A DNA stretch of 64,000 bases from an uncultured Verrucomicrobia subdivision 3 bacterium. GTDB lineage: Bacteria; Verrucomicrobiota; Verrucomicrobiia; Limisphaerales; UBA11358. Each line of letters opens with the position of its first letter. Position 1 is the first letter of the stretch. The stretch spans positions 1-64,000 of the forward strand of contig CAISYZ010000121.1 in NCBI GenBank assembly GCA_903889895.1, written 5' to 3'. Positions 1 through 64,000 of this stretch are shown one piece after another. The notes beneath the pieces were generated by a model. The model was not told the origin of the DNA. It did not search any database and saw only the letters and a program-made list of their open reading frames with translations. Position numbers and translations under genes: made by a program.

Positions 1-242
1 ATACCGCAGGAATGCGGGGAACCACCCTCAAGGAAGCGTCGCAGAATTGAAATCGAAAAATGACCGGACAGCGAGAATAGCCAGATTTTACCGAAATGAA
101 ATCGTTGTCAGCAAAACCTTAACCGGACAGTAGTGAAATTTAATTCAATCAGTCAATGGACAAAGCCGGCGTCGAAACATTCAAACCGAATGCCTCTCGG
201 CAGCATTCATTAAAGCACAAAAAACGGCGCGACGCAACCGGC

Positions 243-452
243 TCACTCTTCCGGTTGGTCGAGGTGTTCGCCTGGCGGCAGGTCGGCGAACTTTTCAAAA
301 TGCTCCGGCCGGAGCGGCTCGGAAATGGCGTGCTCGCCGCCCAACCATTTGCCGAGGTCGATCAGCTTGCAGCGGTGCGAACAGAACGGGCCGTATTTGC
401 CGGCGAACCAGTCGCCGGACTTCCGGCAAGTCGGGCATTTGACGGCGGGCAT
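243..452 (-). CDS. yacG: YacG-like zinc-binding protein (DNA gyrase inhibitor family)
   Basis: 69 aa with CPTCRK...GPFCSHRCKLIDLGKWLGGEHAI, the typical YacG CxxC/CxxxC pattern and 'IDLGKWLxGE' signature. Confidence 0.85.
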   Translation of the reverse strand: MPAVKCPTCRKSGDWFAGKYGPFCSHRCKLIDLGKWLGGEHAISEPLRPEHFEKFADLPPGEHLDQPEE

Positions 453-455
453 GAG

Positions 456-1037
456 CTACTGCGTCTCGGCGGCAATCTGCTTGAGATCGCCAACCAGTTT
501 TTCCGCGTCATCCGCCGGGAGCCCGGCTTCGGTGAGAATTTTTTTCGCGCCATTCAGCAACGTCTCCTGCTGCGCCGCCAAAAGGTGCGCGCTGTTGAAC
601 AAGGCGTGGATGTTGCGCGCCAGCCTGGCGGTTTGCGGGGAAAGATTTTTCCGCCCGCTCACGGCGGCGATGAGGTGGTCGGCGAGCCGCTTGATGGAAG
701 CGGTCGTGGCCTTCTTGCCCGCCGTCGCGGCAGAAGAAAGATGATTCAGCAGCGGCGCACGCTGATCCGCGCCACCGGCGGCATCGGCAACCTGCACGAG
801 CGCATCCAAATCCGCCTTGAGGTCGGCGATATTCTGCAAGGTTGCCACCAGCGCCGGATCCATCGGCGGCGGCGCCGGCGCGGAGGGCGCGGACGGCGAT
901 TGCGGTTGCACGCCCTGCTGCGCGTTGCTCTCGCTCACGTCGCGCCGCGCCTGCTTCTTGGCCAGATCATAATTCACATCCGCCAGCGCCTGACCGGCGC
1001 AGGCCAACGCCACGACAAGGACAAGGAGTCGTTTCAT
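456..1037 (-). CDS. hypothetical exported protein
   Basis: 193 aa ORF with N-terminal signal peptide (MKRLLVLVVALACAGQALA), directly downstream of the S41 protease. Confidence 0.6.
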   Translation of the reverse strand: MKRLLVLVVALACAGQALADVNYDLAKKQARRDVSESNAQQGVQPQSPSAPSAPAPPPMDPALVATLQNIADLKADLDALVQVADAAGGADQRAPLLNHLSSAATAGKKATTASIKRLADHLIAAVSGRKNLSPQTARLARNIHALFNSAHLLAAQQETLLNGAKKILTEAGLPADDAEKLVGDLKQIAAETQ

Positions 1038-1040
1038 AAA

Positions 1041-3308
1041 TCACTGGTTCACAATCAACGGACTGTTTTTGCCCAGCAGCGAAATATAGTCCAGCAGGAT
1101 GTGCTCGGTCTCGTCGAGCATCGGGTCAAATGGCGGCGGCGACTTTTTATCGGCGATGGCCTTGTGAGTAAGATTGGCTCCGGTCATCGCGGCGTCGGCG
1201 TCGGCATCGGTTTCCGCGTTCGCGGTGATTTCCTTCAAGCCGGGCTGGTCGGAATTCTTCACCGTGATTTCAAAGACCTTGACGCCATCCGCCGGCCGCG
1301 CCGAGCGCTCGGCGTCGCGCGCCTTGCCCAGGAGGAAATTCCGCTCGCGTTCCTTCAACGCGTCGCGCTCGTTGATGGTGGCGGTTTTATCCGCCTGCAT
1401 TTTCTGGAACTGCTCGATGTCTTGCTTGACGTAGAGGAAATCCTGGTTCGTCGCAATGCGATCGTCGGAATGCGCCTTGAGCGCGGGCAGATACGGCTGG
1501 ACGAAATTTAATTTCTCGTAGTTCGCCGGCTGGATGGTGTCCCACGGCAGCGGGTTGTCCAAGGAGACTTCGCCCACCTGCGTGGAGTAGTTCAGCACAT
1601 CCGGCAACACGATGTCCGGTTCCACGCCCTTGAGCTGCGTGGACGCGCCGCTGATGCGGTAGAATTTGCGGATGGTAATCTTGAGGTTGCCGGGATCATT
1701 TGAATTGCCATTCTCCGTCGGCAGCATGTAGGGCTTGAGCGGGTTCAGGCTTTGCACCGTGCCCTTGCCGTGCGTCGAGATGTCGCCGACGATGAGCGCG
1801 CGGCCGTAATCCTGCAATGCCGCCGCGGCGATTTCCGAGGCGGACGCGCTGAAGCGGTTGACCATCACCACCAGCGGCCCGGCGTAAAGCTCCGTGGGAT
1901 CAGGGTCGGAATCCACCTGCACATGACCATCAGGGTCACGCGCTTGCACGACCGGTCCTTCTTTAATGAACAGGCCGGTGAACTTGATGGCTTCTTCCAG
2001 CGAACCGCCGGGGTTGGTGCGCAAATCAATGATGATGCCGGAAACTTTTTCCTGCTTGAGCCGCTTCACCAGTTTCGCCACGTCCACCGAAGTAGATTTC
2101 GGCGTGGTGTTGCCGTTGTCGCCCAGATTCACCGTCGCGTAAAATGACGGCAGGTCAATGATGCCGATGCGCTTGCCGCCGGGCAGCTCGACCAGCTTCG
2201 CCTTCGCCTCGGAATCTTCCAGTTTGATTTCGTCGCGGATGAGCTTCACGATCTTGCGCGCGCTGCGGTCGGCGGCGGGGCTGATGGTCAGGCGCACTTC
2301 GGTGCCTTTCGTCCCGCGAATTTGCTGGACGACTTTTTCCAAATCCATGTCCACCACATCCACCGGCGGGGCGTTGCTCTGCGCCACGGCGATGATGCGG
2401 TCTTTTTCAAACACCTGCTTGCTTTTCGCCGCCGGCCCGCCGGGCACGAGCGAATGGATGGTGCAATAGCCGTCATCCTCGTTGAGTTGCGCACCGATGC
2501 CGAACAGCGAGAGGTTCATGCCGATGGAAAAATCTTGCGCGTGCGGCGCGCTGAAATAATCCGTGTGCGGATCGTAGGCGTGCGCCAGGCCGTTGAGATA
2601 AGCCTGCAACACCCCGTCGCTGTCCCAGTTCGTCGTCATGTGCAGGTTCCACTGGTAATGCCGTGCCAGCGTGGCGGGAATGTCCTTGGCCGCATCCGCC
2701 GGCAGCTTCACTGCAAACTCGTCATTCGTCGTGACGATTTCGCGCGAAAGTTTTTCCTGCAAATATTCATAGCGCAGCCGCTGCCGCCAGAGCGCCTTCG
2801 CCTCGTCCAAATCCTTCGGGAACGGCTCATGCCGGCGGTCGAGCATGATTTTTTCGTCCGCGCCAAACTTGAACTTCTCGTGCGCCAGCAAATCGGCGAC
2901 GTAGGCATCGTGCTGCTGGATGCGGGCGGAATAACGGTCATAGACCGCGAAAGCCGGCGTGAGATCCGCCTTGCCCTGCTTGAGCGTCAAGCGATCGAGG
3001 TTCGTCCGGTAAACTTCAAAATCGGCGAGATCGCTCTGCAGAAAATTCTCGTGGCGCGGGTCCAGCGAATCAATATAGCCGTCGAAAAAGCGCTTGGACA
3101 ATTCCGTGTCCAGCGGCCGTTGCAGATAGTGGAATTCCTCCAGCAACCGCGCCGCGATGAAGGCGGTGCGCGCATCGTTCGGGCCGGGCTTTAGGCTCGT
3201 CGGCGGCAGCGACGGCAAATCCGGCACGCTGGAACGGCTGGTTTCGCAGCCAACCCAGATGGCCAGCGCAATGACCGGAATCAGCAGCGCCAGGGAAAAG
3301 CGTTTCAT
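1041..3308 (-). CDS. S41-family carboxy-terminal processing (tail-specific) protease with PDZ domain
   Basis: Lipoprotein-like N-terminus; LSLFGIGAQLNEDDGYCTIHSLVPGGPA (PDZ); GIIIDLRTNPGGSLEEA and VMVNRFSASASEIAAAALQDYGRALIVGDISTHGKGTVQ (S41 catalytic motifs). Confidence 0.9.
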   Translation of the reverse strand: MKRFSLALLIPVIALAIWVGCETSRSSVPDLPSLPPTSLKPGPNDARTAFIAARLLEEFHYLQRPLDTELSKRFFDGYIDSLDPRHENFLQSDLADFEVYRTNLDRLTLKQGKADLTPAFAVYDRYSARIQQHDAYVADLLAHEKFKFGADEKIMLDRRHEPFPKDLDEAKALWRQRLRYEYLQEKLSREIVTTNDEFAVKLPADAAKDIPATLARHYQWNLHMTTNWDSDGVLQAYLNGLAHAYDPHTDYFSAPHAQDFSIGMNLSLFGIGAQLNEDDGYCTIHSLVPGGPAAKSKQVFEKDRIIAVAQSNAPPVDVVDMDLEKVVQQIRGTKGTEVRLTISPAADRSARKIVKLIRDEIKLEDSEAKAKLVELPGGKRIGIIDLPSFYATVNLGDNGNTTPKSTSVDVAKLVKRLKQEKVSGIIIDLRTNPGGSLEEAIKFTGLFIKEGPVVQARDPDGHVQVDSDPDPTELYAGPLVVMVNRFSASASEIAAAALQDYGRALIVGDISTHGKGTVQSLNPLKPYMLPTENGNSNDPGNLKITIRKFYRISGASTQLKGVEPDIVLPDVLNYSTQVGEVSLDNPLPWDTIQPANYEKLNFVQPYLPALKAHSDDRIATNQDFLYVKQDIEQFQKMQADKTATINERDALKERERNFLLGKARDAERSARPADGVKVFEITVKNSDQPGLKEITANAETDADADAAMTGANLTHKAIADKKSPPPFDPMLDETEHILLDYISLLGKNSPLIVNQ

Positions 3309-3392
3309 TTGATACATGATGGTTCGCGTAAGCACAATTGGACTGAAGATAACCCAATCCGTTCATTGTGGAAAACAAATTGCGCGCGTTTC

Positions 3393-3524
3393 TCATTCAA
3401 ACGGCGGGAGGATGACCAACCTCTTCACCGTCCACGAAAGGTCACGGACGACGAAGCCGCGTCCGGCGTGTCTGAGCCGTTCGCCTTCCGGCGGCGCGCA
3501 GCCGTTCCATGGACGGTCAGGCAT
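3393..3524 (-). other. small ORF or remnant (MPDRPWNGCAPPEGERLRHAGRGFVVRDLSWTVKRLVILPPFE) sharing a core with the ORF at 6481-6687
   Basis: Read directly from the minus strand; shares AGRGFVVRDLxWTVxxL and high nucleotide identity with the 6481-6687 ORF. Confidence 0.4.
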
Positions 3525-3560
3525 GGGCGAAATATCCACGCCAATCCTACGAGCGGATTT

Positions 3561-5285
3561 TTAAGTTTCGCCATATCCCTCTTCGGCGGCGGCTTGCTGT
3601 GCCCTTAGAATGTCGTGGAGCGTCAGAATTCCCATCAGCGGTTCATCCGCTTGTTCCTGGAGCAAAAGAAATCCAGTCTTGGATTCAATCAATTGCATTT
3701 CCACATCGCGCAAAGACAATTCCGGGCGGCAAACCGTGGCTTCCACCAAGACAGGCGGACGCTTTTCCCGGATTGCCAGCGTGGCTTCTTCCCGTGTCAG
3801 GACGCCGCGAATTTGTCCGTCAACCACCACCGGGAACTGGGTGTAAGGGTGGTTTTGGAGCAGGTGTTGAATTTGTTTCAACTCTAGCGAAGGGACAATC
3901 ACGGGCTTGGGGTTGGCCAAGTGCGAGATCGGCTGCTTCTGCCATTCCCGCAGATCGCGGGGTGGCGCGAAGCGTTCCACGGCATGACCGTCTTGTTCCA
4001 ACAGTGCGTCGTAAAAATTATGCCGCGCCAGACGCCGGCTGATGGCCTGGCTGACTAATGCCGCCAACATCAACGGTGGCACCAGGGCAAATTGATGCGT
4101 CATTTCAAACACAATTAAAATGCTGGTCACCGGCGCACGCACCACCGCGCCCAAGGTTGCGCTCATGCTGACGATGGTGAGCATGGCCACACCTTCCGGT
4201 GACAATCCAAAAACCGGCTGAAGAATGCCCGCGATGCCCAACCCGGTCATGGCACCGAAGAATAATGTCGGCGAAAAAATACCGCCACATCCGCCCATGC
4301 CGTAACAGGCCACGGTGGCCACAAATTTTGCCGCCAGCAGCAGCGCCGCCGTCTGCCAGATTAATTTGCCGGTGAGCGCCTCGGACAAATCATCGTAACC
4401 CAAGCCAAACACGCCGAGCTTGCCGGTATAGCGAAAGACCGCCACGCCCAGCACCCAGCAAATCAAGGCACCGATGGCAGGTCGCAGCCACGCTGGAACT
4501 GCGCTTAATTTCTTTTGGCGGGCGCGCAGCCCGAGCGCCGATTTTTGAAATGCCACGCCCACGAGCGTTCCTACCGCCGCCACCACCGGCACCAGCAAAT
4601 AGGAATACCACGAGGGTTCGCCGATCGCCGCGAGTGAAAACGAAGGCTGCGGCCCGATGATGCCATGCGCCACCAGCGCGCCAATCATGGCACCGAGCAG
4701 CACGCTGCCGAGCAGACGGCTGTTCAAGTCGCCAATCAATTCCTCCAAAACAAACGTGACGCCGGCCAGCGGTGTGTTGAAGGCGGCGGCCAGACCGGCG
4801 GCGGCACCGGTGGCGGCGGCCAGTCGGCGTTTTTGTTTGGGTTCACCTGCCACGCCCGCCAGCAGTGAGCCGGCTGTGCCTGCCAGTTGCACACATGGAC
4901 CTTCGCGGCCCAGGCTGCTGCCGCCGCCGATTTGCAGCGTGCCCGCGAGAAATTTCACCCACAGGACGCGGAAGGGCACAAAGCCGAAATTTTTCCAGAA
5001 TGCCGCCTTCAACTGCGGAATGCCGCTGCCGGCGGCCTCCGTGCAAAACGAATTGAGCAGCCAGCCGGAAATCAATGACGTCCCAACAATCAGCCCCAAG
5101 CTGCTCCACAGAAAGGTGGTGAACGAACATTGCGAAAGCCGCACGATGCCGGCACGATAACAGCCGTTCAAGGCCAGCTGAAAGGCCACCGCCACCAGTC
5201 CGGCCACAAAGCCATACGCGCACGTTTTGAGAATCGTGCGCGGTCGTTCCGGCAATTTTGCCAGCCATTCAACCAAAAATTTCAC
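3561..5285 (-). CDS. ClC-family chloride channel/transporter with C-terminal CBS domains
   Basis: GSSLGREGPCVQLAG, GVTFVLEELIG, CGMGGCGGIFSPTLFFGAM (ClC selectivity motifs) followed by CBS-like repeats. Confidence 0.92.
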   Translation of the reverse strand: MKFLVEWLAKLPERPRTILKTCAYGFVAGLVAVAFQLALNGCYRAGIVRLSQCSFTTFLWSSLGLIVGTSLISGWLLNSFCTEAAGSGIPQLKAAFWKNFGFVPFRVLWVKFLAGTLQIGGGSSLGREGPCVQLAGTAGSLLAGVAGEPKQKRRLAAATGAAAGLAAAFNTPLAGVTFVLEELIGDLNSRLLGSVLLGAMIGALVAHGIIGPQPSFSLAAIGEPSWYSYLLVPVVAAVGTLVGVAFQKSALGLRARQKKLSAVPAWLRPAIGALICWVLGVAVFRYTGKLGVFGLGYDDLSEALTGKLIWQTAALLLAAKFVATVACYGMGGCGGIFSPTLFFGAMTGLGIAGILQPVFGLSPEGVAMLTIVSMSATLGAVVRAPVTSILIVFEMTHQFALVPPLMLAALVSQAISRRLARHNFYDALLEQDGHAVERFAPPRDLREWQKQPISHLANPKPVIVPSLELKQIQHLLQNHPYTQFPVVVDGQIRGVLTREEATLAIREKRPPVLVEATVCRPELSLRDVEMQLIESKTGFLLLQEQADEPLMGILTLHDILRAQQAAAEEGYGET

Positions 5286-5322
5286 ACGCCATTATGTCTC
5301 GAAAATTGGTTTAAGGAAAGTT

Positions 5323-5964
5323 TCAACCCTCGCGCATCCACAAATCTGCGTGGGCAAAGCCGAAGTTAAAAAGCCGGCGGTCGGACAGCTTAAAACCAGC
5401 ATTCGCTAAAAATTTATCTGGTGGCGTGAGCCAGCTTGCCGACAGCGAGGTCATGAGTTTGAAAAACAAATAGAGCGAAGCGAGAATTGCACCCGCCCGC
5501 CAGCGTCGCCAACCTGCTTCGGGCACGCGAAAATCGGCCAGCAGCCAGATGGCATCGTCGGTCGCGCTTTCGGCCAGTTGCGGAATGAGTTTTTGAAGTT
5601 GCTCGGAACGAAAGCAGTCGAGAAAAAAGTTGGTGACCACCAAATCAAACTTTCCCGGCGGCGATGTCCAGCGCAGCGCATCCATTTGCTGGAAGCTGAC
5701 GCGCGATACATCCAATTGTTCCCGAGCCAGGCGTTGCTGCGCCTGTTGAATCATGCCTGCGCATTGCTCGACGCAGGTGATTTGAATTCGCGGATTTACG
5801 CGCAACAGTTCCACCAGAAATTTCCCCGTGCCTTCACCAATCAGCAAGGCGTGGCGGCGGTCTTTTGTGTGGGCTAAAAAAGTTGTCCGACAGCGTTGCA
5901 TCAGCCCGCCGGCAAAAATTTTTTCCATCCAGTGATAATGCGCGGCAAGACGGTCAAAGCTCAT
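5323..5964 (-). CDS. class I SAM-dependent methyltransferase
   Basis: LLIGEGTGKFLVELL (motif I), FDLVVTNFFLDCF; start chosen at MSFDRLAAHYHWMEKIF. Confidence 0.75.
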   Translation of the reverse strand: MSFDRLAAHYHWMEKIFAGGLMQRCRTTFLAHTKDRRHALLIGEGTGKFLVELLRVNPRIQITCVEQCAGMIQQAQQRLAREQLDVSRVSFQQMDALRWTSPPGKFDLVVTNFFLDCFRSEQLQKLIPQLAESATDDAIWLLADFRVPEAGWRRWRAGAILASLYLFFKLMTSLSASWLTPPDKFLANAGFKLSDRRLFNFGFAHADLWMREG

Positions 5965-6376
5965 GCTGGCGCTGAATGGTTTTTTTAGCTGGGCGATTCC
6001 ACCATAGGCAAGCCGCGCAGCCGCCAGCGGCGAAAAATAAAACATCCCACGGATCAGCGACACCGATGTGGTAAAAAAACGGGCCGACGATTTTGCACAT
6101 CACCGACCAGATGGCGAGGTGCGCAAACATCTCCGGCCAGGTGGGCAACCGGTCATGTTTCCGCAATCCCAGCAGCCGTTGAATCCACAGCACCACCGGC
6201 AGGGCGGCGGGCATCAGCAACAAATCATCGAAATGCGAATGCAAAAACGGCCACGCCCAAGGCAGATGCGCGTGAATAAATCCGGCCAGATGCGGCCGGA
6301 CGACCAGCCGGTTGACGGCATAAGCCGCCAGGGAAAAACCGAACAACCGGTCATGCAAATAACCAAATCGGCTCAT
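5954..6376 (-). CDS. small integral membrane protein
   Basis: 140 aa hydrophobic ORF; its 3' end overlaps the start of the downstream methyltransferase by about 11 bp. Confidence 0.6.
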   Translation of the reverse strand: MSRFGYLHDRLFGFSLAAYAVNRLVVRPHLAGFIHAHLPWAWPFLHSHFDDLLLMPAALPVVLWIQRLLGLRKHDRLPTWPEMFAHLAIWSVMCKIVGPFFYHIGVADPWDVLFFAAGGCAACLWWNRPAKKTIQRQHEL

Positions 6377-6480
6377 AATGCCAGCAGCACCCAGCCGGTG
6401 GATATCGCCAGTAGAGTTTTGATTAATAAAATCACAGCCCGTTCATGCTACCCACGACCGCAAGATGCGCCAGAAAGTTT

Positions 6481-6687
6481 TTAGGCTCTCAATTTTTTCT
6501 CATAGCCCCAATAATAAATGAGGTGCAGCTTCTCCACCGTCCACGGCAGGTCGCGGACGACGAAGCCGCGTCCGGCGCGCCAGAGCGGTTCGCTTTCCGG
6601 CAACGCGCAGACATCTCGCAGGCGTTTGGCCATGACGCGGCAGGTTTCGCCGAAAATGCCAGAGTTCCAGTAATGCGAGTTCGCCAT
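6481..6687 (-). CDS. 68-aa protein of unknown function, start codon overlapping the DUF262-HNH stop (TAATG)
   Basis: MANSHYWNSGIFGETCRVMAKRLRDVCALPESEPLWRAGRGFVVRDLPWTVEKLHLIYYWGYEKKLRA; second related copy at 3393-3524. Confidence 0.55.
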   Translation of the reverse strand: MANSHYWNSGIFGETCRVMAKRLRDVCALPESEPLWRAGRGFVVRDLPWTVEKLHLIYYWGYEKKLRA

Positions 6688-7769
6688 TATTTCCCAGCCT
6701 TTTCCCTGTTGTGCTCTTTGCAAAGCATCTCGCAATTTTCAGGAATGGTCTTGCCGCCATCGTGCCACGGTTTTTTATGGTCGCCTTCCATTTCCTCAAA
6801 CTTCCATTTCTTTTTTTCTTTGCACTTTGGACAAATTCCCTTTTGCCTTTCCCATGCCTCACGCTTTTGCTTGTCAGTAAAGGCACGAATGTTCAGGAAC
6901 TTTTCCTTCCCATTTAGGACATAGGTGTAAATGCCTTTCTTGTTCGTCACATCCTCATCTTCCATCAACGTTGAGATTCTCTTTTCCAGCTTCTCAGGGT
7001 CAGGTTTTTCGTCCTTGTGCACATTGTAGAGACGGCCAAAGGGCACGCCCTTCATTTCACTACGATACTCTGGAAAGATAGTTTTGACCCATTTGATGAC
7101 CACTTGAAAATACTGCCACAATTCTTTGGCGTCCTTGTGATCCTGATGGTCGGACATGTAGCCCTTGATGTCCCCGTTGGAAATCCAGTCAATAACCGTT
7201 TCTAAAAATTCCTGTCGAATCGCGACGCCGCTGAGATAGTCGTCGCCTAACTTTGGGCGATTAGCTTTGGAGAAATACCTTTTAGCATCCGTAACCCATG
7301 TCCCTGAGTAAACCGCATTTTTCAATTCTTGGGGTGTCAATTCTTCGCCAGAAATGTTGATTGTCTCGAACCAGTCCAACCGTTCGCTGTCCGTTCCTGA
7401 GCACAGATAAATCGTTAACTTGTAGTCCAAAATCTGTTTCTGCTCGTCGCCTTGAAGGTTGTGGAACTTCAGACCCTTAATCGAAAAATCCTTGTTCACA
7501 TACCTACATATCGAAACTGTGCGTTGCTGCCCGTCAATAATCTCAAAATTGCCATCTGCGCGCACTGACCAATACATGACATTCAAGGGATAGTCCTGTC
7601 TGACGGTGTTGATAACAGCGTCTCGCTGCTTGTCCTTGTAAATGAACTCGCGCTGATAGGGCGGGCGGATGTCGAGTTTGCCCCCGTAACCGCGAACGCC
7701 CTCTTCCTGCTTGTCCTCGTAACCCTTTGTCAGTTCGCGAATAGTCAGTTGTAATGGCTGGATTTTCAT
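6687..7769 (-). CDS. DUF262 domain protein with C-terminal HNH nuclease
   Basis: IDGQQRTVSICRY (DUF262/ParB-like DGQQR motif) plus CPKCKEKKKW...GDHKKPWHDGGKTIPENCEMLCKEHNREK (HNH). Confidence 0.85.
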   Translation of the reverse strand: MKIQPLQLTIRELTKGYEDKQEEGVRGYGGKLDIRPPYQREFIYKDKQRDAVINTVRQDYPLNVMYWSVRADGNFEIIDGQQRTVSICRYVNKDFSIKGLKFHNLQGDEQKQILDYKLTIYLCSGTDSERLDWFETINISGEELTPQELKNAVYSGTWVTDAKRYFSKANRPKLGDDYLSGVAIRQEFLETVIDWISNGDIKGYMSDHQDHKDAKELWQYFQVVIKWVKTIFPEYRSEMKGVPFGRLYNVHKDEKPDPEKLEKRISTLMEDEDVTNKKGIYTYVLNGKEKFLNIRAFTDKQKREAWERQKGICPKCKEKKKWKFEEMEGDHKKPWHDGGKTIPENCEMLCKEHNREKAGK

Positions 7770-8767
7770 TTTGGTCGTTCTGGATTTTTGTTTCGGATGA
7801 ATAGGCGTTTGAAAGTTTCCTTGCCATTCAGATAAGAGCCACGCCCATAAACCCCGTTCGGGTCTTGATCAACACCACGGTTGCAACCGAGAATCTCGAA
7901 TTGTTCGGGGTTATACCTATCGAGAAATGTCACGGGCACGCCCATCACACCGTCGTAGTCAATCGGAATGTCCGCAGTTTTTGACACTTCAATTGCGTCG
8001 TAGTTGTCATATTTCGGATAATCTTTGCGATTGTAATTTTTAAACAAAATCAAATCCTCGTGACGCTTCTTGTTATCAATGTTCGTGAACCAGCAAGTTG
8101 TGTTCGTGGAAATGACTCGTTGCCCATTCTCCATACGAGCCTCAGTCCCACTCAAAGGGTAATGCTCGGGGACGATGAATCCTGAAAAATTGCGGTTACT
8201 GTTTACACCAATCCAAAGCTTGTTTTCCTTAATCAGCTTGAAAACTTCTATGTAGGTTATCACGTTCCAACTGCCGACAATTAGGAATTTCTTCTTGTGC
8301 GCCGCAAGTTGCGAAACATATTCCCTGAACAACGAAAAGGGCGGGTTGGTAACAACAATGTCGGATTGCTTAAGCAACTCAATGCACTCTTGGCTGCGAA
8401 AATCTCCGTCGCCCTTCAATTGTTTAATGTCCTTGTCCTTATACTTTGGAACGTTGCCGCCTTCGTCGCCGGTGTATTCCAAGTAAATTGCCCGTTCAAC
8501 TTTGTGGCGGCTGAACAAATCCGCATCTTGATTCTTGTAGCAGGTCGTTATCAGTTTCTTCAAACCCAACTCCGCAAAGTTGTATGAAAAATAGTGGAAG
8601 AAATTACTTTTGCGAGGGTCGTCACAATTGCAAAACACGGTTTTCTTTTTGAAGTGCTTAACGTAGTGCGTCAGTTCTCTTTCGATGTCGGCAAGGATCG
8701 TGTAGAACTCGTCGTTCTTATCGCTTTTCGCCTTGTTCAAAAGCTTGTTGGTTGCGTTTCTTGCCAT
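7766..8767 (-). CDS. M.EcoRI-family adenine-specific DNA methyltransferase
   Basis: VTNPPFSLFREYVSQL (motif IV NPPF) and overall M.EcoRI-like layout; ATGA overlap with the DUF262-HNH start. Confidence 0.75.
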   Translation of the reverse strand: MARNATNKLLNKAKSDKNDEFYTILADIERELTHYVKHFKKKTVFCNCDDPRKSNFFHYFSYNFAELGLKKLITTCYKNQDADLFSRHKVERAIYLEYTGDEGGNVPKYKDKDIKQLKGDGDFRSQECIELLKQSDIVVTNPPFSLFREYVSQLAAHKKKFLIVGSWNVITYIEVFKLIKENKLWIGVNSNRNFSGFIVPEHYPLSGTEARMENGQRVISTNTTCWFTNIDNKKRHEDLILFKNYNRKDYPKYDNYDAIEVSKTADIPIDYDGVMGVPVTFLDRYNPEQFEILGCNRGVDQDPNGVYGRGSYLNGKETFKRLFIRNKNPERPK

Positions 8768-8776
8768 TTTATTTGA

Positions 8777-9241
8777 TCAGTTAAAAAAATTATTTTCGCC
8801 GAAAATCCGTTCGAGCACAACCTTGACGTAGTGGCTGGCGTGCCAGTCGCAGTGGTAATAAAAGCTGCCGGTCTTTTTGAGGACGCGGGCGAGTTGCACG
8901 CAGCGCGGGCGCAGGTAGTCAATGTAAGCCCTGGTGTTCTCGTGGCGGTCTTCAAAGGCGCGCTTCTCCTTGGTCTCGCCCCAGACTGTGCCAGTCCGGC
9001 ACGGACCGCCGCAATAAACCACGCGGGTGTCGAGGAGGCTGCCGGGCTTTGCCGGTTTGGTGGTGGTAGGGCGGCGTTGCTGCGCCGCCTTCCCTTCGCC
9101 CCGGCTGACCGGCAGGTCAGCCCTACCAGCGGAGGCTGGAGAAGTTTTCGCGCCGGAAAGCTTTTTGGCCATGCGCGGAAGTTTGCGCGGGAATATTTGC
9201 GGCGTCAATTCGGAGTTGGCCGGTTCGGCATTGTTCGGCAC
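8777..9241 (-). pseudogene. truncated DNA methyltransferase (Mod-like), 5' portion only, with internal deletion
   Basis: VWGETKEKRAFEDRHENTRAYIDYLRPRCVQLARVLKKTGSFYYHCDWHASHYVKVVLERIFGENNF is typical of Mod-like MTases, but no DPPF/Y motif is present and the ORF stops at GENNFFN. Confidence 0.75.
9065..9127. repeat. short palindromic/REP-like element with GGTAGGGC...GCCCTACC termini
   Basis: Perfect 8-bp terminal inverted repeat; internal similarity to 52204-52259. Confidence 0.6.
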
Positions 9242-9361
9242 TTGGTTGCTTGGACGGTTTAAACCGGTATTTATGTCTCAAATCCAAACAAAAGTGTCCT
9301 GCGCCTGCTTTATTTCAGGACGCCGCCAGATCGGGCGGAGCTGGGGTTCTTGGTTGCCGCC

Positions 9362-9676
9362 ATTTCCCAATATATAGATGGCATTTCCCAAACCTTCGGC
9401 GTCGTTCCGCAATATTGCGACACGGTTTCGCAACCTTGGGAAATGATTTCCCAATATTGGGAAATCATTTTGAGATATTGCGAAAGGCCGCCAACCCCTT
9501 GGGTTGGCAACTTTAACCTTAAAAACCAACCTTCCCCACCCTGCCCCGGCTCTCCGCAATATTGCGAAATCATTTCGCAATATTGGGAAATGGTTTTGTA
9601 ACCTTGGGAAATCGTTTCCCAAGGTTGGGAAATGCCGCCGAGATATTGCGCCGCGACTTCGTTAGTTTGGGAAACT
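9362..9676. repeat. 21-bp tandem array of dyad-symmetric units (15 in-register unit positions; units 7-9 degenerate)
   Basis: Manual segmentation: 9446-9466 atttcccaatattgggaaatc, 9572-9592 atttcgcaatattgggaaatg, 9614-9634 gtttcccaaggttgggaaatg, etc. Confidence 0.92.
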
Positions 9677-9834
9677 CCAGCCACGGACCGCCCCGCCCCG
9701 GTCAATTTTTCGGATTTTTTTTAGCGGCGTTAATCCACTTCATCAGTATAAGTTATTATAATCAGTTGGTATGACTTAAGCTTATGTCCCACCGTCGGTA
9801 AAAAATAATAACAAACGAACAGAAAGAAAAAATC

Positions 9835-10455
9835 ATGATCATTAAACCGGCCATTTCATGGCTTAACACAGACTCGGATTCCGAGCTGATCAACGACATC
9901 ACCGTGGTCATCCTCGGTGTGGGCGGCAACCCGGCCATCTACAGCAAACCCACGCCAGACATCCCCTCCATCCAGCTCGCGCTGAATAATTTCAGCACGG
10001 GCGTGGCGGCAACCGCGGATGGCGGACCCTCGGTCACGTCCAAGAAAAACAACCTGCGACTCATTGTCACCGGCATGGTGCGCCAGCTTGCGGGCTATGT
10101 GCAGACGGCTTGCGGCGGTGACATGACGAACCTGCTGTTGAGCGGGTTCCCGGTGCAAAAGCCCACGCGCGCGCCCATCGGCGTGTTGGCTGCGCCTAGC
10201 AATCCGGTGCTGGCGCTCGGCACCCGCAGCGGCGAACTGGATGCGAGCGTCAACCCGGTGTTTGGGGCCTCTACCTACAACTGGAAGCTCACCAGCAGCG
10301 TCGCCGGTGCACCGGTGCTGACGGAGCAGACCACGGCCTCGTATGTCACCTTTGCCAGTCTCACGCCAGGTGCGACCTTTACGATGACGTGCTACGTGGT
10401 GGGTGCCGCCGGCCCGAGCGATTGGAGCAAGGCTGTCAGCCAGATGGCGGTGTAA
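9835..10455 (+). CDS. small protein with helical N-terminal region and C-terminal FN3-like domain
   Basis: C-terminal ...GELDASVNPVFGASTYNWKLTSS...SLTPGATFTMTCYVVGAAGPSDWSKAVSQ; layout matches the 51440-52162 protein. Confidence 0.8.
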   Translation: MIIKPAISWLNTDSDSELINDITVVILGVGGNPAIYSKPTPDIPSIQLALNNFSTGVAATADGGPSVTSKKNNLRLIVTGMVRQLAGYVQTACGGDMTNLLLSGFPVQKPTRAPIGVLAAPSNPVLALGTRSGELDASVNPVFGASTYNWKLTSSVAGAPVLTEQTTASYVTFASLTPGATFTMTCYVVGAAGPSDWSKAVSQMAV

Positions 10456-10490
10456 CTACCAGCGTAGGCCGAACAGATAAAACCAAAACG

Positions 10491-10525
10491 GGCGCGTCGG
10501 GATTGGATCCGACGCGCCTTTGATT
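10491..10525 (+). terminator. rho-independent-like terminator
   Basis: GGCGCGTCGG gattggat CCGACGCGCC TTTGATTT, directly after the FN3 gene. Confidence 0.65.
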
Positions 10526-10607
10526 TGCCACCCGGCCGTTTTTTGAACAAAAAGCGGATTGCCTTTGTCTGCTGAATCCAGAATTATTGCTCCTCACGAA
10601 TTTAACT

Positions 10608-11459
10608 ATGAACCGCATGAAAACTATTGTCCTCGGATCCGCTGTCGTTTTCGGCTTCGTTGCCGCCACGTCCGCCGCCGATACCAACCTGCTCATCGAC
10701 ACCAAATCCCGCGTCAGCTATGCCATCGGCATGATGCTCGGCCATAACTGGGAACAGCAGGGCCTGGAAGTGAATCCCGATATCGCCGCCCGCGCCATCA
10801 AGGACGTGCAGGCCGGGGCGCCGACGTTGCTCACGCAGGAAGAAATGCAGCAGACGCTCACCAGCTTTCAGCAGGAATTCCGCGCCATCCAACAGAAGCG
10901 GAAAGCCGAGCTGGCCATCAAGAACAAGGCCGACGGCGCCGCGTTTCTGGAAGCCAACAAGGCCAAGCCCGGCGTGGTCGCCCTGCCTGATGGCCTGCAA
11001 TACACCGTCCTCACCGCCGGCACCGGCACGACGATGCCCGGCGCGAGCGACACCGTGACGGTGAATTATCGCGGCACGCTGCTGGACGGCACCGAGTTCG
11101 ACAGCTCCTACAAACGCAACCAGCCCGCTACGTTCCCAGTGGGCGGCGTGATCCACGGCTGGACCGAGGCGTTGCAGAAAATGACCGTCGGCTCCAAATG
11201 GAAACTGTTCATCCCGGCGGACCTCGCCTACGGCGAATCGGGCCGGCCCGGCATCCCGCCGAATTCCGTTTTGATTTTTGAAGTCGAGCTGCTCGATACC
11301 AAGGCGCCCGCGCCTGTCGTGGCCCCGACGCCGCCCCAGCCGCTCACCAGCGATATCATCAAGGTGCCGAGCGCCGAAGAAATGAAGAAGGGCGCCAAGA
11401 TTGAAGTCATCAAGCCCGAGGACGCGGCCAAGGCGGCGGCGGCGGATGCGGCGAAATGA
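10608..11459 (+). CDS. FKBP-type peptidyl-prolyl cis-trans isomerase
   Basis: VTVNYRGTLLDGTEFDSSYKRNQPATFPVGGVIHGWTEALQKMTVGSKWKLFIPADLAYGESGRPGIPPNSVLIFEVELLD. Confidence 0.92.
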   Translation: MNRMKTIVLGSAVVFGFVAATSAADTNLLIDTKSRVSYAIGMMLGHNWEQQGLEVNPDIAARAIKDVQAGAPTLLTQEEMQQTLTSFQQEFRAIQQKRKAELAIKNKADGAAFLEANKAKPGVVALPDGLQYTVLTAGTGTTMPGASDTVTVNYRGTLLDGTEFDSSYKRNQPATFPVGGVIHGWTEALQKMTVGSKWKLFIPADLAYGESGRPGIPPNSVLIFEVELLDTKAPAPVVAPTPPQPLTSDIIKVPSAEEMKKGAKIEVIKPEDAAKAAAADAAK

Positions 11460-11494
11460 TTTAGCGCCCCGGCCAGCAAATTTAAAACCAACCG

Positions 11495-11524
11495 CCCCTT
11501 CCCTTTTTTGGGAAGGGGTTTTTG
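11495..11524 (+). terminator. rho-independent terminator
   Basis: CCCCTTCCC tttttt GGGAAGGGG TTTTT following the FKBP gene. Confidence 0.75.
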
Positions 11525-11624
11525 CTTGGTTGAACATTTTTTACGGGTTAAGGTCAAAAACCACAATCATCAAAACTGAATGTTGATGGATTACCACAAT
11601 TGATTAACTGTTGATTAACTGAAA

Positions 11625-13136
<1,512 letters not shown>

Positions 13137-13137
13137 T

Positions 13138-13231
13138 TTGCGATTTACGATTGCCGATTTACGATTTGAAAAACGTCCGGACTGTCCGCTTTCCGACATC
13201 CATCGTAAATCGCAATTCGTATATCGTAAAT
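13138..13231. repeat. long inverted-repeat intergenic hairpin
   Basis: TTGCGATTTACGAT (13138-13151) with perfect reverse complement ATCGTAAATCGCAA (13202-13215), plus a second nested gatttacgat/atcgtaaat pair. Confidence 0.7.
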
Positions 13232-13287
13232 TATCCGGTGCCTTCCGGCTTTGACAAATCGCCGCTGACGGGCAAATTCATCGCCTG

Positions 13288-14223
13288 ATGTCCGTTCAAT
13301 ACAAAGATTATTACCAGAGCCTCGGCGTGGCGCGCACCGCCAGCGCCGACGAAATCAAAAAGGCGTTCCGCAAGCTCGCCCGCGAATTTCATCCCGATGT
13401 GGCCAAGGACAAGAAGAAGGCCGAGGAAAAATTCAAGGAGATCAACGAGGCCTATGAAGTCCTTAGCGACGCCGACAAGCGGAAGAAATATGACGAGCTG
13501 GGCGCGAACTGGAAGTCCGGCGCAGAATTCCGACCACCGCCCGGGGCCGGCGGTTTCGGCGGCGGGTCCGGTTATCGCGGCCGGCCGATGAGCCGCGAAG
13601 ATTTTCAGACGCACTTTGGCGGCACTGGCTTCAGCGATTTTTTTGAGCAGATGTTCGGCGGCCAGCGGCGCGGCAACGGCTTTGGCGGGCAGCCGGGTTT
13701 TGCCGAAGAACCGGAAGCCGAGGAAAGCCGCGATATCGAAGGCGACATTCTCGTCACGCTGGAAGAAGCCAAGCGCGGCTCCGTCCGCACCGTCACCGTG
13801 CGGCGCGAGAACCGCACCGACTCACATCAGGTCAAGATTCCCGCCGGCATCACCGAGGGCCAGAAGCTGCGCATCGCCGGGCGCGGCGAACACGGCGGCG
13901 ATTTGTATCTACGCGTTCGGCTCGCGAAGCATCCCGAATTTGAAGTGGACGGACACAATCTCATTCACGAACTCGAACTCGCGCCGTGGGAAGCGGCGCT
14001 CGGCGCGGAGATTGCCGTGCCGACGCTTGCGGCCAAGGTGAACATCAAGATTCCCGCCGGCACCGCGAGCGGGCAGAAATTCCGCGTGCGCGGCCACGGC
14101 CTCGGCAAGACCGGCGACCTGCACATCACCGTCAAAATCGTCGTGCCGGACAAGCTCACCGACGCACAGAAGAAACTTTGGGAACAGCTCGCCAAGGAAT
14201 CGAAGTTCAATCCACGCGATTGA
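13288..14223 (+). CDS. DnaJ C-terminal domain/CbpA-like J-domain protein
   Basis: [33 protein letters not shown]...[24 protein letters not shown]-rich linker, DnaJ C-domain. Confidence 0.9.
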
Positions 14224-14277
14224 AACACAGCGGACTTTCGGTAGATTGCCACAATTTTAGGGACTAAAAATTACAAA

Positions 14278-16041
14278 ATGAATAAACGCATTGGCTGGAC
14301 GAAGAAAAATCTCCTGCTGGAATTGTTATTGGCAGTGGTGCTCTGCGCCGCATATTTCCACTTCGTAAAAGATTATGCTTTTGGAACCTATGCTTTGGGA
14401 ACCCCCAATACGACAAATGCAAAGATTTTCATTTCTGGTTCTGCATCGTGCTTTCAAGTGGATTTAATTAATGACGTTTGGAAAGGCCGACTATCCGGGC
14501 TGCTGCTTTCGGGATATTTTTTCGATCTCTCGGTGAATCACACTGCGGGCAGCTTTGACCAATTTAGTTTTGTCTTCGGATTTTATCAGGCCTTCTGGCT
14601 GTTCCTGCTGTTTCTGGTTGTGATTCTTGGGCTACGGCATTCTTTGTTCATCAACTTCGGCATCTTCCTCGGTGTGATGTATAATTTTTTCCCAATCTGC
14701 GGGCTTTATTTTTACCCATGGGACATTCCATCCACGCTATTTTTCACATTGGCGGTCTTATTCTTTGAACGACGGCAGATGGCTTTGATGGTGGCAACGA
14801 TATGCGCCGGATGCTTTTTCAAGGAGACCGTGCTGGTGTGTGCGTTGCTAGTATTTTTCGCCGGCCAGTGGAAATGGTGGAGGCAGCTTTTAACTTTTGC
14901 CGGCATCATTGCCTTGTATTTGGTCGGGAAAAAATTTCTATTACATGAGCTTCATCTTTCAGCGGCAGCCCTGTCCATGAATGATTCAAAAAACTTGTCC
15001 GAAATTTTTCACACCAGAGTTCTCTTCGAAAACATACAAACTATTTTCTCGATAAATGGTCTTTATGTCCTGTTTGCCAACGCTGGGACTCTGGCGGCGG
15101 TTTTACTATTTGGATGGCAGCGACGATTTTGGCCTTACATGATTTTGGTTTTGGCATTTTTGGCCGGACAAGCCATGTATGGTGCGTTTCTGGAATTTCG
15201 TATCTTCATGCAACTTCTGCCATTGAGCATGATGATTCTGTGCGAGCGTTATTTGGGGCAAGGCCAAGCTAATGAAAAAGCCGATAGCCTTGAAAAACTT
15301 TCCACACCTGAACCTGCATCCGTTTGGTCCTGGCGCAACACCTCTTCACTCCTAAAACCTGTTGCGGTTCTGTTAATAGTAATATCAACCTCACTGATAG
15401 CTTGGCGCTTTCTGGTTATTCATAAAAAAACAACCCAAGAGGCTGAAAAAATTCAAGCAAGCGAGGCGGACATAAATAATCTTGAGACAACAGCAGCATG
15501 GTTCAAAAATGCGGCGTCCGATGTTGAATTTAAGCTGTATGGCGCATCGGAGAAACAGACTCTAGAATTAGCAGATGGTTGGTTTGGAAATAGATTTTGC
15601 GACGTAGAAACCAAGCTTGGCGAAAACTTACAAGGTTTAGGTCGTAATTCTGAAGCTATTGAGCACTATCAGCTTGCTATGAGAGTGTTGGCATATTCCA
15701 AAACAAGCTCTGCCGGCTTGAACAATGATCTTGCTTGGATATATGCAGCAGCTTCCGAAGCTCATCTCCGTAACGGCAATGAAGCTGTGCGATTTGCTGA
15801 ACAGGCATGTCAGTTAACTGAATATAAAGTGCCAATCATGATTGGCACTCTTGCGGCTGCTTATGCCGAAGCTGGACAATTTCGCAACGCTGTTGTCACT
15901 TGCCAAAAAGCCCGTGACTTGGCTTTAGAACTAGGACAAAAGGATGTTGCAGAAATGAATAAACAACTTTTGAAATTGTATCAGTCCGGCAAGGCTTACC
16001 ATGAAGATGAAAAGCCTGCTTCGACAATTACACCGAAATAA
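14278..16041 (+). CDS. polytopic membrane protein with C-terminal TPR-like region
   Basis: 587 aa, multiple hydrophobic segments, C-terminal helical repeats (NSEAIEHYQLAMRVL...). Confidence 0.6.
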   Translation: MNKRIGWTKKNLLLELLLAVVLCAAYFHFVKDYAFGTYALGTPNTTNAKIFISGSASCFQVDLINDVWKGRLSGLLLSGYFFDLSVNHTAGSFDQFSFVFGFYQAFWLFLLFLVVILGLRHSLFINFGIFLGVMYNFFPICGLYFYPWDIPSTLFFTLAVLFFERRQMALMVATICAGCFFKETVLVCALLVFFAGQWKWWRQLLTFAGIIALYLVGKKFLLHELHLSAAALSMNDSKNLSEIFHTRVLFENIQTIFSINGLYVLFANAGTLAAVLLFGWQRRFWPYMILVLAFLAGQAMYGAFLEFRIFMQLLPLSMMILCERYLGQGQANEKADSLEKLSTPEPASVWSWRNTSSLLKPVAVLLIVISTSLIAWRFLVIHKKTTQEAEKIQASEADINNLETTAAWFKNAASDVEFKLYGASEKQTLELADGWFGNRFCDVETKLGENLQGLGRNSEAIEHYQLAMRVLAYSKTSSAGLNNDLAWIYAAASEAHLRNGNEAVRFAEQACQLTEYKVPIMIGTLAAAYAEAGQFRNAVVTCQKARDLALELGQKDVAEMNKQLLKLYQSGKAYHEDEKPASTITPK

Positions 16042-16054
16042 TTAATATTTTAGC

Positions 16055-16315
16055 ATGGCGAACGCCAAAAAACCTAAACGCAAGGCCGCCCTACTCGGGG
16101 TCGGGCTGGATTCCGACGGGCACAAGCGCATCACTAAGGGTGAGAATTTCCTTCTCGTCGGCGGCACGCAGGAGACCCATGAGGTCATGACCGAGAAGAC
16201 AATCAAGATCAACGAAAAGCTCAAGGCGCGCGGCAAGCAGTTGGAGACGGTCAGCAAAGAAGAGTTTGATGACATTGCCCACGAGGTTGGCCTGAAGAAG
16301 TTTCCCGCCAAATAA
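16055..16315 (+). CDS. conserved hypothetical small basic protein
   Basis: 86 aa intact ORF, MANAKKPKRKAALLGVGLDSDGHKRITKGENFLLVGGTQETHEVM. Confidence 0.65.
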   Translation: MANAKKPKRKAALLGVGLDSDGHKRITKGENFLLVGGTQETHEVMTEKTIKINEKLKARGKQLETVSKEEFDDIAHEVGLKKFPAK

Positions 16316-16442
16316 TCTACCACGCGGACGGTCGCGGTCTTTTCTTCCTGTCGGCGCAAATCCACGGTATGCCTGCAATGTCTTCGCAAGCTCGTTTTGA
16401 AACTATTCGGATGTAACTGTTCTTCTTGTCACTCATCGACGA

Positions 16443-17786
16443 TTAAAAAGTTTGCATCGCCTTCTCAATCCTCGCCATGACGCGTTCTTTGCCGAGGACT
16501 TGGAGCAGGTGGTAAAGGCTCGGGCCGGAAGTCTTGCCGGTCACAGCCAAGCGGCACGGATGCACCAGAAAGCCGGCTTTCACGCCCAGCGCTTTCGCCG
16601 TTTCCTTGAGTGCGGCTTCCAGCGTCTCGGCATTGAACGCCGGGGCATGCGCAAACGCGTCGCGGAGTTTTTCCAAGCGCGGTTTGTTCTCCGGCACAAA
16701 ATCCTTCTTCGCCGCTTCGGCATCGTAGGTCACGGTGTCGGTGAAATAAAACCCGGCATACGCGGGCAGTTCCGCAAAGGTCTTGAGCTTGCCCTTGCAG
16801 GTGTTGAGCGCGGCCTTGACGAAATGGACATCAAACTTGTTGGTGTCCACGCCGGCCTTGGCGAGCGCATGGACGGACATCTCGTAAAAGCGGTCGTCCG
16901 GCAGTTCGCGGCAGTATTCGCCCTGCAACCAGAGGAGTTTCTCCATGTCGAACTTGGCGTTGTGCCGGAGAATCTGCGGCAGGTCAAAGCGCTTGGCGAC
17001 GTCCTTGAGGGAAAGCTTCTCGGTGTTGTCCTTCGGCGACCAGCCGAGGAGGCAGAGATAATTGTTCACGGCTTCGGCCAGAAAACCTTCATCGAGATAG
17101 GTGGTGAGGCTGGCGCCCCGGTCGCGCTTGCTCATCTTGCTGCCGTCGCCGTTAAGGATGAGCGGAATGTGCGCGTATTTGGGCGGCTCCACGCCGAACG
17201 CGCGGAAGAGCGCGATGTGTTTGGCGGTGTTGCTCAAATGGTCCTCGCCGCGGATGACGTGGGTGATGCCCATCTCCAAATCGTCAATGACGTTGACAAG
17301 GTGGAACACCGGCTGGCCGTCGCTGCGGACGAGCACCCAGTCGGGGTCCTGTTCCTCGCGGTCGGTGAGCGGGCGCAACACGTCGCCGACAACGAGGTCG
17401 GGAATGAGAATCGGTTCGCGCGTCATGCGGAAGCGGATGGCCCCATCCTTTTCATAGGCGAGGTCGCGGGAGAGCAAGGCCTCAACGCGCTTGAGATAAT
17501 TTTCCTTCCGTTGCGATTGGAAATACGGGCCGCGATCGCCCTTGCTCGGACCGGTGGCATCGCCGGTGATGGGCCCTTCATCCCAATCGAGGCCAAGCCA
17601 GCGCAGGCCGTTGAGGATGACATCCACGGCTTCCTGGGAATTGCGCGCGGCGTCGGTGTCCTCAATGCGCAGAACAAAGGTGCCGCCGGTGTGGCGGGCA
17701 TAAAGCCAGTTGAACAAAGCGGTGCGCGCACCGCCGATGTGAAGATAACCGGTGGGCGAAGGAGCAAAGCGAACGCGAGGTTTCAT
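16443..17786 (-). CDS. gltX: glutamyl-tRNA synthetase
   Basis: RFAPSPTGYLHIGGARTALFNWLYAR (HIGH), DGSKMSKRDRGASL (KMSKR-like). Confidence 0.95.
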   Translation of the reverse strand: MKPRVRFAPSPTGYLHIGGARTALFNWLYARHTGGTFVLRIEDTDAARNSQEAVDVILNGLRWLGLDWDEGPITGDATGPSKGDRGPYFQSQRKENYLKRVEALLSRDLAYEKDGAIRFRMTREPILIPDLVVGDVLRPLTDREEQDPDWVLVRSDGQPVFHLVNVIDDLEMGITHVIRGEDHLSNTAKHIALFRAFGVEPPKYAHIPLILNGDGSKMSKRDRGASLTTYLDEGFLAEAVNNYLCLLGWSPKDNTEKLSLKDVAKRFDLPQILRHNAKFDMEKLLWLQGEYCRELPDDRFYEMSVHALAKAGVDTNKFDVHFVKAALNTCKGKLKTFAELPAYAGFYFTDTVTYDAEAAKKDFVPENKPRLEKLRDAFAHAPAFNAETLEAALKETAKALGVKAGFLVHPCRLAVTGKTSGPSLYHLLQVLGKERVMARIEKAMQTF

Positions 17787-17982
17787 AGTTTCCGCGAAGA
17801 TAACAAAGTGCGCCGAGGGTGAAAAGAAACTTGCGCGCCCGGATTTAGGAAAAGCCGATCACCCACAAAAAATTTGCGCGAAGACCTAGCAGAAACGGGA
17901 ATCCCGTGGCGGCAGCCGACCAAAACATAAACCCGCCGGGATTTCCGCCAGACGGGTTGGTTTATGGTGAAAGATGGCGCGG

Positions 17983-19080
17983 TCAGTGTTCCGACTGGCC
18001 GGGAATTTCCGGGATGCCCGGGTCGTCGAGAATTTGCACGGCGGTAGCATCGCCGAGCGTCTGCCAGTCCTGCAGCACCCAGACCACCTTTTTGTCCGGC
18101 GTGACCTCGACAAGCTGGGGGCTTTTGCCCGCGCCGCCGCGCGAGCAGAAAATGGTGTTGCCATTGGCAAGCCGCGTGCAGGTTTGCGGTGCCTGATTGA
18201 AGCGATACGCTTCGGGCAGATCGGTGTTGTTGAATTCCCAGACCGTCTTGCCGGCCGCATCCACTTCGCGCGTGAGGCTGTCGCGTTCATCCGTGATGAG
18301 GGTGTGGCCGTTCTTAAGCCGGAGCGCAGCCCACGGTGAGCGGATGGCGTAGCTCCACACCGGCTGGAAATCTTTGTCAAACTCCACCACTTTGCCCTGA
18401 CTCATGTAGGAAACCAGATAAGTGCTCTGCGCGGTGAAGCGGGTGCGGCGGAACTGGCCGTGAATGGTCTTGGGGCTTTCCGAAGGCGGATAGGGAAGCA
18501 CGTGATTCACCTCCACCGCGCCGCTCCGAGTGTTGACCACCATCAATCGGGGCGGCAGGCCGTTGAGGACGAACATGACCTTGTCCCGACCGATGGGCTG
18601 GCAGGTGTGGACTTCCGTGTGGTTGGTGCCGGGGCTGTTGTCGCAATCGTAACGCCACACCACCTGCTTGTCCGGCGTGATCTCAGCGACATATTGCATC
18701 CGCGTGAAGAGGATGTTGCCGTTGGAAAGCATCCAGGCATCGTCGTATTCGTAGCCTTTGCCGGTCTGATAAGTCCAGACAACCTTGCCGTCGTTGACGA
18801 GAAACATCTTGGTGAAATTTTCGCCGACGTAGAGCAGCGGATGTTCTGCGAGGCCGCGCCCCGGCAACCCGGCGGGCGCGGGAGCGTTTGTCCATCGGCC
18901 CACAGGGGATTCGGTTTCGGCCGGTCCCAAAGTCGGCACCTTGGCGGCGGTGAAGCGGCCCAGCTGGTCCATGCACGGCGTGGCCGAAGAAACCTTGGCG
19001 GCGGGCGGCGTCTGGCAGCCAGTCAATGCCAGGCCAAGGATGGAAAACCAAGCGAGCGCAAAACACTTTTGGGTATGCAT
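17983..19080 (-). CDS. lipoprotein-like beta-propeller (PQQ-like) protein
   Basis: Lipobox-like N-terminus (ALTGC); repeated 'GNILFTRMQYVAEITPDKQVVWRYD'-type blades. Confidence 0.65.
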   Translation of the reverse strand: MHTQKCFALAWFSILGLALTGCQTPPAAKVSSATPCMDQLGRFTAAKVPTLGPAETESPVGRWTNAPAPAGLPGRGLAEHPLLYVGENFTKMFLVNDGKVVWTYQTGKGYEYDDAWMLSNGNILFTRMQYVAEITPDKQVVWRYDCDNSPGTNHTEVHTCQPIGRDKVMFVLNGLPPRLMVVNTRSGAVEVNHVLPYPPSESPKTIHGQFRRTRFTAQSTYLVSYMSQGKVVEFDKDFQPVWSYAIRSPWAALRLKNGHTLITDERDSLTREVDAAGKTVWEFNNTDLPEAYRFNQAPQTCTRLANGNTIFCSRGGAGKSPQLVEVTPDKKVVWVLQDWQTLGDATAVQILDDPGIPEIPGQSEH

Positions 19081-19223
19081 GGGAATTGTGGAAACAGATT
19101 CAGGCGGATTTCTCCACCGGAGTCGAGGAATTTCCCGCTAGCAGAAACCGGCGCCAAAAAATTATGACTTGCTCAGCCCCTAGTGAGCGGGCGGAGCATA
19201 AATGCCGGCGGAAAACACCCGTG

Positions 19224-19877
19224 CTATTGCGGGGCGATGGCGTGGACGGAACCGTCGGCATGCACTTCCACCCCCAGACCGGCGTAGATGCTTTCGTGGG
19301 TGATCTGCTTCGCCGGGAATTGTTTTAGGTTCTTCTCCTGCGCTTTCACTTCCACCAAGTTGTTGAACTTTCGTTCCACAATGGTCCGCTCGGCGACATC
19401 CAGTAGGAAACGGTTTTCCAGAAGCGAATAATCGCGGTAAGCCTGAACCAGCAGTTGGTTCGTCTGCGCAAGGCCGGCCTCGGTCGAAGCCATCCGTCCT
19501 TGAAGCGTCGTGAGCTGGTTGGTCAGGTCGATGAGATTCTGAGTGAGCGCCTGATTGGCGGTGCCCGCCGCCGTGACCTGCTGGTTCAGGGCGGTGATTT
19601 GATCCGCCTTGGCGGCGAGGCTGGACTGGGCGTCGGAGAGCTGGTTGGAAAGCGTCACAGACGCCGCGCTGCATTCGGCGAGCGAGTTGGACAGGCTGTA
19701 AATGGCGCTGTCGCGCGCGGCGACCTGCGCCTGCGCGGCCTCGAGACGGTTCGAGCAATCCGTAAGCGAGGTGGCATCGGCCGCGAACTGCTCGGCGTCA
19801 TTCTTTTTGGTCATGAACAGCACGCCGGCCAAGGCGACGCTGACGACCGCAAAAACGATGATTAAATAAAGCTTCAT
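19224..19877 (-). CDS. membrane-anchored coiled-coil protein
   Basis: N-terminal TM followed by long heptad region. Confidence 0.6.
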   Translation of the reverse strand: MKLYLIIVFAVVSVALAGVLFMTKKNDAEQFAADATSLTDCSNRLEAAQAQVAARDSAIYSLSNSLAECSAASVTLSNQLSDAQSSLAAKADQITALNQQVTAAGTANQALTQNLIDLTNQLTTLQGRMASTEAGLAQTNQLLVQAYRDYSLLENRFLLDVAERTIVERKFNNLVEVKAQEKNLKQFPAKQITHESIYAGLGVEVHADGSVHAIAPQ

Positions 19878-20028
19878 GGCAAAATTTTTTTACCGGCATA
19901 GGTTGAAAACTTCACTTCCGCTTGGCAAGTGGATTTGATGACTTTATCTGGACACGCGAAAAGTCCGCCGCCTTCGGCTGGTCATTCTTTGCCTTTTGAA
20001 CCGGCCGCCGGTGAGCTATGCTCGCTGC

Positions 20029-21132
20029 GTGCTGCCTGACATCAAATCCCTATCGCGCGAGGAAATCGAAACGCAATTCAAGGCGTGGAATGAACCAGCC
20101 TTCCGCGTGGCGCAATTGCTCGACTGGCTTTATGCCCGTCGCGCGACCAATTGGGACGCGATGTCCAACTTGCCCAAAGCCCTGCGTGAAAAGTTGCGCG
20201 TGAACTTCACACTGCAAATCCTCAAGCTCGCGAGCAAACAGGGCGCAAGCGATACCACGCAGAAATTTCTCTGGCAACTGGCCGATGGCGCGTTCATCGA
20301 AAGCGTTTTGATTCCCGCCAACCCGGCACTTTACGGAGAAGCCAGCGACCGCCATACACTCTGCATCTCCACGCAAGTCGGCTGCGCCTATGGCTGCAAA
20401 TTTTGCGCAAGCGGTCTTGACGGCTGGAAGCGCAATCTTGGCGTGCATGAAATTGTTGAGCAAATATTCGCCGTGGAGCGTTGGCACGCAGCGCGGCCAA
20501 AGGAAGAAAGTCAGGAACCAGCTGCCGACCGCGTGGTGAACAATATTGTCGTCATGGGCATGGGCGAGCCGCTGGCGAATTATGATAATTTGATCAAGGC
20601 GCTAAAAATCCTGAACGCGCCGTGGGGCGGCGGCATCGGAGCCCGGCGCATCACCATTTCCACCAGCGGTCTCGCGCCGCAAATCCGCAAGCTCGCCGTC
20701 GAGCCGTTGCAATTCCGCCTCGCCATCTCGCTGCACGGCGCGACCGACGAGGCCCGCAACCGCATCATGCCGGTGAACAAAAAATATCCGCTCAGCGAAC
20801 TGACCGCCGCGTGCGACGATTATCAAAAACTGAAAGGCCGGATGATCACGCTGGAATATATTTTGATCGCCGGCGTGAACGATTCACTGGAACAGGCGCG
20901 CCCGCTGGCGGCGCTGGCCAAGAAACTTTACGCCAAGGTGAATTTGATTCCTTACAACAAGGTGGAAGATTTGCCGTGGGTGCGCCCCGCCGAGGAAGTC
21001 TGCGAACGTTTCCTCGCCGCGCTGGAAAAGAACGACGTCACCGCCACGCTGCGCCGCGAAAAGGGCGGCGACATTGATGCCGCGTGCGGCCAGTTGCGAC
21101 TGAAGACGGAACGCGCCCTTGCCAGCACTTAA
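20029..21132 (+). CDS. rlmN: 23S rRNA (adenine2503-C2)-methyltransferase (radical SAM)
   Basis: CISTQVGCAYGCKFCASG, NIVVMGMGEPLANYDN, ISTSGLAPQIRKLA; GTG start chosen. Confidence 0.92.
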   Translation: MLPDIKSLSREEIETQFKAWNEPAFRVAQLLDWLYARRATNWDAMSNLPKALREKLRVNFTLQILKLASKQGASDTTQKFLWQLADGAFIESVLIPANPALYGEASDRHTLCISTQVGCAYGCKFCASGLDGWKRNLGVHEIVEQIFAVERWHAARPKEESQEPAADRVVNNIVVMGMGEPLANYDNLIKALKILNAPWGGGIGARRITISTSGLAPQIRKLAVEPLQFRLAISLHGATDEARNRIMPVNKKYPLSELTAACDDYQKLKGRMITLEYILIAGVNDSLEQARPLAALAKKLYAKVNLIPYNKVEDLPWVRPAEEVCERFLAALEKNDVTATLRREKGGDIDAACGQLRLKTERALAST

Positions 21133-21153
21133 AACTTTGAAAAATTTACGACC

Positions 21154-22062
21154 ATGAACCTCAAGCGACGTGAATTTCTGAAGAAGTCCGCCCTCGGCGC
21201 GGGCGGCCTGCTGTTCGGGGCCTCGTTGCGCGCGGAAGAAAAGGCCGGGCCGGAGAAATTCCACGATCCTTTCACACTTGTGCCGCTGGGCAAGACAGAC
21301 TTGAAATTTTCCCGCGTGTGCATGGGCACGGGCACGCACGGCTGGCATCGCAGCTCCAACCAAACGCGCAGGGGCCGCACCGCCTTTCAAAATTTATTAC
21401 GCGACGCCCATGAGCGCGGCGTGCGGACGTTTGATCTCGCCGACCTTTACGGCTCGCATACTTATTTGCCGCCGGCTTTGGCGGGAATCCCGCGTGAGAA
21501 ATACAATCTGATTTCCAAAATCTGGTGGAACGACGGCGGCATCGACGAGCCGGAACGCCCCGCCGCCGATGTTGTGGTCGCGCGGTTCTTGAAAGAATTA
21601 AAAACGGATTACATTGATTTGCTACTGCTGCATTGCGTCATCGCGCCAGACTGGCCGGAGCAACTGCGTTCGCAGATGGAGATTTTGTCGAAGCTCAAAC
21701 AGCAGGGAAAAATCCGCGCCCTCGGCGTCTCGTGCCATTCCATCGCCGCGCTGGAGGCCGCCGCAGCGGAACCGTGGGTGGAATCTGTCCACACGCGCAT
21801 CAACCCTTACGGCATGAGTATGGACGGTCCGCCGGAAACTGTCGTGCCGGTGCTCAAAAAACTGCACGCCACCGGCAAAGGCGTCGTGGGCATGAAACTC
21901 ATCGGTGAAGGCCGCTTGCGCAATGACGACGCGCGCCGCGACGAGTCGGTAAAGTTTGCACTGAACCTCGGCTGCGTGGATGTGTTGAACGTGGGCTTCG
22001 AAAAAATCGCGGAAGTGGATGACTTCGCCGCGCGCGTGCGCAAGGTTCCCCTGCCCGCCTGA
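21154..22062 (+). CDS. aldo/keto reductase family protein with Tat-like signal
   Basis: MNLKRREFLKKSALGAGGLLFGA; RTFDLADLYGSH; TDYIDLLLLH. Confidence 0.85.
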   Translation: MNLKRREFLKKSALGAGGLLFGASLRAEEKAGPEKFHDPFTLVPLGKTDLKFSRVCMGTGTHGWHRSSNQTRRGRTAFQNLLRDAHERGVRTFDLADLYGSHTYLPPALAGIPREKYNLISKIWWNDGGIDEPERPAADVVVARFLKELKTDYIDLLLLHCVIAPDWPEQLRSQMEILSKLKQQGKIRALGVSCHSIAALEAAAAEPWVESVHTRINPYGMSMDGPPETVVPVLKKLHATGKGVVGMKLIGEGRLRNDDARRDESVKFALNLGCVDVLNVGFEKIAEVDDFAARVRKVPLPA

Positions 22063-22110
22063 TAAAAATCGGTGTTTCATCTGGGTTTCATCTGTGGCTA
22101 GAATGGTCGC

Positions 22111-22731
22111 GTGATTGCTTTGCTTGATTACGGTTCTGGCAACCTCCGCAGCGTCCACAAGTCGCTGCTCAAGGTCGGCGCGGACGTGCGCCTTGTGCAA
22201 CGCCCCGATGAAATCGGCGACGCGCGCGGCCTCGTGCTGCCCGGCGTCGGCGCGTTCGACGACTGCATCCACGCGCTGCGCAAACAGGAACTGCTCGAAG
22301 CCGCCAAAGCTTTCATCAAAACCGGAAAACCTTTTCTCGGCATCTGCGTCGGCTATCAGGCGTTGTTCGAGAAGAGTGAGGAATTTAATTCCTGCGCCGC
22401 CGGTCTCGGCGTGTTTCAGGGCAAAGTCGTTCGTTTCACCGAAAAACCGGGCCACAAGATTCCGCAAATCGGCTGGAACCAGCTAGAGATTTTGAAAACC
22501 GACTGTCCGCTTTATCGCGGCATCGCGAACGGCAGCTACGTTTATTTTGTCCACAGCTTTTATCCGCAGCCGGTGGATGCGTCCATCGTCGCGACCCGCA
22601 CGGATTACGGCGACAACTTTGCGTCGTCCGTCTGGCGCGACAATGTTTTCGCCACGCAGTTTCACCCGGAGAAAAGCCAGAAGGTCGGCCTGCAACTGTT
22701 GAAAAACTTTGTCGAGCTGACAAAAATTTAG
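22111..22731 (+). CDS. hisH: imidazole glycerol phosphate synthase subunit HisH
   Basis: IALLDYGSGNLRSVHKSLLKVGADV; GKPFLGICVGYQALFE (GATase class I); FATQFHPEKSQKVG. Confidence 0.93.
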   Translation: MIALLDYGSGNLRSVHKSLLKVGADVRLVQRPDEIGDARGLVLPGVGAFDDCIHALRKQELLEAAKAFIKTGKPFLGICVGYQALFEKSEEFNSCAAGLGVFQGKVVRFTEKPGHKIPQIGWNQLEILKTDCPLYRGIANGSYVYFVHSFYPQPVDASIVATRTDYGDNFASSVWRDNVFATQFHPEKSQKVGLQLLKNFVELTKI

Positions 22732-22813
22732 TTGTGCCGCCGTTTAAATAATTCCCGGCCGCATCTTCATGCGGTTGGCGCAACGGGAGATTGGAGTATA
22801 TTTATTGTAATCC

Positions 22814-25800
22814 ATGCCCCCGAAGAAAATGTTGCCGCGTTCCGCTCTGGTGATTTCACTGCTGATTAGTTGCAGTTTCACTCCGCTCTTCGCCACCAAC
22901 ACGAGCGTGCATACAACGTGGCTTTGGCATTTGCATCAACCGATTTACTGGCCGGACCGCGCGCCATATAACCACACTGCCGACCATTACCAGAATGCCT
23001 GGGATACCATCCAACTGGGCAACGCGCATCCAACCGACACCTCGTTGACCACCGTTTTCGGCACCGGCGACCGCGTGGCCGCCTATCAAGGCCAGCCCAA
23101 TTCCACCGTGAGCGGCCTGCTGTATCTGCCCAACGCCGGCGCACAGGTCAACATGTCCGGCGCGCTCATGGAAAATGTCCAGAGCCTCGCCGCGCAAGGC
23201 CAGCTTGGCTATTACAGCGGCTGGAACAACGCCAATGCCACTGCGCGCACTTGGACCACCAGCAGCGGCAAACCGCGCATGGACCTGGTCAACTTCACTT
23301 ATCATCACGCCATGGCTCCACTCGTCAGTGATGAAACACTTCAGATGGAACTGACCATCCAACAGCGGCAGATGCAAATTTTCTGGGGCACGGGCGTCCC
23401 GCTTTCGCGCGGCTATTTCCCGGCGGAAACCTGTTTCAGCGAACACATGATTCCCATCTTGAACAAAATGGGCATCGCGTGGGCGGTCGTGGCGAACAAT
23501 CATCTTGCTCGCACCTGCCCGGACATGCCCATCGCCACCGGCAGCGGCGGCGAAATGTGCGATTTGCCGAACGCCGCCGACCAGATTAACCCCGCGCAAG
23601 GCACCGGCAATTATCAGCGCACGGCGATTGACCGCGGCTGCTCGCCGACGCAGGTGATGCCGTTTGGTTTTCAACTGCATTATGTGCGCTACGTTGACCC
23701 GAACACCGGCAATGCCACCAAGCTTATCCTCGCTCCGAGTGATCAGGTGTTCGGCTGGAAGGATAGTTACAGCACTTGGGATTTGGGACTCATCGCGCCC
23801 ATCGCCGCGCGCAACAATTCCGCTAAACCGTCACTCGTCCTGTGCGCGCACGACGGCGACAACGCGTGGAGTGGCGGCTCCAGTTACTATCAGCAATGGG
23901 TCGGACAAATGGCCAGCACCGCCGTCAGCGACGGTTACGAGCCGACGACTATAGAGCAGTTCATCAACGATTTTCCGCCGGACACGAATGACGTGGTTCA
24001 CGTCGAGGACGGCGGCTGGGTTTTTGCCGACAGCGATTTTGGTTCGCCTAGCTTCATTAACTGGAACTGGCCACCAAGCTACGCGGACAGCAACGGAAAC
24101 AACATCGTTGACCCCAGCCTCGGCGTGACCAGCAAAGGCGACAACTGGCGCGTTATCATCGCTACCGAAAACCGCGTGAAGACCGCGCAGCAGATTGCCG
24201 GCCTCACGCCAAACGTTGACCAGGTGCGCGATCCCGGCAGCTATTCCGGCACACCCAACGCGGTGGAGCTTGGCTGGCATTATTATCTCGCCGGCCTCGA
24301 CAGCGGATTCATGTATTACGGCTGCACCGCCGACGAATGCCTCCGTGCCATCGTCGCGCAGTCGAACGCGGTGCGGAATGTGGATTCAATTTTGTCGAAC
24401 ACGGCCAACGACACGACGCCGCCAACGGTCTTCCTGCCGCAGCGGCATCCGTGGAATCCCGGCGGCACAAACTTTGGCGTGCAATATGGCTATAAAACGA
24501 TTGTCGCTACGAATACGGATTTTTGGGTGTGGACTTATGCCTACGATGTCTCGGGCATCACGAACGTAAGCCTGCACCTGCGCAATAACGGCGCGAATCC
24601 ACCGACGAGCGACGTGTTCAAGACTTACGCTGGCGGCAACCCGGCCGGCACGTGGCAGACCACCAGCATGACTTATCGTTACGCCACGAACTCCAGCGGT
24701 TACACGCCGCAATATCAGGCTGACTATTACTACGCCAAAGTCACCGGCATCACCAACGCCTATGTGGATTACTACGTCAGTGCCATGGACGCGCATGGCA
24801 ACACTTTCAAAAGCCCGATTCAGCACGTTTGGGTTGCCGCCGGCAACGGCGGCGGCGGAAGCAGCAGTTCTAGCGGCAGTGTCGTCAGCGTCTCGCCTGC
24901 CGCGCCAGTCGCCGGCAATCCTGTGACTATTGCCTACGTTGCCACCGGGCGGGCGCTCGCGAGCGCAGCCAGCATTTATTTGCACCTCGGCTGGAATAAT
25001 TATTCCACCATCGTCTCGCCTGACATCGCGATGACCTACAATGCTTCGTCGAACTGGTGGCAATGCACCGTGACCATCACGAACCTCGCAGCGAGTTTGA
25101 ACTGCACGTTTAACAACGGCTCCGGCACTTGGGACAATAATGGTGGTGCAAACTGGAACTTCACTGTCACCTCGAACAGCTCGCCATCCACGCCGTCGGC
25201 ACCGGCCAGTCTCATTGCCACCGGTGTCAGCACAAACCAGATTAATTTGTCATGGACCTCCTCCTCGGGCGCGAGCAGCTACTTCATCAAACGCGACAGT
25301 TCGACTATTGCGACGACAGCGGGAACAACCTTTTCCGACACCAGCCTGGCGGCAAATTCCTCGCACTGTTATTCCGTCACCGCTTCAAACAGCGTCGGAC
25401 TCTCCGCCGCGAGCACAACGGCTTGCACCAACACGCTGGCCGTGATCACCAACCTTCCGACCTTCGTGCTGGACGGGAACTTTGATTATCCTGGCTACCT
25501 GCTTGCGAGCAGCGGTATGGTGCTTTACGGCGCGGTGCGCGGCACGACGCTTTACGTCGCGACGTGGTCGCCGGGAACAAACGGTGCGAATGATCATTTT
25601 ATTTTCGTCACTGACCAGTTGCTGCCTGCCGCTACCGTCGCCGCGCCTTGGGCAAAATTTGGCAGCAACGCCGTAGCCGCCGCCAAACCGTATCTCGCCG
25701 GCGAAAGCACGACGAGCTACGTCAGTTGGTTCGCCAACAACTCCGCGACGAACTGGCCGTGCATCAAATCCATGACCAATTCTGGCGCAATGGCAGGCAC

Positions 25801-26245
25801 GCTCGACCTTGTCGCAGCCTTCGGCTCCGTGCCCACCAATCTTTATCTCTGCGCCGTCGCCTACCAGACCGCCGATGGCGGCGTGCTGGCAAGCCAGTGT
25901 CCGGCGGCGGTTGTGGCGAACAGCAACCTTGAACCGAGTGAGTTTCTCATGCTGCCGCTAAGCGCGCTGCGGGACTCGCTTGGCAACGGCACGCTCGATT
26001 TGTGCGATCCCACGCGCGGCTTCAAAATATTCTCCACCGCCGCGCAAAGCACAAATCGCATCCTGAATTTCGCGGTGATGCCGGGACGGAATTATCAGGT
26101 GCAGTTCGCCAACTCGCTCAGTGGTGGCTGGACGAATTTCCCCGACACGAACTATGCCGCGCCGCCGCAGATGTTTTTGAATTTTACCGACACACCGGCA
26201 GCGGGCGCACCGCAGCGATTTTATCGCGTGAAGCTGCTGCCTTAA
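22814..26245 (+). CDS. secreted GH57-like protein with C-terminal starch-binding-like and FN3 modules
   Basis: TTWLWHLHQPIYWPDRAP, GYFPAETCFSEHMIPILNKMGIAWAVVANNHL; downstream CBM25-like WNNYS...W-rich and FN3 segments. Confidence 0.7.
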   Translation: MPPKKMLPRSALVISLLISCSFTPLFATNTSVHTTWLWHLHQPIYWPDRAPYNHTADHYQNAWDTIQLGNAHPTDTSLTTVFGTGDRVAAYQGQPNSTVSGLLYLPNAGAQVNMSGALMENVQSLAAQGQLGYYSGWNNANATARTWTTSSGKPRMDLVNFTYHHAMAPLVSDETLQMELTIQQRQMQIFWGTGVPLSRGYFPAETCFSEHMIPILNKMGIAWAVVANNHLARTCPDMPIATGSGGEMCDLPNAADQINPAQGTGNYQRTAIDRGCSPTQVMPFGFQLHYVRYVDPNTGNATKLILAPSDQVFGWKDSYSTWDLGLIAPIAARNNSAKPSLVLCAHDGDNAWSGGSSYYQQWVGQMASTAVSDGYEPTTIEQFINDFPPDTNDVVHVEDGGWVFADSDFGSPSFINWNWPPSYADSNGNNIVDPSLGVTSKGDNWRVIIATENRVKTAQQIAGLTPNVDQVRDPGSYSGTPNAVELGWHYYLAGLDSGFMYYGCTADECLRAIVAQSNAVRNVDSILSNTANDTTPPTVFLPQRHPWNPGGTNFGVQYGYKTIVATNTDFWVWTYAYDVSGITNVSLHLRNNGANPPTSDVFKTYAGGNPAGTWQTTSMTYRYATNSSGYTPQYQADYYYAKVTGITNAYVDYYVSAMDAHGNTFKSPIQHVWVAAGNGGGGSSSSSGSVVSVSPAAPVAGNPVTIAYVATGRALASAASIYLHLGWNNYSTIVSPDIAMTYNASSNWWQCTVTITNLAASLNCTFNNGSGTWDNNGGANWNFTVTSNSSPSTPSAPASLIATGVSTNQINLSWTSSSGASSYFIKRDSSTIATTAGTTFSDTSLAANSSHCYSVTASNSVGLSAASTTACTNTLAVITNLPTFVLDGNFDYPGYLLASSGMVLYGAVRGTTLYVATWSPGTNGANDHFIFVTDQLLPAATVAAPWAKFGSNAVAAAKPYLAGESTTSYVSWFANNSATNWPCIKSMTNSGAMAGTLDLVAAFGSVPTNLYLCAVAYQTADGGVLASQCPAAVVANSNLEPSEFLMLPLSALRDSLGNGTLDLCDPTRGFKIFSTAAQSTNRILNFAVMPGRNYQVQFANSLSGGWTNFPDTNYAAPPQMFLNFTDTPAAGAPQRFYRVKLLP

Positions 26246-26303
26246 CTGGCGCCGCCAATTTCCGCCGCTTGTGCGCACGGCCGGGTGTGGGTATAATTTT
26301 TTT

Positions 26304-27752
26304 ATGAAATCCTTCAGGCTCCGTTTCCTCACGGTCATAGCTTTGATTTTTCTTACGGTTTTATTTTCGCAAACGGCGCGTGCGGTGGTGCTGTGGAGTT
26401 TGCCGGGTCCAATTACCGTTCATGAAAACGGCGCCGGCACAGATATTCTCAACGGCGCTGTGAAGCGCACGATCAAGGACAGCGGCGCGCTGTATTTCAA
26501 GTTCCGCGTGAATCCGCTTTCGGACGTGGCCAAGGAGGAATACTACGCGGGCTTCCAGCTTTTTGAGGGCGATGAGGAGCGGCTCGGCGTCGGTAATTCA
26601 TTGAAAGCTTGGGCTTACAGTGCTTTTAACACCGAGGACACGGGCGAATACAACAAAGTTTTCGGAGACTTCGATTTGCGCTCGGCCAATCCGGAATCCT
26701 ACGCACCGGGAACTTTTCTCGCCTACGAACTGCCCCGGCAGGGCATTACGCGGACAATCATTTTCAAGGTCCAGTTTATCCCCAACAGCGATGCGCTGGT
26801 GACCGTCTGGATGGAACCGGACTTGACGCCAGGAGCGACGGAGGATAGCCAGCTCACGCTGCTAACCACACAAGTCCGCGCCAAGGCGACGTTTAATCAA
26901 ATCCGCCTCCGGCACGGCGGCAACGGCGAAGGCTGGACGTTCAGCGATATGGCTGTGGCCACCACGTTCGAGGACTTCATCGTGCGCCCGGTGTGGCAGC
27001 AAGGCTGGTTTCTTTTCGGCATTGCGATCGTTTTGCTGATTGCCGTCGGCACTACGGTGCGGGTGGTGGAACGGAAAAAATTCAGGCTGCAGCTGCAACG
27101 CGCCGAGCAGCAGCACGCGTTGGAACGCGAGCGCGGCCGCATCGCGATGGATTTGCATGATGAACTCGGCTCGTCACTGACGCAGATTTCCCTGCTCGGC
27201 GGATTGCTGCGCGCGGAAAAGGATAGTCCAGCGCAAGTGGAAATCCACGCGACCAAGCTGGCGGAAGCCGCCGACGAATCCGTCCGCGCGCTTGAAGAAA
27301 TCGTCTGGGCGGTGCGCCCAGGCAGCGACACACTGCAAGGCCTGCTGGACTACATCGCACATTTTGCCAATGAGCTGTTTGCAAACAACAGCACGCGCTG
27401 CCGCCAGGATTTGCCGGCGAGCCTGCCGACCTGCGCGCTGCCGCCAGACGTGCGCCACAACATTTTCCTCATCGTCAAGGAGGCTTTGAACAACGTATTG
27501 AAACACGCGGGCGGCAGCGTGGTAAATTTACAGGTGCAGCTCGATGGCCAAAAATTGAAAATTGTGATTGCAGACGACGGCAAAGGTTTCGCCCCTGACA
27601 CCACCATGGCCAACGGTGGTCACAGCGGGCTGGAAAATATGCGGCAGCGGGCAGCGGCCGTCGGTGGCCAGTTGAGTCTCACCAGCGAACCCGGCAAAGG
27701 CACGCGCGTGGAATTAAGCGTAAATCTGCCGGTTGAATCCAACCCAGCCTAA
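26304..27752 (+). CDS. NarL-type sensor histidine kinase with extracytoplasmic sensor domain
   Basis: RGRIAMDLHDELGSSLTQISLLGG (HisKA_3), ADDGKGFAPDTTMANGGHSGLENMRQRAAAVGG (HATPase). Confidence 0.88.
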   Translation: MKSFRLRFLTVIALIFLTVLFSQTARAVVLWSLPGPITVHENGAGTDILNGAVKRTIKDSGALYFKFRVNPLSDVAKEEYYAGFQLFEGDEERLGVGNSLKAWAYSAFNTEDTGEYNKVFGDFDLRSANPESYAPGTFLAYELPRQGITRTIIFKVQFIPNSDALVTVWMEPDLTPGATEDSQLTLLTTQVRAKATFNQIRLRHGGNGEGWTFSDMAVATTFEDFIVRPVWQQGWFLFGIAIVLLIAVGTTVRVVERKKFRLQLQRAEQQHALERERGRIAMDLHDELGSSLTQISLLGGLLRAEKDSPAQVEIHATKLAEAADESVRALEEIVWAVRPGSDTLQGLLDYIAHFANELFANNSTRCRQDLPASLPTCALPPDVRHNIFLIVKEALNNVLKHAGGSVVNLQVQLDGQKLKIVIADDGKGFAPDTTMANGGHSGLENMRQRAAAVGGQLSLTSEPGKGTRVELSVNLPVESNPA

Positions 27753-27757
27753 TTGTT

Positions 27758-28384
27758 ATGCAAATCAAAGTAGCCATCGTGGAAGACGACGCCGGCATCC
27801 GTGAGAGCTTATCAGCACTCATCCGGCGGGTGTCAGGCTTCAAGCTGGTGGGTGATTTTGCCGATGGTGAACGGGCTTTGAAAGAAATCCCCAAGCTGCT
27901 GCCGGATGTGGTGTTGATGGACGTCAATTTGCCCGGTATGAAAGGCTATGAGTGCGTGCGCCAGCTCAAGGCCGCGCATCCAACGGTGCAGTTTTTGATG
28001 CTGACAGTTTACGAGGACAGCGATTCGCTTTTCAATTCCCTGCGCGCCGGCGCAAGCGGCTACCTGCTCAAGCGCACGGCCTCGGCGCGGTTACTTGAGG
28101 CAATCCGCGACGTCCATGCGGGCGGTTCGCCGATGACACCGCAACTGGCTCGGCGCGTGGTGCAGTTTTTTTCCAAGCCCGCCGGCGAGTCCACACCGCT
28201 GGCCAAGTTGACACCGGCCGAGCGCGAATTTCTTGACCAGCTGGCCAACGGCTATGCCTACAAGGAAATTGCCGACCGAATGAACATCAGCATAGATACG
28301 GTGCGGAGCTATGTGCGGACGGTCTATGAAAAATTGCACGTCCACTCGCGAACCGAGGCCGTGGTTAAATATCTGCGCGGTTGA
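27758..28384 (+). CDS. NarL/FixJ-family response regulator
   Basis: VAIVEDDAGIRESL...VVLMDVNLPGMKGYE; LTPAEREFLDQLANGYAYKEIADRMNISIDTVRSYVRTVYEKLHVHSRTEAVVKYL. Confidence 0.9.
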   Translation: MQIKVAIVEDDAGIRESLSALIRRVSGFKLVGDFADGERALKEIPKLLPDVVLMDVNLPGMKGYECVRQLKAAHPTVQFLMLTVYEDSDSLFNSLRAGASGYLLKRTASARLLEAIRDVHAGGSPMTPQLARRVVQFFSKPAGESTPLAKLTPAEREFLDQLANGYAYKEIADRMNISIDTVRSYVRTVYEKLHVHSRTEAVVKYLRG

Positions 28385-28473
28385 CCGCACAAAGATGCGA
28401 TGGCCGAAGGGGAAACTCGTGCTATGTTGTTTCATCATCCGCAAAGCCTAACGCCAAAACCGTCACACCTTTT

Positions 28474-30906
28474 ATGAAAAATTGCCTACCCCAATCAGCC
28501 GCCTTCTCCACCCTGCTCACTGCCGGCTTAATGGTGCTCGCCAACCCAGCGAGCGCGACCAATTACGCCGGAAACGGTGACACCGGTTTCGGTGGCCCCG
28601 TTGGCAACGGCGTATTATCCGTGACGGATGACCACACCAATATCACGGTCAACTTGCAGCGCGGCTCCAGTGGAAATTTCAATGACTGCCTCGTGATATA
28701 CATAGACACCGGCACCGGCGGATATGCTAGCACCGCGAGTTTTACCGACACCGGCTATCCGGAACAACAAGGCATCTCAGGTTATGATGGCAGCAGCCGC
28801 AGCGTAATGAATTTTACCAACGGGTTCCGCCCCGCCTATGCCGTGGTCATCAAGGAGGAAAGCGGCGGATGGATGGATTTGTGGAGCTTGGCGAATCCCA
28901 GCAGTTTCATTTATTTGGCCGGCAACAGCGTGGGGGGAAGTTCCAGCGCGAATTACAGTTTGACTTTTAGTTGCACAAACCTCGGCCTAACCGCTGGGTC
29001 TCCTGCCACGTTAAGGATTTTTGGCACGCTGATTAATCCCAGCGGCGCGTATCGTTCAACCGAGGCAATTGCCGGCAATGACATCGCCAGCATCTACGGA
29101 CAGGGGCCAAATCCGTTCACGAACACGGTTTATGCCAATTACATCTTTGCCGCACCGGTGGTCCCGACCAATCCGGTGACTTTCTCGGTGGACATGACCG
29201 CGCAGTTTGCCAATGGCTCATTCAATCCAAACAGCGGCGATGCAGTCTATGTCGGCGGATCATTTGAAAGCACCCCGTTTGCATTCAGCTTGCATCTGAC
29301 CAACAATCCGACCGCCGCCAACACCAACATTTACTCAGGCACCTACCCCGATCAAAACCTCACGAACACGATGGAGCAATACAAATTCAAGTTCTACAGC
29401 GTGGTCAGTAACATGGATTTTTATGACGCCGACCCGAACCGAACGTTCACCCTCCATGGCGGCGGGCAGGTCGTGCCGCGAATCTATTTTAACAACATTC
29501 CCGCCAATCCCAGCGCGACGACCAACCACATTACGTTCCAGATCGACATGGGGCCGCAGATTTATCTGACCCATTTTAATCCGGCCAGCGACCTGATTGA
29601 ATTATCGGGCGGCTTCCAGTCGCCACAATTTTCCGCCGGCATCATCCTGACCAACAACCAGACTGCTTCGAATTCAAATGTCTATTCGGCAACGGTCACA
29701 GATTACAATTATCCCGGCACCCAATATCTGCCGCCGGAAAACGGTTATAAATATGTTATCGTCAGCGGTGGCACGAGCACTTATGAATCCGGCGCAAACC
29801 GCAGCCTTACCACCGTCACCAATTCCGGCACAATGCCGCTCGCATATTTTAACGGCGTCAGCACTTATGCGGCGATTCCCATCACCTTCTCGGTGGACAT
29901 GACGGTGCCCATTGCAACAGGAATGTTTAATCCTGGCAGCGGCGACACTGCTGGTTGTGCGGGAACTTTTCAGACGAATCAGTGGACGGTCGGCAATGTC
30001 AGCAGTTTCATACTGACCAACAATCCGACTTCGGCCAACTCCAATGTTTACAGCGGAACCTACGTTGACCGCAATGCTCCCGGCTCAATTGAGGCATATA
30101 AATTTGTCATCAACACCAACGGTGGCGGCACGCTGTTTGAAACCCCCAGTAGCACCGGCGGCGGCGACCGCGCTTTTGTGCTGGGCAGCAGCGCGGCGAC
30201 AAATACGCTGGTGTTTTGGGGAGACACGAACAGCAGTCAGGTTCTGCTGACGCCCACCATAGTAACTTTCACGGTGGACATGGCCGGTGCGGTTGACACC
30301 TTCGGCTACCCATTTGATTACAATAACGACCTCGTTGTCATCGATGGTAATTTCGTGACGCCGCAATGGCCGAACATTTGGACTGACGCGACCTTGTATT
30401 ATCCTTCAATTCAAAATGATTACGGCCCCGGCAACGGCGCGGGCAACCCCAACTTGGTTTTACAAACAACAGACAACCGGTTTTTTACTGGAACCTTTAC
30501 AATTCCTGCCGGCCAGCCACATCAAGTTCTTTATAAATACGGCATTTACCATAATAATAGCTCCTTCAATACGAACTGTGATAATGAAGGCGGCTACGGA
30601 CAGAACCATGTCCGCTATATCCGCAGTTCGGGCACTTATAATTTTCCGGTGGACCTCTTTGGCGAACAACGCACCAATGCGTATGCCGCCGGCGCGGGGG
30701 AACTGCTTTACGGCATCGCTTCCGGCACAGTCTCTGCGGGGCATCTCCCGGTTTCCTGGCTGGGTTTTTCCGGCGTGAATCTCCAAACCTGCACCAATCT
30801 GGCGAATCAAGTATGGCAGAATGTCAGCACCAATGGCACAGGCACGACCAACTGGCCAGCCACCGGCGCACCGCGCTATTTCCGCTTGTGGCCGACGCCA
30901 CAATGA
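28474..30906 (+). CDS. secreted protein with four tandem beta-domain repeats
   Basis: Repeat starts: [120 protein letters not shown]. Confidence 0.75.
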
Positions 30907-30964
30907 CGAGAATAGCCATGCGCCCAGCATTGTGCTGACGTCGGCAGCAAACAGGGCAGACAAA

Positions 30965-31825
30965 ATGAAATCAAACCATACTAATTTAAATGGTGAGCGC
31001 CGGGATGGATTCACGCTCATCGAGTTGCTCGTGGTCATAGCAATCATTGCCATCTTGGCGGCAATGCTTTTGCCGGCGCTGGCTGCCGCCAAGAAAAAAG
31101 CCCAAGCCATCAGTTGCTTAAATAATTACAAGCAACTCACACTGGCCTGGCATATGTATGCCAACGACAACAACGACAATCTGGCCTATAATACGGATAG
31201 AAATACCCCTACCGTGCCAGGCACACCGAACAGCTGGGTGTATAGCTCCATTTCGCAAAATCCAACAATGTATATGACTTGGGGAGTGGATGGTTATAAC
31301 ACCAACACCCAATATATGATCAACAGTCAGATCTCTTCGCTGGGTGATTACGTTTCAAAGTCAGTCGGCATTTTCCACTGTCCCTCAGACAATTATTTAA
31401 GCAGCGCACAACGCGGAGCCGGCTGGAACTATCGGGTCCGCAGTTGTGCCATGGATGCAGCCATTGGTGCCGGCACCAAATTTTATGCCGGCCAGCCTTG
31501 GTTCTATAATGTCAAAAAATCCTCCGGATTCCACACACCATCACCAACTGATTCTTGGCTTTTCACGGATGAGCATCCGGATTCCATTGATGATGGGGCC
31601 ATGTATACCGACCCCATTTATCCAGACCCGAATCAGACTACCTTCATCGAATTACCCGGCAGCAATCACGGCGGCTCCAGCGGCATTGCCTTTGCGGACG
31701 GCCATTCCGAATTGCATAAGATGCATAGCGGCGTCGTGCCCGTCTCTTACACCGCTTATACCGCGCACAACATATCTGATGCAATTGATTTGAGCTGGTT
31801 TGCCCTACATACCCCGCTAAATTAA
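30965..31825 (+). CDS. type IV pilin-like / type II secretion pseudopilin-like protein
   Basis: [37 protein letters not shown]-terminal [14 protein letters not shown]. Confidence 0.85.
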
Positions 31826-31896
31826 TTAATCAGCGCCACAAAACTCCCCTTAATCGGTTGGCATCCGAAGGAAAACAAGGGTAATTAAATTCAACT

Positions 31897-33282
31897 ATGA
31901 AGCTTCATCAACTGACCAAAGGCCTGACTGCGCTAACCGCTGGATTATTAATTTCTTTCAGCGCCCACGCCGATGCCAATGTTTCCGCGGCTACAGCCCG
32001 CCCTTCGCCGGAGTGGCTGCGTAGTGGCACCATCTATGAAATATTTCCGCGAGACTTTTCCGCCGCCGGCAATCTCATCGGTGTCACTGCCAAACTGGAT
32101 GAGTTGAAGGATCTTGGCGTCACCGTGCTCTGGATGATGCCCATCCATCCCATCGGCACCAAATACCGCAAGGGCGATTTTGGCAGCCCGTATTCCATCC
32201 GTGACTACTACGCCATTGATCCAAATTACGGCACGCTCGCCGATTTCAAGGCACTCGTCGCCGGCGCCCACCAGCGCGGCATGAAAGTCATCATGGATCT
32301 GGTCGCCAACCACACCGCGTGGGACAGCGTAATGATGAGCAACAAGGATTTTTACAAGCAGGATGCGAATCACAACGTTATTCCACCGGTGCCAAGCTGG
32401 ACCGATGTCGCCGGTTTGAATTACAACAGCGCCGCACTCCGTCAATACATGATTACGATGCTCAAATATTGGATTAATGAGGCGGATGTGGATGGCTTCC
32501 GCTGCGACGTTGCCTACATGGTGCCCACGGATTTTTGGGAACAGGTCCGCACCGAACTCACCAAGGTCAAGCCTGACATCATGATGCTGGCCGAGGCCAG
32601 CAAACCGGAGCTACTAGTCAAGGCATTTGACCTTGATTATTCGTGGCCACTGCTTGCCACGCTGAATAATGTGTTGCTACGCAACGCCCCGGCAATTGAT
32701 TTGCGCAAGTCTTGGGAAGAAAGCCGACGCGAGTTTCCGAAAAATGCCCTGCACCTGCGTATCTCCGATGACCATGATGAGGCTCGAGCCGTGGCACGCT
32801 ACGGCATCAACGGCGCACTGGCCGCATCCGCATTTATGTTCACGCTCGACGGCGTGCCACTCATTTACAATGGCATGGAAGTCGGTGACGCGACCGAATC
32901 CGGCGACCCCGCGCTCTTCGACAAGCTGAACATTTTCTGGGATCCCAAGGAGCGCCCGCAATTGCGCAGCATCTACCACGACCTCATCCAACTTCGCAAA
33001 CAATACGCCGCGTTGCGCACGGACAGCGTGATGTGGCTGCGCAATTCGGATGAGGCCAAGCTTATTACCTTCCTGCGCGGCGACGACCACGATGAATTTC
33101 TTGTCGTCATCAACTTTTCCAACCGTCCGCTGCTCGGCAAGGTGGATTTGCGAAATGTAGCCGGCTTCACGCCCGTTAAAATCAATGGCCTTGACGCATC
33201 CGATGCGGGACCGCTCCCGACGTTTCACCTGAACGGCTTTGAATGGCGCATCTATCACCGCGTCGTTGTGCCAGCCAAGTGA
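31897..33282 (+). CDS. GH13 alpha-amylase family protein, secreted
   Basis: VIMDLVANHTAWDS, VDGFRCDVAYMVP, ISDDHDEARA, DGVPLIYNGMEVG. Confidence 0.9.
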   Translation: MKLHQLTKGLTALTAGLLISFSAHADANVSAATARPSPEWLRSGTIYEIFPRDFSAAGNLIGVTAKLDELKDLGVTVLWMMPIHPIGTKYRKGDFGSPYSIRDYYAIDPNYGTLADFKALVAGAHQRGMKVIMDLVANHTAWDSVMMSNKDFYKQDANHNVIPPVPSWTDVAGLNYNSAALRQYMITMLKYWINEADVDGFRCDVAYMVPTDFWEQVRTELTKVKPDIMMLAEASKPELLVKAFDLDYSWPLLATLNNVLLRNAPAIDLRKSWEESRREFPKNALHLRISDDHDEARAVARYGINGALAASAFMFTLDGVPLIYNGMEVGDATESGDPALFDKLNIFWDPKERPQLRSIYHDLIQLRKQYAALRTDSVMWLRNSDEAKLITFLRGDDHDEFLVVINFSNRPLLGKVDLRNVAGFTPVKINGLDASDAGPLPTFHLNGFEWRIYHRVVVPAK

Positions 33283-33318
33283 TATCCCCTGCCTGTCAAA
33301 TTTATTCAATCAGCTTCA

Positions 33319-34656
33319 ATGCAAAAACCTCAACTCAGCTTCTGGCAGATCTGGAACATGAGCTTCGGCTTTCTCGGCATCCAGTTCGGCTGGGGCTTGC
33401 AGATGGCCAACATGAGCGCCATCTACGGCTACCTCGGCGCGGACCCCGACAAGCTTGCGCTACTCTGGCTCGCTGCGCCCGTCACCGGCGTGCTCATCCA
33501 ACCGCTCATCGGCCAGACCAGCGACCGCTGCTGGACGCGCCTCGGTCGGCGGCGGCCGTTTATTCTCGGCGGCGCGATTCTCGCCTCGCTCGCATTGCTG
33601 CTCATGCCCAACAGCCCGTCCGTCTGGATGGCGGCAGGACTGCTCTGGGTTTTGGACGGCACCATCAACGCCTCCATGCAGCCGTTTCGCGCGCTGGTGG
33701 CGGACAATTTGCCGGAGGAGCAAAACTCCCAAGGTTTCGCGATTCAATCCCTGTTCATCGGTCTCGGCGGCACCATCGCCTCGGCTTTGCCGTGGATGAT
33801 GACCAACTGGTTTGGCCTCGCGGCGGACGCCGGCGGCAACGGCCACATTCCGCAGTCGGTTAAGCTCTCGTTTGACATCGGCGCCGTGGCGTTCATGGGC
33901 GCGGTGCTGTGGACAGTTTTTTCAACAAAAGAATATCCACCGAGCGAAAAGGATTTGGCGGCGATTCGCGCGCGCAAGTTCGACTGGACGCTTGGCTTGG
34001 GCGACATCTTCGCGCTGGTGTTCCACCTGCCGCGCCGGATGTGGGAACTTGGCCTCGTGCAATTCTTCACTTGGATCGGGATGTTTGCGATGTGGGTATA
34101 TTTCTCGCCCGCCGTCGCCAAAAATATTTTCCACGCCTTGAAAGGGACTCCGGAAATGGAGGCAGCCGGCGCGTGGTCGGGATTTTGTTTCGCCGCCTAC
34201 AACGCCGTGTGTTTCCTGTTCTCGTTCGTGCTGCTCTGGGGCACGCGGTTCACCGGTCCAAAATTGATGCACGTTTTTTGCCTCGGCATCGGCGCGCTCG
34301 GCCTAGCCTCGGTGCCACTGATGACCGACAAGCACCAATTGCTGCTGTCCATGACCGCCGTCGGCATCGCGTGGGCGAGCATCCTATCCATGCCCTATGC
34401 CATGCTTGCGCCGGCACTGCCCAAGGAAAAAGTCGGCGTGATGATGGGCATGTTCAACCTTTTCATTGTCCTGCCGCAAATCGCCGCTTCCAGCTTGCTG
34501 GGTATTGTGCTGAAAACTTTCCTGCACAACGAACCGATGAATGCCCTCGTCCTCGGCGGCGTGAGCATGAGTCTGGCGGCGCTGCTGACTTTTCTGGTTG
34601 TATCATTCAAGAAATCCGCCACCGGCACGCGGACGCTGGGCGGGGCGGGACATTAA
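33319..34656 (+). CDS. MFS sugar transporter (SLC45/maltose-type)
   Basis: MSFGFLGIQFGWGLQMANMSAIYGYLGA; LIGQTSDRCWTRLGRRRPFILGGA; MFS topology. Confidence 0.82.
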   Translation: MQKPQLSFWQIWNMSFGFLGIQFGWGLQMANMSAIYGYLGADPDKLALLWLAAPVTGVLIQPLIGQTSDRCWTRLGRRRPFILGGAILASLALLLMPNSPSVWMAAGLLWVLDGTINASMQPFRALVADNLPEEQNSQGFAIQSLFIGLGGTIASALPWMMTNWFGLAADAGGNGHIPQSVKLSFDIGAVAFMGAVLWTVFSTKEYPPSEKDLAAIRARKFDWTLGLGDIFALVFHLPRRMWELGLVQFFTWIGMFAMWVYFSPAVAKNIFHALKGTPEMEAAGAWSGFCFAAYNAVCFLFSFVLLWGTRFTGPKLMHVFCLGIGALGLASVPLMTDKHQLLLSMTAVGIAWASILSMPYAMLAPALPKEKVGVMMGMFNLFIVLPQIAASSLLGIVLKTFLHNEPMNALVLGGVSMSLAALLTFLVVSFKKSATGTRTLGGAGH

Positions 34657-34694
34657 CTCATTTGGGCGGGCTAAATCGCCTTGCAAAATAAAAA

Positions 34695-34719
34695 CGCGCC
34701 GGCAAAAAAGCCCGGCGCG
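34695..34719 (-). terminator. probable (bidirectional) terminator between convergent MFS and aminotransferase genes
   Basis: CGCGCCGG caaaaaagc CCGGCGCG with flanking T/A tracts. Confidence 0.6.
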
Positions 34720-34744
34720 CACGTTTTGGAATTTTCCCCGGCGA

Positions 34745-35617
34745 TTATTTAAAAATTGGCTCGCCAGAAACCTTCGTCAGCGCGTGATATTCCGCAATGA
34801 GCTTGAGCGTGAGCGCGCCGGGCTGGCCGTGACCGATGACGCGGCCGTCAATCTTGATGACCGGCATGATTTCCGCGCCGGTGCCGGTGAGAAAACATTC
34901 GTCCGCGTTGAACAAATCGTAGCGCGTTAGGTTCGTCTCCGAAACCTTGATGCCGATTTGTTCCGCGAGTTCCATCACCGTGCTGCGCGTGATGCCGTAA
35001 AGCGCGCCCGCATAATTCGGCGGCGTGTGCAACGTGCCATTCTTGATGATGAACAGATTGTCCGCCGTGCACTCGGACACAAAACCTTCAGCGTTCAACA
35101 TCACGGCCTCTTCCACGCCGGCGTTGTTTGCCTCGATTTTCGCGAGGATGTTGTTTAGATAATTCAGCGACTTGATGGCGGGATTCACCGCGCTGTGCAA
35201 ATTGCGCACTGTCGGCACGGTCACGATGTCCATGCCGCGCGCGTAAAGTTCCGCCGGATACACCTGGATCTTGCCCGCGATGATGATGACGGATGGCTTT
35301 TTGCAACTGCGCGGATTCAAGCCGAGCGTGCCGACGCCGCGTGTCACGATGAGGCGGATGTAGCAATCACGCAATTTGTTCGCGCGAACGGTTTCGACCG
35401 TGGCCTGCATCATCTGCGCGTGCGTCAGCGGGATTTCGAGCAGAATCGCCTTGGCGGAATAATACAGACGGTCAATGTGCTCCTTGAGCTTGAACACGCG
35501 GCCGTTGTAGGCGCGGATGCCCTCGAACACGCCGTCACCGTAAAGCAAACCGTGGTCAAATACAGACACCTTGGCGTCACGTTCACTGAAAAACTTACCA
35601 TCGATAAAAATTTTCAT
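34745..35617 (-). CDS. ilvE: branched-chain amino acid aminotransferase (class IV)
   Basis: MKIFIDGKFFSERDAKVSVFDHGLLYGDGVFEGIRAYNGRVFKLKEHIDRL; SLNYLNNILAKIEANNAGVEEAVMLN. Confidence 0.88.
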   Translation of the reverse strand: MKIFIDGKFFSERDAKVSVFDHGLLYGDGVFEGIRAYNGRVFKLKEHIDRLYYSAKAILLEIPLTHAQMMQATVETVRANKLRDCYIRLIVTRGVGTLGLNPRSCKKPSVIIIAGKIQVYPAELYARGMDIVTVPTVRNLHSAVNPAIKSLNYLNNILAKIEANNAGVEEAVMLNAEGFVSECTADNLFIIKNGTLHTPPNYAGALYGITRSTVMELAEQIGIKVSETNLTRYDLFNADECFLTGTGAEIMPVIKIDGRVIGHGQPGALTLKLIAEYHALTKVSGEPIFK

Positions 35618-35712
35618 GTAAAGAACGCATACTACGCAAAAAAACTGTCGAAGCAAACGTGAATTTCCGCGTGACAAGCTCTGTTTGGCTGATATATTTC
35701 ACGGCCTTTCGT

Positions 35713-35787
35713 GACCCTATGGTCTAGCGGTTAGGACACCTCCCTTTCACGGAGGTAGCCCGGGTTCGATTCCCGGTAGGGTCGCCA
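35713..35787 (+). tRNA. tRNA-Glu (anticodon TTC), CCA encoded
   Basis: GACCCTATGGTCTAGCGGTTAGGACACCTCCCTTTCACGGAGGTAGCCCGGGTTCGATTCCCGGTAGGGTCGCCA folds as a cloverleaf; acceptor GACCCTA/TAGGGTC, loop CTTTCAC. Confidence 0.96.
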
Positions 35788-36062
35788 TTCACGAACACAA
35801 GGATTTCGCAGCGCTTCTCAAATGAAATCAATGTTTGCAAGTCTTCCGTAATGTTTGATTCGCGCTGATTCGCGTTTGTTCAAATGCTTTGCAACATGGC
35901 ACTATTTGGCATCGGCCATTCTGAAAAAAGGTAGGGTCGAGGCTGATGGTTTTGCTGACAGCGGCCCTGCCCTGCCGGGCAACGCGATGGCGGCGGACGG
36001 ATTCCAAAAATTGCCGCAAAAAATAATGGCCGGAACGTGACCCCGCCGACTAGACTCGGTTC

Positions 36063-37799
36063 ATGGCCCAAATGTCCAGCCGCGGCACCCAGCTTTTTTG
36101 TTCCCTATTCATCGTCATCGGCCTGGTCGCCGTGGGCGTGGGCGTTTGGATCCTCACCAAAAGCTTGCGCGCGGAAAACTGGCCGGTGACCGACGGCCTC
36201 ATCCAGTCGGCGGAGATGAAATCCCATCAGGGCAGCAAGGGCGGCACGACTTACTCCGCAGAAGTCACCTACACGTTTCAGGTGGCCGGCACGGGCTACA
36301 CGGGCAACAAAGTCGCCATCGGACAGATGTCCGCTTCCGCGGAATATGCGCGGCGCATCCTTGATCGCTATCCCGTCGGCAAAAAAATTTCCGTGCATTA
36401 CGCGCCGGGCGACCCGGCGGACGCCGTGTTGGAAACCGGCATCCACGGCGGCGTGTGGATTTGCCTGGGCGTGGGCACGCTGTTCACGCTGATCGGGAGT
36501 CTGTTCCTGCAAATCAGCCGGGCCGCCGCGCGGGCGCAAGTGCCGGGAGCGGCCGAAGCGGCCACCGTCCACGTGCAACCGGATGGCAGCGTGACGATGG
36601 ACAAACCGCCGGTGCTGATGGGTGTGATTTTCCTGCTGGCGGGCCTCGGCCTCACTTGTATGCACCCGGACAGCGACAAACCGCGCTGGCTGATGTATGC
36701 CGTGGGCGGAATGTTTGCGTCCGGCGGGCTGCTGCTGCTGCTGATGCGGCTGGAGAACAAAGTCTATTCCAAGCTCGCCACGCTGCTGATGCTGGCGGGC
36801 TTTCTGGCGGTTTTTCACTGGGCAGCCTTTGGCATCGGTGACCGCACCGGCACGGTGAGCGGCCCGTTTTCCGTGATGCACGGCGCGAATGTGCGGACGC
36901 CGTTTGCCATCTTCACCATCCTGATGGACGTGCTGCTGGCGGCGGGATTTATCCACGGGCTGCTCACCGCGCGCTTCGTGGCCGAAAATAATTTAAAAGT
37001 GCCGCTGGCGGCAGGGCTGATTTTATTGCTGGCGCTGGGAGGAATCTATTGGGCGTATCCTAATAAAGCTCCGTCATTGCCACCGTCAACGGAAGCGCCC
37101 TTTGTGTCCACGCCGATTGACGACGCGTTCTGGCTCAAGCTCGACCGCCGCCGTTCCGACAAATATCGCCAGCAGCTCAAGGCCACGCCGCCGGTGCTGG
37201 TGGTGCGGGAGAGTCATTATGCGTTTAATAACCAGAACGGCATGAATATGCATTACGGCTGGCTGGATGGCCGGTTGGCGAACCTGCACATCACCTTCTC
37301 CGAACTCGTGGCGACCGCCTACGGCCAGGATTATCCGCACACGGAATTCCCCGAGGCGTGGACGCAGGGCCAATGGACCAATTGCTATGACGTGATTGTG
37401 ACCGTCACCAACCAGCCCCAGGCCGCCCTGCAATCGGCCGCCCGCCGCTTCCTCCGGCAGCAATATGGGCTGGCATGGCATCGGGCGACCCGTGACACCG
37501 AGGTGCTGGTGCTCCGCGCCAAAGACCGGCCGCTATTGCAAACGAAGGTCACCACGGATTTTGCGCACAGCAAATCCATCCCGGAATTCATCGGCGAACT
37601 GGAGAATTATTTTGGCCAGCCCGTGCTGGACGAAACCGGGGCGACCGACCGCTACGACAAAACGATTGGGGAGGTCCCCGCGCGCTGGGTCAATGGCCGT
37701 TCCACCGACTTGGATTATAACAACCAGTTTCTGGCCACCATCGGGCTGGAGCTGACGCCCGCCAACCGACCGCAGGAATGGCTGCTCTTGGACCGGTGA
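36063..37799 (+). CDS. DUF3592-like membrane protein
   Basis: N-terminal TM, 'WPVTDGLIQSAEMKS...TYSAEVTYTFQVAGTGYTGNKVAIGQ...YPVGKKISVHYAPGDPADAVLE'. Confidence 0.75.
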   Translation: MAQMSSRGTQLFCSLFIVIGLVAVGVGVWILTKSLRAENWPVTDGLIQSAEMKSHQGSKGGTTYSAEVTYTFQVAGTGYTGNKVAIGQMSASAEYARRILDRYPVGKKISVHYAPGDPADAVLETGIHGGVWICLGVGTLFTLIGSLFLQISRAAARAQVPGAAEAATVHVQPDGSVTMDKPPVLMGVIFLLAGLGLTCMHPDSDKPRWLMYAVGGMFASGGLLLLLMRLENKVYSKLATLLMLAGFLAVFHWAAFGIGDRTGTVSGPFSVMHGANVRTPFAIFTILMDVLLAAGFIHGLLTARFVAENNLKVPLAAGLILLLALGGIYWAYPNKAPSLPPSTEAPFVSTPIDDAFWLKLDRRRSDKYRQQLKATPPVLVVRESHYAFNNQNGMNMHYGWLDGRLANLHITFSELVATAYGQDYPHTEFPEAWTQGQWTNCYDVIVTVTNQPQAALQSAARRFLRQQYGLAWHRATRDTEVLVLRAKDRPLLQTKVTTDFAHSKSIPEFIGELENYFGQPVLDETGATDRYDKTIGEVPARWVNGRSTDLDYNNQFLATIGLELTPANRPQEWLLLDR

Positions 37800-37810
37800 A
37801 CCGGCAGCGG

Positions 37811-39670
37811 TTACCTGACCGGCCAGATTTTGAAGGTTTGCAATCCATTGGCGGAAATTTCAAACGGGCCGGGAAAGGGATTGTTTCGGTTCCGCTTTTT
37901 ACCGAAGTAATCGGTGTTGAGGCGCAGCGGCGAGCCGTCAGGGTTTTCGTAGGCGCAATCCGGCACTTTGGCCTTGCCCAGCAATTTCGTCGTTACCAAT
38001 GGGTGCGCCGTCGCCTCGCGCCATGAATTATCTTCAGCCAACGTGAGATACCAGCCATCGGGCTTCTGCTCCAGTTTCAAGCCGGCGGCAAATTCCGGCT
38101 GGGGCAGCGCGCTGGTGGCAAACTTGGATGCCGGCGCATTGCCGGTGAAAACATTTCCGGCGGCAAAGCACGGGAGCGCCGACTTCTCCATCGGCTGCAG
38201 GCTGTCGGGCGCGAGGAATACGTTGTTATAAAAGCGGCAGTCGCCGCTGTCGTTCTGCGGTGAATCCGGGTGCAGGCCGGCAATTTCCGTGGAATGAGCC
38301 CGCTGAAACGGCGTGGCGCGACGGTCACCGCGTTTATTGGCAATGGCGCCGACAATCAGGTTATGGGCAAAGGCAATTCCCTGCGCATTCAAAGTGCAAG
38401 CGTGTTTCGACAGCAGCAGATTATTGGCAAACAAAATTGGTCCGTGCTGCATCTCGCAAAAAACATCGCCGCAGTTCTCCAGGTTATCGTGCAGCAAATT
38501 GCCAGTGACCTGCGCGCCTTGCGCCATCCAGTCGAGCCAGATGCCGGCAACCGAACCACAGCGGTAGATATGATTGCCGCTGATGACGACATCAATCGCC
38601 CCGTGAAACTTGATGCCCGCCATTTCCGCGCCCCCAAAGGTTTGCCCAAGATGAATATCATGAATTTCGTTGCCGGTAACCGTGCTGAACGCGCAGCCGA
38701 GGCTGCCGACGATGCCGGTCTGCCCGCAGTGGTGGATGTGATTATTGCGCACAAGGTGGCTGCCAACGGTTGCCTGATTCCAGCCGTTGGTCAGCGCGCG
38801 CCGGACGCAGGCAGTGTAGGGATCGGCAGTGCCCTGTTGGTTGGAGTTGTCAAATTCATCACTGTATTTTCCCAGCGCGATGCCACTGCAACGCGAGTAA
38901 CTAACCTCGTTGCCTTCGATGATCCAGCCCTTGCACCAATAGGCGGAAATAATTCCAAACTGTCCGGCCGAGGGCGGCGCCCACGGCGTGGCGGCATTGC
39001 GCAGGTCAAACCCGCGCACGGTAAGGAAATTGACGCCCGGCTGCTCCGGCGTGAACACGGTCTGCCGGACATTGATTTCGACGGAACGCGCGTTGGGATC
39101 CATGTCCTTGAATTGCGCCCAAATCGTGGTCGTATCGGCATCGACCTGGCCAAACCAGAGGGGGTTTTCAGCGCCCGGTGCCAGCGTGGCCGCCAGCGTC
39201 GGGGCTTCGCTCAACCATTCGCCGTCGAGATAAACTGCGCCGGAGTGATGCGTCCGGCCTTTCGGGTCAAACCAATCGCCATGAATCCGGTCCGCGTAGG
39301 GATTGAATTTGCCGAAGCATGAATTGGGTAAAGTTACTTTCCAGGTATCGTTCGTCACCAGCGTCCAGTTCTTCACCATTTCCGAACCGGTAATCACAAC
39401 CTTCTCGCCCGGCGCAGCCTGGTAGGTGATGCGCCTTTTAGCGGAGGTGCCGCCGCGCGGCGGATGGACGCGCTCGCGATAGATGCCGGCGTGAACCGTG
39501 ATCACATCGCCCGGTTGGGCCCGTTCGGCCGCTTGCTGGATGGTGCGCAATGGAGATTGTTTCGTGCCGGCATTTGCGTCGCTGCCGTTGGTCGCCACTT
39601 GGAATTCAGTGGCGAAAGCCCCGGACATTAGCGCCATGATGCTGATGGCGATTAACAGGTTTTGTTTCAT
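37811..39670 (-). CDS. secreted right-handed parallel beta-helix protein
   Basis: FQVATNGSDANAGTKQSPLRTIQQAAERAQPGDVITVHAGIYRERV; NNHIHHCGQTGIVGSLGCAFSTVTGNEIHDI. Confidence 0.82.
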   Translation of the reverse strand: MKQNLLIAISIMALMSGAFATEFQVATNGSDANAGTKQSPLRTIQQAAERAQPGDVITVHAGIYRERVHPPRGGTSAKRRITYQAAPGEKVVITGSEMVKNWTLVTNDTWKVTLPNSCFGKFNPYADRIHGDWFDPKGRTHHSGAVYLDGEWLSEAPTLAATLAPGAENPLWFGQVDADTTTIWAQFKDMDPNARSVEINVRQTVFTPEQPGVNFLTVRGFDLRNAATPWAPPSAGQFGIISAYWCKGWIIEGNEVSYSRCSGIALGKYSDEFDNSNQQGTADPYTACVRRALTNGWNQATVGSHLVRNNHIHHCGQTGIVGSLGCAFSTVTGNEIHDIHLGQTFGGAEMAGIKFHGAIDVVISGNHIYRCGSVAGIWLDWMAQGAQVTGNLLHDNLENCGDVFCEMQHGPILFANNLLLSKHACTLNAQGIAFAHNLIVGAIANKRGDRRATPFQRAHSTEIAGLHPDSPQNDSGDCRFYNNVFLAPDSLQPMEKSALPCFAAGNVFTGNAPASKFATSALPQPEFAAGLKLEQKPDGWYLTLAEDNSWREATAHPLVTTKLLGKAKVPDCAYENPDGSPLRLNTDYFGKKRNRNNPFPGPFEISANGLQTFKIWPVR

Positions 39671-39753
39671 GTAAAAATTAAATCTCCGCAGCAATCCCGG
39701 TGATTGGCAAGCTGGAATTCATTATTTTGGACGGTGAAACTTTCAAGGACGGC

Positions 39754-39817
39754 AGTTAGGACGCGCTCCACCGCGTCCCCAATTGAAATCAGGGACGATG
39801 TGGAAATCGTCCTTACC
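39754..39817. repeat. short palindromic intergenic element (double hairpin)
   Basis: GGACGCGctccacCGCGTCC followed by GGACGATgtggaaATCGTCC. Confidence 0.55.
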
Positions 39818-40085
39818 AAAAACGTAACGTGGCTTGCCCATGGGTCAATTGCCTTAATGTCAGGCCGCACAAATGACAGTGCTACCCTGAGTCGGCACAA
39901 GCGACAGAAATCAACCCCGCAATGATTAAAATCTTTTAATCATCGCCACCTGCATAATTTTACATTCCCGTGGTATCGTGAAATCATGCCCTTAGGTTGA
40001 TTTTCAGGATGGGCTTTACATAAATTGCCGTGACACCGCCAAATTTGGTGAGTGATGTCAGACAGATTAAATAGAAAGAAAGTTT

Positions 40086-42203
40086 ATGAAGCCGAAACCT
40101 TGCAGAGCGATGTATTTAACCGGGCTGGCCATGATGCTGGCTAGCTTGAGCCTCCTGGCGGCACCGCTGACGTGGTATCCCGGCGCGTTCCTCCCCACGC
40201 CCGCGAGCGGTTCGGCCACCGTGGTGAACGGAGGCAAGATCATCCTCACCGGCGGCGATGCGTTTGCCTTTTATGGTTATCCGCTGAGCTATCCGTTCAG
40301 TTTCGCGGCCACCAACAATTATTGGACCACGCTCGCGCCGTTTTACAGTCTCAACATCGCCCCCGGCGCGGTGGTCAGCGACGGCAACCTGATCATCTAC
40401 GGCGGCAGCGACGGCACCAGCGCGCAAAATGTCACCCTCAACAACAATCTCTCCGGCGACACCGTGCCGGCGTTGCCCAACCTTAATGTGCCGCGCGCTT
40501 ATCTGGGTTCGGCGCCAGACCGCAACGGCAACGCCTACGCCTTCGGCGGGTTGGACGACAACGGCAATCCGCTGGCTTCCGCCGAGAAATTGAATCCGAC
40601 CGCCACCAAACCCGTGTGGACTTACATTGCCAGCCTGCCGCAGGCGCGCTTAAATTTTCCCGCCGTGTTTAACCGGACGAATTACATCTATATTTTTGGC
40701 GGGCTGACCAATCCGGCGGCTGGCAGTGAAATCAGTTCCGTGCTGCGTTACTCGGTCAGCGGCAACAGTTGGACCAGTCTGGCGCCGCTGCCGGTGGCCG
40801 TGGCCGGCAGCGCGGCGACGCTGGGGCCGGATGGAAACATTTATGTGGTCGGCGGAACGAGCGGCGGCATCTCGACCAACGTCGTGCAAGTTTACAATCC
40901 CGCCGCGAATGCGTGGACACTGGCCACACCGTTGCCGGAAGGGTTGAGCCTGACCTCCGTGGGCGTGGATAGCTGGAACCGGCTCGTCGTGGCGGGTGGT
41001 GTGGATACGAACGGCAACGACACAGCCGATGTCTGGTATTCGCAGCCGATCGGCCTGGCGGACAGCGCGCCGGTGTTCACCAATTTTCCCGCCACGGCCG
41101 CCGCGTATCGCGGAGCCTACGTCTCGGCCATCAATGCCGCCGGCAATCCGCCGCCGGTTTATTCACTGGTGAGCGGTCCGCCGGGGATGCAGGTGGATTA
41201 TTTCAGCGGAACCATCACGTGGACGCCGCAGGCGCTAAACGAGATAGGAACTAATCCGGTGACGGTGATGGCCACCAATTACGCGGGTGCAACGAACTAT
41301 ACTTTCAACATCGTCGTGCCCAATCCGGGGCCGAGTCTGCCGACCAATTTCACCGTTGTCAGCGTGACCGATAATTCCGCCACCATTTCCTGGTCGCCCC
41401 AGGATCCGGCGGTTGGGCCGGTGACTTATTCCATCGCCATCCCGCACGCGTATCACAGCCCACGGGGCAGCGGCGGGGGCGTGACGTATCAAACCATTGC
41501 CACCGGCATCACGACCAATGTCATCACCATCGGCGGGTTGAGCCCCGGCAGCAGTGCGAGCTACGCGCTCAGCGTGTCGGCCATCGGTGGAGGCATACCC
41601 TACTCTTACAGCACCTGGTTTTCGGCTTACACCACGGCGCCCCAGTCGCCGGCCAATGTCTCGCTCGCCGGACTCACCTCCACCTCGGTGACCTTGGATT
41701 GGACGCCGTCGCCCGGGCTGGATCAAGGCCCGCAGTATTCAATCATCACCAGTTATGCCATTGCCGAGTTTATTCCCGGCGGCAGCGGGGTGCCCTCCAC
41801 CAGCAAGCTGTGGCTGACGGGTATTCCGACCAACACCCTGACGGCCACCGTGACCGGTCTGACGCCGGGCCAATCGCATTACTGGTATGTGGCGGGCGTG
41901 GATGCCCAGGGATTTAGCTCCGGTTACACGGGCTTGCCATTCACCTTTGTGAATGTGGCCAATCCGCTGCCGCAACCGGCGGCGCTGGCGGCGGTTTCGT
42001 CGGCGCCGGCAACGGGCGGCTTTCAATTCAATGTCCAGCCCAACGTCTCTCAAACCACTTTGATTCAGGCGACCACCAATATCTCCGATCCGAATGCCTG
42101 GACAACCATCGCCACCAATCCGCCCGCCGGCACGTCGTTCAATTTTACGGACACCAATTCTGGCCAATTTCCTACGCGTTACTACCGCGTGGTGACCCAA
42201 TAA
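40086..42203 (+). CDS. secreted kelch-repeat protein with putative-Ig/FN3 domains
   Basis: Kelch blades (NYIYIFGGLTNPAAGSEISSVLRYSVSGNSWTSLAPLP), VYSLVSGPPGMQVDYFSGTITWTPQ, two FN3-like domains. Confidence 0.82.
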   Translation: MKPKPCRAMYLTGLAMMLASLSLLAAPLTWYPGAFLPTPASGSATVVNGGKIILTGGDAFAFYGYPLSYPFSFAATNNYWTTLAPFYSLNIAPGAVVSDGNLIIYGGSDGTSAQNVTLNNNLSGDTVPALPNLNVPRAYLGSAPDRNGNAYAFGGLDDNGNPLASAEKLNPTATKPVWTYIASLPQARLNFPAVFNRTNYIYIFGGLTNPAAGSEISSVLRYSVSGNSWTSLAPLPVAVAGSAATLGPDGNIYVVGGTSGGISTNVVQVYNPAANAWTLATPLPEGLSLTSVGVDSWNRLVVAGGVDTNGNDTADVWYSQPIGLADSAPVFTNFPATAAAYRGAYVSAINAAGNPPPVYSLVSGPPGMQVDYFSGTITWTPQALNEIGTNPVTVMATNYAGATNYTFNIVVPNPGPSLPTNFTVVSVTDNSATISWSPQDPAVGPVTYSIAIPHAYHSPRGSGGGVTYQTIATGITTNVITIGGLSPGSSASYALSVSAIGGGIPYSYSTWFSAYTTAPQSPANVSLAGLTSTSVTLDWTPSPGLDQGPQYSIITSYAIAEFIPGGSGVPSTSKLWLTGIPTNTLTATVTGLTPGQSHYWYVAGVDAQGFSSGYTGLPFTFVNVANPLPQPAALAAVSSAPATGGFQFNVQPNVSQTTLIQATTNISDPNAWTTIATNPPAGTSFNFTDTNSGQFPTRYYRVVTQ

Positions 42204-43351
42204 GGACGGAACCCGAACGCACCGGAACATCTGTGTGCAAAGTTTTTTCGGTGGCTAAAAAACTTAACGTCGCTGGGTTTAGGCATTGTAAAATTGGCAA
42301 CCGCTGCCGGCAGAAAAGTCAGAACGCGCGCCAGCGCCAGTTCGTTGCCGAAGAATTTTTCGCGGGCAAGGTTTAGGCGATACCGGCCAAGCTGCCCCAG
42401 AAACTCCTGCATCTTCACGGAAAAATCCCGCAGGTCATCGCACATCAAGCCGTAGCCCAAATCTTGGAGATAGCAGGCATTCAGCCATTGCTCGAACTGC
42501 CACGCCACCGGCAGCGAGAACACCGGCTTGCCGAGATACAGCGCCTCGCTCATCAAAGTGTAGCCGCCGTTGGTCAGCACCCAGGAGGCGCTGCCAACCT
42601 CTTCAATGAACCGTTCGTCCGCGCGGGGATAATAACTGATGTTCCCGTCGTCGCCCGACCGTTCTTCAAAGGCGAAAACCTTGAAGTGAAACGGCAGTTG
42701 CTTGAGCAGTTCCGGCAACCGCGTGACTGAACTGCTGGTCTGATAAACCACCACATGACCGTCATCGCGCGGGGCGATATCCAAAACTTTCTGCCGGAGG
42801 ATGGGCGGAAAGAATTCCACGTTCGTGCCGGGCGGCAGCGGCGGATAATAGAACGACGTGGCGAAATGCGCCTCCGTGTGATAATCGGTCAGCCACACCA
42901 CCGAGCGCGCGGCCAGTGCAGGAATCTGCTGGTCCAGCGGCAAAGCGGGGCGCGCGAAGGGAATGACGCCTTGATGATCCAGGCTGATGCAGCGCAAGCC
43001 GGTCAGTTCGGCGGCGCGCGGCAGGAACGGCTCAAAATCGGTGATGGCCAAGTGCGGCTGCCAAGCTTCAATCAGCTGGGTGATTTGGTGGATGACGCGA
43101 CCGCGTTGACGGACCAGCGGCAGGTTGCCCCAAAAGCTGGCGAGAAGTTCCACGCGGTTGTGCCGATAGACAAAGGTGAACCCGGGGATTTCCTGCACGT
43201 CCGGCAGGCGCGGTTGCAACACTTTGAAGGCCTTGTGGCTGGCGAGGATTTTTACTTCATGACCGAGGCTGGTCAGCGCCCGCGTGAGGGTGAGCACGCG
43301 CGAGGAATGCCCCTGCCCTTCGCCGCAGCAGCTATAAAGGATGCGCGCCAT
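42182..43351 (-). CDS. glycosyltransferase (MJ1255/UDP-glycosyltransferase-like)
   Basis: RILYSCCGEGQGHSSRVLTLTRALTSLGHEVKILAS; SASWVLTNGGYTLMSEALYLGKPVFSLPVAWQFEQWLNACYLQDLGYG. Confidence 0.8.
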   Translation of the reverse strand: MARILYSCCGEGQGHSSRVLTLTRALTSLGHEVKILASHKAFKVLQPRLPDVQEIPGFTFVYRHNRVELLASFWGNLPLVRQRGRVIHQITQLIEAWQPHLAITDFEPFLPRAAELTGLRCISLDHQGVIPFARPALPLDQQIPALAARSVVWLTDYHTEAHFATSFYYPPLPPGTNVEFFPPILRQKVLDIAPRDDGHVVVYQTSSSVTRLPELLKQLPFHFKVFAFEERSGDDGNISYYPRADERFIEEVGSASWVLTNGGYTLMSEALYLGKPVFSLPVAWQFEQWLNACYLQDLGYGLMCDDLRDFSVKMQEFLGQLGRYRLNLAREKFFGNELALARVLTFLPAAVANFTMPKPSDVKFFSHRKNFAHRCSGAFGFRPYWVTTR

Positions 43352-43488
43352 TTTCGCGGGCCATTTTCACCCGGTTGCCGGCCGGAAGCAAATGACAGGT
43401 TGGTGACATTTTTTTACAAGCTATCCGTGCCGACGCACCCCTGGCTTGGTTTTTTATCTGGAAATCACTTGCCTGTTTTAAAAAGTCA

Positions 43489-45456
43489 GTGAAGTATTCC
43501 TCGTTAATTAAACCGCCCGGCCTTGGGGAAATTATGGCTGTTCAAGGAAATCAAAACAATTTAGGGCACACGCAGCGGAACACCTTCTGGCGTTCTCGAT
43601 TTCTTCGCTATGGTTTCGCCATCCTGATGTCAGCGCTCACGCTGGCGGCGCGGATGAGTTTTTCTACGTGGATCATCACCGATCGTCCCATCCTGGTCAT
43701 TTATTTCCTGCCAATTCTTTTCAGCGCCTATGTCGGCGGTCTGGGGCCGGGTTTATTGGCGACCGCTATTTCCGCCATCGGCGCGAATTATTTTCTGCTC
43801 CAGCCAATCCACAGCTACACGATTAATCGGCTGCTGGATTGGGTGCAATTGCTGGCCCTAATCGGCGGCGGCGTGGTGGCCAGCATCCTGACCGAGTCCC
43901 TGCATCGCGCCCGCAATCGCGCCATCAACAGCCAGCGAACCTATGCAGTGACGCTGGCCAGCATCGGCGACGCCGTCATCACCACGGACATCCAGGGCCG
44001 GATCAACTTCATGAACCGGGAAGCCGAACGTTTGACCGGCTGGCCATATGCCGAGGCCGCCGGCCAATTGTTGCCAGCGGTGTTCCACATCATCAGCGAG
44101 GAAACGCGGGCGATGGTGGATAACCCGGTGGAAAAAGTGTTGCGCACCCACGGCGTGGTGGGGCTGGCCAACCACACCATCCTGATCGCCCGCGACGGCA
44201 AGGAATGGGTCATTGATGACAGCGCAGCCCCCATTCAACAACAGGATGGAACCACGATCGGCGTGGTGCTGGTGTTTCGGGATAACTCGGAAAAGATGCA
44301 GGCTGAAACTGCGGTTCGCGTGAGCGAGGAACGGCTGCGCTTTGCGCTGGAAACCATCCATACCGGCGCCTGGAGCCTTAATCTGGCGAATCACACCGCC
44401 TATCGGTCACTCGAACACAGCCGGATTTTTGGCTACGATGAAGTTCTGTCGGAATGGAGCTACGAAAAATTTCTGTCCCACGTGCTGCCGGAAGACCGGG
44501 CGCTGGTGGATGAAAAATTTAAGCAGGCCCTGCAGAGCCGGGGCGATTGGAGCTTCGAGTGCCGCATCCAGCGCACGGACGGCGCCGTCCGCTGGATCTG
44601 GGCGGCGGGACGCCATCATCAGGAAGCTGCCGGCGCCCCGTTTCAAATGTCAGGAATCGTCCAAGACATCACCGAACGCCGGCAGCGCGAAGCGGCATTT
44701 CACCAGAGCCGGGAGCGATTGGAACAGGTTGTGCATCAAACCCGCTGCATCATCAATACCGGCGAGGTCACCGGCCCGGCGGGTTGGGAGAAAAGGGCAT
44801 TGGAACCCGAATCGCCATTCGTCTGGAATTTTCCCGTCATCAACCCCGAGATGGCGCAGGCGGTCCTGCCGTTGGAATTGCAGCCGGACGAACCCTATGA
44901 GCAGGGCTGGAAACGCCGCCGGTGGCCGCAGGATCATGCACAGATGAACTTAAATTCCGGCCGGGCGTTGCTGGAGGGCAGCCCGTTTTACCGGAATGAA
45001 TTTCGCTGCACCGACCGGACGGGCAAGGTGCACTGGATGCAGCAGCAGGTCACCGTCCAGAAAATCTCCGAAGGCCGCTGGCAGCTGTTCGGCATCACCA
45101 CGGATGTCTCCGAACTGAAAGCCACCGAGGCGCGCTATCAACAGGAGCATGACCTGCTCTGCACCCTGATTGACCTGGCCCCGGATTTCATCTTCATCAA
45201 GGACACGGCCAGCCGGTATCTGATGGTCAACCGATCGCTCGCCAAACGCTACGACCTAAGTCCGGAAGCGATGCTGGGCAAAACCGACGCGGATTTGCTG
45301 CCGGCCGAACTGGCAACCCGTTTTCGCGCCGGCGAGCAGAAGGCACTAGCGGCTGAAAGCTGCTACACCGTTGAGGATGCATTCACCTTCCCCGATGGCG
45401 AGAGCTGCACCGTGGTGACCAACATGCGGGCTTTTGCAATCCCCAGGGAAAAGTGA
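43489..45456 (+). CDS. N-terminal part of hybrid sensor kinase (DUF4118-like membrane domain plus PAS domains)
   Basis: KdpD-like membrane region, multiple PAS/PAC; ends abruptly inside a PAC motif at a 1-nt frame disruption. Confidence 0.82.
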   Translation: MKYSSLIKPPGLGEIMAVQGNQNNLGHTQRNTFWRSRFLRYGFAILMSALTLAARMSFSTWIITDRPILVIYFLPILFSAYVGGLGPGLLATAISAIGANYFLLQPIHSYTINRLLDWVQLLALIGGGVVASILTESLHRARNRAINSQRTYAVTLASIGDAVITTDIQGRINFMNREAERLTGWPYAEAAGQLLPAVFHIISEETRAMVDNPVEKVLRTHGVVGLANHTILIARDGKEWVIDDSAAPIQQQDGTTIGVVLVFRDNSEKMQAETAVRVSEERLRFALETIHTGAWSLNLANHTAYRSLEHSRIFGYDEVLSEWSYEKFLSHVLPEDRALVDEKFKQALQSRGDWSFECRIQRTDGAVRWIWAAGRHHQEAAGAPFQMSGIVQDITERRQREAAFHQSRERLEQVVHQTRCIINTGEVTGPAGWEKRALEPESPFVWNFPVINPEMAQAVLPLELQPDEPYEQGWKRRRWPQDHAQMNLNSGRALLEGSPFYRNEFRCTDRTGKVHWMQQQVTVQKISEGRWQLFGITTDVSELKATEARYQQEHDLLCTLIDLAPDFIFIKDTASRYLMVNRSLAKRYDLSPEAMLGKTDADLLPAELATRFRAGEQKALAAESCYTVEDAFTFPDGESCTVVTNMRAFAIPREK

Positions 45457-47411
45457 TCGGCCTGGTGGGCGTCGGCCGCGACATCACCCGGCAAAAAACC
45501 GCCGAACAGTCTTTGCGGGAAAGCGAGTCCCGCCTGTCCACCATCTTTCATTCCAGCCCGATCGGCATCGTCATCACCCGCTTTGACGGCGGCCAAGTTT
45601 GGGAGGCCAATGAAGCTTTTGCCAGCAGCCTGGGTTACCCGCTGGCCGAAATCCTGGATGGCCATTTCAACGCGCGGCGCCTGTGGGCCGATCCGCAACA
45701 GCGGAAGCAGCTGTTGGAACGGCTGAGCACGCAGCACCGGTGCCGCGAACTCGAGGTCAAAATGCGCCGGAAAGACGGCGCCGAAGTGGAGCGCGTCCTT
45801 TCGGTTGAAATCATCCATCTGGCGGGAGAAAAATGTCTGCTCGGCCTGATGCAGGATCACACCGAACGCAAACAGGCCGAAGCCGGACTGCGGCGGCTCG
45901 CCGCCATTGTCAATTTTTCGGAAGACGCCATCATCAGCAAAACTTTGGAGGGTGTCATCACCAGTTGGAACCACGGCGCGGAACAAATATTGGGCTACCC
46001 GGCGGCGGAAGTCATCGGCAAGCCCCTGCGGATGCTGTTTCCGCCGGATCGCCAGCATGAGGAGGAGGAAATCCTGAACAAAATCAGCCGCGGCGAAAAC
46101 GTGACACATTTTGAAACGGTGCGCCTGCGGAAAGATGGCAAGCGCATTAATGTTTCGGTGACGATTTCCCCGCTCAAGGACAGCAGCGGCAAAATCATCG
46201 GCGCCTCCAAGGTGGCGCGCGACATCACGGGGCTTAAACTGCTGGAGGAGCAGCTCCGCCACTCCCAGAAAATGGAGGCCATCGGCCAGCTCGCCGGCGG
46301 CGTGGCGCATGATTTCAACAACATTCTGGCCATCATCCAGCTGCAGATCGACCTGCTGGCATCGTCCGGCTCCCTGCTGCCGGCGCAGCAGGATTATGCG
46401 GAGGAGATCAGCAAAGCCACCGAACGCGCGGCCAACCTCACCCGGCAGCTGCTGTTGTTCAGCCGCAAACAACAACCTCAGCAGCGCGACCTCAACCTGA
46501 ATGACCTTGTCGTTGATATCACCAAAATGATTCAGCGCGCGTTGGGCGAACTCGTGCTGCTCAATTTCCAATTGTCCCAGGAGACCTTGTTCATCCACGC
46601 CGACCCGGGCATGATCGATCAGTTGTTGGTGAACCTGGCGGTGAATGCCCGCGATGCCATGCCGAACGGCGGCCACCTGCTCGTGGAAACTGCCGCCGCC
46701 GAATTTGACGAAACCACCGCCGCGCTGGTGCCGCAAGCGCGCCCCGGCGCGTTCGCCTGCCTGACGGTGAGCGACACCGGCTGCGGCATCCCGCCGCAGG
46801 TGCTGCCAAGGATTTTTGAACCCTTCTTCACCACCAAGGACATAGGCAAAGGCACCGGTCTGGGGCTGGCCACGGTCTTTGGCATCGTCCAGCAGCATCA
46901 CGGCTGGATCAATGTTCACAGCGAAGTGGGCCAGGGAGCCTCGTTTCGAATTTATCTGCCGCGCTTGGCCCAATCCATTCTGCCGGCCTCCGCGACCAGC
47001 ACGTTTGGCGGCGTGCGCGGCGGCCAAGAAACCATCCTCGTCGTTGAAGATGAAGCCGCCTTACGCAACGTGGTCAGGATGGTTCTCTCGGGCCTCGGTT
47101 ATAAGATAATCGAGGCCGCTTCCGGCGCCAGCGCCTTGGACATATGGCAGGCATACCGGAATGAAATAAAATTGATGATCACGGACCTGGTGATGCCCGG
47201 CGGCGTGAATGGCAAGGAACTTGCCCAGCGCCTGCTGGCGGAATCACCGGACTTAAAAGTCATCTACGTCAGCGGTTACAGCGCCGACATCGCCGGAACT
47301 GATTTGTTTTTGCAGGAGGGTGTCAATTTTCTCGCCAAGCCCTTTATGGTTCATAAACTCGCCCAAACCATCCGGAACCGGCTGGATGAGGCGGTGGACG
47401 GGACACGCTAA
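45453..47411 (+). CDS. C-terminal part of the same hybrid sensor kinase (PAS, HisKA, HATPase, receiver)
   Basis: Starts mid-PAC ([20 protein letters not shown]); [60 protein letters not shown]. Confidence 0.88.
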
Positions 47412-47595
47412 TTCATTCAGTTCGGCGGATAATCCAACGGGGCGCTTCCCGGCGCTGGCAATGGATCGTTCCACTACGGCCCCGACTGAAATCTTGGACG
47501 ACTGGCTGCTGGCGCCAGCATAATTCTCAAAGTATTTCGCAGAATTATCAATACTCCCATGCCGGTGCCTATGGTAAGCTTGCGTTTCCTATCCC

Positions 47596-50500
47596 ATGGC
47601 GAATTTTTTCAAGCATTTGTTTTGGCTGGCCTTGTCCGGTTTGTTGACGGGCTCGCTGCAGGCACAATTGCTGAGCGTGGACATCAACGGAGCCGCCGGC
47701 ACGCAAAACACCGCCCCGGGCTTTGTCGCGTGGAACCTGTCGCCGCAGACCGGCGCTGGCATCCTGTCCGCCGCGCAAGCTTTTACTAATTACACCTATG
47801 CCTTCGATCCTGACACCGGTTTGCCAACGGCGACCAACATCAGCCTCATCATTCCCTGCAAGGTGACGATGACCCATCCGGCGGCGGCCAGTTCCACGAA
47901 TTATCTGAACGCCAAGAATGCGAACAAGGCCGGCTATTCCAGCAGCACCGATCCCAATGCCGGCTGGCGGTTGTCCATTGACGGCTGCATGGCGTATTGG
48001 TTCGACTCTAGCGTGACGCCCAACATTGATCAGCCCAACACCAACGGCGGCGCCATCAGCCTGACCATTTCCAACCTGCCCGCCGGCGTCCATTCCATCA
48101 CCACCTATCACAATGATCCGTGGGGACCGGCGGGAGCGACCTGGCACACGGGCGTGACCAACCTCAGCCGGTGCATCGTCAGCGCCAACGGCGTGCCGGT
48201 GTTCACCAACACGCCGACGATTGTATCCACCAATGACAGCCGTTGCGGCTTCGCGTTTTTTTACATCACCAACAGTTACGACGGCCAGCCGGTGGTCATC
48301 AATTTCGATCCCGACCACAGCAGCGCGCTGGACTTCACCATCCTGAACGGCTTTGAAATCGACCGGCCCAGCCCGCCGGGCACGCAGGCGCAGCCGATCT
48401 TCCCCGCCGCCGGCGATGAACATGTTTCGGCGAACAACGACGTGCCGCTGCCGGGCACGGCTAATGCCGGTTATCTGACCTTGCAATGGGAGCCGGCCGG
48501 GTTTGCGATCTCCAACTATCTTTACTTCGGCACCAACAGCAGCGCGGTGCTGAGTGCGACCACGGCGTCACCGCAATTTCTCCAAGCCTCCGCCGCCGTC
48601 ACCGGCACCACGAATGCATTCAACGTGACGAACCTGAACAGCGCCTTGACCTATTACTGGCGCGTGGACCAGTTGGACATCGCCAACGGGCAGACGAATC
48701 TGGTGAAAGGTGCCGCCTGGGAATTCCGCACGCGGCATCTGGCCTTTCCCACCGCCGAGGGCTATGGCCGCTGGGCACGCGGCGGTCGCGGCGGCGTGGT
48801 GATCGAGGTGACGAATCTGAATGACAGCGGCCCGGGCAGCTATCGTGCGGCCATCTCCGCCAGCGGCCCGCGGACGATTGTCTTCAAAGTCTCCGGCGTC
48901 ATCTGGCTGCAATCGCAGTGCATCGTCGGGAACGGCTATGTGACCATCGCCGGCCAGACTGCGCCGGGCGACGGCATCTGTCTGGCCAACTGGCGCGCGG
49001 GCCTGAGCGGACCCAATGACGTCATCATGCGGTTCCTCCGCTTTCGCGTCGGTGACGGCGCCCAGCAATCCATGGATGCGATGAGTCCCGGCAGCGCGAC
49101 GCAATCCATTTTTGACCACCTCACCTCCAGTTGGTCGCTCGATGTCGCGTGCAATTCATTGCAGAGCGGCAACGTCGGCAGCGCTTCGGCGATGACCAGC
49201 TATCAGCATAACATCATTTCCGAGCCGTTGAATTATTCCTACCACTACAACGATGCGGAACGCGCGGCCACCTGCAAGACGAACAACTGCTGCACCGACT
49301 GCTATCAAGCGCACGCCTTCGCCGCCTCCATCAGCGGCGAGATTGGGAGCTACCATCACAACCTCATCGCGCATTCCACCGACCGCAACTGGTCGCTCGC
49401 GGGCGGCCTCGACCAGAGCGTGCATTACGCCGGTTCGCTCGATATCCGCAACAACGTCGTTTACAACTGGACGGCGCGCACCACGGACGGCGGCTGCGAA
49501 CGCTGCAATTACGAGAGCAACTATTACAAACCCTTCATGCCAAACAGTCCGGTGACCTGGCTGCTCAAGCTCGACAGCATCAACACCAATTGGGGCACGG
49601 AATATTATTACATGGCGGGCAATGTGATGCAGGGGCAGACGTATTACACCAACAACTGGATGACCGGCTCCTTTTACAATGGCCTGCCTTTGACCGGATT
49701 GGTGACCACCAATGCCGAGATATTCCCCGGTTATATTTCCACCCAAACGGCGAGCAACGCCTACAAGGTGGTGCTGTCCGATGTCGGCTGCAATCTGCCC
49801 GCGCAGGATTTGATTGACCGGCGCGTCATCGGCGAAGTGCTCGATGGCACGACGCATTACGAAGGCACGAACGGTCCGCATTACACCATCAACGGCGTGG
49901 TGCAGGCCACGCCGGGACCGGATTATCCCGGCATGATTGATTCGGAGCTGGACGTGAAAGATTACACGAACAATCCAGCCGCCCCGAACTACTCGCCGAA
50001 CTGGCCGTGGCCGCCCTACTCCACTTACAACGCCTGGCCGGATTCGGATCACGACGGTCTGCCGGACTGGTGGGAACAGATTCGCGGGACCAACCCCAAT
50101 TCCGCGCCCGGTGATTTTTCCGATGCGAACGCTGATTTGGTGGGCGACGGCTATACGGAATTGGAGCGTTATTTGAACTGGCTGGCGCAGCCCCACTACC
50201 AGTGCACGAATGGCATGGTTCTCAGTGTGGACCTGACGCAATTCACGCGCGGCTTTACCAACAACAGTCCCACCTATGCGGTCTTCGGGGCGACCAATGG
50301 CACCGTGGGGCTGAATGCGGGCGGGCGGACGGCGCTGTTCACCAATTCGGTCGGCACCAACGCGCTCGGCAGTTTTCTCTTCAAGGTCACGGATGCGTCC
50401 GGCTTCGCCTACACCAACAGCATCAACCTCCATATCCTCGGCACCAACAACACGCCGCCGGTTTTAGCGACCATCGCAGGACGCACCATCAATGTCGGCG

Positions 50501-50961
50501 CCAATCTGCTTATCACCAACACCGCCACGGACACCGATGTGCCGGCGCAGACGTTGACTTACAGTTTGCCGGTCGGCCCGACGAACGCCGCCATCGTTGC
50601 CACCAACGGCCTGCTCAGTTGGCGACCGCTGGTGACGCAGGCCAACACGACCAATCCGTTCAGCGTGGTCGTCACGGACAACGGCACGCCCAATCTGAGC
50701 GCCACCCAGAGTTTCAGCGTGCTGGTCAATCCGCTGACGGCGCCGACCTTTTCCGCCCCCGCGCTGACGGGCGGCCAGATTGGGTTTGCCATTAACGGCC
50801 AAGCCGGGCCGGATTATGCCGTGCAGGTTTCGAGCAACCTGACGAGTTGGAACACGCTCTTCATCACCAACTCGCCCGCGATGCCGTTCACGTGGACGAC
50901 GAATGCGGGCGCGGCGCGGTCACAGTTCTATCGCATCAAGACCGGCCCGCCCCTGCCCTGA
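47596..50961 (+). CDS. secreted pectate-lyase-like beta-helix protein
   Basis: FPTAEGYGRWARGGRGGVVIEVTNLNDSGPGSYRAAISASGPRTIVFKVSGVIWLQ; DSDHDGLPDWWEQIRGTNPNS. Confidence 0.8.
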   Translation: MANFFKHLFWLALSGLLTGSLQAQLLSVDINGAAGTQNTAPGFVAWNLSPQTGAGILSAAQAFTNYTYAFDPDTGLPTATNISLIIPCKVTMTHPAAASSTNYLNAKNANKAGYSSSTDPNAGWRLSIDGCMAYWFDSSVTPNIDQPNTNGGAISLTISNLPAGVHSITTYHNDPWGPAGATWHTGVTNLSRCIVSANGVPVFTNTPTIVSTNDSRCGFAFFYITNSYDGQPVVINFDPDHSSALDFTILNGFEIDRPSPPGTQAQPIFPAAGDEHVSANNDVPLPGTANAGYLTLQWEPAGFAISNYLYFGTNSSAVLSATTASPQFLQASAAVTGTTNAFNVTNLNSALTYYWRVDQLDIANGQTNLVKGAAWEFRTRHLAFPTAEGYGRWARGGRGGVVIEVTNLNDSGPGSYRAAISASGPRTIVFKVSGVIWLQSQCIVGNGYVTIAGQTAPGDGICLANWRAGLSGPNDVIMRFLRFRVGDGAQQSMDAMSPGSATQSIFDHLTSSWSLDVACNSLQSGNVGSASAMTSYQHNIISEPLNYSYHYNDAERAATCKTNNCCTDCYQAHAFAASISGEIGSYHHNLIAHSTDRNWSLAGGLDQSVHYAGSLDIRNNVVYNWTARTTDGGCERCNYESNYYKPFMPNSPVTWLLKLDSINTNWGTEYYYMAGNVMQGQTYYTNNWMTGSFYNGLPLTGLVTTNAEIFPGYISTQTASNAYKVVLSDVGCNLPAQDLIDRRVIGEVLDGTTHYEGTNGPHYTINGVVQATPGPDYPGMIDSELDVKDYTNNPAAPNYSPNWPWPPYSTYNAWPDSDHDGLPDWWEQIRGTNPNSAPGDFSDANADLVGDGYTELERYLNWLAQPHYQCTNGMVLSVDLTQFTRGFTNNSPTYAVFGATNGTVGLNAGGRTALFTNSVGTNALGSFLFKVTDASGFAYTNSINLHILGTNNTPPVLATIAGRTINVGANLLITNTATDTDVPAQTLTYSLPVGPTNAAIVATNGLLSWRPLVTQANTTNPFSVVVTDNGTPNLSATQSFSVLVNPLTAPTFSAPALTGGQIGFAINGQAGPDYAVQVSSNLTSWNTLFITNSPAMPFTWTTNAGAARSQFYRIKTGPPLP

Positions 50962-51031
50962 AAGCCACTCATTGAAAGCCGGCTCCCGCGATTCCTCCCC
51001 CAAGCAACCGGGGGGCGGGAACTTCCGGCCG

Positions 51032-51316
51032 TTACGACCCCTTGAGCGCCTGCAACATCAGATCCGACTGCGCGCCGACCGACTGCACCTCAGCCTGCGT
51101 CAGCGGATCCGCGTCGGAGATGTTCAGCGGACTCATCGTCGAGAGTTGATTATCCAGCGCATCCCAGCGCGCCTGGTGCGCGGCCAGTTGCGCCTGCAAC
51201 GCGGTCACCTGACTTTGCAGCGCGGTGTTCTGGTCGTTCAAGGCGTTGAACTGGTTGCGTAATTCCGCCGCCACGATGGGCGCATTGTTCACGGGTAAAG
51301 ATGGATTGAAAGCCAT
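51032..51316 (-). CDS. small coiled-coil protein (94 aa)
   Basis: MAFNPSLPVNNAPIVAAELRNQFNALNDQNTALQSQVTALQAQLAAHQ...; next to and co-oriented with the FN3 gene. Confidence 0.65.
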   Translation of the reverse strand: MAFNPSLPVNNAPIVAAELRNQFNALNDQNTALQSQVTALQAQLAAHQARWDALDNQLSTMSPLNISDADPLTQAEVQSVGAQSDLMLQALKGS

Positions 51317-51439
51317 AACAATAGAGAATTAAGAATTAGGAAGGCAGAATGACGAAGGGAAGGCCGTGGCCGGCGACCATGATGCTGACGCGCGGACATT
51401 TGCTTCATCATTCATCATTCAACCTTCTGCCTTCGAGGT

Positions 51440-52162
51440 TTAGGGGACGATCTTCGAGATTTCGCTGCTGAAGTTGCCTTCGCCGCCCGTGCCGATGGCG
51501 CGCACGCGCACCCAGATGCGCGCCCCGCTGGTGAAGCCCGGCAACACCGCCGACGACTTCGTCACGCTCTTGGTCTTGGACCAGCTCGTCGCCGTGAAGG
51601 GATCGGGGCTGGTTTGCACCTCGTAGGTTTTGGCGCCGGGCACCGGGTCCCATTGCGCATTCAGTTCCCCGTCGTGGTCGCCTGCCGTCACTGCCAGGTT
51701 CATCACCTGCGGCGGCACACCCGCCGGCGTCTTGTTGGCGCGCGAACTGAAATTCGCGCTTTGGATGGTCGCCACCGGATCGGCCGCGCTGGCGGCCGTG
51801 AGTTCCACATAATTGCCGCGCTGGGTGAGCGCCGATTCCAGCGCCGCCCGCGCGGTGTCTTTGTTGGTGGTGGCCAGCTTGGCCGCCGCCTGCGCCGTGT
51901 TGAAGGTCCCCAGCGCGGCAGCGTAAGCCGCCCGCACGGACGTGAATTCCGTCACGGGCGGCAACGGCGTGGTGAAGTTGGGGTTGCCCGTCATCGCCGT
52001 CTCGTGCCCCTCCGCGAACGGCAGCAGGTCGTTGTCCGTTTTATTGAATAGGTCCAGTTTGACTTTCGCTTTTTTCATGATGTTGAACAGTTGCGGCGGC
52101 ACCGGGTCGGCGTAAGTCAGCCCGCTGTCATACGTCGAGGAGGGGTCATCATAGTCGGCCAC
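51440..52162 (-). CDS. small protein with helical N-terminal region and C-terminal FN3 domain
   Basis: VMNLAVTAGDHDGELNAQWDPVPGAKTYEVQTSPDPFTATSWSKTKSVTKSSAVLPGFTSGARIWVRVRAIGTGGEGNFSSEISKIVP; GTG start. Confidence 0.82.
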   Translation of the reverse strand: MADYDDPSSTYDSGLTYADPVPPQLFNIMKKAKVKLDLFNKTDNDLLPFAEGHETAMTGNPNFTTPLPPVTEFTSVRAAYAAALGTFNTAQAAAKLATTNKDTARAALESALTQRGNYVELTAASAADPVATIQSANFSSRANKTPAGVPPQVMNLAVTAGDHDGELNAQWDPVPGAKTYEVQTSPDPFTATSWSKTKSVTKSSAVLPGFTSGARIWVRVRAIGTGGEGNFSSEISKIVP

Positions 52163-52203
52163 GGCTCTGCCTTTGGTTTAGGTTTATTATGTTTGTTTTC
52201 GCT

Positions 52204-52259
52204 GGCAGGGCAAACCGGCTGGCTTGCTGGGAATGGCGGCGCCGCAGCGTCGCCCTGCC
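52204..52259. repeat. short palindromic/REP-like element with GGCAGGGC...GCCCTGCC termini
   Basis: 8-bp perfect terminal inverted repeat; reverse complement resembles 9065-9127. Confidence 0.55.
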
Positions 52260-52408
52260 TTCCCGTTCCCGCTGTCCAATAAACCACGATTCCCCCGCCC
52301 GGCCTATTGCTCAATTCGGGAAAAATTGCAATCGGGTCAGGACCAGGTGGTGCCGCCTCCAAGCCGGCCGGAGGAGATGCAACCCGAAGGAAAATGACTT
52401 CTGCCCGA

Positions 52409-52660
52409 AGTTTAGTCGCTACAACCTTGAGTTTAGCCGTTACAAAACTTTGTGCCGTAGCTACCGCTTCAAGTTTAGTAGCTACAAAACTTCGTGTAGT
52501 AACTACTGCTTTAAGTTTAGTAGCTACAATTCTTCGTGTAGTAACTACTAAACATTGTTTAGTAGCTACAACATCAAGTTTAGTAGCTTCAATATTTAGT
52601 TTAGTAGTCTCAATATTTAATATTGAAGTTTCAACATTTAATATTGAAGTCTCAAAAACG
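52409..52660. repeat. 21-bp tandem array of dyad-symmetric units (12 units)
   Basis: Manual segmentation: agtttagtagctacaaaactt / cgtgtagtaactactgcttta / agtttagtagctacaattctt / ... / aatattgaagtttcaacattt / aatattgaagtctcaaaaacg. Confidence 0.92.
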
Positions 52661-52781
52661 GCCAAAATGGCCAGAAAACCCGTTTTTTTGCCAATTTTGG
52701 TGAAAACTGAGGTTTCCGCCCTACCTGCCCTACGCCGCCCACGGACGGATGGGGTCCCTTGACCCAGCGGGATAGCATCCG

Positions 52782-54896
52782 TCAGCCCAGCGTCTTGAGC
52801 CGGCGATCCAAATCTTTCCGGGTGATGAGGTCGATGACCTGCAAATGGTCGGGGTGCAGCCGGAAGAGCAGCCGGTAATCCGACCCGATCCGTTGCCGCA
52901 TCACATTGGGCACGGCCTTGAGCCGGAGCGCGCCGACGAAAGCCGCCGGTTCGCCCGCCGCCAGCCGCCCCGCCATGATCATGGCGGCCCGGGCGACGGG
53001 ACGCGGAAAACCCGCGAGCACCAGCTGAAACCCCTTGGGAAACTCGATCAGCCGCACCGGGTGGACATCCACCGCATCCGGCGGCAGCAATAATTCGTCC
53101 TCGCGGTCCGGGGCTTCCGCCTCCTCGGGCGCCCCGGCGGCGGCGGCGTTTTGCTGCAGCGTTTCCAGGTGCGCGAGCGCCTGCTGCAAATCGCGCCGCA
53201 AATCATTCCGTTCGTGATGCCGTTCCTTGAGCGCTGATTTCAAGCCGTCCACTTTGCGCCGCAATTCCTTCAGGGCCGGCTCGTCCGCCGGATTGGGCGC
53301 AACGGGCGGCACGGGCTGGGCCGGGCCGGCGGCTTTCTGTTCCCGCCGGCTGATTTCCTTTTGCAGGCGCGCCAGGGATTCCTTGAGTTCCTGCACCTCC
53401 TGCGCCTTGGCGGCAAATTTCTGGCGGGTCGCGCGCAGTTCGGCCGATTCCTTTTTATGCGTATCCTCCGGTTCGGCAAAGCGCTGGTCGAACAGTTCCG
53501 CAATCGGGTCGTCCGGCGACAGGTTCAACTGGTCGCGCGTGCGCAGGATTTCCTCAAACACCCGGCTCGCCTGCTTTTGCGGCAGGATGGGGATGGCGCC
53601 GCGCCCGACGAGGATGCCCAGCGCGCGGAAGCGGGAATACATCAGCGCGATGGCCGAACCCTCCAGCTCCGCCGGTTCGTCTTCTTTCAGGGCCTCGGTG
53701 GCGCTTTCATCCAGCAATTTGATCAGTTCCGCCGGGTCATCTTCGGCCAGCAACAGCGCCGCGCCCATGTAGATATCATCCGGCAACTTGACCGGGTCGG
53801 GATGAACTTTCACCAGCCGGCGGAGCGCGGCCTTGTGCCCGGCACGGGTGGCCAGGACCATGACCTGCTGCCACAATTCCTTGCGCTCCGGCGCGTAGCC
53901 GAGCAGTTCAAAGGCGGTGGCGGCCTGGTCGAACAGATTGCAGGCGGCGAGCCGCAAAAAATAAGCTTCCCGCAGCGCGGCGGGAATTTTTACGGGATCC
54001 AGGCGGGCCAGTTCATACGGCTCGATTTTTTCCAGCCGTTCGGCGGTCAGGTAATCCTCCAGTTTCGCGCAGAGCTCCTCATGCGTCACCCCGGCCACGT
54101 CGGAGGAATGGTGCAGCCGCGCCTCATCCTTGGCGATGCAGCAGTGCTTGTATTTTTTGCCGCTGCCGCAGGGGCAGCGTTCGTTGCGGCCCACGCGCGG
54201 CACGGCCCGCCGCATGGTCTGGCCTTCGGCCAGCGTCTGCTTGGGTTTTTCGCCCACGTAGTCCAGCATGGATTTCTGGTAACCCGCCAGGATCTGCGCG
54301 CTTAACTCCGGGGCACGCGCGTCGAAGTCCTGCCATTCCTTGGCCGACATGGAGGGAAACCGCTGCCGCAGCAACTGGATCAGCCCGGCATCTTGCGTCA
54401 GCCTCGCCAGCAGGCACACGAACGTAAAAATCTTCACCTCATCGTCATCATGATTCTTTTGCTTCACCTGCCGGGCCACCGCCCGGACCAGCGGCATGAA
54501 TTTATCCGGCAGCACGCCGCCACGATGATCCCGGCACCACGCCCACAGCAGATGCAGCGCCGCCGCCTCGCACCCCCGGTCCAGCCGCGTCGTCGTCAGC
54601 GCCGTGAGCAAGGGCTCCACGATGTCCCCGTGCATCCGCACCACCACCCGGCCCATCCAGCCATAGTAGGGAAACATCATCGCACCGCCGGCCAGATGCC
54701 GCGCGTCCATCCGCCGGCCCGCGCCCGCCGCCGCCACGAACACATACATGAACCACTTGAGATTCTTGGACGCCACCACCTCGGCCAGCAGTTCATCCAG
54801 CGCCGCGTCCTCCGCCGGCAGCAGCTTGATGGTCTGCTCCACCACCGACAGTTGAAACTGGGTCTCCTCGATGAACTGGCTCAATTCAGGGCTCAT
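52782..54896 (-). CDS. SEC-C motif protein with coiled-coil and C-terminal RelE/ParE-like segment
   Basis: [24 protein letters not shown]-terminal [35 protein letters not shown]. Confidence 0.78.
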
Positions 54897-55074
54897 AAAC
54901 CGATGGCGGGGGTGAACGCAGATGACATGCCCGCTAGTATCAGCCCGGCCCCGGGCCGAATGCCGGTCTTTTTTGGCGAATTTTCCAACGCCAATTGTCC
55001 CGCGCGGCGGCGGCGGGAAAGGCGGCGGCGGAACGGCTTTACCCCGAGCGGCGGCGGGCCGGCCAATTTGGCAA

Positions 55075-55218
55075 AAATAGCCCAGCCATTGATGGCTGGG
55101 TTACCGCACCGCGTTGGGGAAAAGTCCCGTGAGGGACGGCAGAAGGAATCTTTCGTCCCGGACGGGACTGGGGAAATTTACCGGGCTTTGCACCCAGCCT
55201 TGAAAGGCTGGGCTATTT
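55075..55218. repeat. MITE-like element with 13-bp perfect terminal inverted repeats
   Basis: aaatagcccagcc (55075-55087) / ggctgggctattt (55206-55218), with gtcccgtgagggac-type internal hairpins. Confidence 0.65.
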
Positions 55219-55288
55219 CCAAAGCCTATTTCAGGCCGATTATCCCGAGCGGCACGGTGAGGGTTGGCACTAATTCAGTCAATGAAGG

Positions 55289-56032
55289 CTAAAGCTTGAA
55301 ATCTGAAGCACTTTTTTCAACCTCATATTCATAGTCATTAACCAATTGCTCGTAAGACAAAAATTTGACTCGTTTTGGCGCAACGATTTCTTGGAATGCA
55401 GCAGATTGAAGACGACTATCAAATTCCTTCCTCCGGTTTGCTGCGGATACAATTACCATTCGCGAATAGAAATCTTGCAGGTCATTAAACTTGATTAGCG
55501 AATTTTTCATGTCCGTTCCGTGCTCAACCTCAAAGAATGAATTTGGCATCTTTCGCTCATTGAACCAAATCACGTCAACCGTGGAGCTGCGGTCAACGAG
55601 ATGGTCATAGGAGAATGCCGGGATGGTCTGCAAGCTACGCATCGAACCCAAAGATTCATTCAGAAATTTTTTATTCTTGTCCTGATTAGGAGACCAGCAA
55701 TCCAATTTGCGCAATTTGCCAATGATGAGCAAAAGACCCTGATAGTAGGTGTGACCAAAGGAAGCAACCTCGTTAGAATCTTTATTCTTGGCCGTCTCTT
55801 CAATCATCCCCTTCGATTCGTTATCGGTCTTTTTTGAAACCAATCCATAGAGTCCTGGTTTGATTTTATAAATGGCCTTGTTGAGTTGGACAATGCGTCG
55901 AATGCTCGCCGTTGGCGTCTTCGTGCCCCAAGCACATTCTTTGATTTTGAAAACCTCGGAGTATAGCTGGCCCAGAGTTGCGACCCCACCAAGACTTTCC
56001 ATCGTGCTAATTACCGCCTCATGCTGTGTCAT
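55289..56032 (-). CDS. candidate restriction endonuclease partner (winged-helix plus nuclease-like domain)
   Basis: Immediately downstream (about 33 bp after the MTase stop) and co-oriented with the MTase; VIWFNERKMPNSFFEVEHGTDMKNSLIKFNDL resembles a PD-(D/E)xK-type core. Confidence 0.5.
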   Translation of the reverse strand: MTQHEAVISTMESLGGVATLGQLYSEVFKIKECAWGTKTPTASIRRIVQLNKAIYKIKPGLYGLVSKKTDNESKGMIEETAKNKDSNEVASFGHTYYQGLLLIIGKLRKLDCWSPNQDKNKKFLNESLGSMRSLQTIPAFSYDHLVDRSSTVDVIWFNERKMPNSFFEVEHGTDMKNSLIKFNDLQDFYSRMVIVSAANRRKEFDSRLQSAAFQEIVAPKRVKFLSYEQLVNDYEYEVEKSASDFKL

Positions 56033-56065
56033 GGAATAAAGAATTACTCCGCTCACAAATCAATG

Positions 56066-57466
56066 TCACGGCTTTATTCTCAAAATCTCCGTCTCGCATT
56101 TGACGATATGTGTGGTCTCGCGTTTCTTGCCGTTCGGCGTTTTCGCCCACGCTTCTTGCAGGCTCACATCCACGGTCGTATGCACCACCGCGCCGCGTTC
56201 CACTTGGGCAGCGGAAAGGAACACGAACTTGCATTCGTGATAAATCCTTTCGGTTGGCACTGCCGGTTTGTCGTCCACAACTGATCCTTTGATCGAATTT
56301 AAAAACAGATCAAGATCATTTTCGGTAAAAATTGCTACGGTTAGTAGCACTTGATGCTGACGCAACCAAATGTTGATTATTTCGCCATCAATGCGTTTCT
56401 CGGCAAGTTTGGCATGGTTGGCGTCGAGTTCGATACCGACGCAGCCGCGTTTTAATCTAATGGCCGCGACGGCCGTCGTGCCGCCGCCGAGAAACGGGTC
56501 GAGCACCAAATCGCCTTCGTTGGTGGAGGCCAGCAGGCAACGCTCTATCAGGGCCACGGGCTTTTGCGTGGGATGTTTGCCAAAGGTCTTCTCCGCCCCG
56601 CTGGGCGCGGTCATGGTCCAGATGGGGGAAATATCGAATTCAGAATTTCGAGTTTCGAATTCAGACTTCGCAATTGTCCCCGGTTCGTCATTCGCAATTT
56701 GAAATTCGGAATTTCTCCAGACGGTTTTCATCTGCTTGCCGGTCACCTTGCGCATCTCCTGATAGTTGAACCGGTGCTTGCTCTTTTCATTCTTCGCGGC
56801 CCACAAAACGGTCTCGGTGCTGTGCGTGAAGTAGCGGCAGGAGAGATTCGGCGGCGGGTTGGGTTTCTCCCACGCGATGTCGTTGAGCAGCTTGTAGCCG
56901 AGCTGTTGCAGGGCGTAGCCAATGGAAAAAATGACGTGGTGGGTGCCGGAAACCCAGAGGGTGCCGTTGGGCTTGAGGACGCGCTGGCAACGCTTGAGCC
57001 ATTCCCGGTTAAACTCGTGGTTGAGTTCGGGTCCGCGGGATTTGTCCCAGTCGCCCTTGTCCACCTTGACCATTTTGCCGGCGTGGCAACTGATGCCGCC
57101 GTTGGAGAGAAAATACGGCGGGTCGGCAAAGATGGCATCGAAGCGGCCTTCGGGATATTTGGCGGCAATGGCATCGAGGAGTTCAAGGCAGTTGCCCTGA
57201 TAGAGCCAGAGCGCGCGGTCGGGGTCGGCAAAAGCAAGCCGGGGCGGGTCCTGCGGACGGCCACCGTGCGGATGGTCACCATTTTCTGCTCGGTGGCTCG
57301 GTGGCTCGGTGGCTAACTGGATGCTGCCGTCGTCCTTGAGTTCAAAGGGCAGTGTGGCCACGGGTTGGCCGTGAACAAAGTCAGCGTCAGCGTTGGCGGG
57401 AGCCGGTTTTGGCGCCGGAGGTTTCTGGCGGTAAAGGGGTTTGTCGGATTTGGGCTTGCGCGGCAC
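56066..57466 (-). CDS. site-specific DNA methyltransferase (beta-class type II MTase) with C-terminal extension
   Basis: FDAIFADPPYFLSNGGISCHAGKMVKVDKGDWDKSRG; FGKHPTQKPVALIERCLLASTNEGDLVLDPFLGGGTTAVAAIRLKRGCVGIEL. Confidence 0.88.
   Translation of the reverse strand: MPRKPKSDKPLYRQKPPAPKPAPANADADFVHGQPVATLPFELKDDGSIQLATEPPSHRAENGDHPHGGRPQDPPRLAFADPDRALWLYQGNCLELLDAIAAKYPEGRFDAIFADPPYFLSNGGISCHAGKMVKVDKGDWDKSRGPELNHEFNREWLKRCQRVLKPNGTLWVSGTHHVIFSIGYALQQLGYKLLNDIAWEKPNPPPNLSCRYFTHSTETVLWAAKNEKSKHRFNYQEMRKVTGKQMKTVWRNSEFQIANDEPGTIAKSEFETRNSEFDISPIWTMTAPSGAEKTFGKHPTQKPVALIERCLLASTNEGDLVLDPFLGGGTTAVAAIRLKRGCVGIELDANHAKLAEKRIDGEIINIWLRQHQVLLTVAIFTENDLDLFLNSIKGSVVDDKPAVPTERIYHECKFVFLSAAQVERGAVVHTTVDVSLQEAWAKTPNGKKRETTHIVKCETEILRIKP
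56621..56716. repeat. palindromic in-frame insertion element within the MTase gene
   Basis: 96 bp encoding RNSEFQIANDEPGTIAKSEFETRNSEFDISPI, flanked by CCAGA at 56618-56622 and 56717-56721. Confidence 0.7.
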
Positions 57467-57658
57467 GCCCAGATCAATTGATCAGAAGTGGGGATCGGAT
57501 CAAGGCTAATCGGCGGGGGTGCGCCGGCCAAATTATGCGCTTGCCAAGCGGGGGCGGTTGGGCGAATGCTTTCCCGGTCTCCCTTGGGCCGGGCCGTTGG
57601 GTTGCGTTGGGCCGGGTCACGGGCAAATTCAATGCAATGGTAATGGAAAGGGTCCTTC

Positions 57659-58060
57659 ATGAAATCATACATGGTGCTGCGAAAGGCGTTCAAAAAGGTC
57701 GGCAGCAAAGCCGTGGCGGCGGAACTGAAACTCTCCCCCTCGCTGGTCTATCAGTGGTCGCGCGGACGGGCGGGCCAAAGCGCCGCGGCCAATCCGCTGG
57801 ACCGCGTGGCGCAACTGGTGGCGTTGACGGGCGATGCCGGGTTGCTGGACTGGTTGTGCGCGCAGGCGGGCGGCCTGTTCGTGCGCCCGGGGCAACTGCC
57901 GGCGCAGCTGAAGGAATATGAGCAGCTGTTGTTCACGGAGATTGAAAACACTTTCAAGCCATTGATCACGCCGCCGCCAGCCCTGCCGCAAGGCGGGCCG
58001 CAATGTCCGTTCCGCCGGCGCGGTCGCCGCTGCAACTTTCCCCAGCCGGCGCGGAACTAA
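57659..58060 (+). CDS. CII/YdaS-like HTH regulator with truncated or altered C-terminus
   Basis: MVLRKAFKKVGSKAVAAELKLSPSLVYQWSRG...NPLDRVAQLVALTGDAGLLDWLCAQAGG. Confidence 0.6.
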   Translation: MKSYMVLRKAFKKVGSKAVAAELKLSPSLVYQWSRGRAGQSAAANPLDRVAQLVALTGDAGLLDWLCAQAGGLFVRPGQLPAQLKEYEQLLFTEIENTFKPLITPPPALPQGGPQCPFRRRGRRCNFPQPARN

Positions 58061-58074
58061 CTTCCACAACCGCG

Positions 58075-58410
58075 TCAGGAGCGGAGCATGGTGAGCAGCC
58101 TCTTGAACCGCTGGCTGGCCTTGACCGCGTGCGGTTGGCCGGCGGGCAGCAGGATCATCTCCCCGCCCGCCACGCGCTGCGGCTGGCCGGCGACCGTGAT
58201 TTCGGCCGCGCCTTCGAGCACCTGCACCAGCGCCGCGAACGGCGCGGTGTGCTCGCTCAACCCCTGCCCTTCGTCAAAGGCAAAGAGCGTGACGCTGCCG
58301 CTGGGTTGCCGGAGAATCTCCCGGCTCACGACCGCGCCCTCCTGATAGCTGACGAAGCCGGCGGTCGGGGTCGGCTGTGCGGCGGGGAGTCCCTTGGCTT
58401 TGGTTTTCAT
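58075..58410 (-). CDS. cupin-domain protein
   Basis: SGSVTLFAFDEGQGLSEHTAPFAALVQVLEGAAEITVAGQPQRVAGGEMILLPAGQPHAVKA. Confidence 0.85.
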   Translation of the reverse strand: MKTKAKGLPAAQPTPTAGFVSYQEGAVVSREILRQPSGSVTLFAFDEGQGLSEHTAPFAALVQVLEGAAEITVAGQPQRVAGGEMILLPAGQPHAVKASQRFKRLLTMLRS

Positions 58411-58570
58411 AAATGGATGGGGCCGGGGCGTCCGGCTTCGGGCGAGCGGCGGCGACTGTCCCAGCGTAAGGCCCGCCGGCCGGCGCGTCAATGGCGGGGG
58501 CGGTCAGGCGGATGACCCATTGAAGGTTCCCGGCGACGAGGGCGTCGCCGCTACTTTGTTTTGCCGCGGT

Positions 58571-58676
58571 CTCCGAAAGGGTTGAAATGGATTCGGGGAC
58601 GTGAACCCAGGGTAGCTCCTCGCCCGTCCGGCTCGGACCAACCCCGGGCTGAAGGCTTTGAATCCCTTGCGGTGTA
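58571..58676. repeat. imperfect inverted-repeat intergenic element
   Basis: ccgaaagggttgaaa ... aacccagggtagctc ... accaaccccgggct ... tttgaatcccttgcgg, nested imperfect complementarity. Confidence 0.45.
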
Positions 58677-58874
58677 ACCTTGCACTCGCCCCTGCCCCAC
58701 CGGGCGGGAATGGTTTTGAGCCAGGGTGCGGCGGGCAAGGCTTGGGTTCAAGGGCGGACATAATTCCCGAGTTCTCGGGATGGCAAAATATGCGAACCGG
58801 TGCATATTATCGGGCAATATCACCCTCATACGTTAAGCTTTGAAGCCACCCCAATATTGTTGAGAAGCGGAGAG

Positions 58875-61800
58875 ATGATTTACGCCTGGCAACAACGCAT
58901 GCAAACGCCTGACCTTTTCCATCCCAAAACCAAGCTGGCGCGGCTGGGCCAATCCGTTCGCCCGGCCCGGCGGCGGGGATTGATTTGGTTGGCGCTGGCG
59001 ATGGGCTTGGGCCTGTCAGCCGTGAGCGGCCGGGCGGCCACCATCAACTGGGGCACGCCAGTAACCATCAGTGGCGACTCGGATGTCACCAATGCGGGCA
59101 CCGGGATCGGCGCCTATTTTGAAGGCGGTGCCGGAGCGAACCAGACCATCAACGGCGTCACGTTCACGAACATGGGCGGCACGACGACGTGGGGCAACCT
59201 GACTTTCTCCGGCAGCGGCACGTTCGCTTACAACACCAACGGCATGGGCAACAACGTCGGCACGTTTGCCAGTCTAAGCGCCGCCTATTCCAACGCGCTT
59301 TCCGGGGGCATCTGGATCCCGGGCAACGCGGCGGTTACCGTGACCTTGAATAATCTGACGGTCGGCCATCAATACACCGTTCAGTATTGGGCGAATGACA
59401 GCCGGTATCCCGGCGTGCAAACCAACCGCTACAGCACGATCAGCGGCAACTGGGGCAGCGGAAATAAACTGCTGTTCAACACCACCCATGTGGCCGGCGG
59501 CGTCGGCCAGTATGTGCTGGGCACCTTTTTGGCCGATGCGACCAGCCAGGCGTTCGTCATCACCGGAGGCAACCTCACCAGCGGCGGTTCGGCCGACGCC
59601 CAAACCGCGGCCATTCAGGTGCGGGACAATGGCGCGTATGTTTACACCCCGCCGTCATTCACCGCGACGCGGGTGAATCTGGCCAAGTATCAACCGGTGA
59701 CCACGGATTCCACGAACGGATCACAGGGCGCGCAGTTTATCACGGACGGCCTGACGGTGAATGACAGCTACTGGCAGAGCGGTGGAGTCGCGCCGCATTG
59801 GGCGCAGGTGACCTTTCCGTTTCCGGTGCCGGTGGGCAGCGTCCAACTGGCCATGGGTCTGGACAGCGTGCCGCCGCCGACAATTTTCAAGTTGCAGTAT
59901 TTGACCAATGGAACCTGGATGAACGTGCCCGGCACCAGCGTGGGCAGCAACACCAACAAGGAAGTGAACCTGGTATTCACCACGCCAATCACGGCGTCCT
60001 CATTCCGGTTTTACGATTCGCTGGACGGGAATGTTTATATCCGGGAAATGGCACTCTATCCGCCGAATGGCACGAATGGTTATCCCTTTGGGACGGATTT
60101 CAATATTGATCTGGCGCGCAAACAGCCGACCTATGCGACCGCCAATACCTATGGCAACTGGCCCTTGCTGGCCACGGACGGGCGGGTCAATGCGGCGTCC
60201 GCCTGGGAAACCACGCTGGTGGGGAGCAATGCCTTGCAGATCAACCTGCAGTTCACGAACACGATCGGCAGCGCCCATCTGTATTCCGGCGCGACGGGCG
60301 TGCCGCCGCTGACCAACTTTGTTCTGCAATACTGGACGGCGGGCGCCTGGGCGAATATTCCCGGCGGTAGTGTAACGGGCAACACCAATGGAGCGCTGGT
60401 CATTCCCTTCACCACGCCGGTGACGACAACCAAGGTGCAACTGGTGTTCACCAATGCCGGCGTGAGCGCGGTGCAGGAATTATGCATTTTCTCAGCGAAC
60501 AGCAACGGCGGTTATCCGCTGGGCACCGGCGTGACCACCAATCTGCCGGTCGCGGCGAAATATGATACTTACACCGACTCTTATTACTACTTGAGCAATT
60601 CAGCGACCGCCCAAGTAATCATCGAGAGCAACGGGGTGCCGGTGCCGGGCCCGGCGGCCGGGACGAACTGGGCCGGGCAATATCAGGTGCTGTTAAATTA
60701 TGACAATGGCTCTTATCGCTTGATCAACCGCAACACCGGCCTGTGCCTGGCGGGGGCGCAGTTGACGACCAATGCCGGGGCAGCCTTGGTCGATGAGGAC
60801 TATGCCGCGCTGCCGGATCAAGACTGGTTTTTACAGCCCATCGATGGCGTGAATTATTATCTGGTGAACCAATTCAGCGGGTTGGGGCTGGACCAGCAAG
60901 GCGGAGCGCTGGTGCAGAATGTCCCGACCAACCGCACCAGTCAATACTGGCAGATTTCCCCTGCCAAAATCTTCCCCAAGAAAGGCATCGCTGGCTCGTG
61001 GGGCGGTTATCCCGTCACCTTCGCCGGCAATTGGACTTATGGCTGGTGGTATGGCTCGAACCCGAATTTACCCGGGGTCAATTATTTTCCCATGGATCCC
61101 GACACTTGGTATCGCGGCAGCACCGTGGCGGGAAATCTATGGACCTTGCAGCCCGGCTGGCGGAAGGCGGGCTATTCGTTGAATGTCATGGGCTACAATG
61201 AGCCGGACATGGTAGGCCAGGCCGATATTGATGCGACCAATGGCGCCATCTATTGGATGAACGATCAAAATCTGGATTTGCCGCTGGCGGGACCGGCGGC
61301 GGGCAATGTGAACGGCACCTGGAATCAAATATTCTACGGATACATCACCAATTGGGGCTGCCACGTGGATTACCTGCCCGCCCATGAATACCCCGGTAAC
61401 AATTCCAGCGGATCGTCCGGCATTTGGATCAACACCTTGAATACCGCCTACAATACCTATGGCATCCCCATGTGGATGACTGAATTCGGGGTGGTGGACT
61501 GGGGTGGCACCGGTTATTGGAACGAGGAGGATAATTACACCGCCATGGCCGAATTTTTGTGGCGGGCGGAAAGTGTGACTTGGCTGCGAAAGTATTCCAT
61601 GTTTATTTTCAGAGGCGCCATGGCTACCAATCTGTGGACGCGAACCACGCCCGCTCCGACCTCAAACGCCTATGATACCAATGGCGTCTTGACTCCCTTC
61701 GGCGAACTCTATGCGGCGTGGGATGATGATGCGAACGTGGAGACCAACAAGGCTTATTTTGTTTTCAACAGCAGCACGCGCAAACAACTGGCCAACCTGC

Positions 61801-63533
61801 TCGACCCGCAATATCCCGATGCCAAAAGCATTCTCGTGCGGGACAGCGCCACCCAATGGACATTGCAGCCCGCGCCTACCACCGGAAAGTATTACTTGGT
61901 TTCGGCTCTGGACGGACGGCGACTTAGCTATAATGGAACTAACGTCACACTGGCTGCGCCGGGCACCACGGGCACGACCGTCCAATGGTCGCTGGCCTCC
62001 TATCAATACGGCTGGTATTATCTGCAGCATCCCGCCACCGGCAAAGAGCTGTCACTAGCCTATAACAACTCATCTTTGACCGCCACCTACAGCATGGTGA
62101 CCAACACCACCACCGGCACCGCCGTCGAGTGGCGCTTCATCGTGCCTTACACTCCCCCTGTCATCGTTTGGACGGGAGGCACCAACGCCTCATGGATTTC
62201 GCCCGCCAATTGGGATTCCATCAATTTGAATCCCATCATCAACCAGAGAGGGGATTTTGCGGTGGCCTTCAATAATCTCTCCACCAACAACCTGAACACG
62301 GTGCTGAATTTTGCGAATAATCCCGCCGTCTCGAATAACTTCACCGTTTATGGCATTACGGTGAGCAACCCGCCCGGGCCCGTCACCATCGAGGCGACCA
62401 ACACCCTGACGGTTGGCAATTTTATTGACCTTTCCGGGGCCAGCCAGAACCTGACCATCAATTCACCGTTGTTCATCGGAGAGCAGCAGGGTTACGCGCG
62501 GCATTTCTGGACGGTAGCCAGCACGCGCACGTTAAGCCTTAACGGTGGCGTAACCGGAGCCAACGACCTGATCATTGCCGGCGGCGGCACGGTATCGCTG
62601 GGCGGGACCAACACTTATACCGGCAATACGATTATCAGCAACAACACGCTGCTGACGATTAGTGGAGCGGGACAGTTGGGCGGTGGCAACTACACTTCGG
62701 CCATCACGGATAATGGAACTTTCAACTACAACAGTGCCGCCGACCAGACCTTGTCCGGGAACATTTCCGGCACCGGATCGGTGACTGTGAATGGCATGGG
62801 CAACTTGACGCTTTCCGGCACCAACACCTACACCGGCAACACCACAATCAACAGCGGTGGCACACTTGCTTTGAGCGGCAGCGGTTGGCTGGCCAGTCAG
62901 AAAATCATCGTGGCCGGCGGGGGAACTTTTGACATTTCAGCGACAACGACCACCTTTACGTTTGGCAGCGGCGTCAAATTGACGAACAGTTCGGCGGGGG
63001 CGTTGATCAACGGCAACAACGATTGCACCGTGGGCACTCTCTGGCTGGTGACCGATGGCATCAACCCCGCTTTCATCCAAACGAATGGCACAATGACCTT
63101 GTCCGCAAGCGCGGTATTCATGGTCAACAACACCGGCACCATACTGGGTGTCGGCCATCACACGATCATTGCGGCGGCGACGGCAGGCAATCAAGGGCGG
63201 GTGACAGGCCCGCTGCCATCCGTTGCGGTCACGGGCAGCGGCACGGCAGGAACGGTTGCCTTGCAAACCAATGCCACGGGCGGTTTGGATTTGGTGGTGA
63301 CCAGCAGCACTTCAACGTCGCCGACGAGTCTGAATTTTGGGTTCAGCAGCGGTGCGCTGACACTGACCTGGCCGGCGGATCACCTGGGTTGGATTGCACA
63401 GTCCAATGCAGTGAATTTGGGAAACTCGAACTACTGGTTTGACATCCCCGGTTCAGAATCGGCTACGAACCTCAGCATACCCATCAAACCAGCCGTGCCT
63501 CAGGTGTTTTATCGACTCCGCTATCCATTCTGA
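58875..63533 (+). CDS. very large secreted multidomain protein (discoidin-like, ricin-like, glycosyl hydrolase catalytic-core-like, autotransporter-associated repeats)
   Basis: Two F5/8C-like segments, ricin-like (YRLINRNTGLCLAGAQL), GH-like core (YSLNVMGYNEPDMVGQADIDATNGAIYWMND; GIPMWMTEFGVVDWGG), then GGGTVSLGGTNTYTGNTIISNNTLLTI repeats. Confidence 0.75.
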   Translation: MIYAWQQRMQTPDLFHPKTKLARLGQSVRPARRRGLIWLALAMGLGLSAVSGRAATINWGTPVTISGDSDVTNAGTGIGAYFEGGAGANQTINGVTFTNMGGTTTWGNLTFSGSGTFAYNTNGMGNNVGTFASLSAAYSNALSGGIWIPGNAAVTVTLNNLTVGHQYTVQYWANDSRYPGVQTNRYSTISGNWGSGNKLLFNTTHVAGGVGQYVLGTFLADATSQAFVITGGNLTSGGSADAQTAAIQVRDNGAYVYTPPSFTATRVNLAKYQPVTTDSTNGSQGAQFITDGLTVNDSYWQSGGVAPHWAQVTFPFPVPVGSVQLAMGLDSVPPPTIFKLQYLTNGTWMNVPGTSVGSNTNKEVNLVFTTPITASSFRFYDSLDGNVYIREMALYPPNGTNGYPFGTDFNIDLARKQPTYATANTYGNWPLLATDGRVNAASAWETTLVGSNALQINLQFTNTIGSAHLYSGATGVPPLTNFVLQYWTAGAWANIPGGSVTGNTNGALVIPFTTPVTTTKVQLVFTNAGVSAVQELCIFSANSNGGYPLGTGVTTNLPVAAKYDTYTDSYYYLSNSATAQVIIESNGVPVPGPAAGTNWAGQYQVLLNYDNGSYRLINRNTGLCLAGAQLTTNAGAALVDEDYAALPDQDWFLQPIDGVNYYLVNQFSGLGLDQQGGALVQNVPTNRTSQYWQISPAKIFPKKGIAGSWGGYPVTFAGNWTYGWWYGSNPNLPGVNYFPMDPDTWYRGSTVAGNLWTLQPGWRKAGYSLNVMGYNEPDMVGQADIDATNGAIYWMNDQNLDLPLAGPAAGNVNGTWNQIFYGYITNWGCHVDYLPAHEYPGNNSSGSSGIWINTLNTAYNTYGIPMWMTEFGVVDWGGTGYWNEEDNYTAMAEFLWRAESVTWLRKYSMFIFRGAMATNLWTRTTPAPTSNAYDTNGVLTPFGELYAAWDDDANVETNKAYFVFNSSTRKQLANLLDPQYPDAKSILVRDSATQWTLQPAPTTGKYYLVSALDGRRLSYNGTNVTLAAPGTTGTTVQWSLASYQYGWYYLQHPATGKELSLAYNNSSLTATYSMVTNTTTGTAVEWRFIVPYTPPVIVWTGGTNASWISPANWDSINLNPIINQRGDFAVAFNNLSTNNLNTVLNFANNPAVSNNFTVYGITVSNPPGPVTIEATNTLTVGNFIDLSGASQNLTINSPLFIGEQQGYARHFWTVASTRTLSLNGGVTGANDLIIAGGGTVSLGGTNTYTGNTIISNNTLLTISGAGQLGGGNYTSAITDNGTFNYNSAADQTLSGNISGTGSVTVNGMGNLTLSGTNTYTGNTTINSGGTLALSGSGWLASQKIIVAGGGTFDISATTTTFTFGSGVKLTNSSAGALINGNNDCTVGTLWLVTDGINPAFIQTNGTMTLSASAVFMVNNTGTILGVGHHTIIAAATAGNQGRVTGPLPSVAVTGSGTAGTVALQTNATGGLDLVVTSSTSTSPTSLNFGFSSGALTLTWPADHLGWIAQSNAVNLGNSNYWFDIPGSESATNLSIPIKPAVPQVFYRLRYPF

Positions 63534-63684
63534 TAATTAATGCCAGGGGGTGACTGGGGATTAATTGTGCGAACGAACGCGAAAATCAGCTTGCAAACTT
63601 CAGTGGCTGGCCAAGAATTTTAGCCTGTTCCCATCGCCCAACGCGGGCATAAATCAGAATGGGAACCGCGCATAAAATACATTT

Positions 63685-64000
63685 ATGATCCACCAGTTGA
63701 ATGGGCGTTTCCGTCGTTGTCGCTGCCTGCTGGCCCTGAGTTTGGCGGTTTAACGTCCAGCCGCTCGTAGCCAACGGCGGGTTTGAGACGGGAGATTTTA
63801 CAGGCTGGACGGCCAGCGGAAATTTTGTTTATTGCTCCGTCAGCAGCAGCAGCACTTACGTCCACTCGGGCACTTGGGGCGCGGAGATGGGGCCGTCCAG
63901 CACATTGGGATATTTGTCCCAAACCCTGACCACCACGCCGGGGCAGATTTACTCCCTGTCCTACTGGCTGATCAATCCCGCCACCGGCACGCCCAATGAA
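63685..64000 (+). CDS. partial secreted protein, frame disrupted after the signal peptide, runs off the window end
   Basis: MIHQLNGRFRRCRCLLALSLAV* then in another frame QPLVANGGFETGDFTGWTASGNFVYCSVSSSSTYVHSGTWGAEMGPSSTLGYLSQTLTTTPGQIYSLSYWL. Confidence 0.55.

Follow-up and report, generated by a model that had tools for sequence, protein, structure and literature searches.

The window (the whole stretch of DNA analysed here, 64,000 nucleotides) carries a tandem array at positions 9362-9676, array 1, which is 315 bp long and consists of 15 in-phase 21-bp units that are mostly dyad-symmetric, far beyond chance. The array has no strand assignment and comprises block 1 (units 1-6; 9362-9487), with the consensus half-site TTTCSCAA / TTGSGAAA, the central units 7-9 (9488-9550), with CCTTGGG and CAACTTTAACCTTAAAAACC, and block 2 (units 10-15; 9551-9676), which keeps exact 21-bp phase with block 1. 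On its 3′ side lies a plus-strand gene (9835-10455) referred to here as family-A gene 1, encoding 206 aa with an N-terminal helical bundle and a C-terminal FN3 fold; no signal peptide is apparent by eye. A G+C-rich inverted repeat followed by TTTGATTT (10490-10526, plus strand), read by eye rather than from a scan, is a possible terminator of this gene. Adjoining the array on the other side is a restriction-modification-like cluster on the minus strand (6687-9241), with a GmrSD_N + HNH protein, an EcoRI-type adenine methylase and a short N6_N4_Mtase fragment, truncated-looking. In agreement with the earlier note on this DNA, we see no transposase and no CRISPR-like spacers; the neighbors of the array are the FN3-fold gene, methylases, and an FKBP.

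The earlier note overlooked a second array in the window, along with the gene-family linkage and the candidate sigma54 promoter discussed below. Array 2 (52409 to about 52655-52660, without strand assignment) was detected by TRF and a lag scan and has roughly 12 units of 21 bp with a 42-bp super-period. Its unit, GTTTAGTAGCTACAAAAC, is unrelated to that of array 1. It is positioned directly 5′ of family-A gene 2 (51440-52162, minus strand), which is homologous to family-A gene 1. Further along, the minus strand (52785-54896) encodes a 704-aa protein that has a SEC-C motif and, at its C terminus, a weak ParE-like toxin domain.

The repeat structure of array 1 stands out in the window. Its self-match at lag 21 is 0.517 (mean 0.284 and maximum 0.408 in 594 other 315-bp stretches) and its in-register dyad score is 0.573 (mean 0.335 and maximum 0.407), both above all of the other stretches, which bears out the in-register 21-bp array that had been reported. 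Self-match at lags 42, 63, and 84 is high as well, and hence the 21-bp phase persists through the middle of the array; TRF detects parts of it at period 21. Permuting columns within units, which keeps the period while abolishing the dyad, gives a mean dyad score of 0.384, and the observed score was never reached in 2000 trials. The dyads are thus well above chance. One detail of the description needs correction: a clear dyad (at least 12 of 20 unit positions) is found in 8 of the 15 units. Four exact copies of TTTCSCAANNTTGSGAAA are present in the window (at 9426, 9447, 9573, and 9615), and 10 window matches are found at up to three mismatches (1.9 expected), nine of them inside array 1. A-tract curvature was rejected as A/T content is without 10.5-bp phasing (mean z -0.08).

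Tandem repeats of this kind are not confined to the window. We scanned 634 kb (15%) of this genome and obtained 18 signals, whereas the shuffled control gave none. Of these, 13 fall at lag 21, 42, or 63, with array 1 counted twice and one weak signal (in L050) that looks coding. The unit sequences of these signals differ from each other. The exact array 1 motif is present at only two places in this genome, on contigs C121 and C229, and a dispersed repeat family was rejected after an exact scan of genome contigs returned two contigs only, both same-genus relatives. A match at L004 (G115) was discarded as a single chance-like site with no surrounding array.

Arrays of comparable design accompany homologs of family-A gene 1. 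We examined 74 family-A genes with at least 400 bp of upstream sequence, drawn from the genus and from further families of Verrucomicrobiota. An upstream 21n array (one whose best lag is 21 or a multiple of it) accompanies 56 of them, and another tandem period (20.5-22 bp or related) is found at eight more. Downstream of family-A genes, by comparison, a 21n array is present in only two of 38 cases, and unrelated genes of the same genome have one upstream in 6 of 324 (Fisher p ~3e-45 versus family A, a value that overstates the case as family-A genes are not phylogenetically independent). The linkage extends to another family of the order (G085) and to three other families of the class (G429, G207, and G438); it fails in G312, where a more distant family-A member lacks an array. 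The copy number of family A in this genus can exceed ten per genome. A phage or plasmid module was rejected for the family-A gene, as tblastn and viral contigs gave no phage, plasmid, or viral match.

The arrangement recurs in a second protein family, B. Its members (L045 4259-4978, minus strand, and L173-L198) are helical proteins of 240 aa with a model confidence of only 73.8, no Pfam match, and no evident similarity to family A. Most of them have 21-bp arrays 5′, not 3′, with non-dyadic units TTCCCnnCnnCnnTCCCCAAT. Collectively, these data make it very probable that the array is a conserved cis element tied to the gene that follows it.

The best lags of family-A arrays are 21, 42, 63, and 84, with minorities at 41/82, 44/88, 62, and 85. 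Variants include L135, L228, L239, L213, L215, and L224, with 22-bp (44, 66, 88) or 20.5-bp (41, 82) periods. The periods amount to about 20.5-22 bp, which is two helical turns, and the earlier suggestion that the 21-bp unit reflects helical geometry is strengthened by the finding that arrays of very different sequence at homologous genes share it. The same note had pointed out that 21 bp is also seven codons, such that repeat gain or loss would preserve a reading frame. If the array encoded heptapeptide repeats (ISQYWE, FPILGN, and similar), the several long open frames across array 1 and the open frame in nearly all family-B arrays would be accounted for. However, stops interrupt all six frames in 19 of 29 family-A arrays, variability shows no codon-phase signal (mean z -0.13), and the periods of 41, 44, and 62 bp are not multiples of three. 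We consequently rejected a coding repeat, which we regard as extremely unlikely, and the frame-preservation argument is likewise not supported. The arrays also account for some of the peculiar heptapeptide-repeat ORFs that are to be expected from gene callers in these genomes.

Dyad symmetry prevails among family-A arrays (column-shuffle z often between 3 and 6), while clear dyads are absent from family-B arrays and from some sigma54-positive family-A arrays (L213-L215 and L220). Dyads in tandem raise the question of whether the array acts as RNA, its transcript forming long hairpins by which the mRNA is controlled or a small RNA is produced. The predicted fold of array 1 is indeed stable (-137 kcal/mol, z -9.8) and the mean z over 56 arrays is about -6. 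Yet shuffling the order of the units keeps the structure (mean z -0.5 over the 56 arrays), so the RNA fold follows from the unit dyads, and the long hairpin was rejected as an independently selected structure. Moreover, L213-L215 and L220 do not fold, the expected start site at loci with a sigma54 element is downstream of the array, and array 1 has no Rfam match, which also led us to reject a known RNA family. Action as RNA is in our judgment quite unlikely.

Orthologs of the window gene permit the history of array 1 to be followed. In three species (G000, G009, and G014) whose proteins are 67-82% identical, the array aligns at 66-75% identity with one gap column over 315 bp, whereas the flanking DNA is 50-58% identical with many gaps. 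Its length is 315, 314, and 314 bp, with 15 units in each. Within the alignment CAACTTTAACCTTAAAAACC is among the best-conserved pieces. Units 7-9 had been read as degenerated; the second block does resume in phase, as noted then, but the conservation of CAACTTTAACCTTAAAAACC in two other species of the genus does not fit that description. The near-gapless alignment, units 7-9 included, indicates that array 1 is old and stable and not a fast-changing minisatellite. The symmetry is retained as well: pairing at the dyad axis is 0.545 among the array 1 orthologs versus 0.15-0.38 at shifted axes. The dyad axis also has the most compensatory-type changes (11 versus 0-8).

These observations bear on two further explanations. 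Replication slippage could produce functionless intergenic 21-bp repeats, a neutral minisatellite, and the tandem structure, the large sequence diversity between loci, and the near-identical units in some arrays (L085 and L240), which suggest recent amplification, are what slippage would leave behind. It does not account for the strict 5′ location at two gene families, the fixed period near two helical turns, the dyad symmetry, the unchanged length among the three orthologs, or conservation above that of the flanks; a neutral minisatellite is strongly disfavored and, in our estimate, very improbable. Similarly improbable is a hypermutable contingency locus, in which gain or loss of repeats would turn the gene on or off, as at vlhA or nadA. 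Here, too, there is a resemblance, since in Mycoplasma gallisepticum vlhA a multigene family has repeats 5′ of each member (PMC6258824). Against it, all three species have 15 units and the units diverge in place. The expectation in the earlier note that array length would vary is not supported by this between-species comparison.

The array 1 motif is common to G000, G009, G014, G048, and even G085, which belongs to another family. In general, array sequences are kept among orthologs and are mostly unrelated between paralogs. The motif (TTTCSCAA) also accompanies more divergent family-A members in G016 and G039. In addition, an array with the array 1 motif TTTCGCAATATTGCGAAA is found at L032 11424-11740 (G000:C229), roughly 400 bp 5′ of a gene for a 3090-aa protein with autotransporter-type beta-strand repeats that is unrelated to family A. 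The recurrence of the motif at L032, G016, and G039 suggests a factor acting in trans.

Sigma54 promoters are marked by a -24 GG and a -12 TGC, and the enhancers that serve them share no consensus and are typically located some 70-150 bp upstream (PMC3844500). A strong sigma54-type -24/-12 element, defined as a score of at least 13.5 of 16 in the last 300 bp upstream of the gene, is present on the sense strand in 25 of 77 family-A genes and on the reverse strand in none of the 77. Other genes have such an element in 12 of 324 cases (p ~1e-11 versus family A). In family A the elements are mostly 100-160 bp from the start, and in the 20 genes that have both features the element is gene-proximal with the array 5′ of it. 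The window copy is weak: TTGGTATGACTTAAGCTT (9766-9783, plus strand; GG at 9768-9769 and GC at 9780-9781, 12-bp spacing) scores 12/16, no better than shuffles. Orthologs of the window gene have TTGGCATGGCGGTTGCTG (G009) and GTGGCATGGCTGATGCTG (G014), with scores of 15-15.5. Just upstream there is also a conserved sigma70-like A+T-rich stretch, TATAAGTTATA, and the promoter of the window gene may therefore be of either type. At L091 15742-16349 (G014:C58) the ortholog of the window gene is in two frames, likely owing to a frameshift; array and sigma54-type element are intact.

From the array, its dyads, the 5′ linkage, the conserved length, and the sigma54-type elements, we infer a model of protein binding, looping, and gene control. 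In this model array 1 would regulate the gene at 9835-10455 in cis, as a stable element. Dyad-symmetric protein-binding sites recurring every two helical turns would allow dimers to bind next to one another along a single face of the DNA, and an array upstream of the promoter would occupy the position of an enhancer. In the roughly one-third of family A where the promoter looks sigma54-dependent, the array might represent an oversized upstream activating sequence. An oligomeric activator (or repressor) assembled on the array could then loop to the polymerase. Each family member would have its own array, the unit sequence drifting with the gene while period, position, and mostly also dyad symmetry are kept. 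Judged on sequence, we give about even chances to the array being a many-site operator or enhancer for a putative dimeric DNA-binding protein that controls the linked gene. Several observations count against this reading: two-thirds of family-A genes are without a sigma54-type element and the window copy is weak, known enhancers have a few sites rather than 12-27, and the arrays of family B, L213-L215, and L220 lack clear dyads. Furthermore, a dedicated activator for each array is unlikely, as G000 has about seven PF00158 proteins, fewer than the array sequence types in the genome.

Which protein might bind is a related matter, and the product of the linked gene, alone or in a complex, is one candidate. 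Binding of the gene product or its partners to the gene's own array, with the two co-diverging locus by locus, would agree with the presence of one array per gene copy, with array likeness that is found mainly between orthologs, with a weakly positive correlation between array similarity and protein similarity, and with the same arrangement at family B. The structural data point the other way. In the AlphaFold model of family A (mean pLDDT 93.8) a helical bundle precedes an FN3 fold, with no recognizable DNA-binding domain; the best structural matches are FN3 domains, and the protein is about charge-neutral (13 K+R, 13 D+E). By Pfam and NCBIfam, most members give only weak or borderline fn3 hits. 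Moreover, TTTCCCAA arrays stand beside proteins that are only 16-30% identical. We consider such autoregulation unlikely.

Returning to the operator or enhancer model, the arrays resemble several known systems in part. Sigma54 upstream activating sequences, to which enhancer-binding proteins like NtrC and NifA bind, likewise have dyad-symmetric sites, located upstream of a -24/-12 promoter as may be the case in part of family A, and no common consensus (PMC3844500). Array 1 has such dyad sites, and some of the other arrays are without them. The arrays differ in having 12-27 sites in unbroken helical phase, in being locus-specific, and in their presence also at genes without a sigma54-type element. 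Known sigma54 enhancers have few sites each. Plasmid RepA iterons and parC centromere-like arrays are tandem protein-binding sites in helical phase, as the units here would be. In contrast to them, the present arrays are chromosomal, have many copies per genome, and are usually dyadic, and no Rep or Par gene is seen next to the window arrays. The GAA repeats of vlhA (PMC6258824) and the nadA repeats (PMC2791445) also lie 5′ of a gene, in vlhA at each paralog; the arrays described here differ by their two-turn dyadic unit, a different sequence at each locus, and a unit number conserved between species. REP or extragenic palindromes (PMC3733652) share the property of short palindromes in intergenic DNA; however, they are dispersed copies of a shared sequence, whereas the present units are tandem, locus-specific, and 5′ of particular genes.

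No published description of such gene-linked arrays was found in the literature searched, which included few subscription papers and no bioRxiv preprints. We raise, tentatively, the possibility of an undescribed class of gene-control or chromatin element in Verrucomicrobiota: locus-specific arrays of 12-27 helically phased dyads tied to members of a small-protein (helical-bundle, FN3) family, in which array and cognate DNA-binding protein or complex would co-diverge at fixed phase and geometry. An unexplained repeat class is now tied to a specific, widespread, and uncharacterized gene family. Should the arrays prove to be operators, their length as in-phase dyad arrays would be unusual in bacteria; they would raise the question of how one geometry persists while the sequence changes at each locus, and could provide a model for the co-divergence of binding site and protein.

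The window also has a perfect 8-bp tandem repeat, GCTCGGTG, in 3.4 copies at 57288-57314.

Follow-up and report, generated by a model that had tools for sequence, protein, structure and literature searches.

REPIN-RAYT systems pair repetitive extragenic palindromes with a matching TnpA-REP gene (PMC3116915, PMC8266576). In Porphyromonas gingivalis, the BrickBuilt MITE occupies 19 loci with 23-nt units that all belong to a single sequence family, has IS5-like inverted ends and is linked to no gene (PMC4596501), and the TAACTGA direct-repeat arrays of Beggiatoaceae, Cyanobacteria and Bacteroidetes are built on a fixed 7-bp unit (PMC4679880). In a 64,000-nucleotide stretch from an uncultured subdivision 3 Verrucomicrobia bacterium (hereafter the window), we analysed two tandem arrays of dyad-symmetric 21-bp units, each on the 5' side of a gene encoding a helical bundle and an FN3 domain. 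Literature searches found no published description of this association, and no described system matched it on all defining features, REPIN-RAYT and the BrickBuilt MITE being the nearest. This appears to be a genetic element not described before, which retains its geometry as its sequence is rewritten again and again, locus by locus.

As in REPIN-RAYT, the palindromes are intergenic and fall into private classes, usually with one family gene per class and gene-less copies elsewhere; in two genomes, companion arrays without the gene occurred and BLAST gave no cross-matches among distinct FN3-linked arrays, in keeping with one gene per palindrome class. Unlike REPIN-RAYT, about 13 units stand in tandem at a strict 21-bp period, each class occupies few loci, and the linked gene encodes a helical bundle plus FN3 domain and not a Y1 (HUH) transposase of the TnpA-REP type, since the AF2 fold and the fold and family searches gave FN3 only. 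With BrickBuilt the arrays share short tandem units, dispersal between genes, one of the phyla and, for some pairs, a conserved leader and tail, but here there are many unrelated classes of 21-bp unit and a linked gene family, and a unit sequence common to all copies is absent, the window's genome holding at least 10 unrelated unit classes. The TAACTGA arrays likewise consist of short direct repeats in intergenic DNA upstream of genes and occur in several phyla, but have neither dyad nor linked gene family. Iterons and centromere arrays of plasmids place sites in tandem, at a spacing of about two helical turns, upstream of rep or par genes. They resemble the present arrays in their private sequence per replicon and their tandem sites just upstream of a gene; however, the arrays here are chromosomal and many per genome, the protein is unrelated, there is no Rep, ParM, ParR or TubZ, and neighbour comparison found no adjacent Rep or segregation gene. 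In type III toxin-antitoxin systems (ToxIN, CptIN, TenpIN), a tandem repeat array lies directly upstream of one small-protein gene, but repeat length, symmetry and protein fold differ from those described here, RNA-level constraint was not found here, and family and fold searches found no ToxN/AbiQ-type endoribonuclease as the downstream gene. A CRISPR array was rejected, because the whole 21-bp unit recurs with gradual drift and not as identical repeats with unique spacers.

The two loci of the window comprise the following features, where orphan denotes an array that has no FN3 gene.

9346-9485, no strand: distal half of array 1, a 21-bp tandem with units of the type TTTCsCAAnnTTGsGAAA (lag-21 autocorrelation, unit profile, dyad)
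9486-9554, no strand: non-array stretch inside array 1, holding GCAACTTTAACCTTAAAAACC (lag-21 break, alignment with genome G009)
9555-9676, no strand: gene-proximal half of array 1, a 21-bp tandem (TRF with 3.8 copies, lag-21 autocorrelation)
9677-9834, + strand: AT-rich intergenic region from array 1 to the FN3 gene, taken to be the promoter and leader of that gene (sequence, promoter scan)
9835-10455, + strand: helical-FN3 gene P0001, 206 aa (homology, profile, model)
51032-51316, - strand: companion gene, 94 aa, MAFNPSLPVNNAPIVAAELRNQFNAL..., coiled-coil protein (neighbour comparison)
51440-52162, - strand: helical-FN3 gene P0002, 240 aa, GTG start, with a possible alternative inner ATG at MKKAKVKL (homology, profile, model)
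52163-52380, - strand: region from array 2 to the gene, common to orphan array C143 (TTGCAATTTTTCCCGAATTGAGCAATAGGCC), presumed promoter (sequence comparison)
52381-52685, no strand: array 2, a 21-bp tandem with units around GTAGCTAC that change gradually to TTCAATATTAAATGTTGAA at the end far from the gene (TRF, autocorrelation, unit profile)
52686-52760, no strand: gene-distal flank of array 2, about 90% identical to the flank of the C143 orphan array, whose units are unrelated

In array 1, lag-21 identity exceeded 0.5 over 9346-9662, with a break at about 9486-9554, and TRF together with lag-21 autocorrelation placed array 2 at 52381-52685. A scan of periods 12 to 30 across the 64-kb window revealed none other than 21 with a comparable signal, and the sole further lag-21 signal corresponded to a heptad-coding sequence at 51148-51265. 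Both arrays of the initial annotation are real; its bounds for array 1 (9362-9676) were right to within one unit and its array-to-gene gaps of 158 and 246 bp hold, but array 1 is not continuous, being interrupted by about 70 bp whose 21-bp core GCAACTTTAACCTTAAAAACC is kept in another species (G009). Its statement that the array sequences differ while period and dyad are kept agrees with the unit profiles, in which the units of arrays 1 and 2 are unrelated. The promoter scan gave no strong sigma-70 match in 9677-9834, and at about 8 of 40 loci a member of the coiled-coil companion family lies 3' of the FN3 gene.

P0001 and P0002 are homologous, as had been proposed: BLASTP aligned them at E=1e-8 with 26% identity, a joint profile gave E<1e-70, and their AF2 models (mean pLDDT 94.0 and 90.4) have like folds, an N-terminal helical bundle with helices at 15-30, 43-62 and 65-93 (P0001 numbering) followed by one FN3 domain. 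Structure searches confirmed the FN3 fold and matched this part only, neither domain resembling a known DNA-binding fold, and no family covered the helical part in family searches. For PF00041, both proteins fall below the Pfam cut-off and other family members above it. The family proteins are near-neutral and not basic (median pI 7.2). This genome encodes 13 full-length members (the one on C25 with a longer frame) and a partial match at C59, and the family sample comprised 162 members from this genome, its relatives and named genomes, 153 of them with at least 600 bp upstream. Named carriers include Sphingobacterium, Lacibacter cauensis, Prosthecobacter and subdivision-3 Verrucomicrobia, and occurrence within the phylum is patchy (6/289 sampled genomes at E<1e-15). 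Identity as a phage tail or fibre protein, and carriage by viruses or plasmids, were rejected because no relatives were found in IMG/VR, phage or plasmid records and PHROG matches fell mostly on the FN3 part. Many members have an N-terminal extension (for example window 52040-52162) with repeated aromatic-D/N-S/T-G motifs (YDSGLTYAD, TWNSGQTWNQSG), which is modelled with low confidence.

To call an array, we required an identity of at least 0.571 in a 63-bp window at a lag of 20-22. The check named in the initial annotation, an enrichment of 20-22-bp arrays upstream of homologs, gave a clear result: an upstream array was present in 114/153 family members, compared with 0-3/153 at each of the control lags 13-19 and 24-29 and with none at lag 21 in mononucleotide shuffles of the same stretches. 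In the Verrucomicrobiota set, 91/120 family genes had an array versus 5/392 other genes (p=5e-68), and two of these five other genes trace to the family member L120. The enrichment extended to a second phylum, Bacteroidota, with 14/21 family genes versus 5/49 controls, three of the five being family genes left unmasked in the control. The members are kin and the counts are thus not fully independent, yet paralogs at 20-30% identity have unrelated arrays. About one quarter of the members have no detectable array and about one quarter of the arrays no significant dyad. This enrichment supports the original reading of geometry-conserved arrays beside paralogous helical-FN3 genes, and the association of 21-bp arrays with FN3 genes in two phyla is well supported as an architecture. 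Between array and gene, promoter-like pairs numbered 58 family-wide versus 33 in shuffles, about a 1.8-fold excess.

The FN3-linked arrays all lie 5' of their gene, at a distance of about 100-500 bp, and contain a median of 13 units (6-19 at the 5-95% bounds; range 5-22). The period is 21 bp, with 22/44 or 20 bp at a few loci and sometimes 22 bp in Bacteroidota, which amounts to two helical turns. A significant dyad (p<0.05) was detected in 84/111 arrays. In the mean of 99 arrays, information is highest at offset 3 (~3.5 bp) on both sides of an inter-base axis, at about 1.05-1.09 bits, and reaches its minimum of 0.63 bits at the spacer centre; half-site complementarity also peaks at offset 3. 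In Sphingobacterium orthologs, TACTG...CAGTA is kept while the spacers drift. Where one half-site deviates, the other keeps the consensus in 64% of cases and compensates in 15%, compared with 12% expected from column frequencies and 13% with a neighbouring unit; a second analysis gave a similar result, and the halves of a unit do not compensate each other. Because the partner mostly keeps the consensus and rarely compensates, the halves behave as separately contacted sites.

Of the three options first offered for the arrays (dimeric-protein sites, hairpin RNA and a heptad-coding small ORF), double-stranded sites for a putative dimeric protein fit best, given the symmetric peak near the axis and the lack of both compensation and codon signal. 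It is improbable that the array is transcribed as a tandem-hairpin or one-long-hairpin RNA, for instance one like a type III antitoxin, even though the array-then-gene layout is that of type III and window arrays 1 and 2 give much stronger folds than shuffled sequences do (z -9.8 and -7.7). Strong folding follows from palindromic units alone, however, and no nested fold centre was preferred beyond unit-shuffled controls in 87/89 arrays, nor did half-sites compensate; the downstream protein has no ToxN-like fold, and the Rfam matches on arrays were chance-level microRNA far below the cut-off, no family exceeding the threshold. A heptad-repeat small protein encoded by the array is very improbable: 21 bp do equal seven codons and a frame is open in 60/89 arrays, but column-shuffled arrays reach 50/89, codon-position variance is below the null, and the 22- and 20-bp arrays break the frame.

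Similarity between units declines along the array from 0.59 to 0.44 over ten units and both array ends are degenerate, implying local copying among units; polar array growth was rejected on account of degeneration on both sides. In genome G018, the paralogous loci L120 and L121 encode 84%-identical proteins and have identical proximal leaders, about 12 units each and alike spacers, whereas the core is CCAgcTGG in one and GTAccTAC in the other, in every unit. The core has thus switched at least once through dyad-symmetric changes. No segment of the protein concentrates changes when cores switch, and a specificity patch was accordingly rejected. Array content has also been exchanged between flanks: array 2 (C121b) and the C143 orphan have unrelated units between two flanks that are both about 90% identical, and orphan C76 combines the flank of C61 with the units of C8. 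A leader and tail around the repeats are clear for C121b/C143 and C61/C76 and absent for most pairs. In G000, the flank CTAATTGGCTTTTTTTATACA was observed at one end of the arrays C96, C2 (with one base different) and C196 (40806-41210), one of which has an unrelated unit. That protein similarity dictates array sequence was rejected, the correlation being weak overall and strong only above about 60% protein identity. Unrelated arrays are possible at 75% protein identity, and window array 2 resembles the array of C159 although the proteins are just 22% identical; G000 and G009 have 80%-identical FN3 proteins with similar arrays at different loci.

Orphan arrays, which the initial annotation had not anticipated, were found through similarity to FN3-linked arrays and from sampled stretches. 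When the FN3-linked arrays were compared by BLAST with their own genome, we found about 11 companion arrays lacking an FN3 gene here and a similar number in G018, and no companion was another FN3-linked array; the rough chance of no such cross-match is 0.003 and 0.0002, depending on the assumed orphan number. FN3-linked arrays within one genome are almost always distinct, with 3/326 pairs alike. Within this genome, the core of window array 2 recurs at one other place only, an orphan 21-bp array on C156 that lies between slipin and NfeD genes. FN3-linked and orphan arrays can share a palindrome while their spacers are independent, as on C145 and C245. An HMM search revealed no FN3 remnant beside the companion orphans; an FN3-deleted copy of the cassette is present at the C207 contig end. 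Several orphans are followed by a gene start at a distance of 100-420 bp, and some lie between convergent genes. Other arrays with no FN3 gene were observed at L285 (3380-3680) and L317 (6962-7700), one of them of 739 bp. Random sampling of 269 kb of this genome yielded no orphan, and two orphans encountered incidentally elsewhere had no match among the known FN3 classes; it is therefore suggestive only that each class usually comprises one FN3-linked array plus orphans elsewhere in the genome.

We tentatively favour, with somewhat less than even confidence, a dispersed two-part cassette composed of an array of double-stranded sites and a helical-FN3 gene, with a putative dimeric reader controlling the promoter. 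Judged from sequence, this cassette layout has private classes with both FN3-linked and orphan arrays. About 13 double-stranded DNA sites (range 5-22), mostly palindromic, recur every 21 bp, and because this is two helical turns all of them lie on the same face of the helix. Each site may be bound by the dimer of a protein with sequence specificity, neighbouring dimers would lie side by side and cooperate, and the filled array would control the promoter between array and gene as well as some genes next to orphans; for the orphans between convergent genes, promoter control is unlikely. Also weighing against this reading are the lack of any DNA-binding gene conserved among the neighbours of the loci, the members with no array, the arrays with no significant dyad and the small size of the promoter excess. 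Slippage or conversion copying would keep the units alike while flanks and spacing stay, so that the core could switch in all units within a short time.

The FN3 protein itself could be the class-specific reader of its own array and of the orphans of that class, one gene per class as in REPIN-RAYT. It is the only protein common to the loci; in two genomes the companions are orphans, without cross-matches between one FN3-linked array and another; array and gene move together, as G000 and G009 show; and FN3-linked arrays within a genome are nearly all distinct. We nevertheless regard this as doubtful, and the protein as a possible but disfavoured candidate, because of its neutral charge, the lack of a DNA-binding fold in either domain and the lack of a specificity patch at the core switch; the unrelated arrays at 75% protein identity and the alike arrays of array 2 and C159 at 22% also argue against it. 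It is unlikely, too, that the array is a selfish or neutral minisatellite in a dispersed, BrickBuilt-like intergenic element that has no reader and carries the FN3 gene as a passenger. Such an element would agree with the orphans, some between convergent genes, with the kept flanks around differing content, with the decay of unit similarity towards degenerate ends and with the FN3-deleted copy at C207, but it leaves unexplained the dyad, the retention of a two-turn period in two phyla despite unrelated sequences, the link with a single gene family, invariably 5' of the gene, and the conservation of half-sites over spacers, and no inverted repeats were noticed at the flanks in an unsystematic look.

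At somewhat less than even odds, the two-part cassette could represent a new mobile or regulatory element, in which a locus-private site specificity changes in every unit at once but the two-turn spacing, the symmetry and the flanks persist, with many mutually orthogonal site-reader pairs per genome across Verrucomicrobiota and Bacteroidota. What appears new from these comparisons is that each class usually has companion arrays lacking the gene elsewhere in the genome, that distinct FN3 loci seldom share a class, and that content is replaced between kept flanks. An unnamed, many-copy protein family in two large phyla is thereby tied to a cis element defined by geometry and not by sequence, which would escape both homology and motif searches. 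Should the cores be operators, a single genome would hold a dozen or more orthogonal dimer-site pairs and natural cases of specificity switching in concert, as observed between 84%-identical paralogs; if the arrays are selfish, their content would be exchangeable between fixed flanks. Both readings are testable in the cultured carriers Sphingobacterium nematocida, S. faecale, S. tabacisoli, S. pedocola and Lacibacter cauensis.

The cassettes occupy scattered loci. Of these, the FKBP-degP-dnaJ junction carries a cassette in this genome and in G018, with different FN3 members and different adjoining type II restriction-modification systems, while 17/19 other genomes checked have no full member there (G015 has a weak partial match, and several of the stretches are short). 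Beside cassette 1, at window 6687-8767 (- strand), lies a complete type II pair composed of a GmrSD_N-HNH restriction enzyme (PADLOC REase_II, E=8e-134) and an EcoRI-type adenine methylase (E=1e-130), and in G018 a BglII-type pair lies beside the different cassette at the same junction. Arrays of restriction sites were rejected, as the EcoRI and BglII sites, which we assumed from the family names, are not array cores when compared by eye. Three loci (L101, L114 and L122) adjoin a Cas9-Cas1-Cas2 operon that lies upstream of the FN3 gene and is transcribed away from it. Directly upstream of array 2, window 52782-54896 (- strand) encodes a protein of 704 aa that has a SEC-C motif and, at its C-terminus, a weakly matching ParE-like toxin domain that falls below the Pfam cut-off; this protein also adjoins an FN3 gene in G026 (contig C285) and is found in 6/49 congeneric genomes, including that of the window. 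Separate from the arrays, a dispersed GC-rich palindrome family, GTAGGGCGACGCTGC(c/g)GCGTCGCC, occurs at window 9066-9131 and 52225-52260 and on C48 after its FN3 gene, and recurs near several cassettes.
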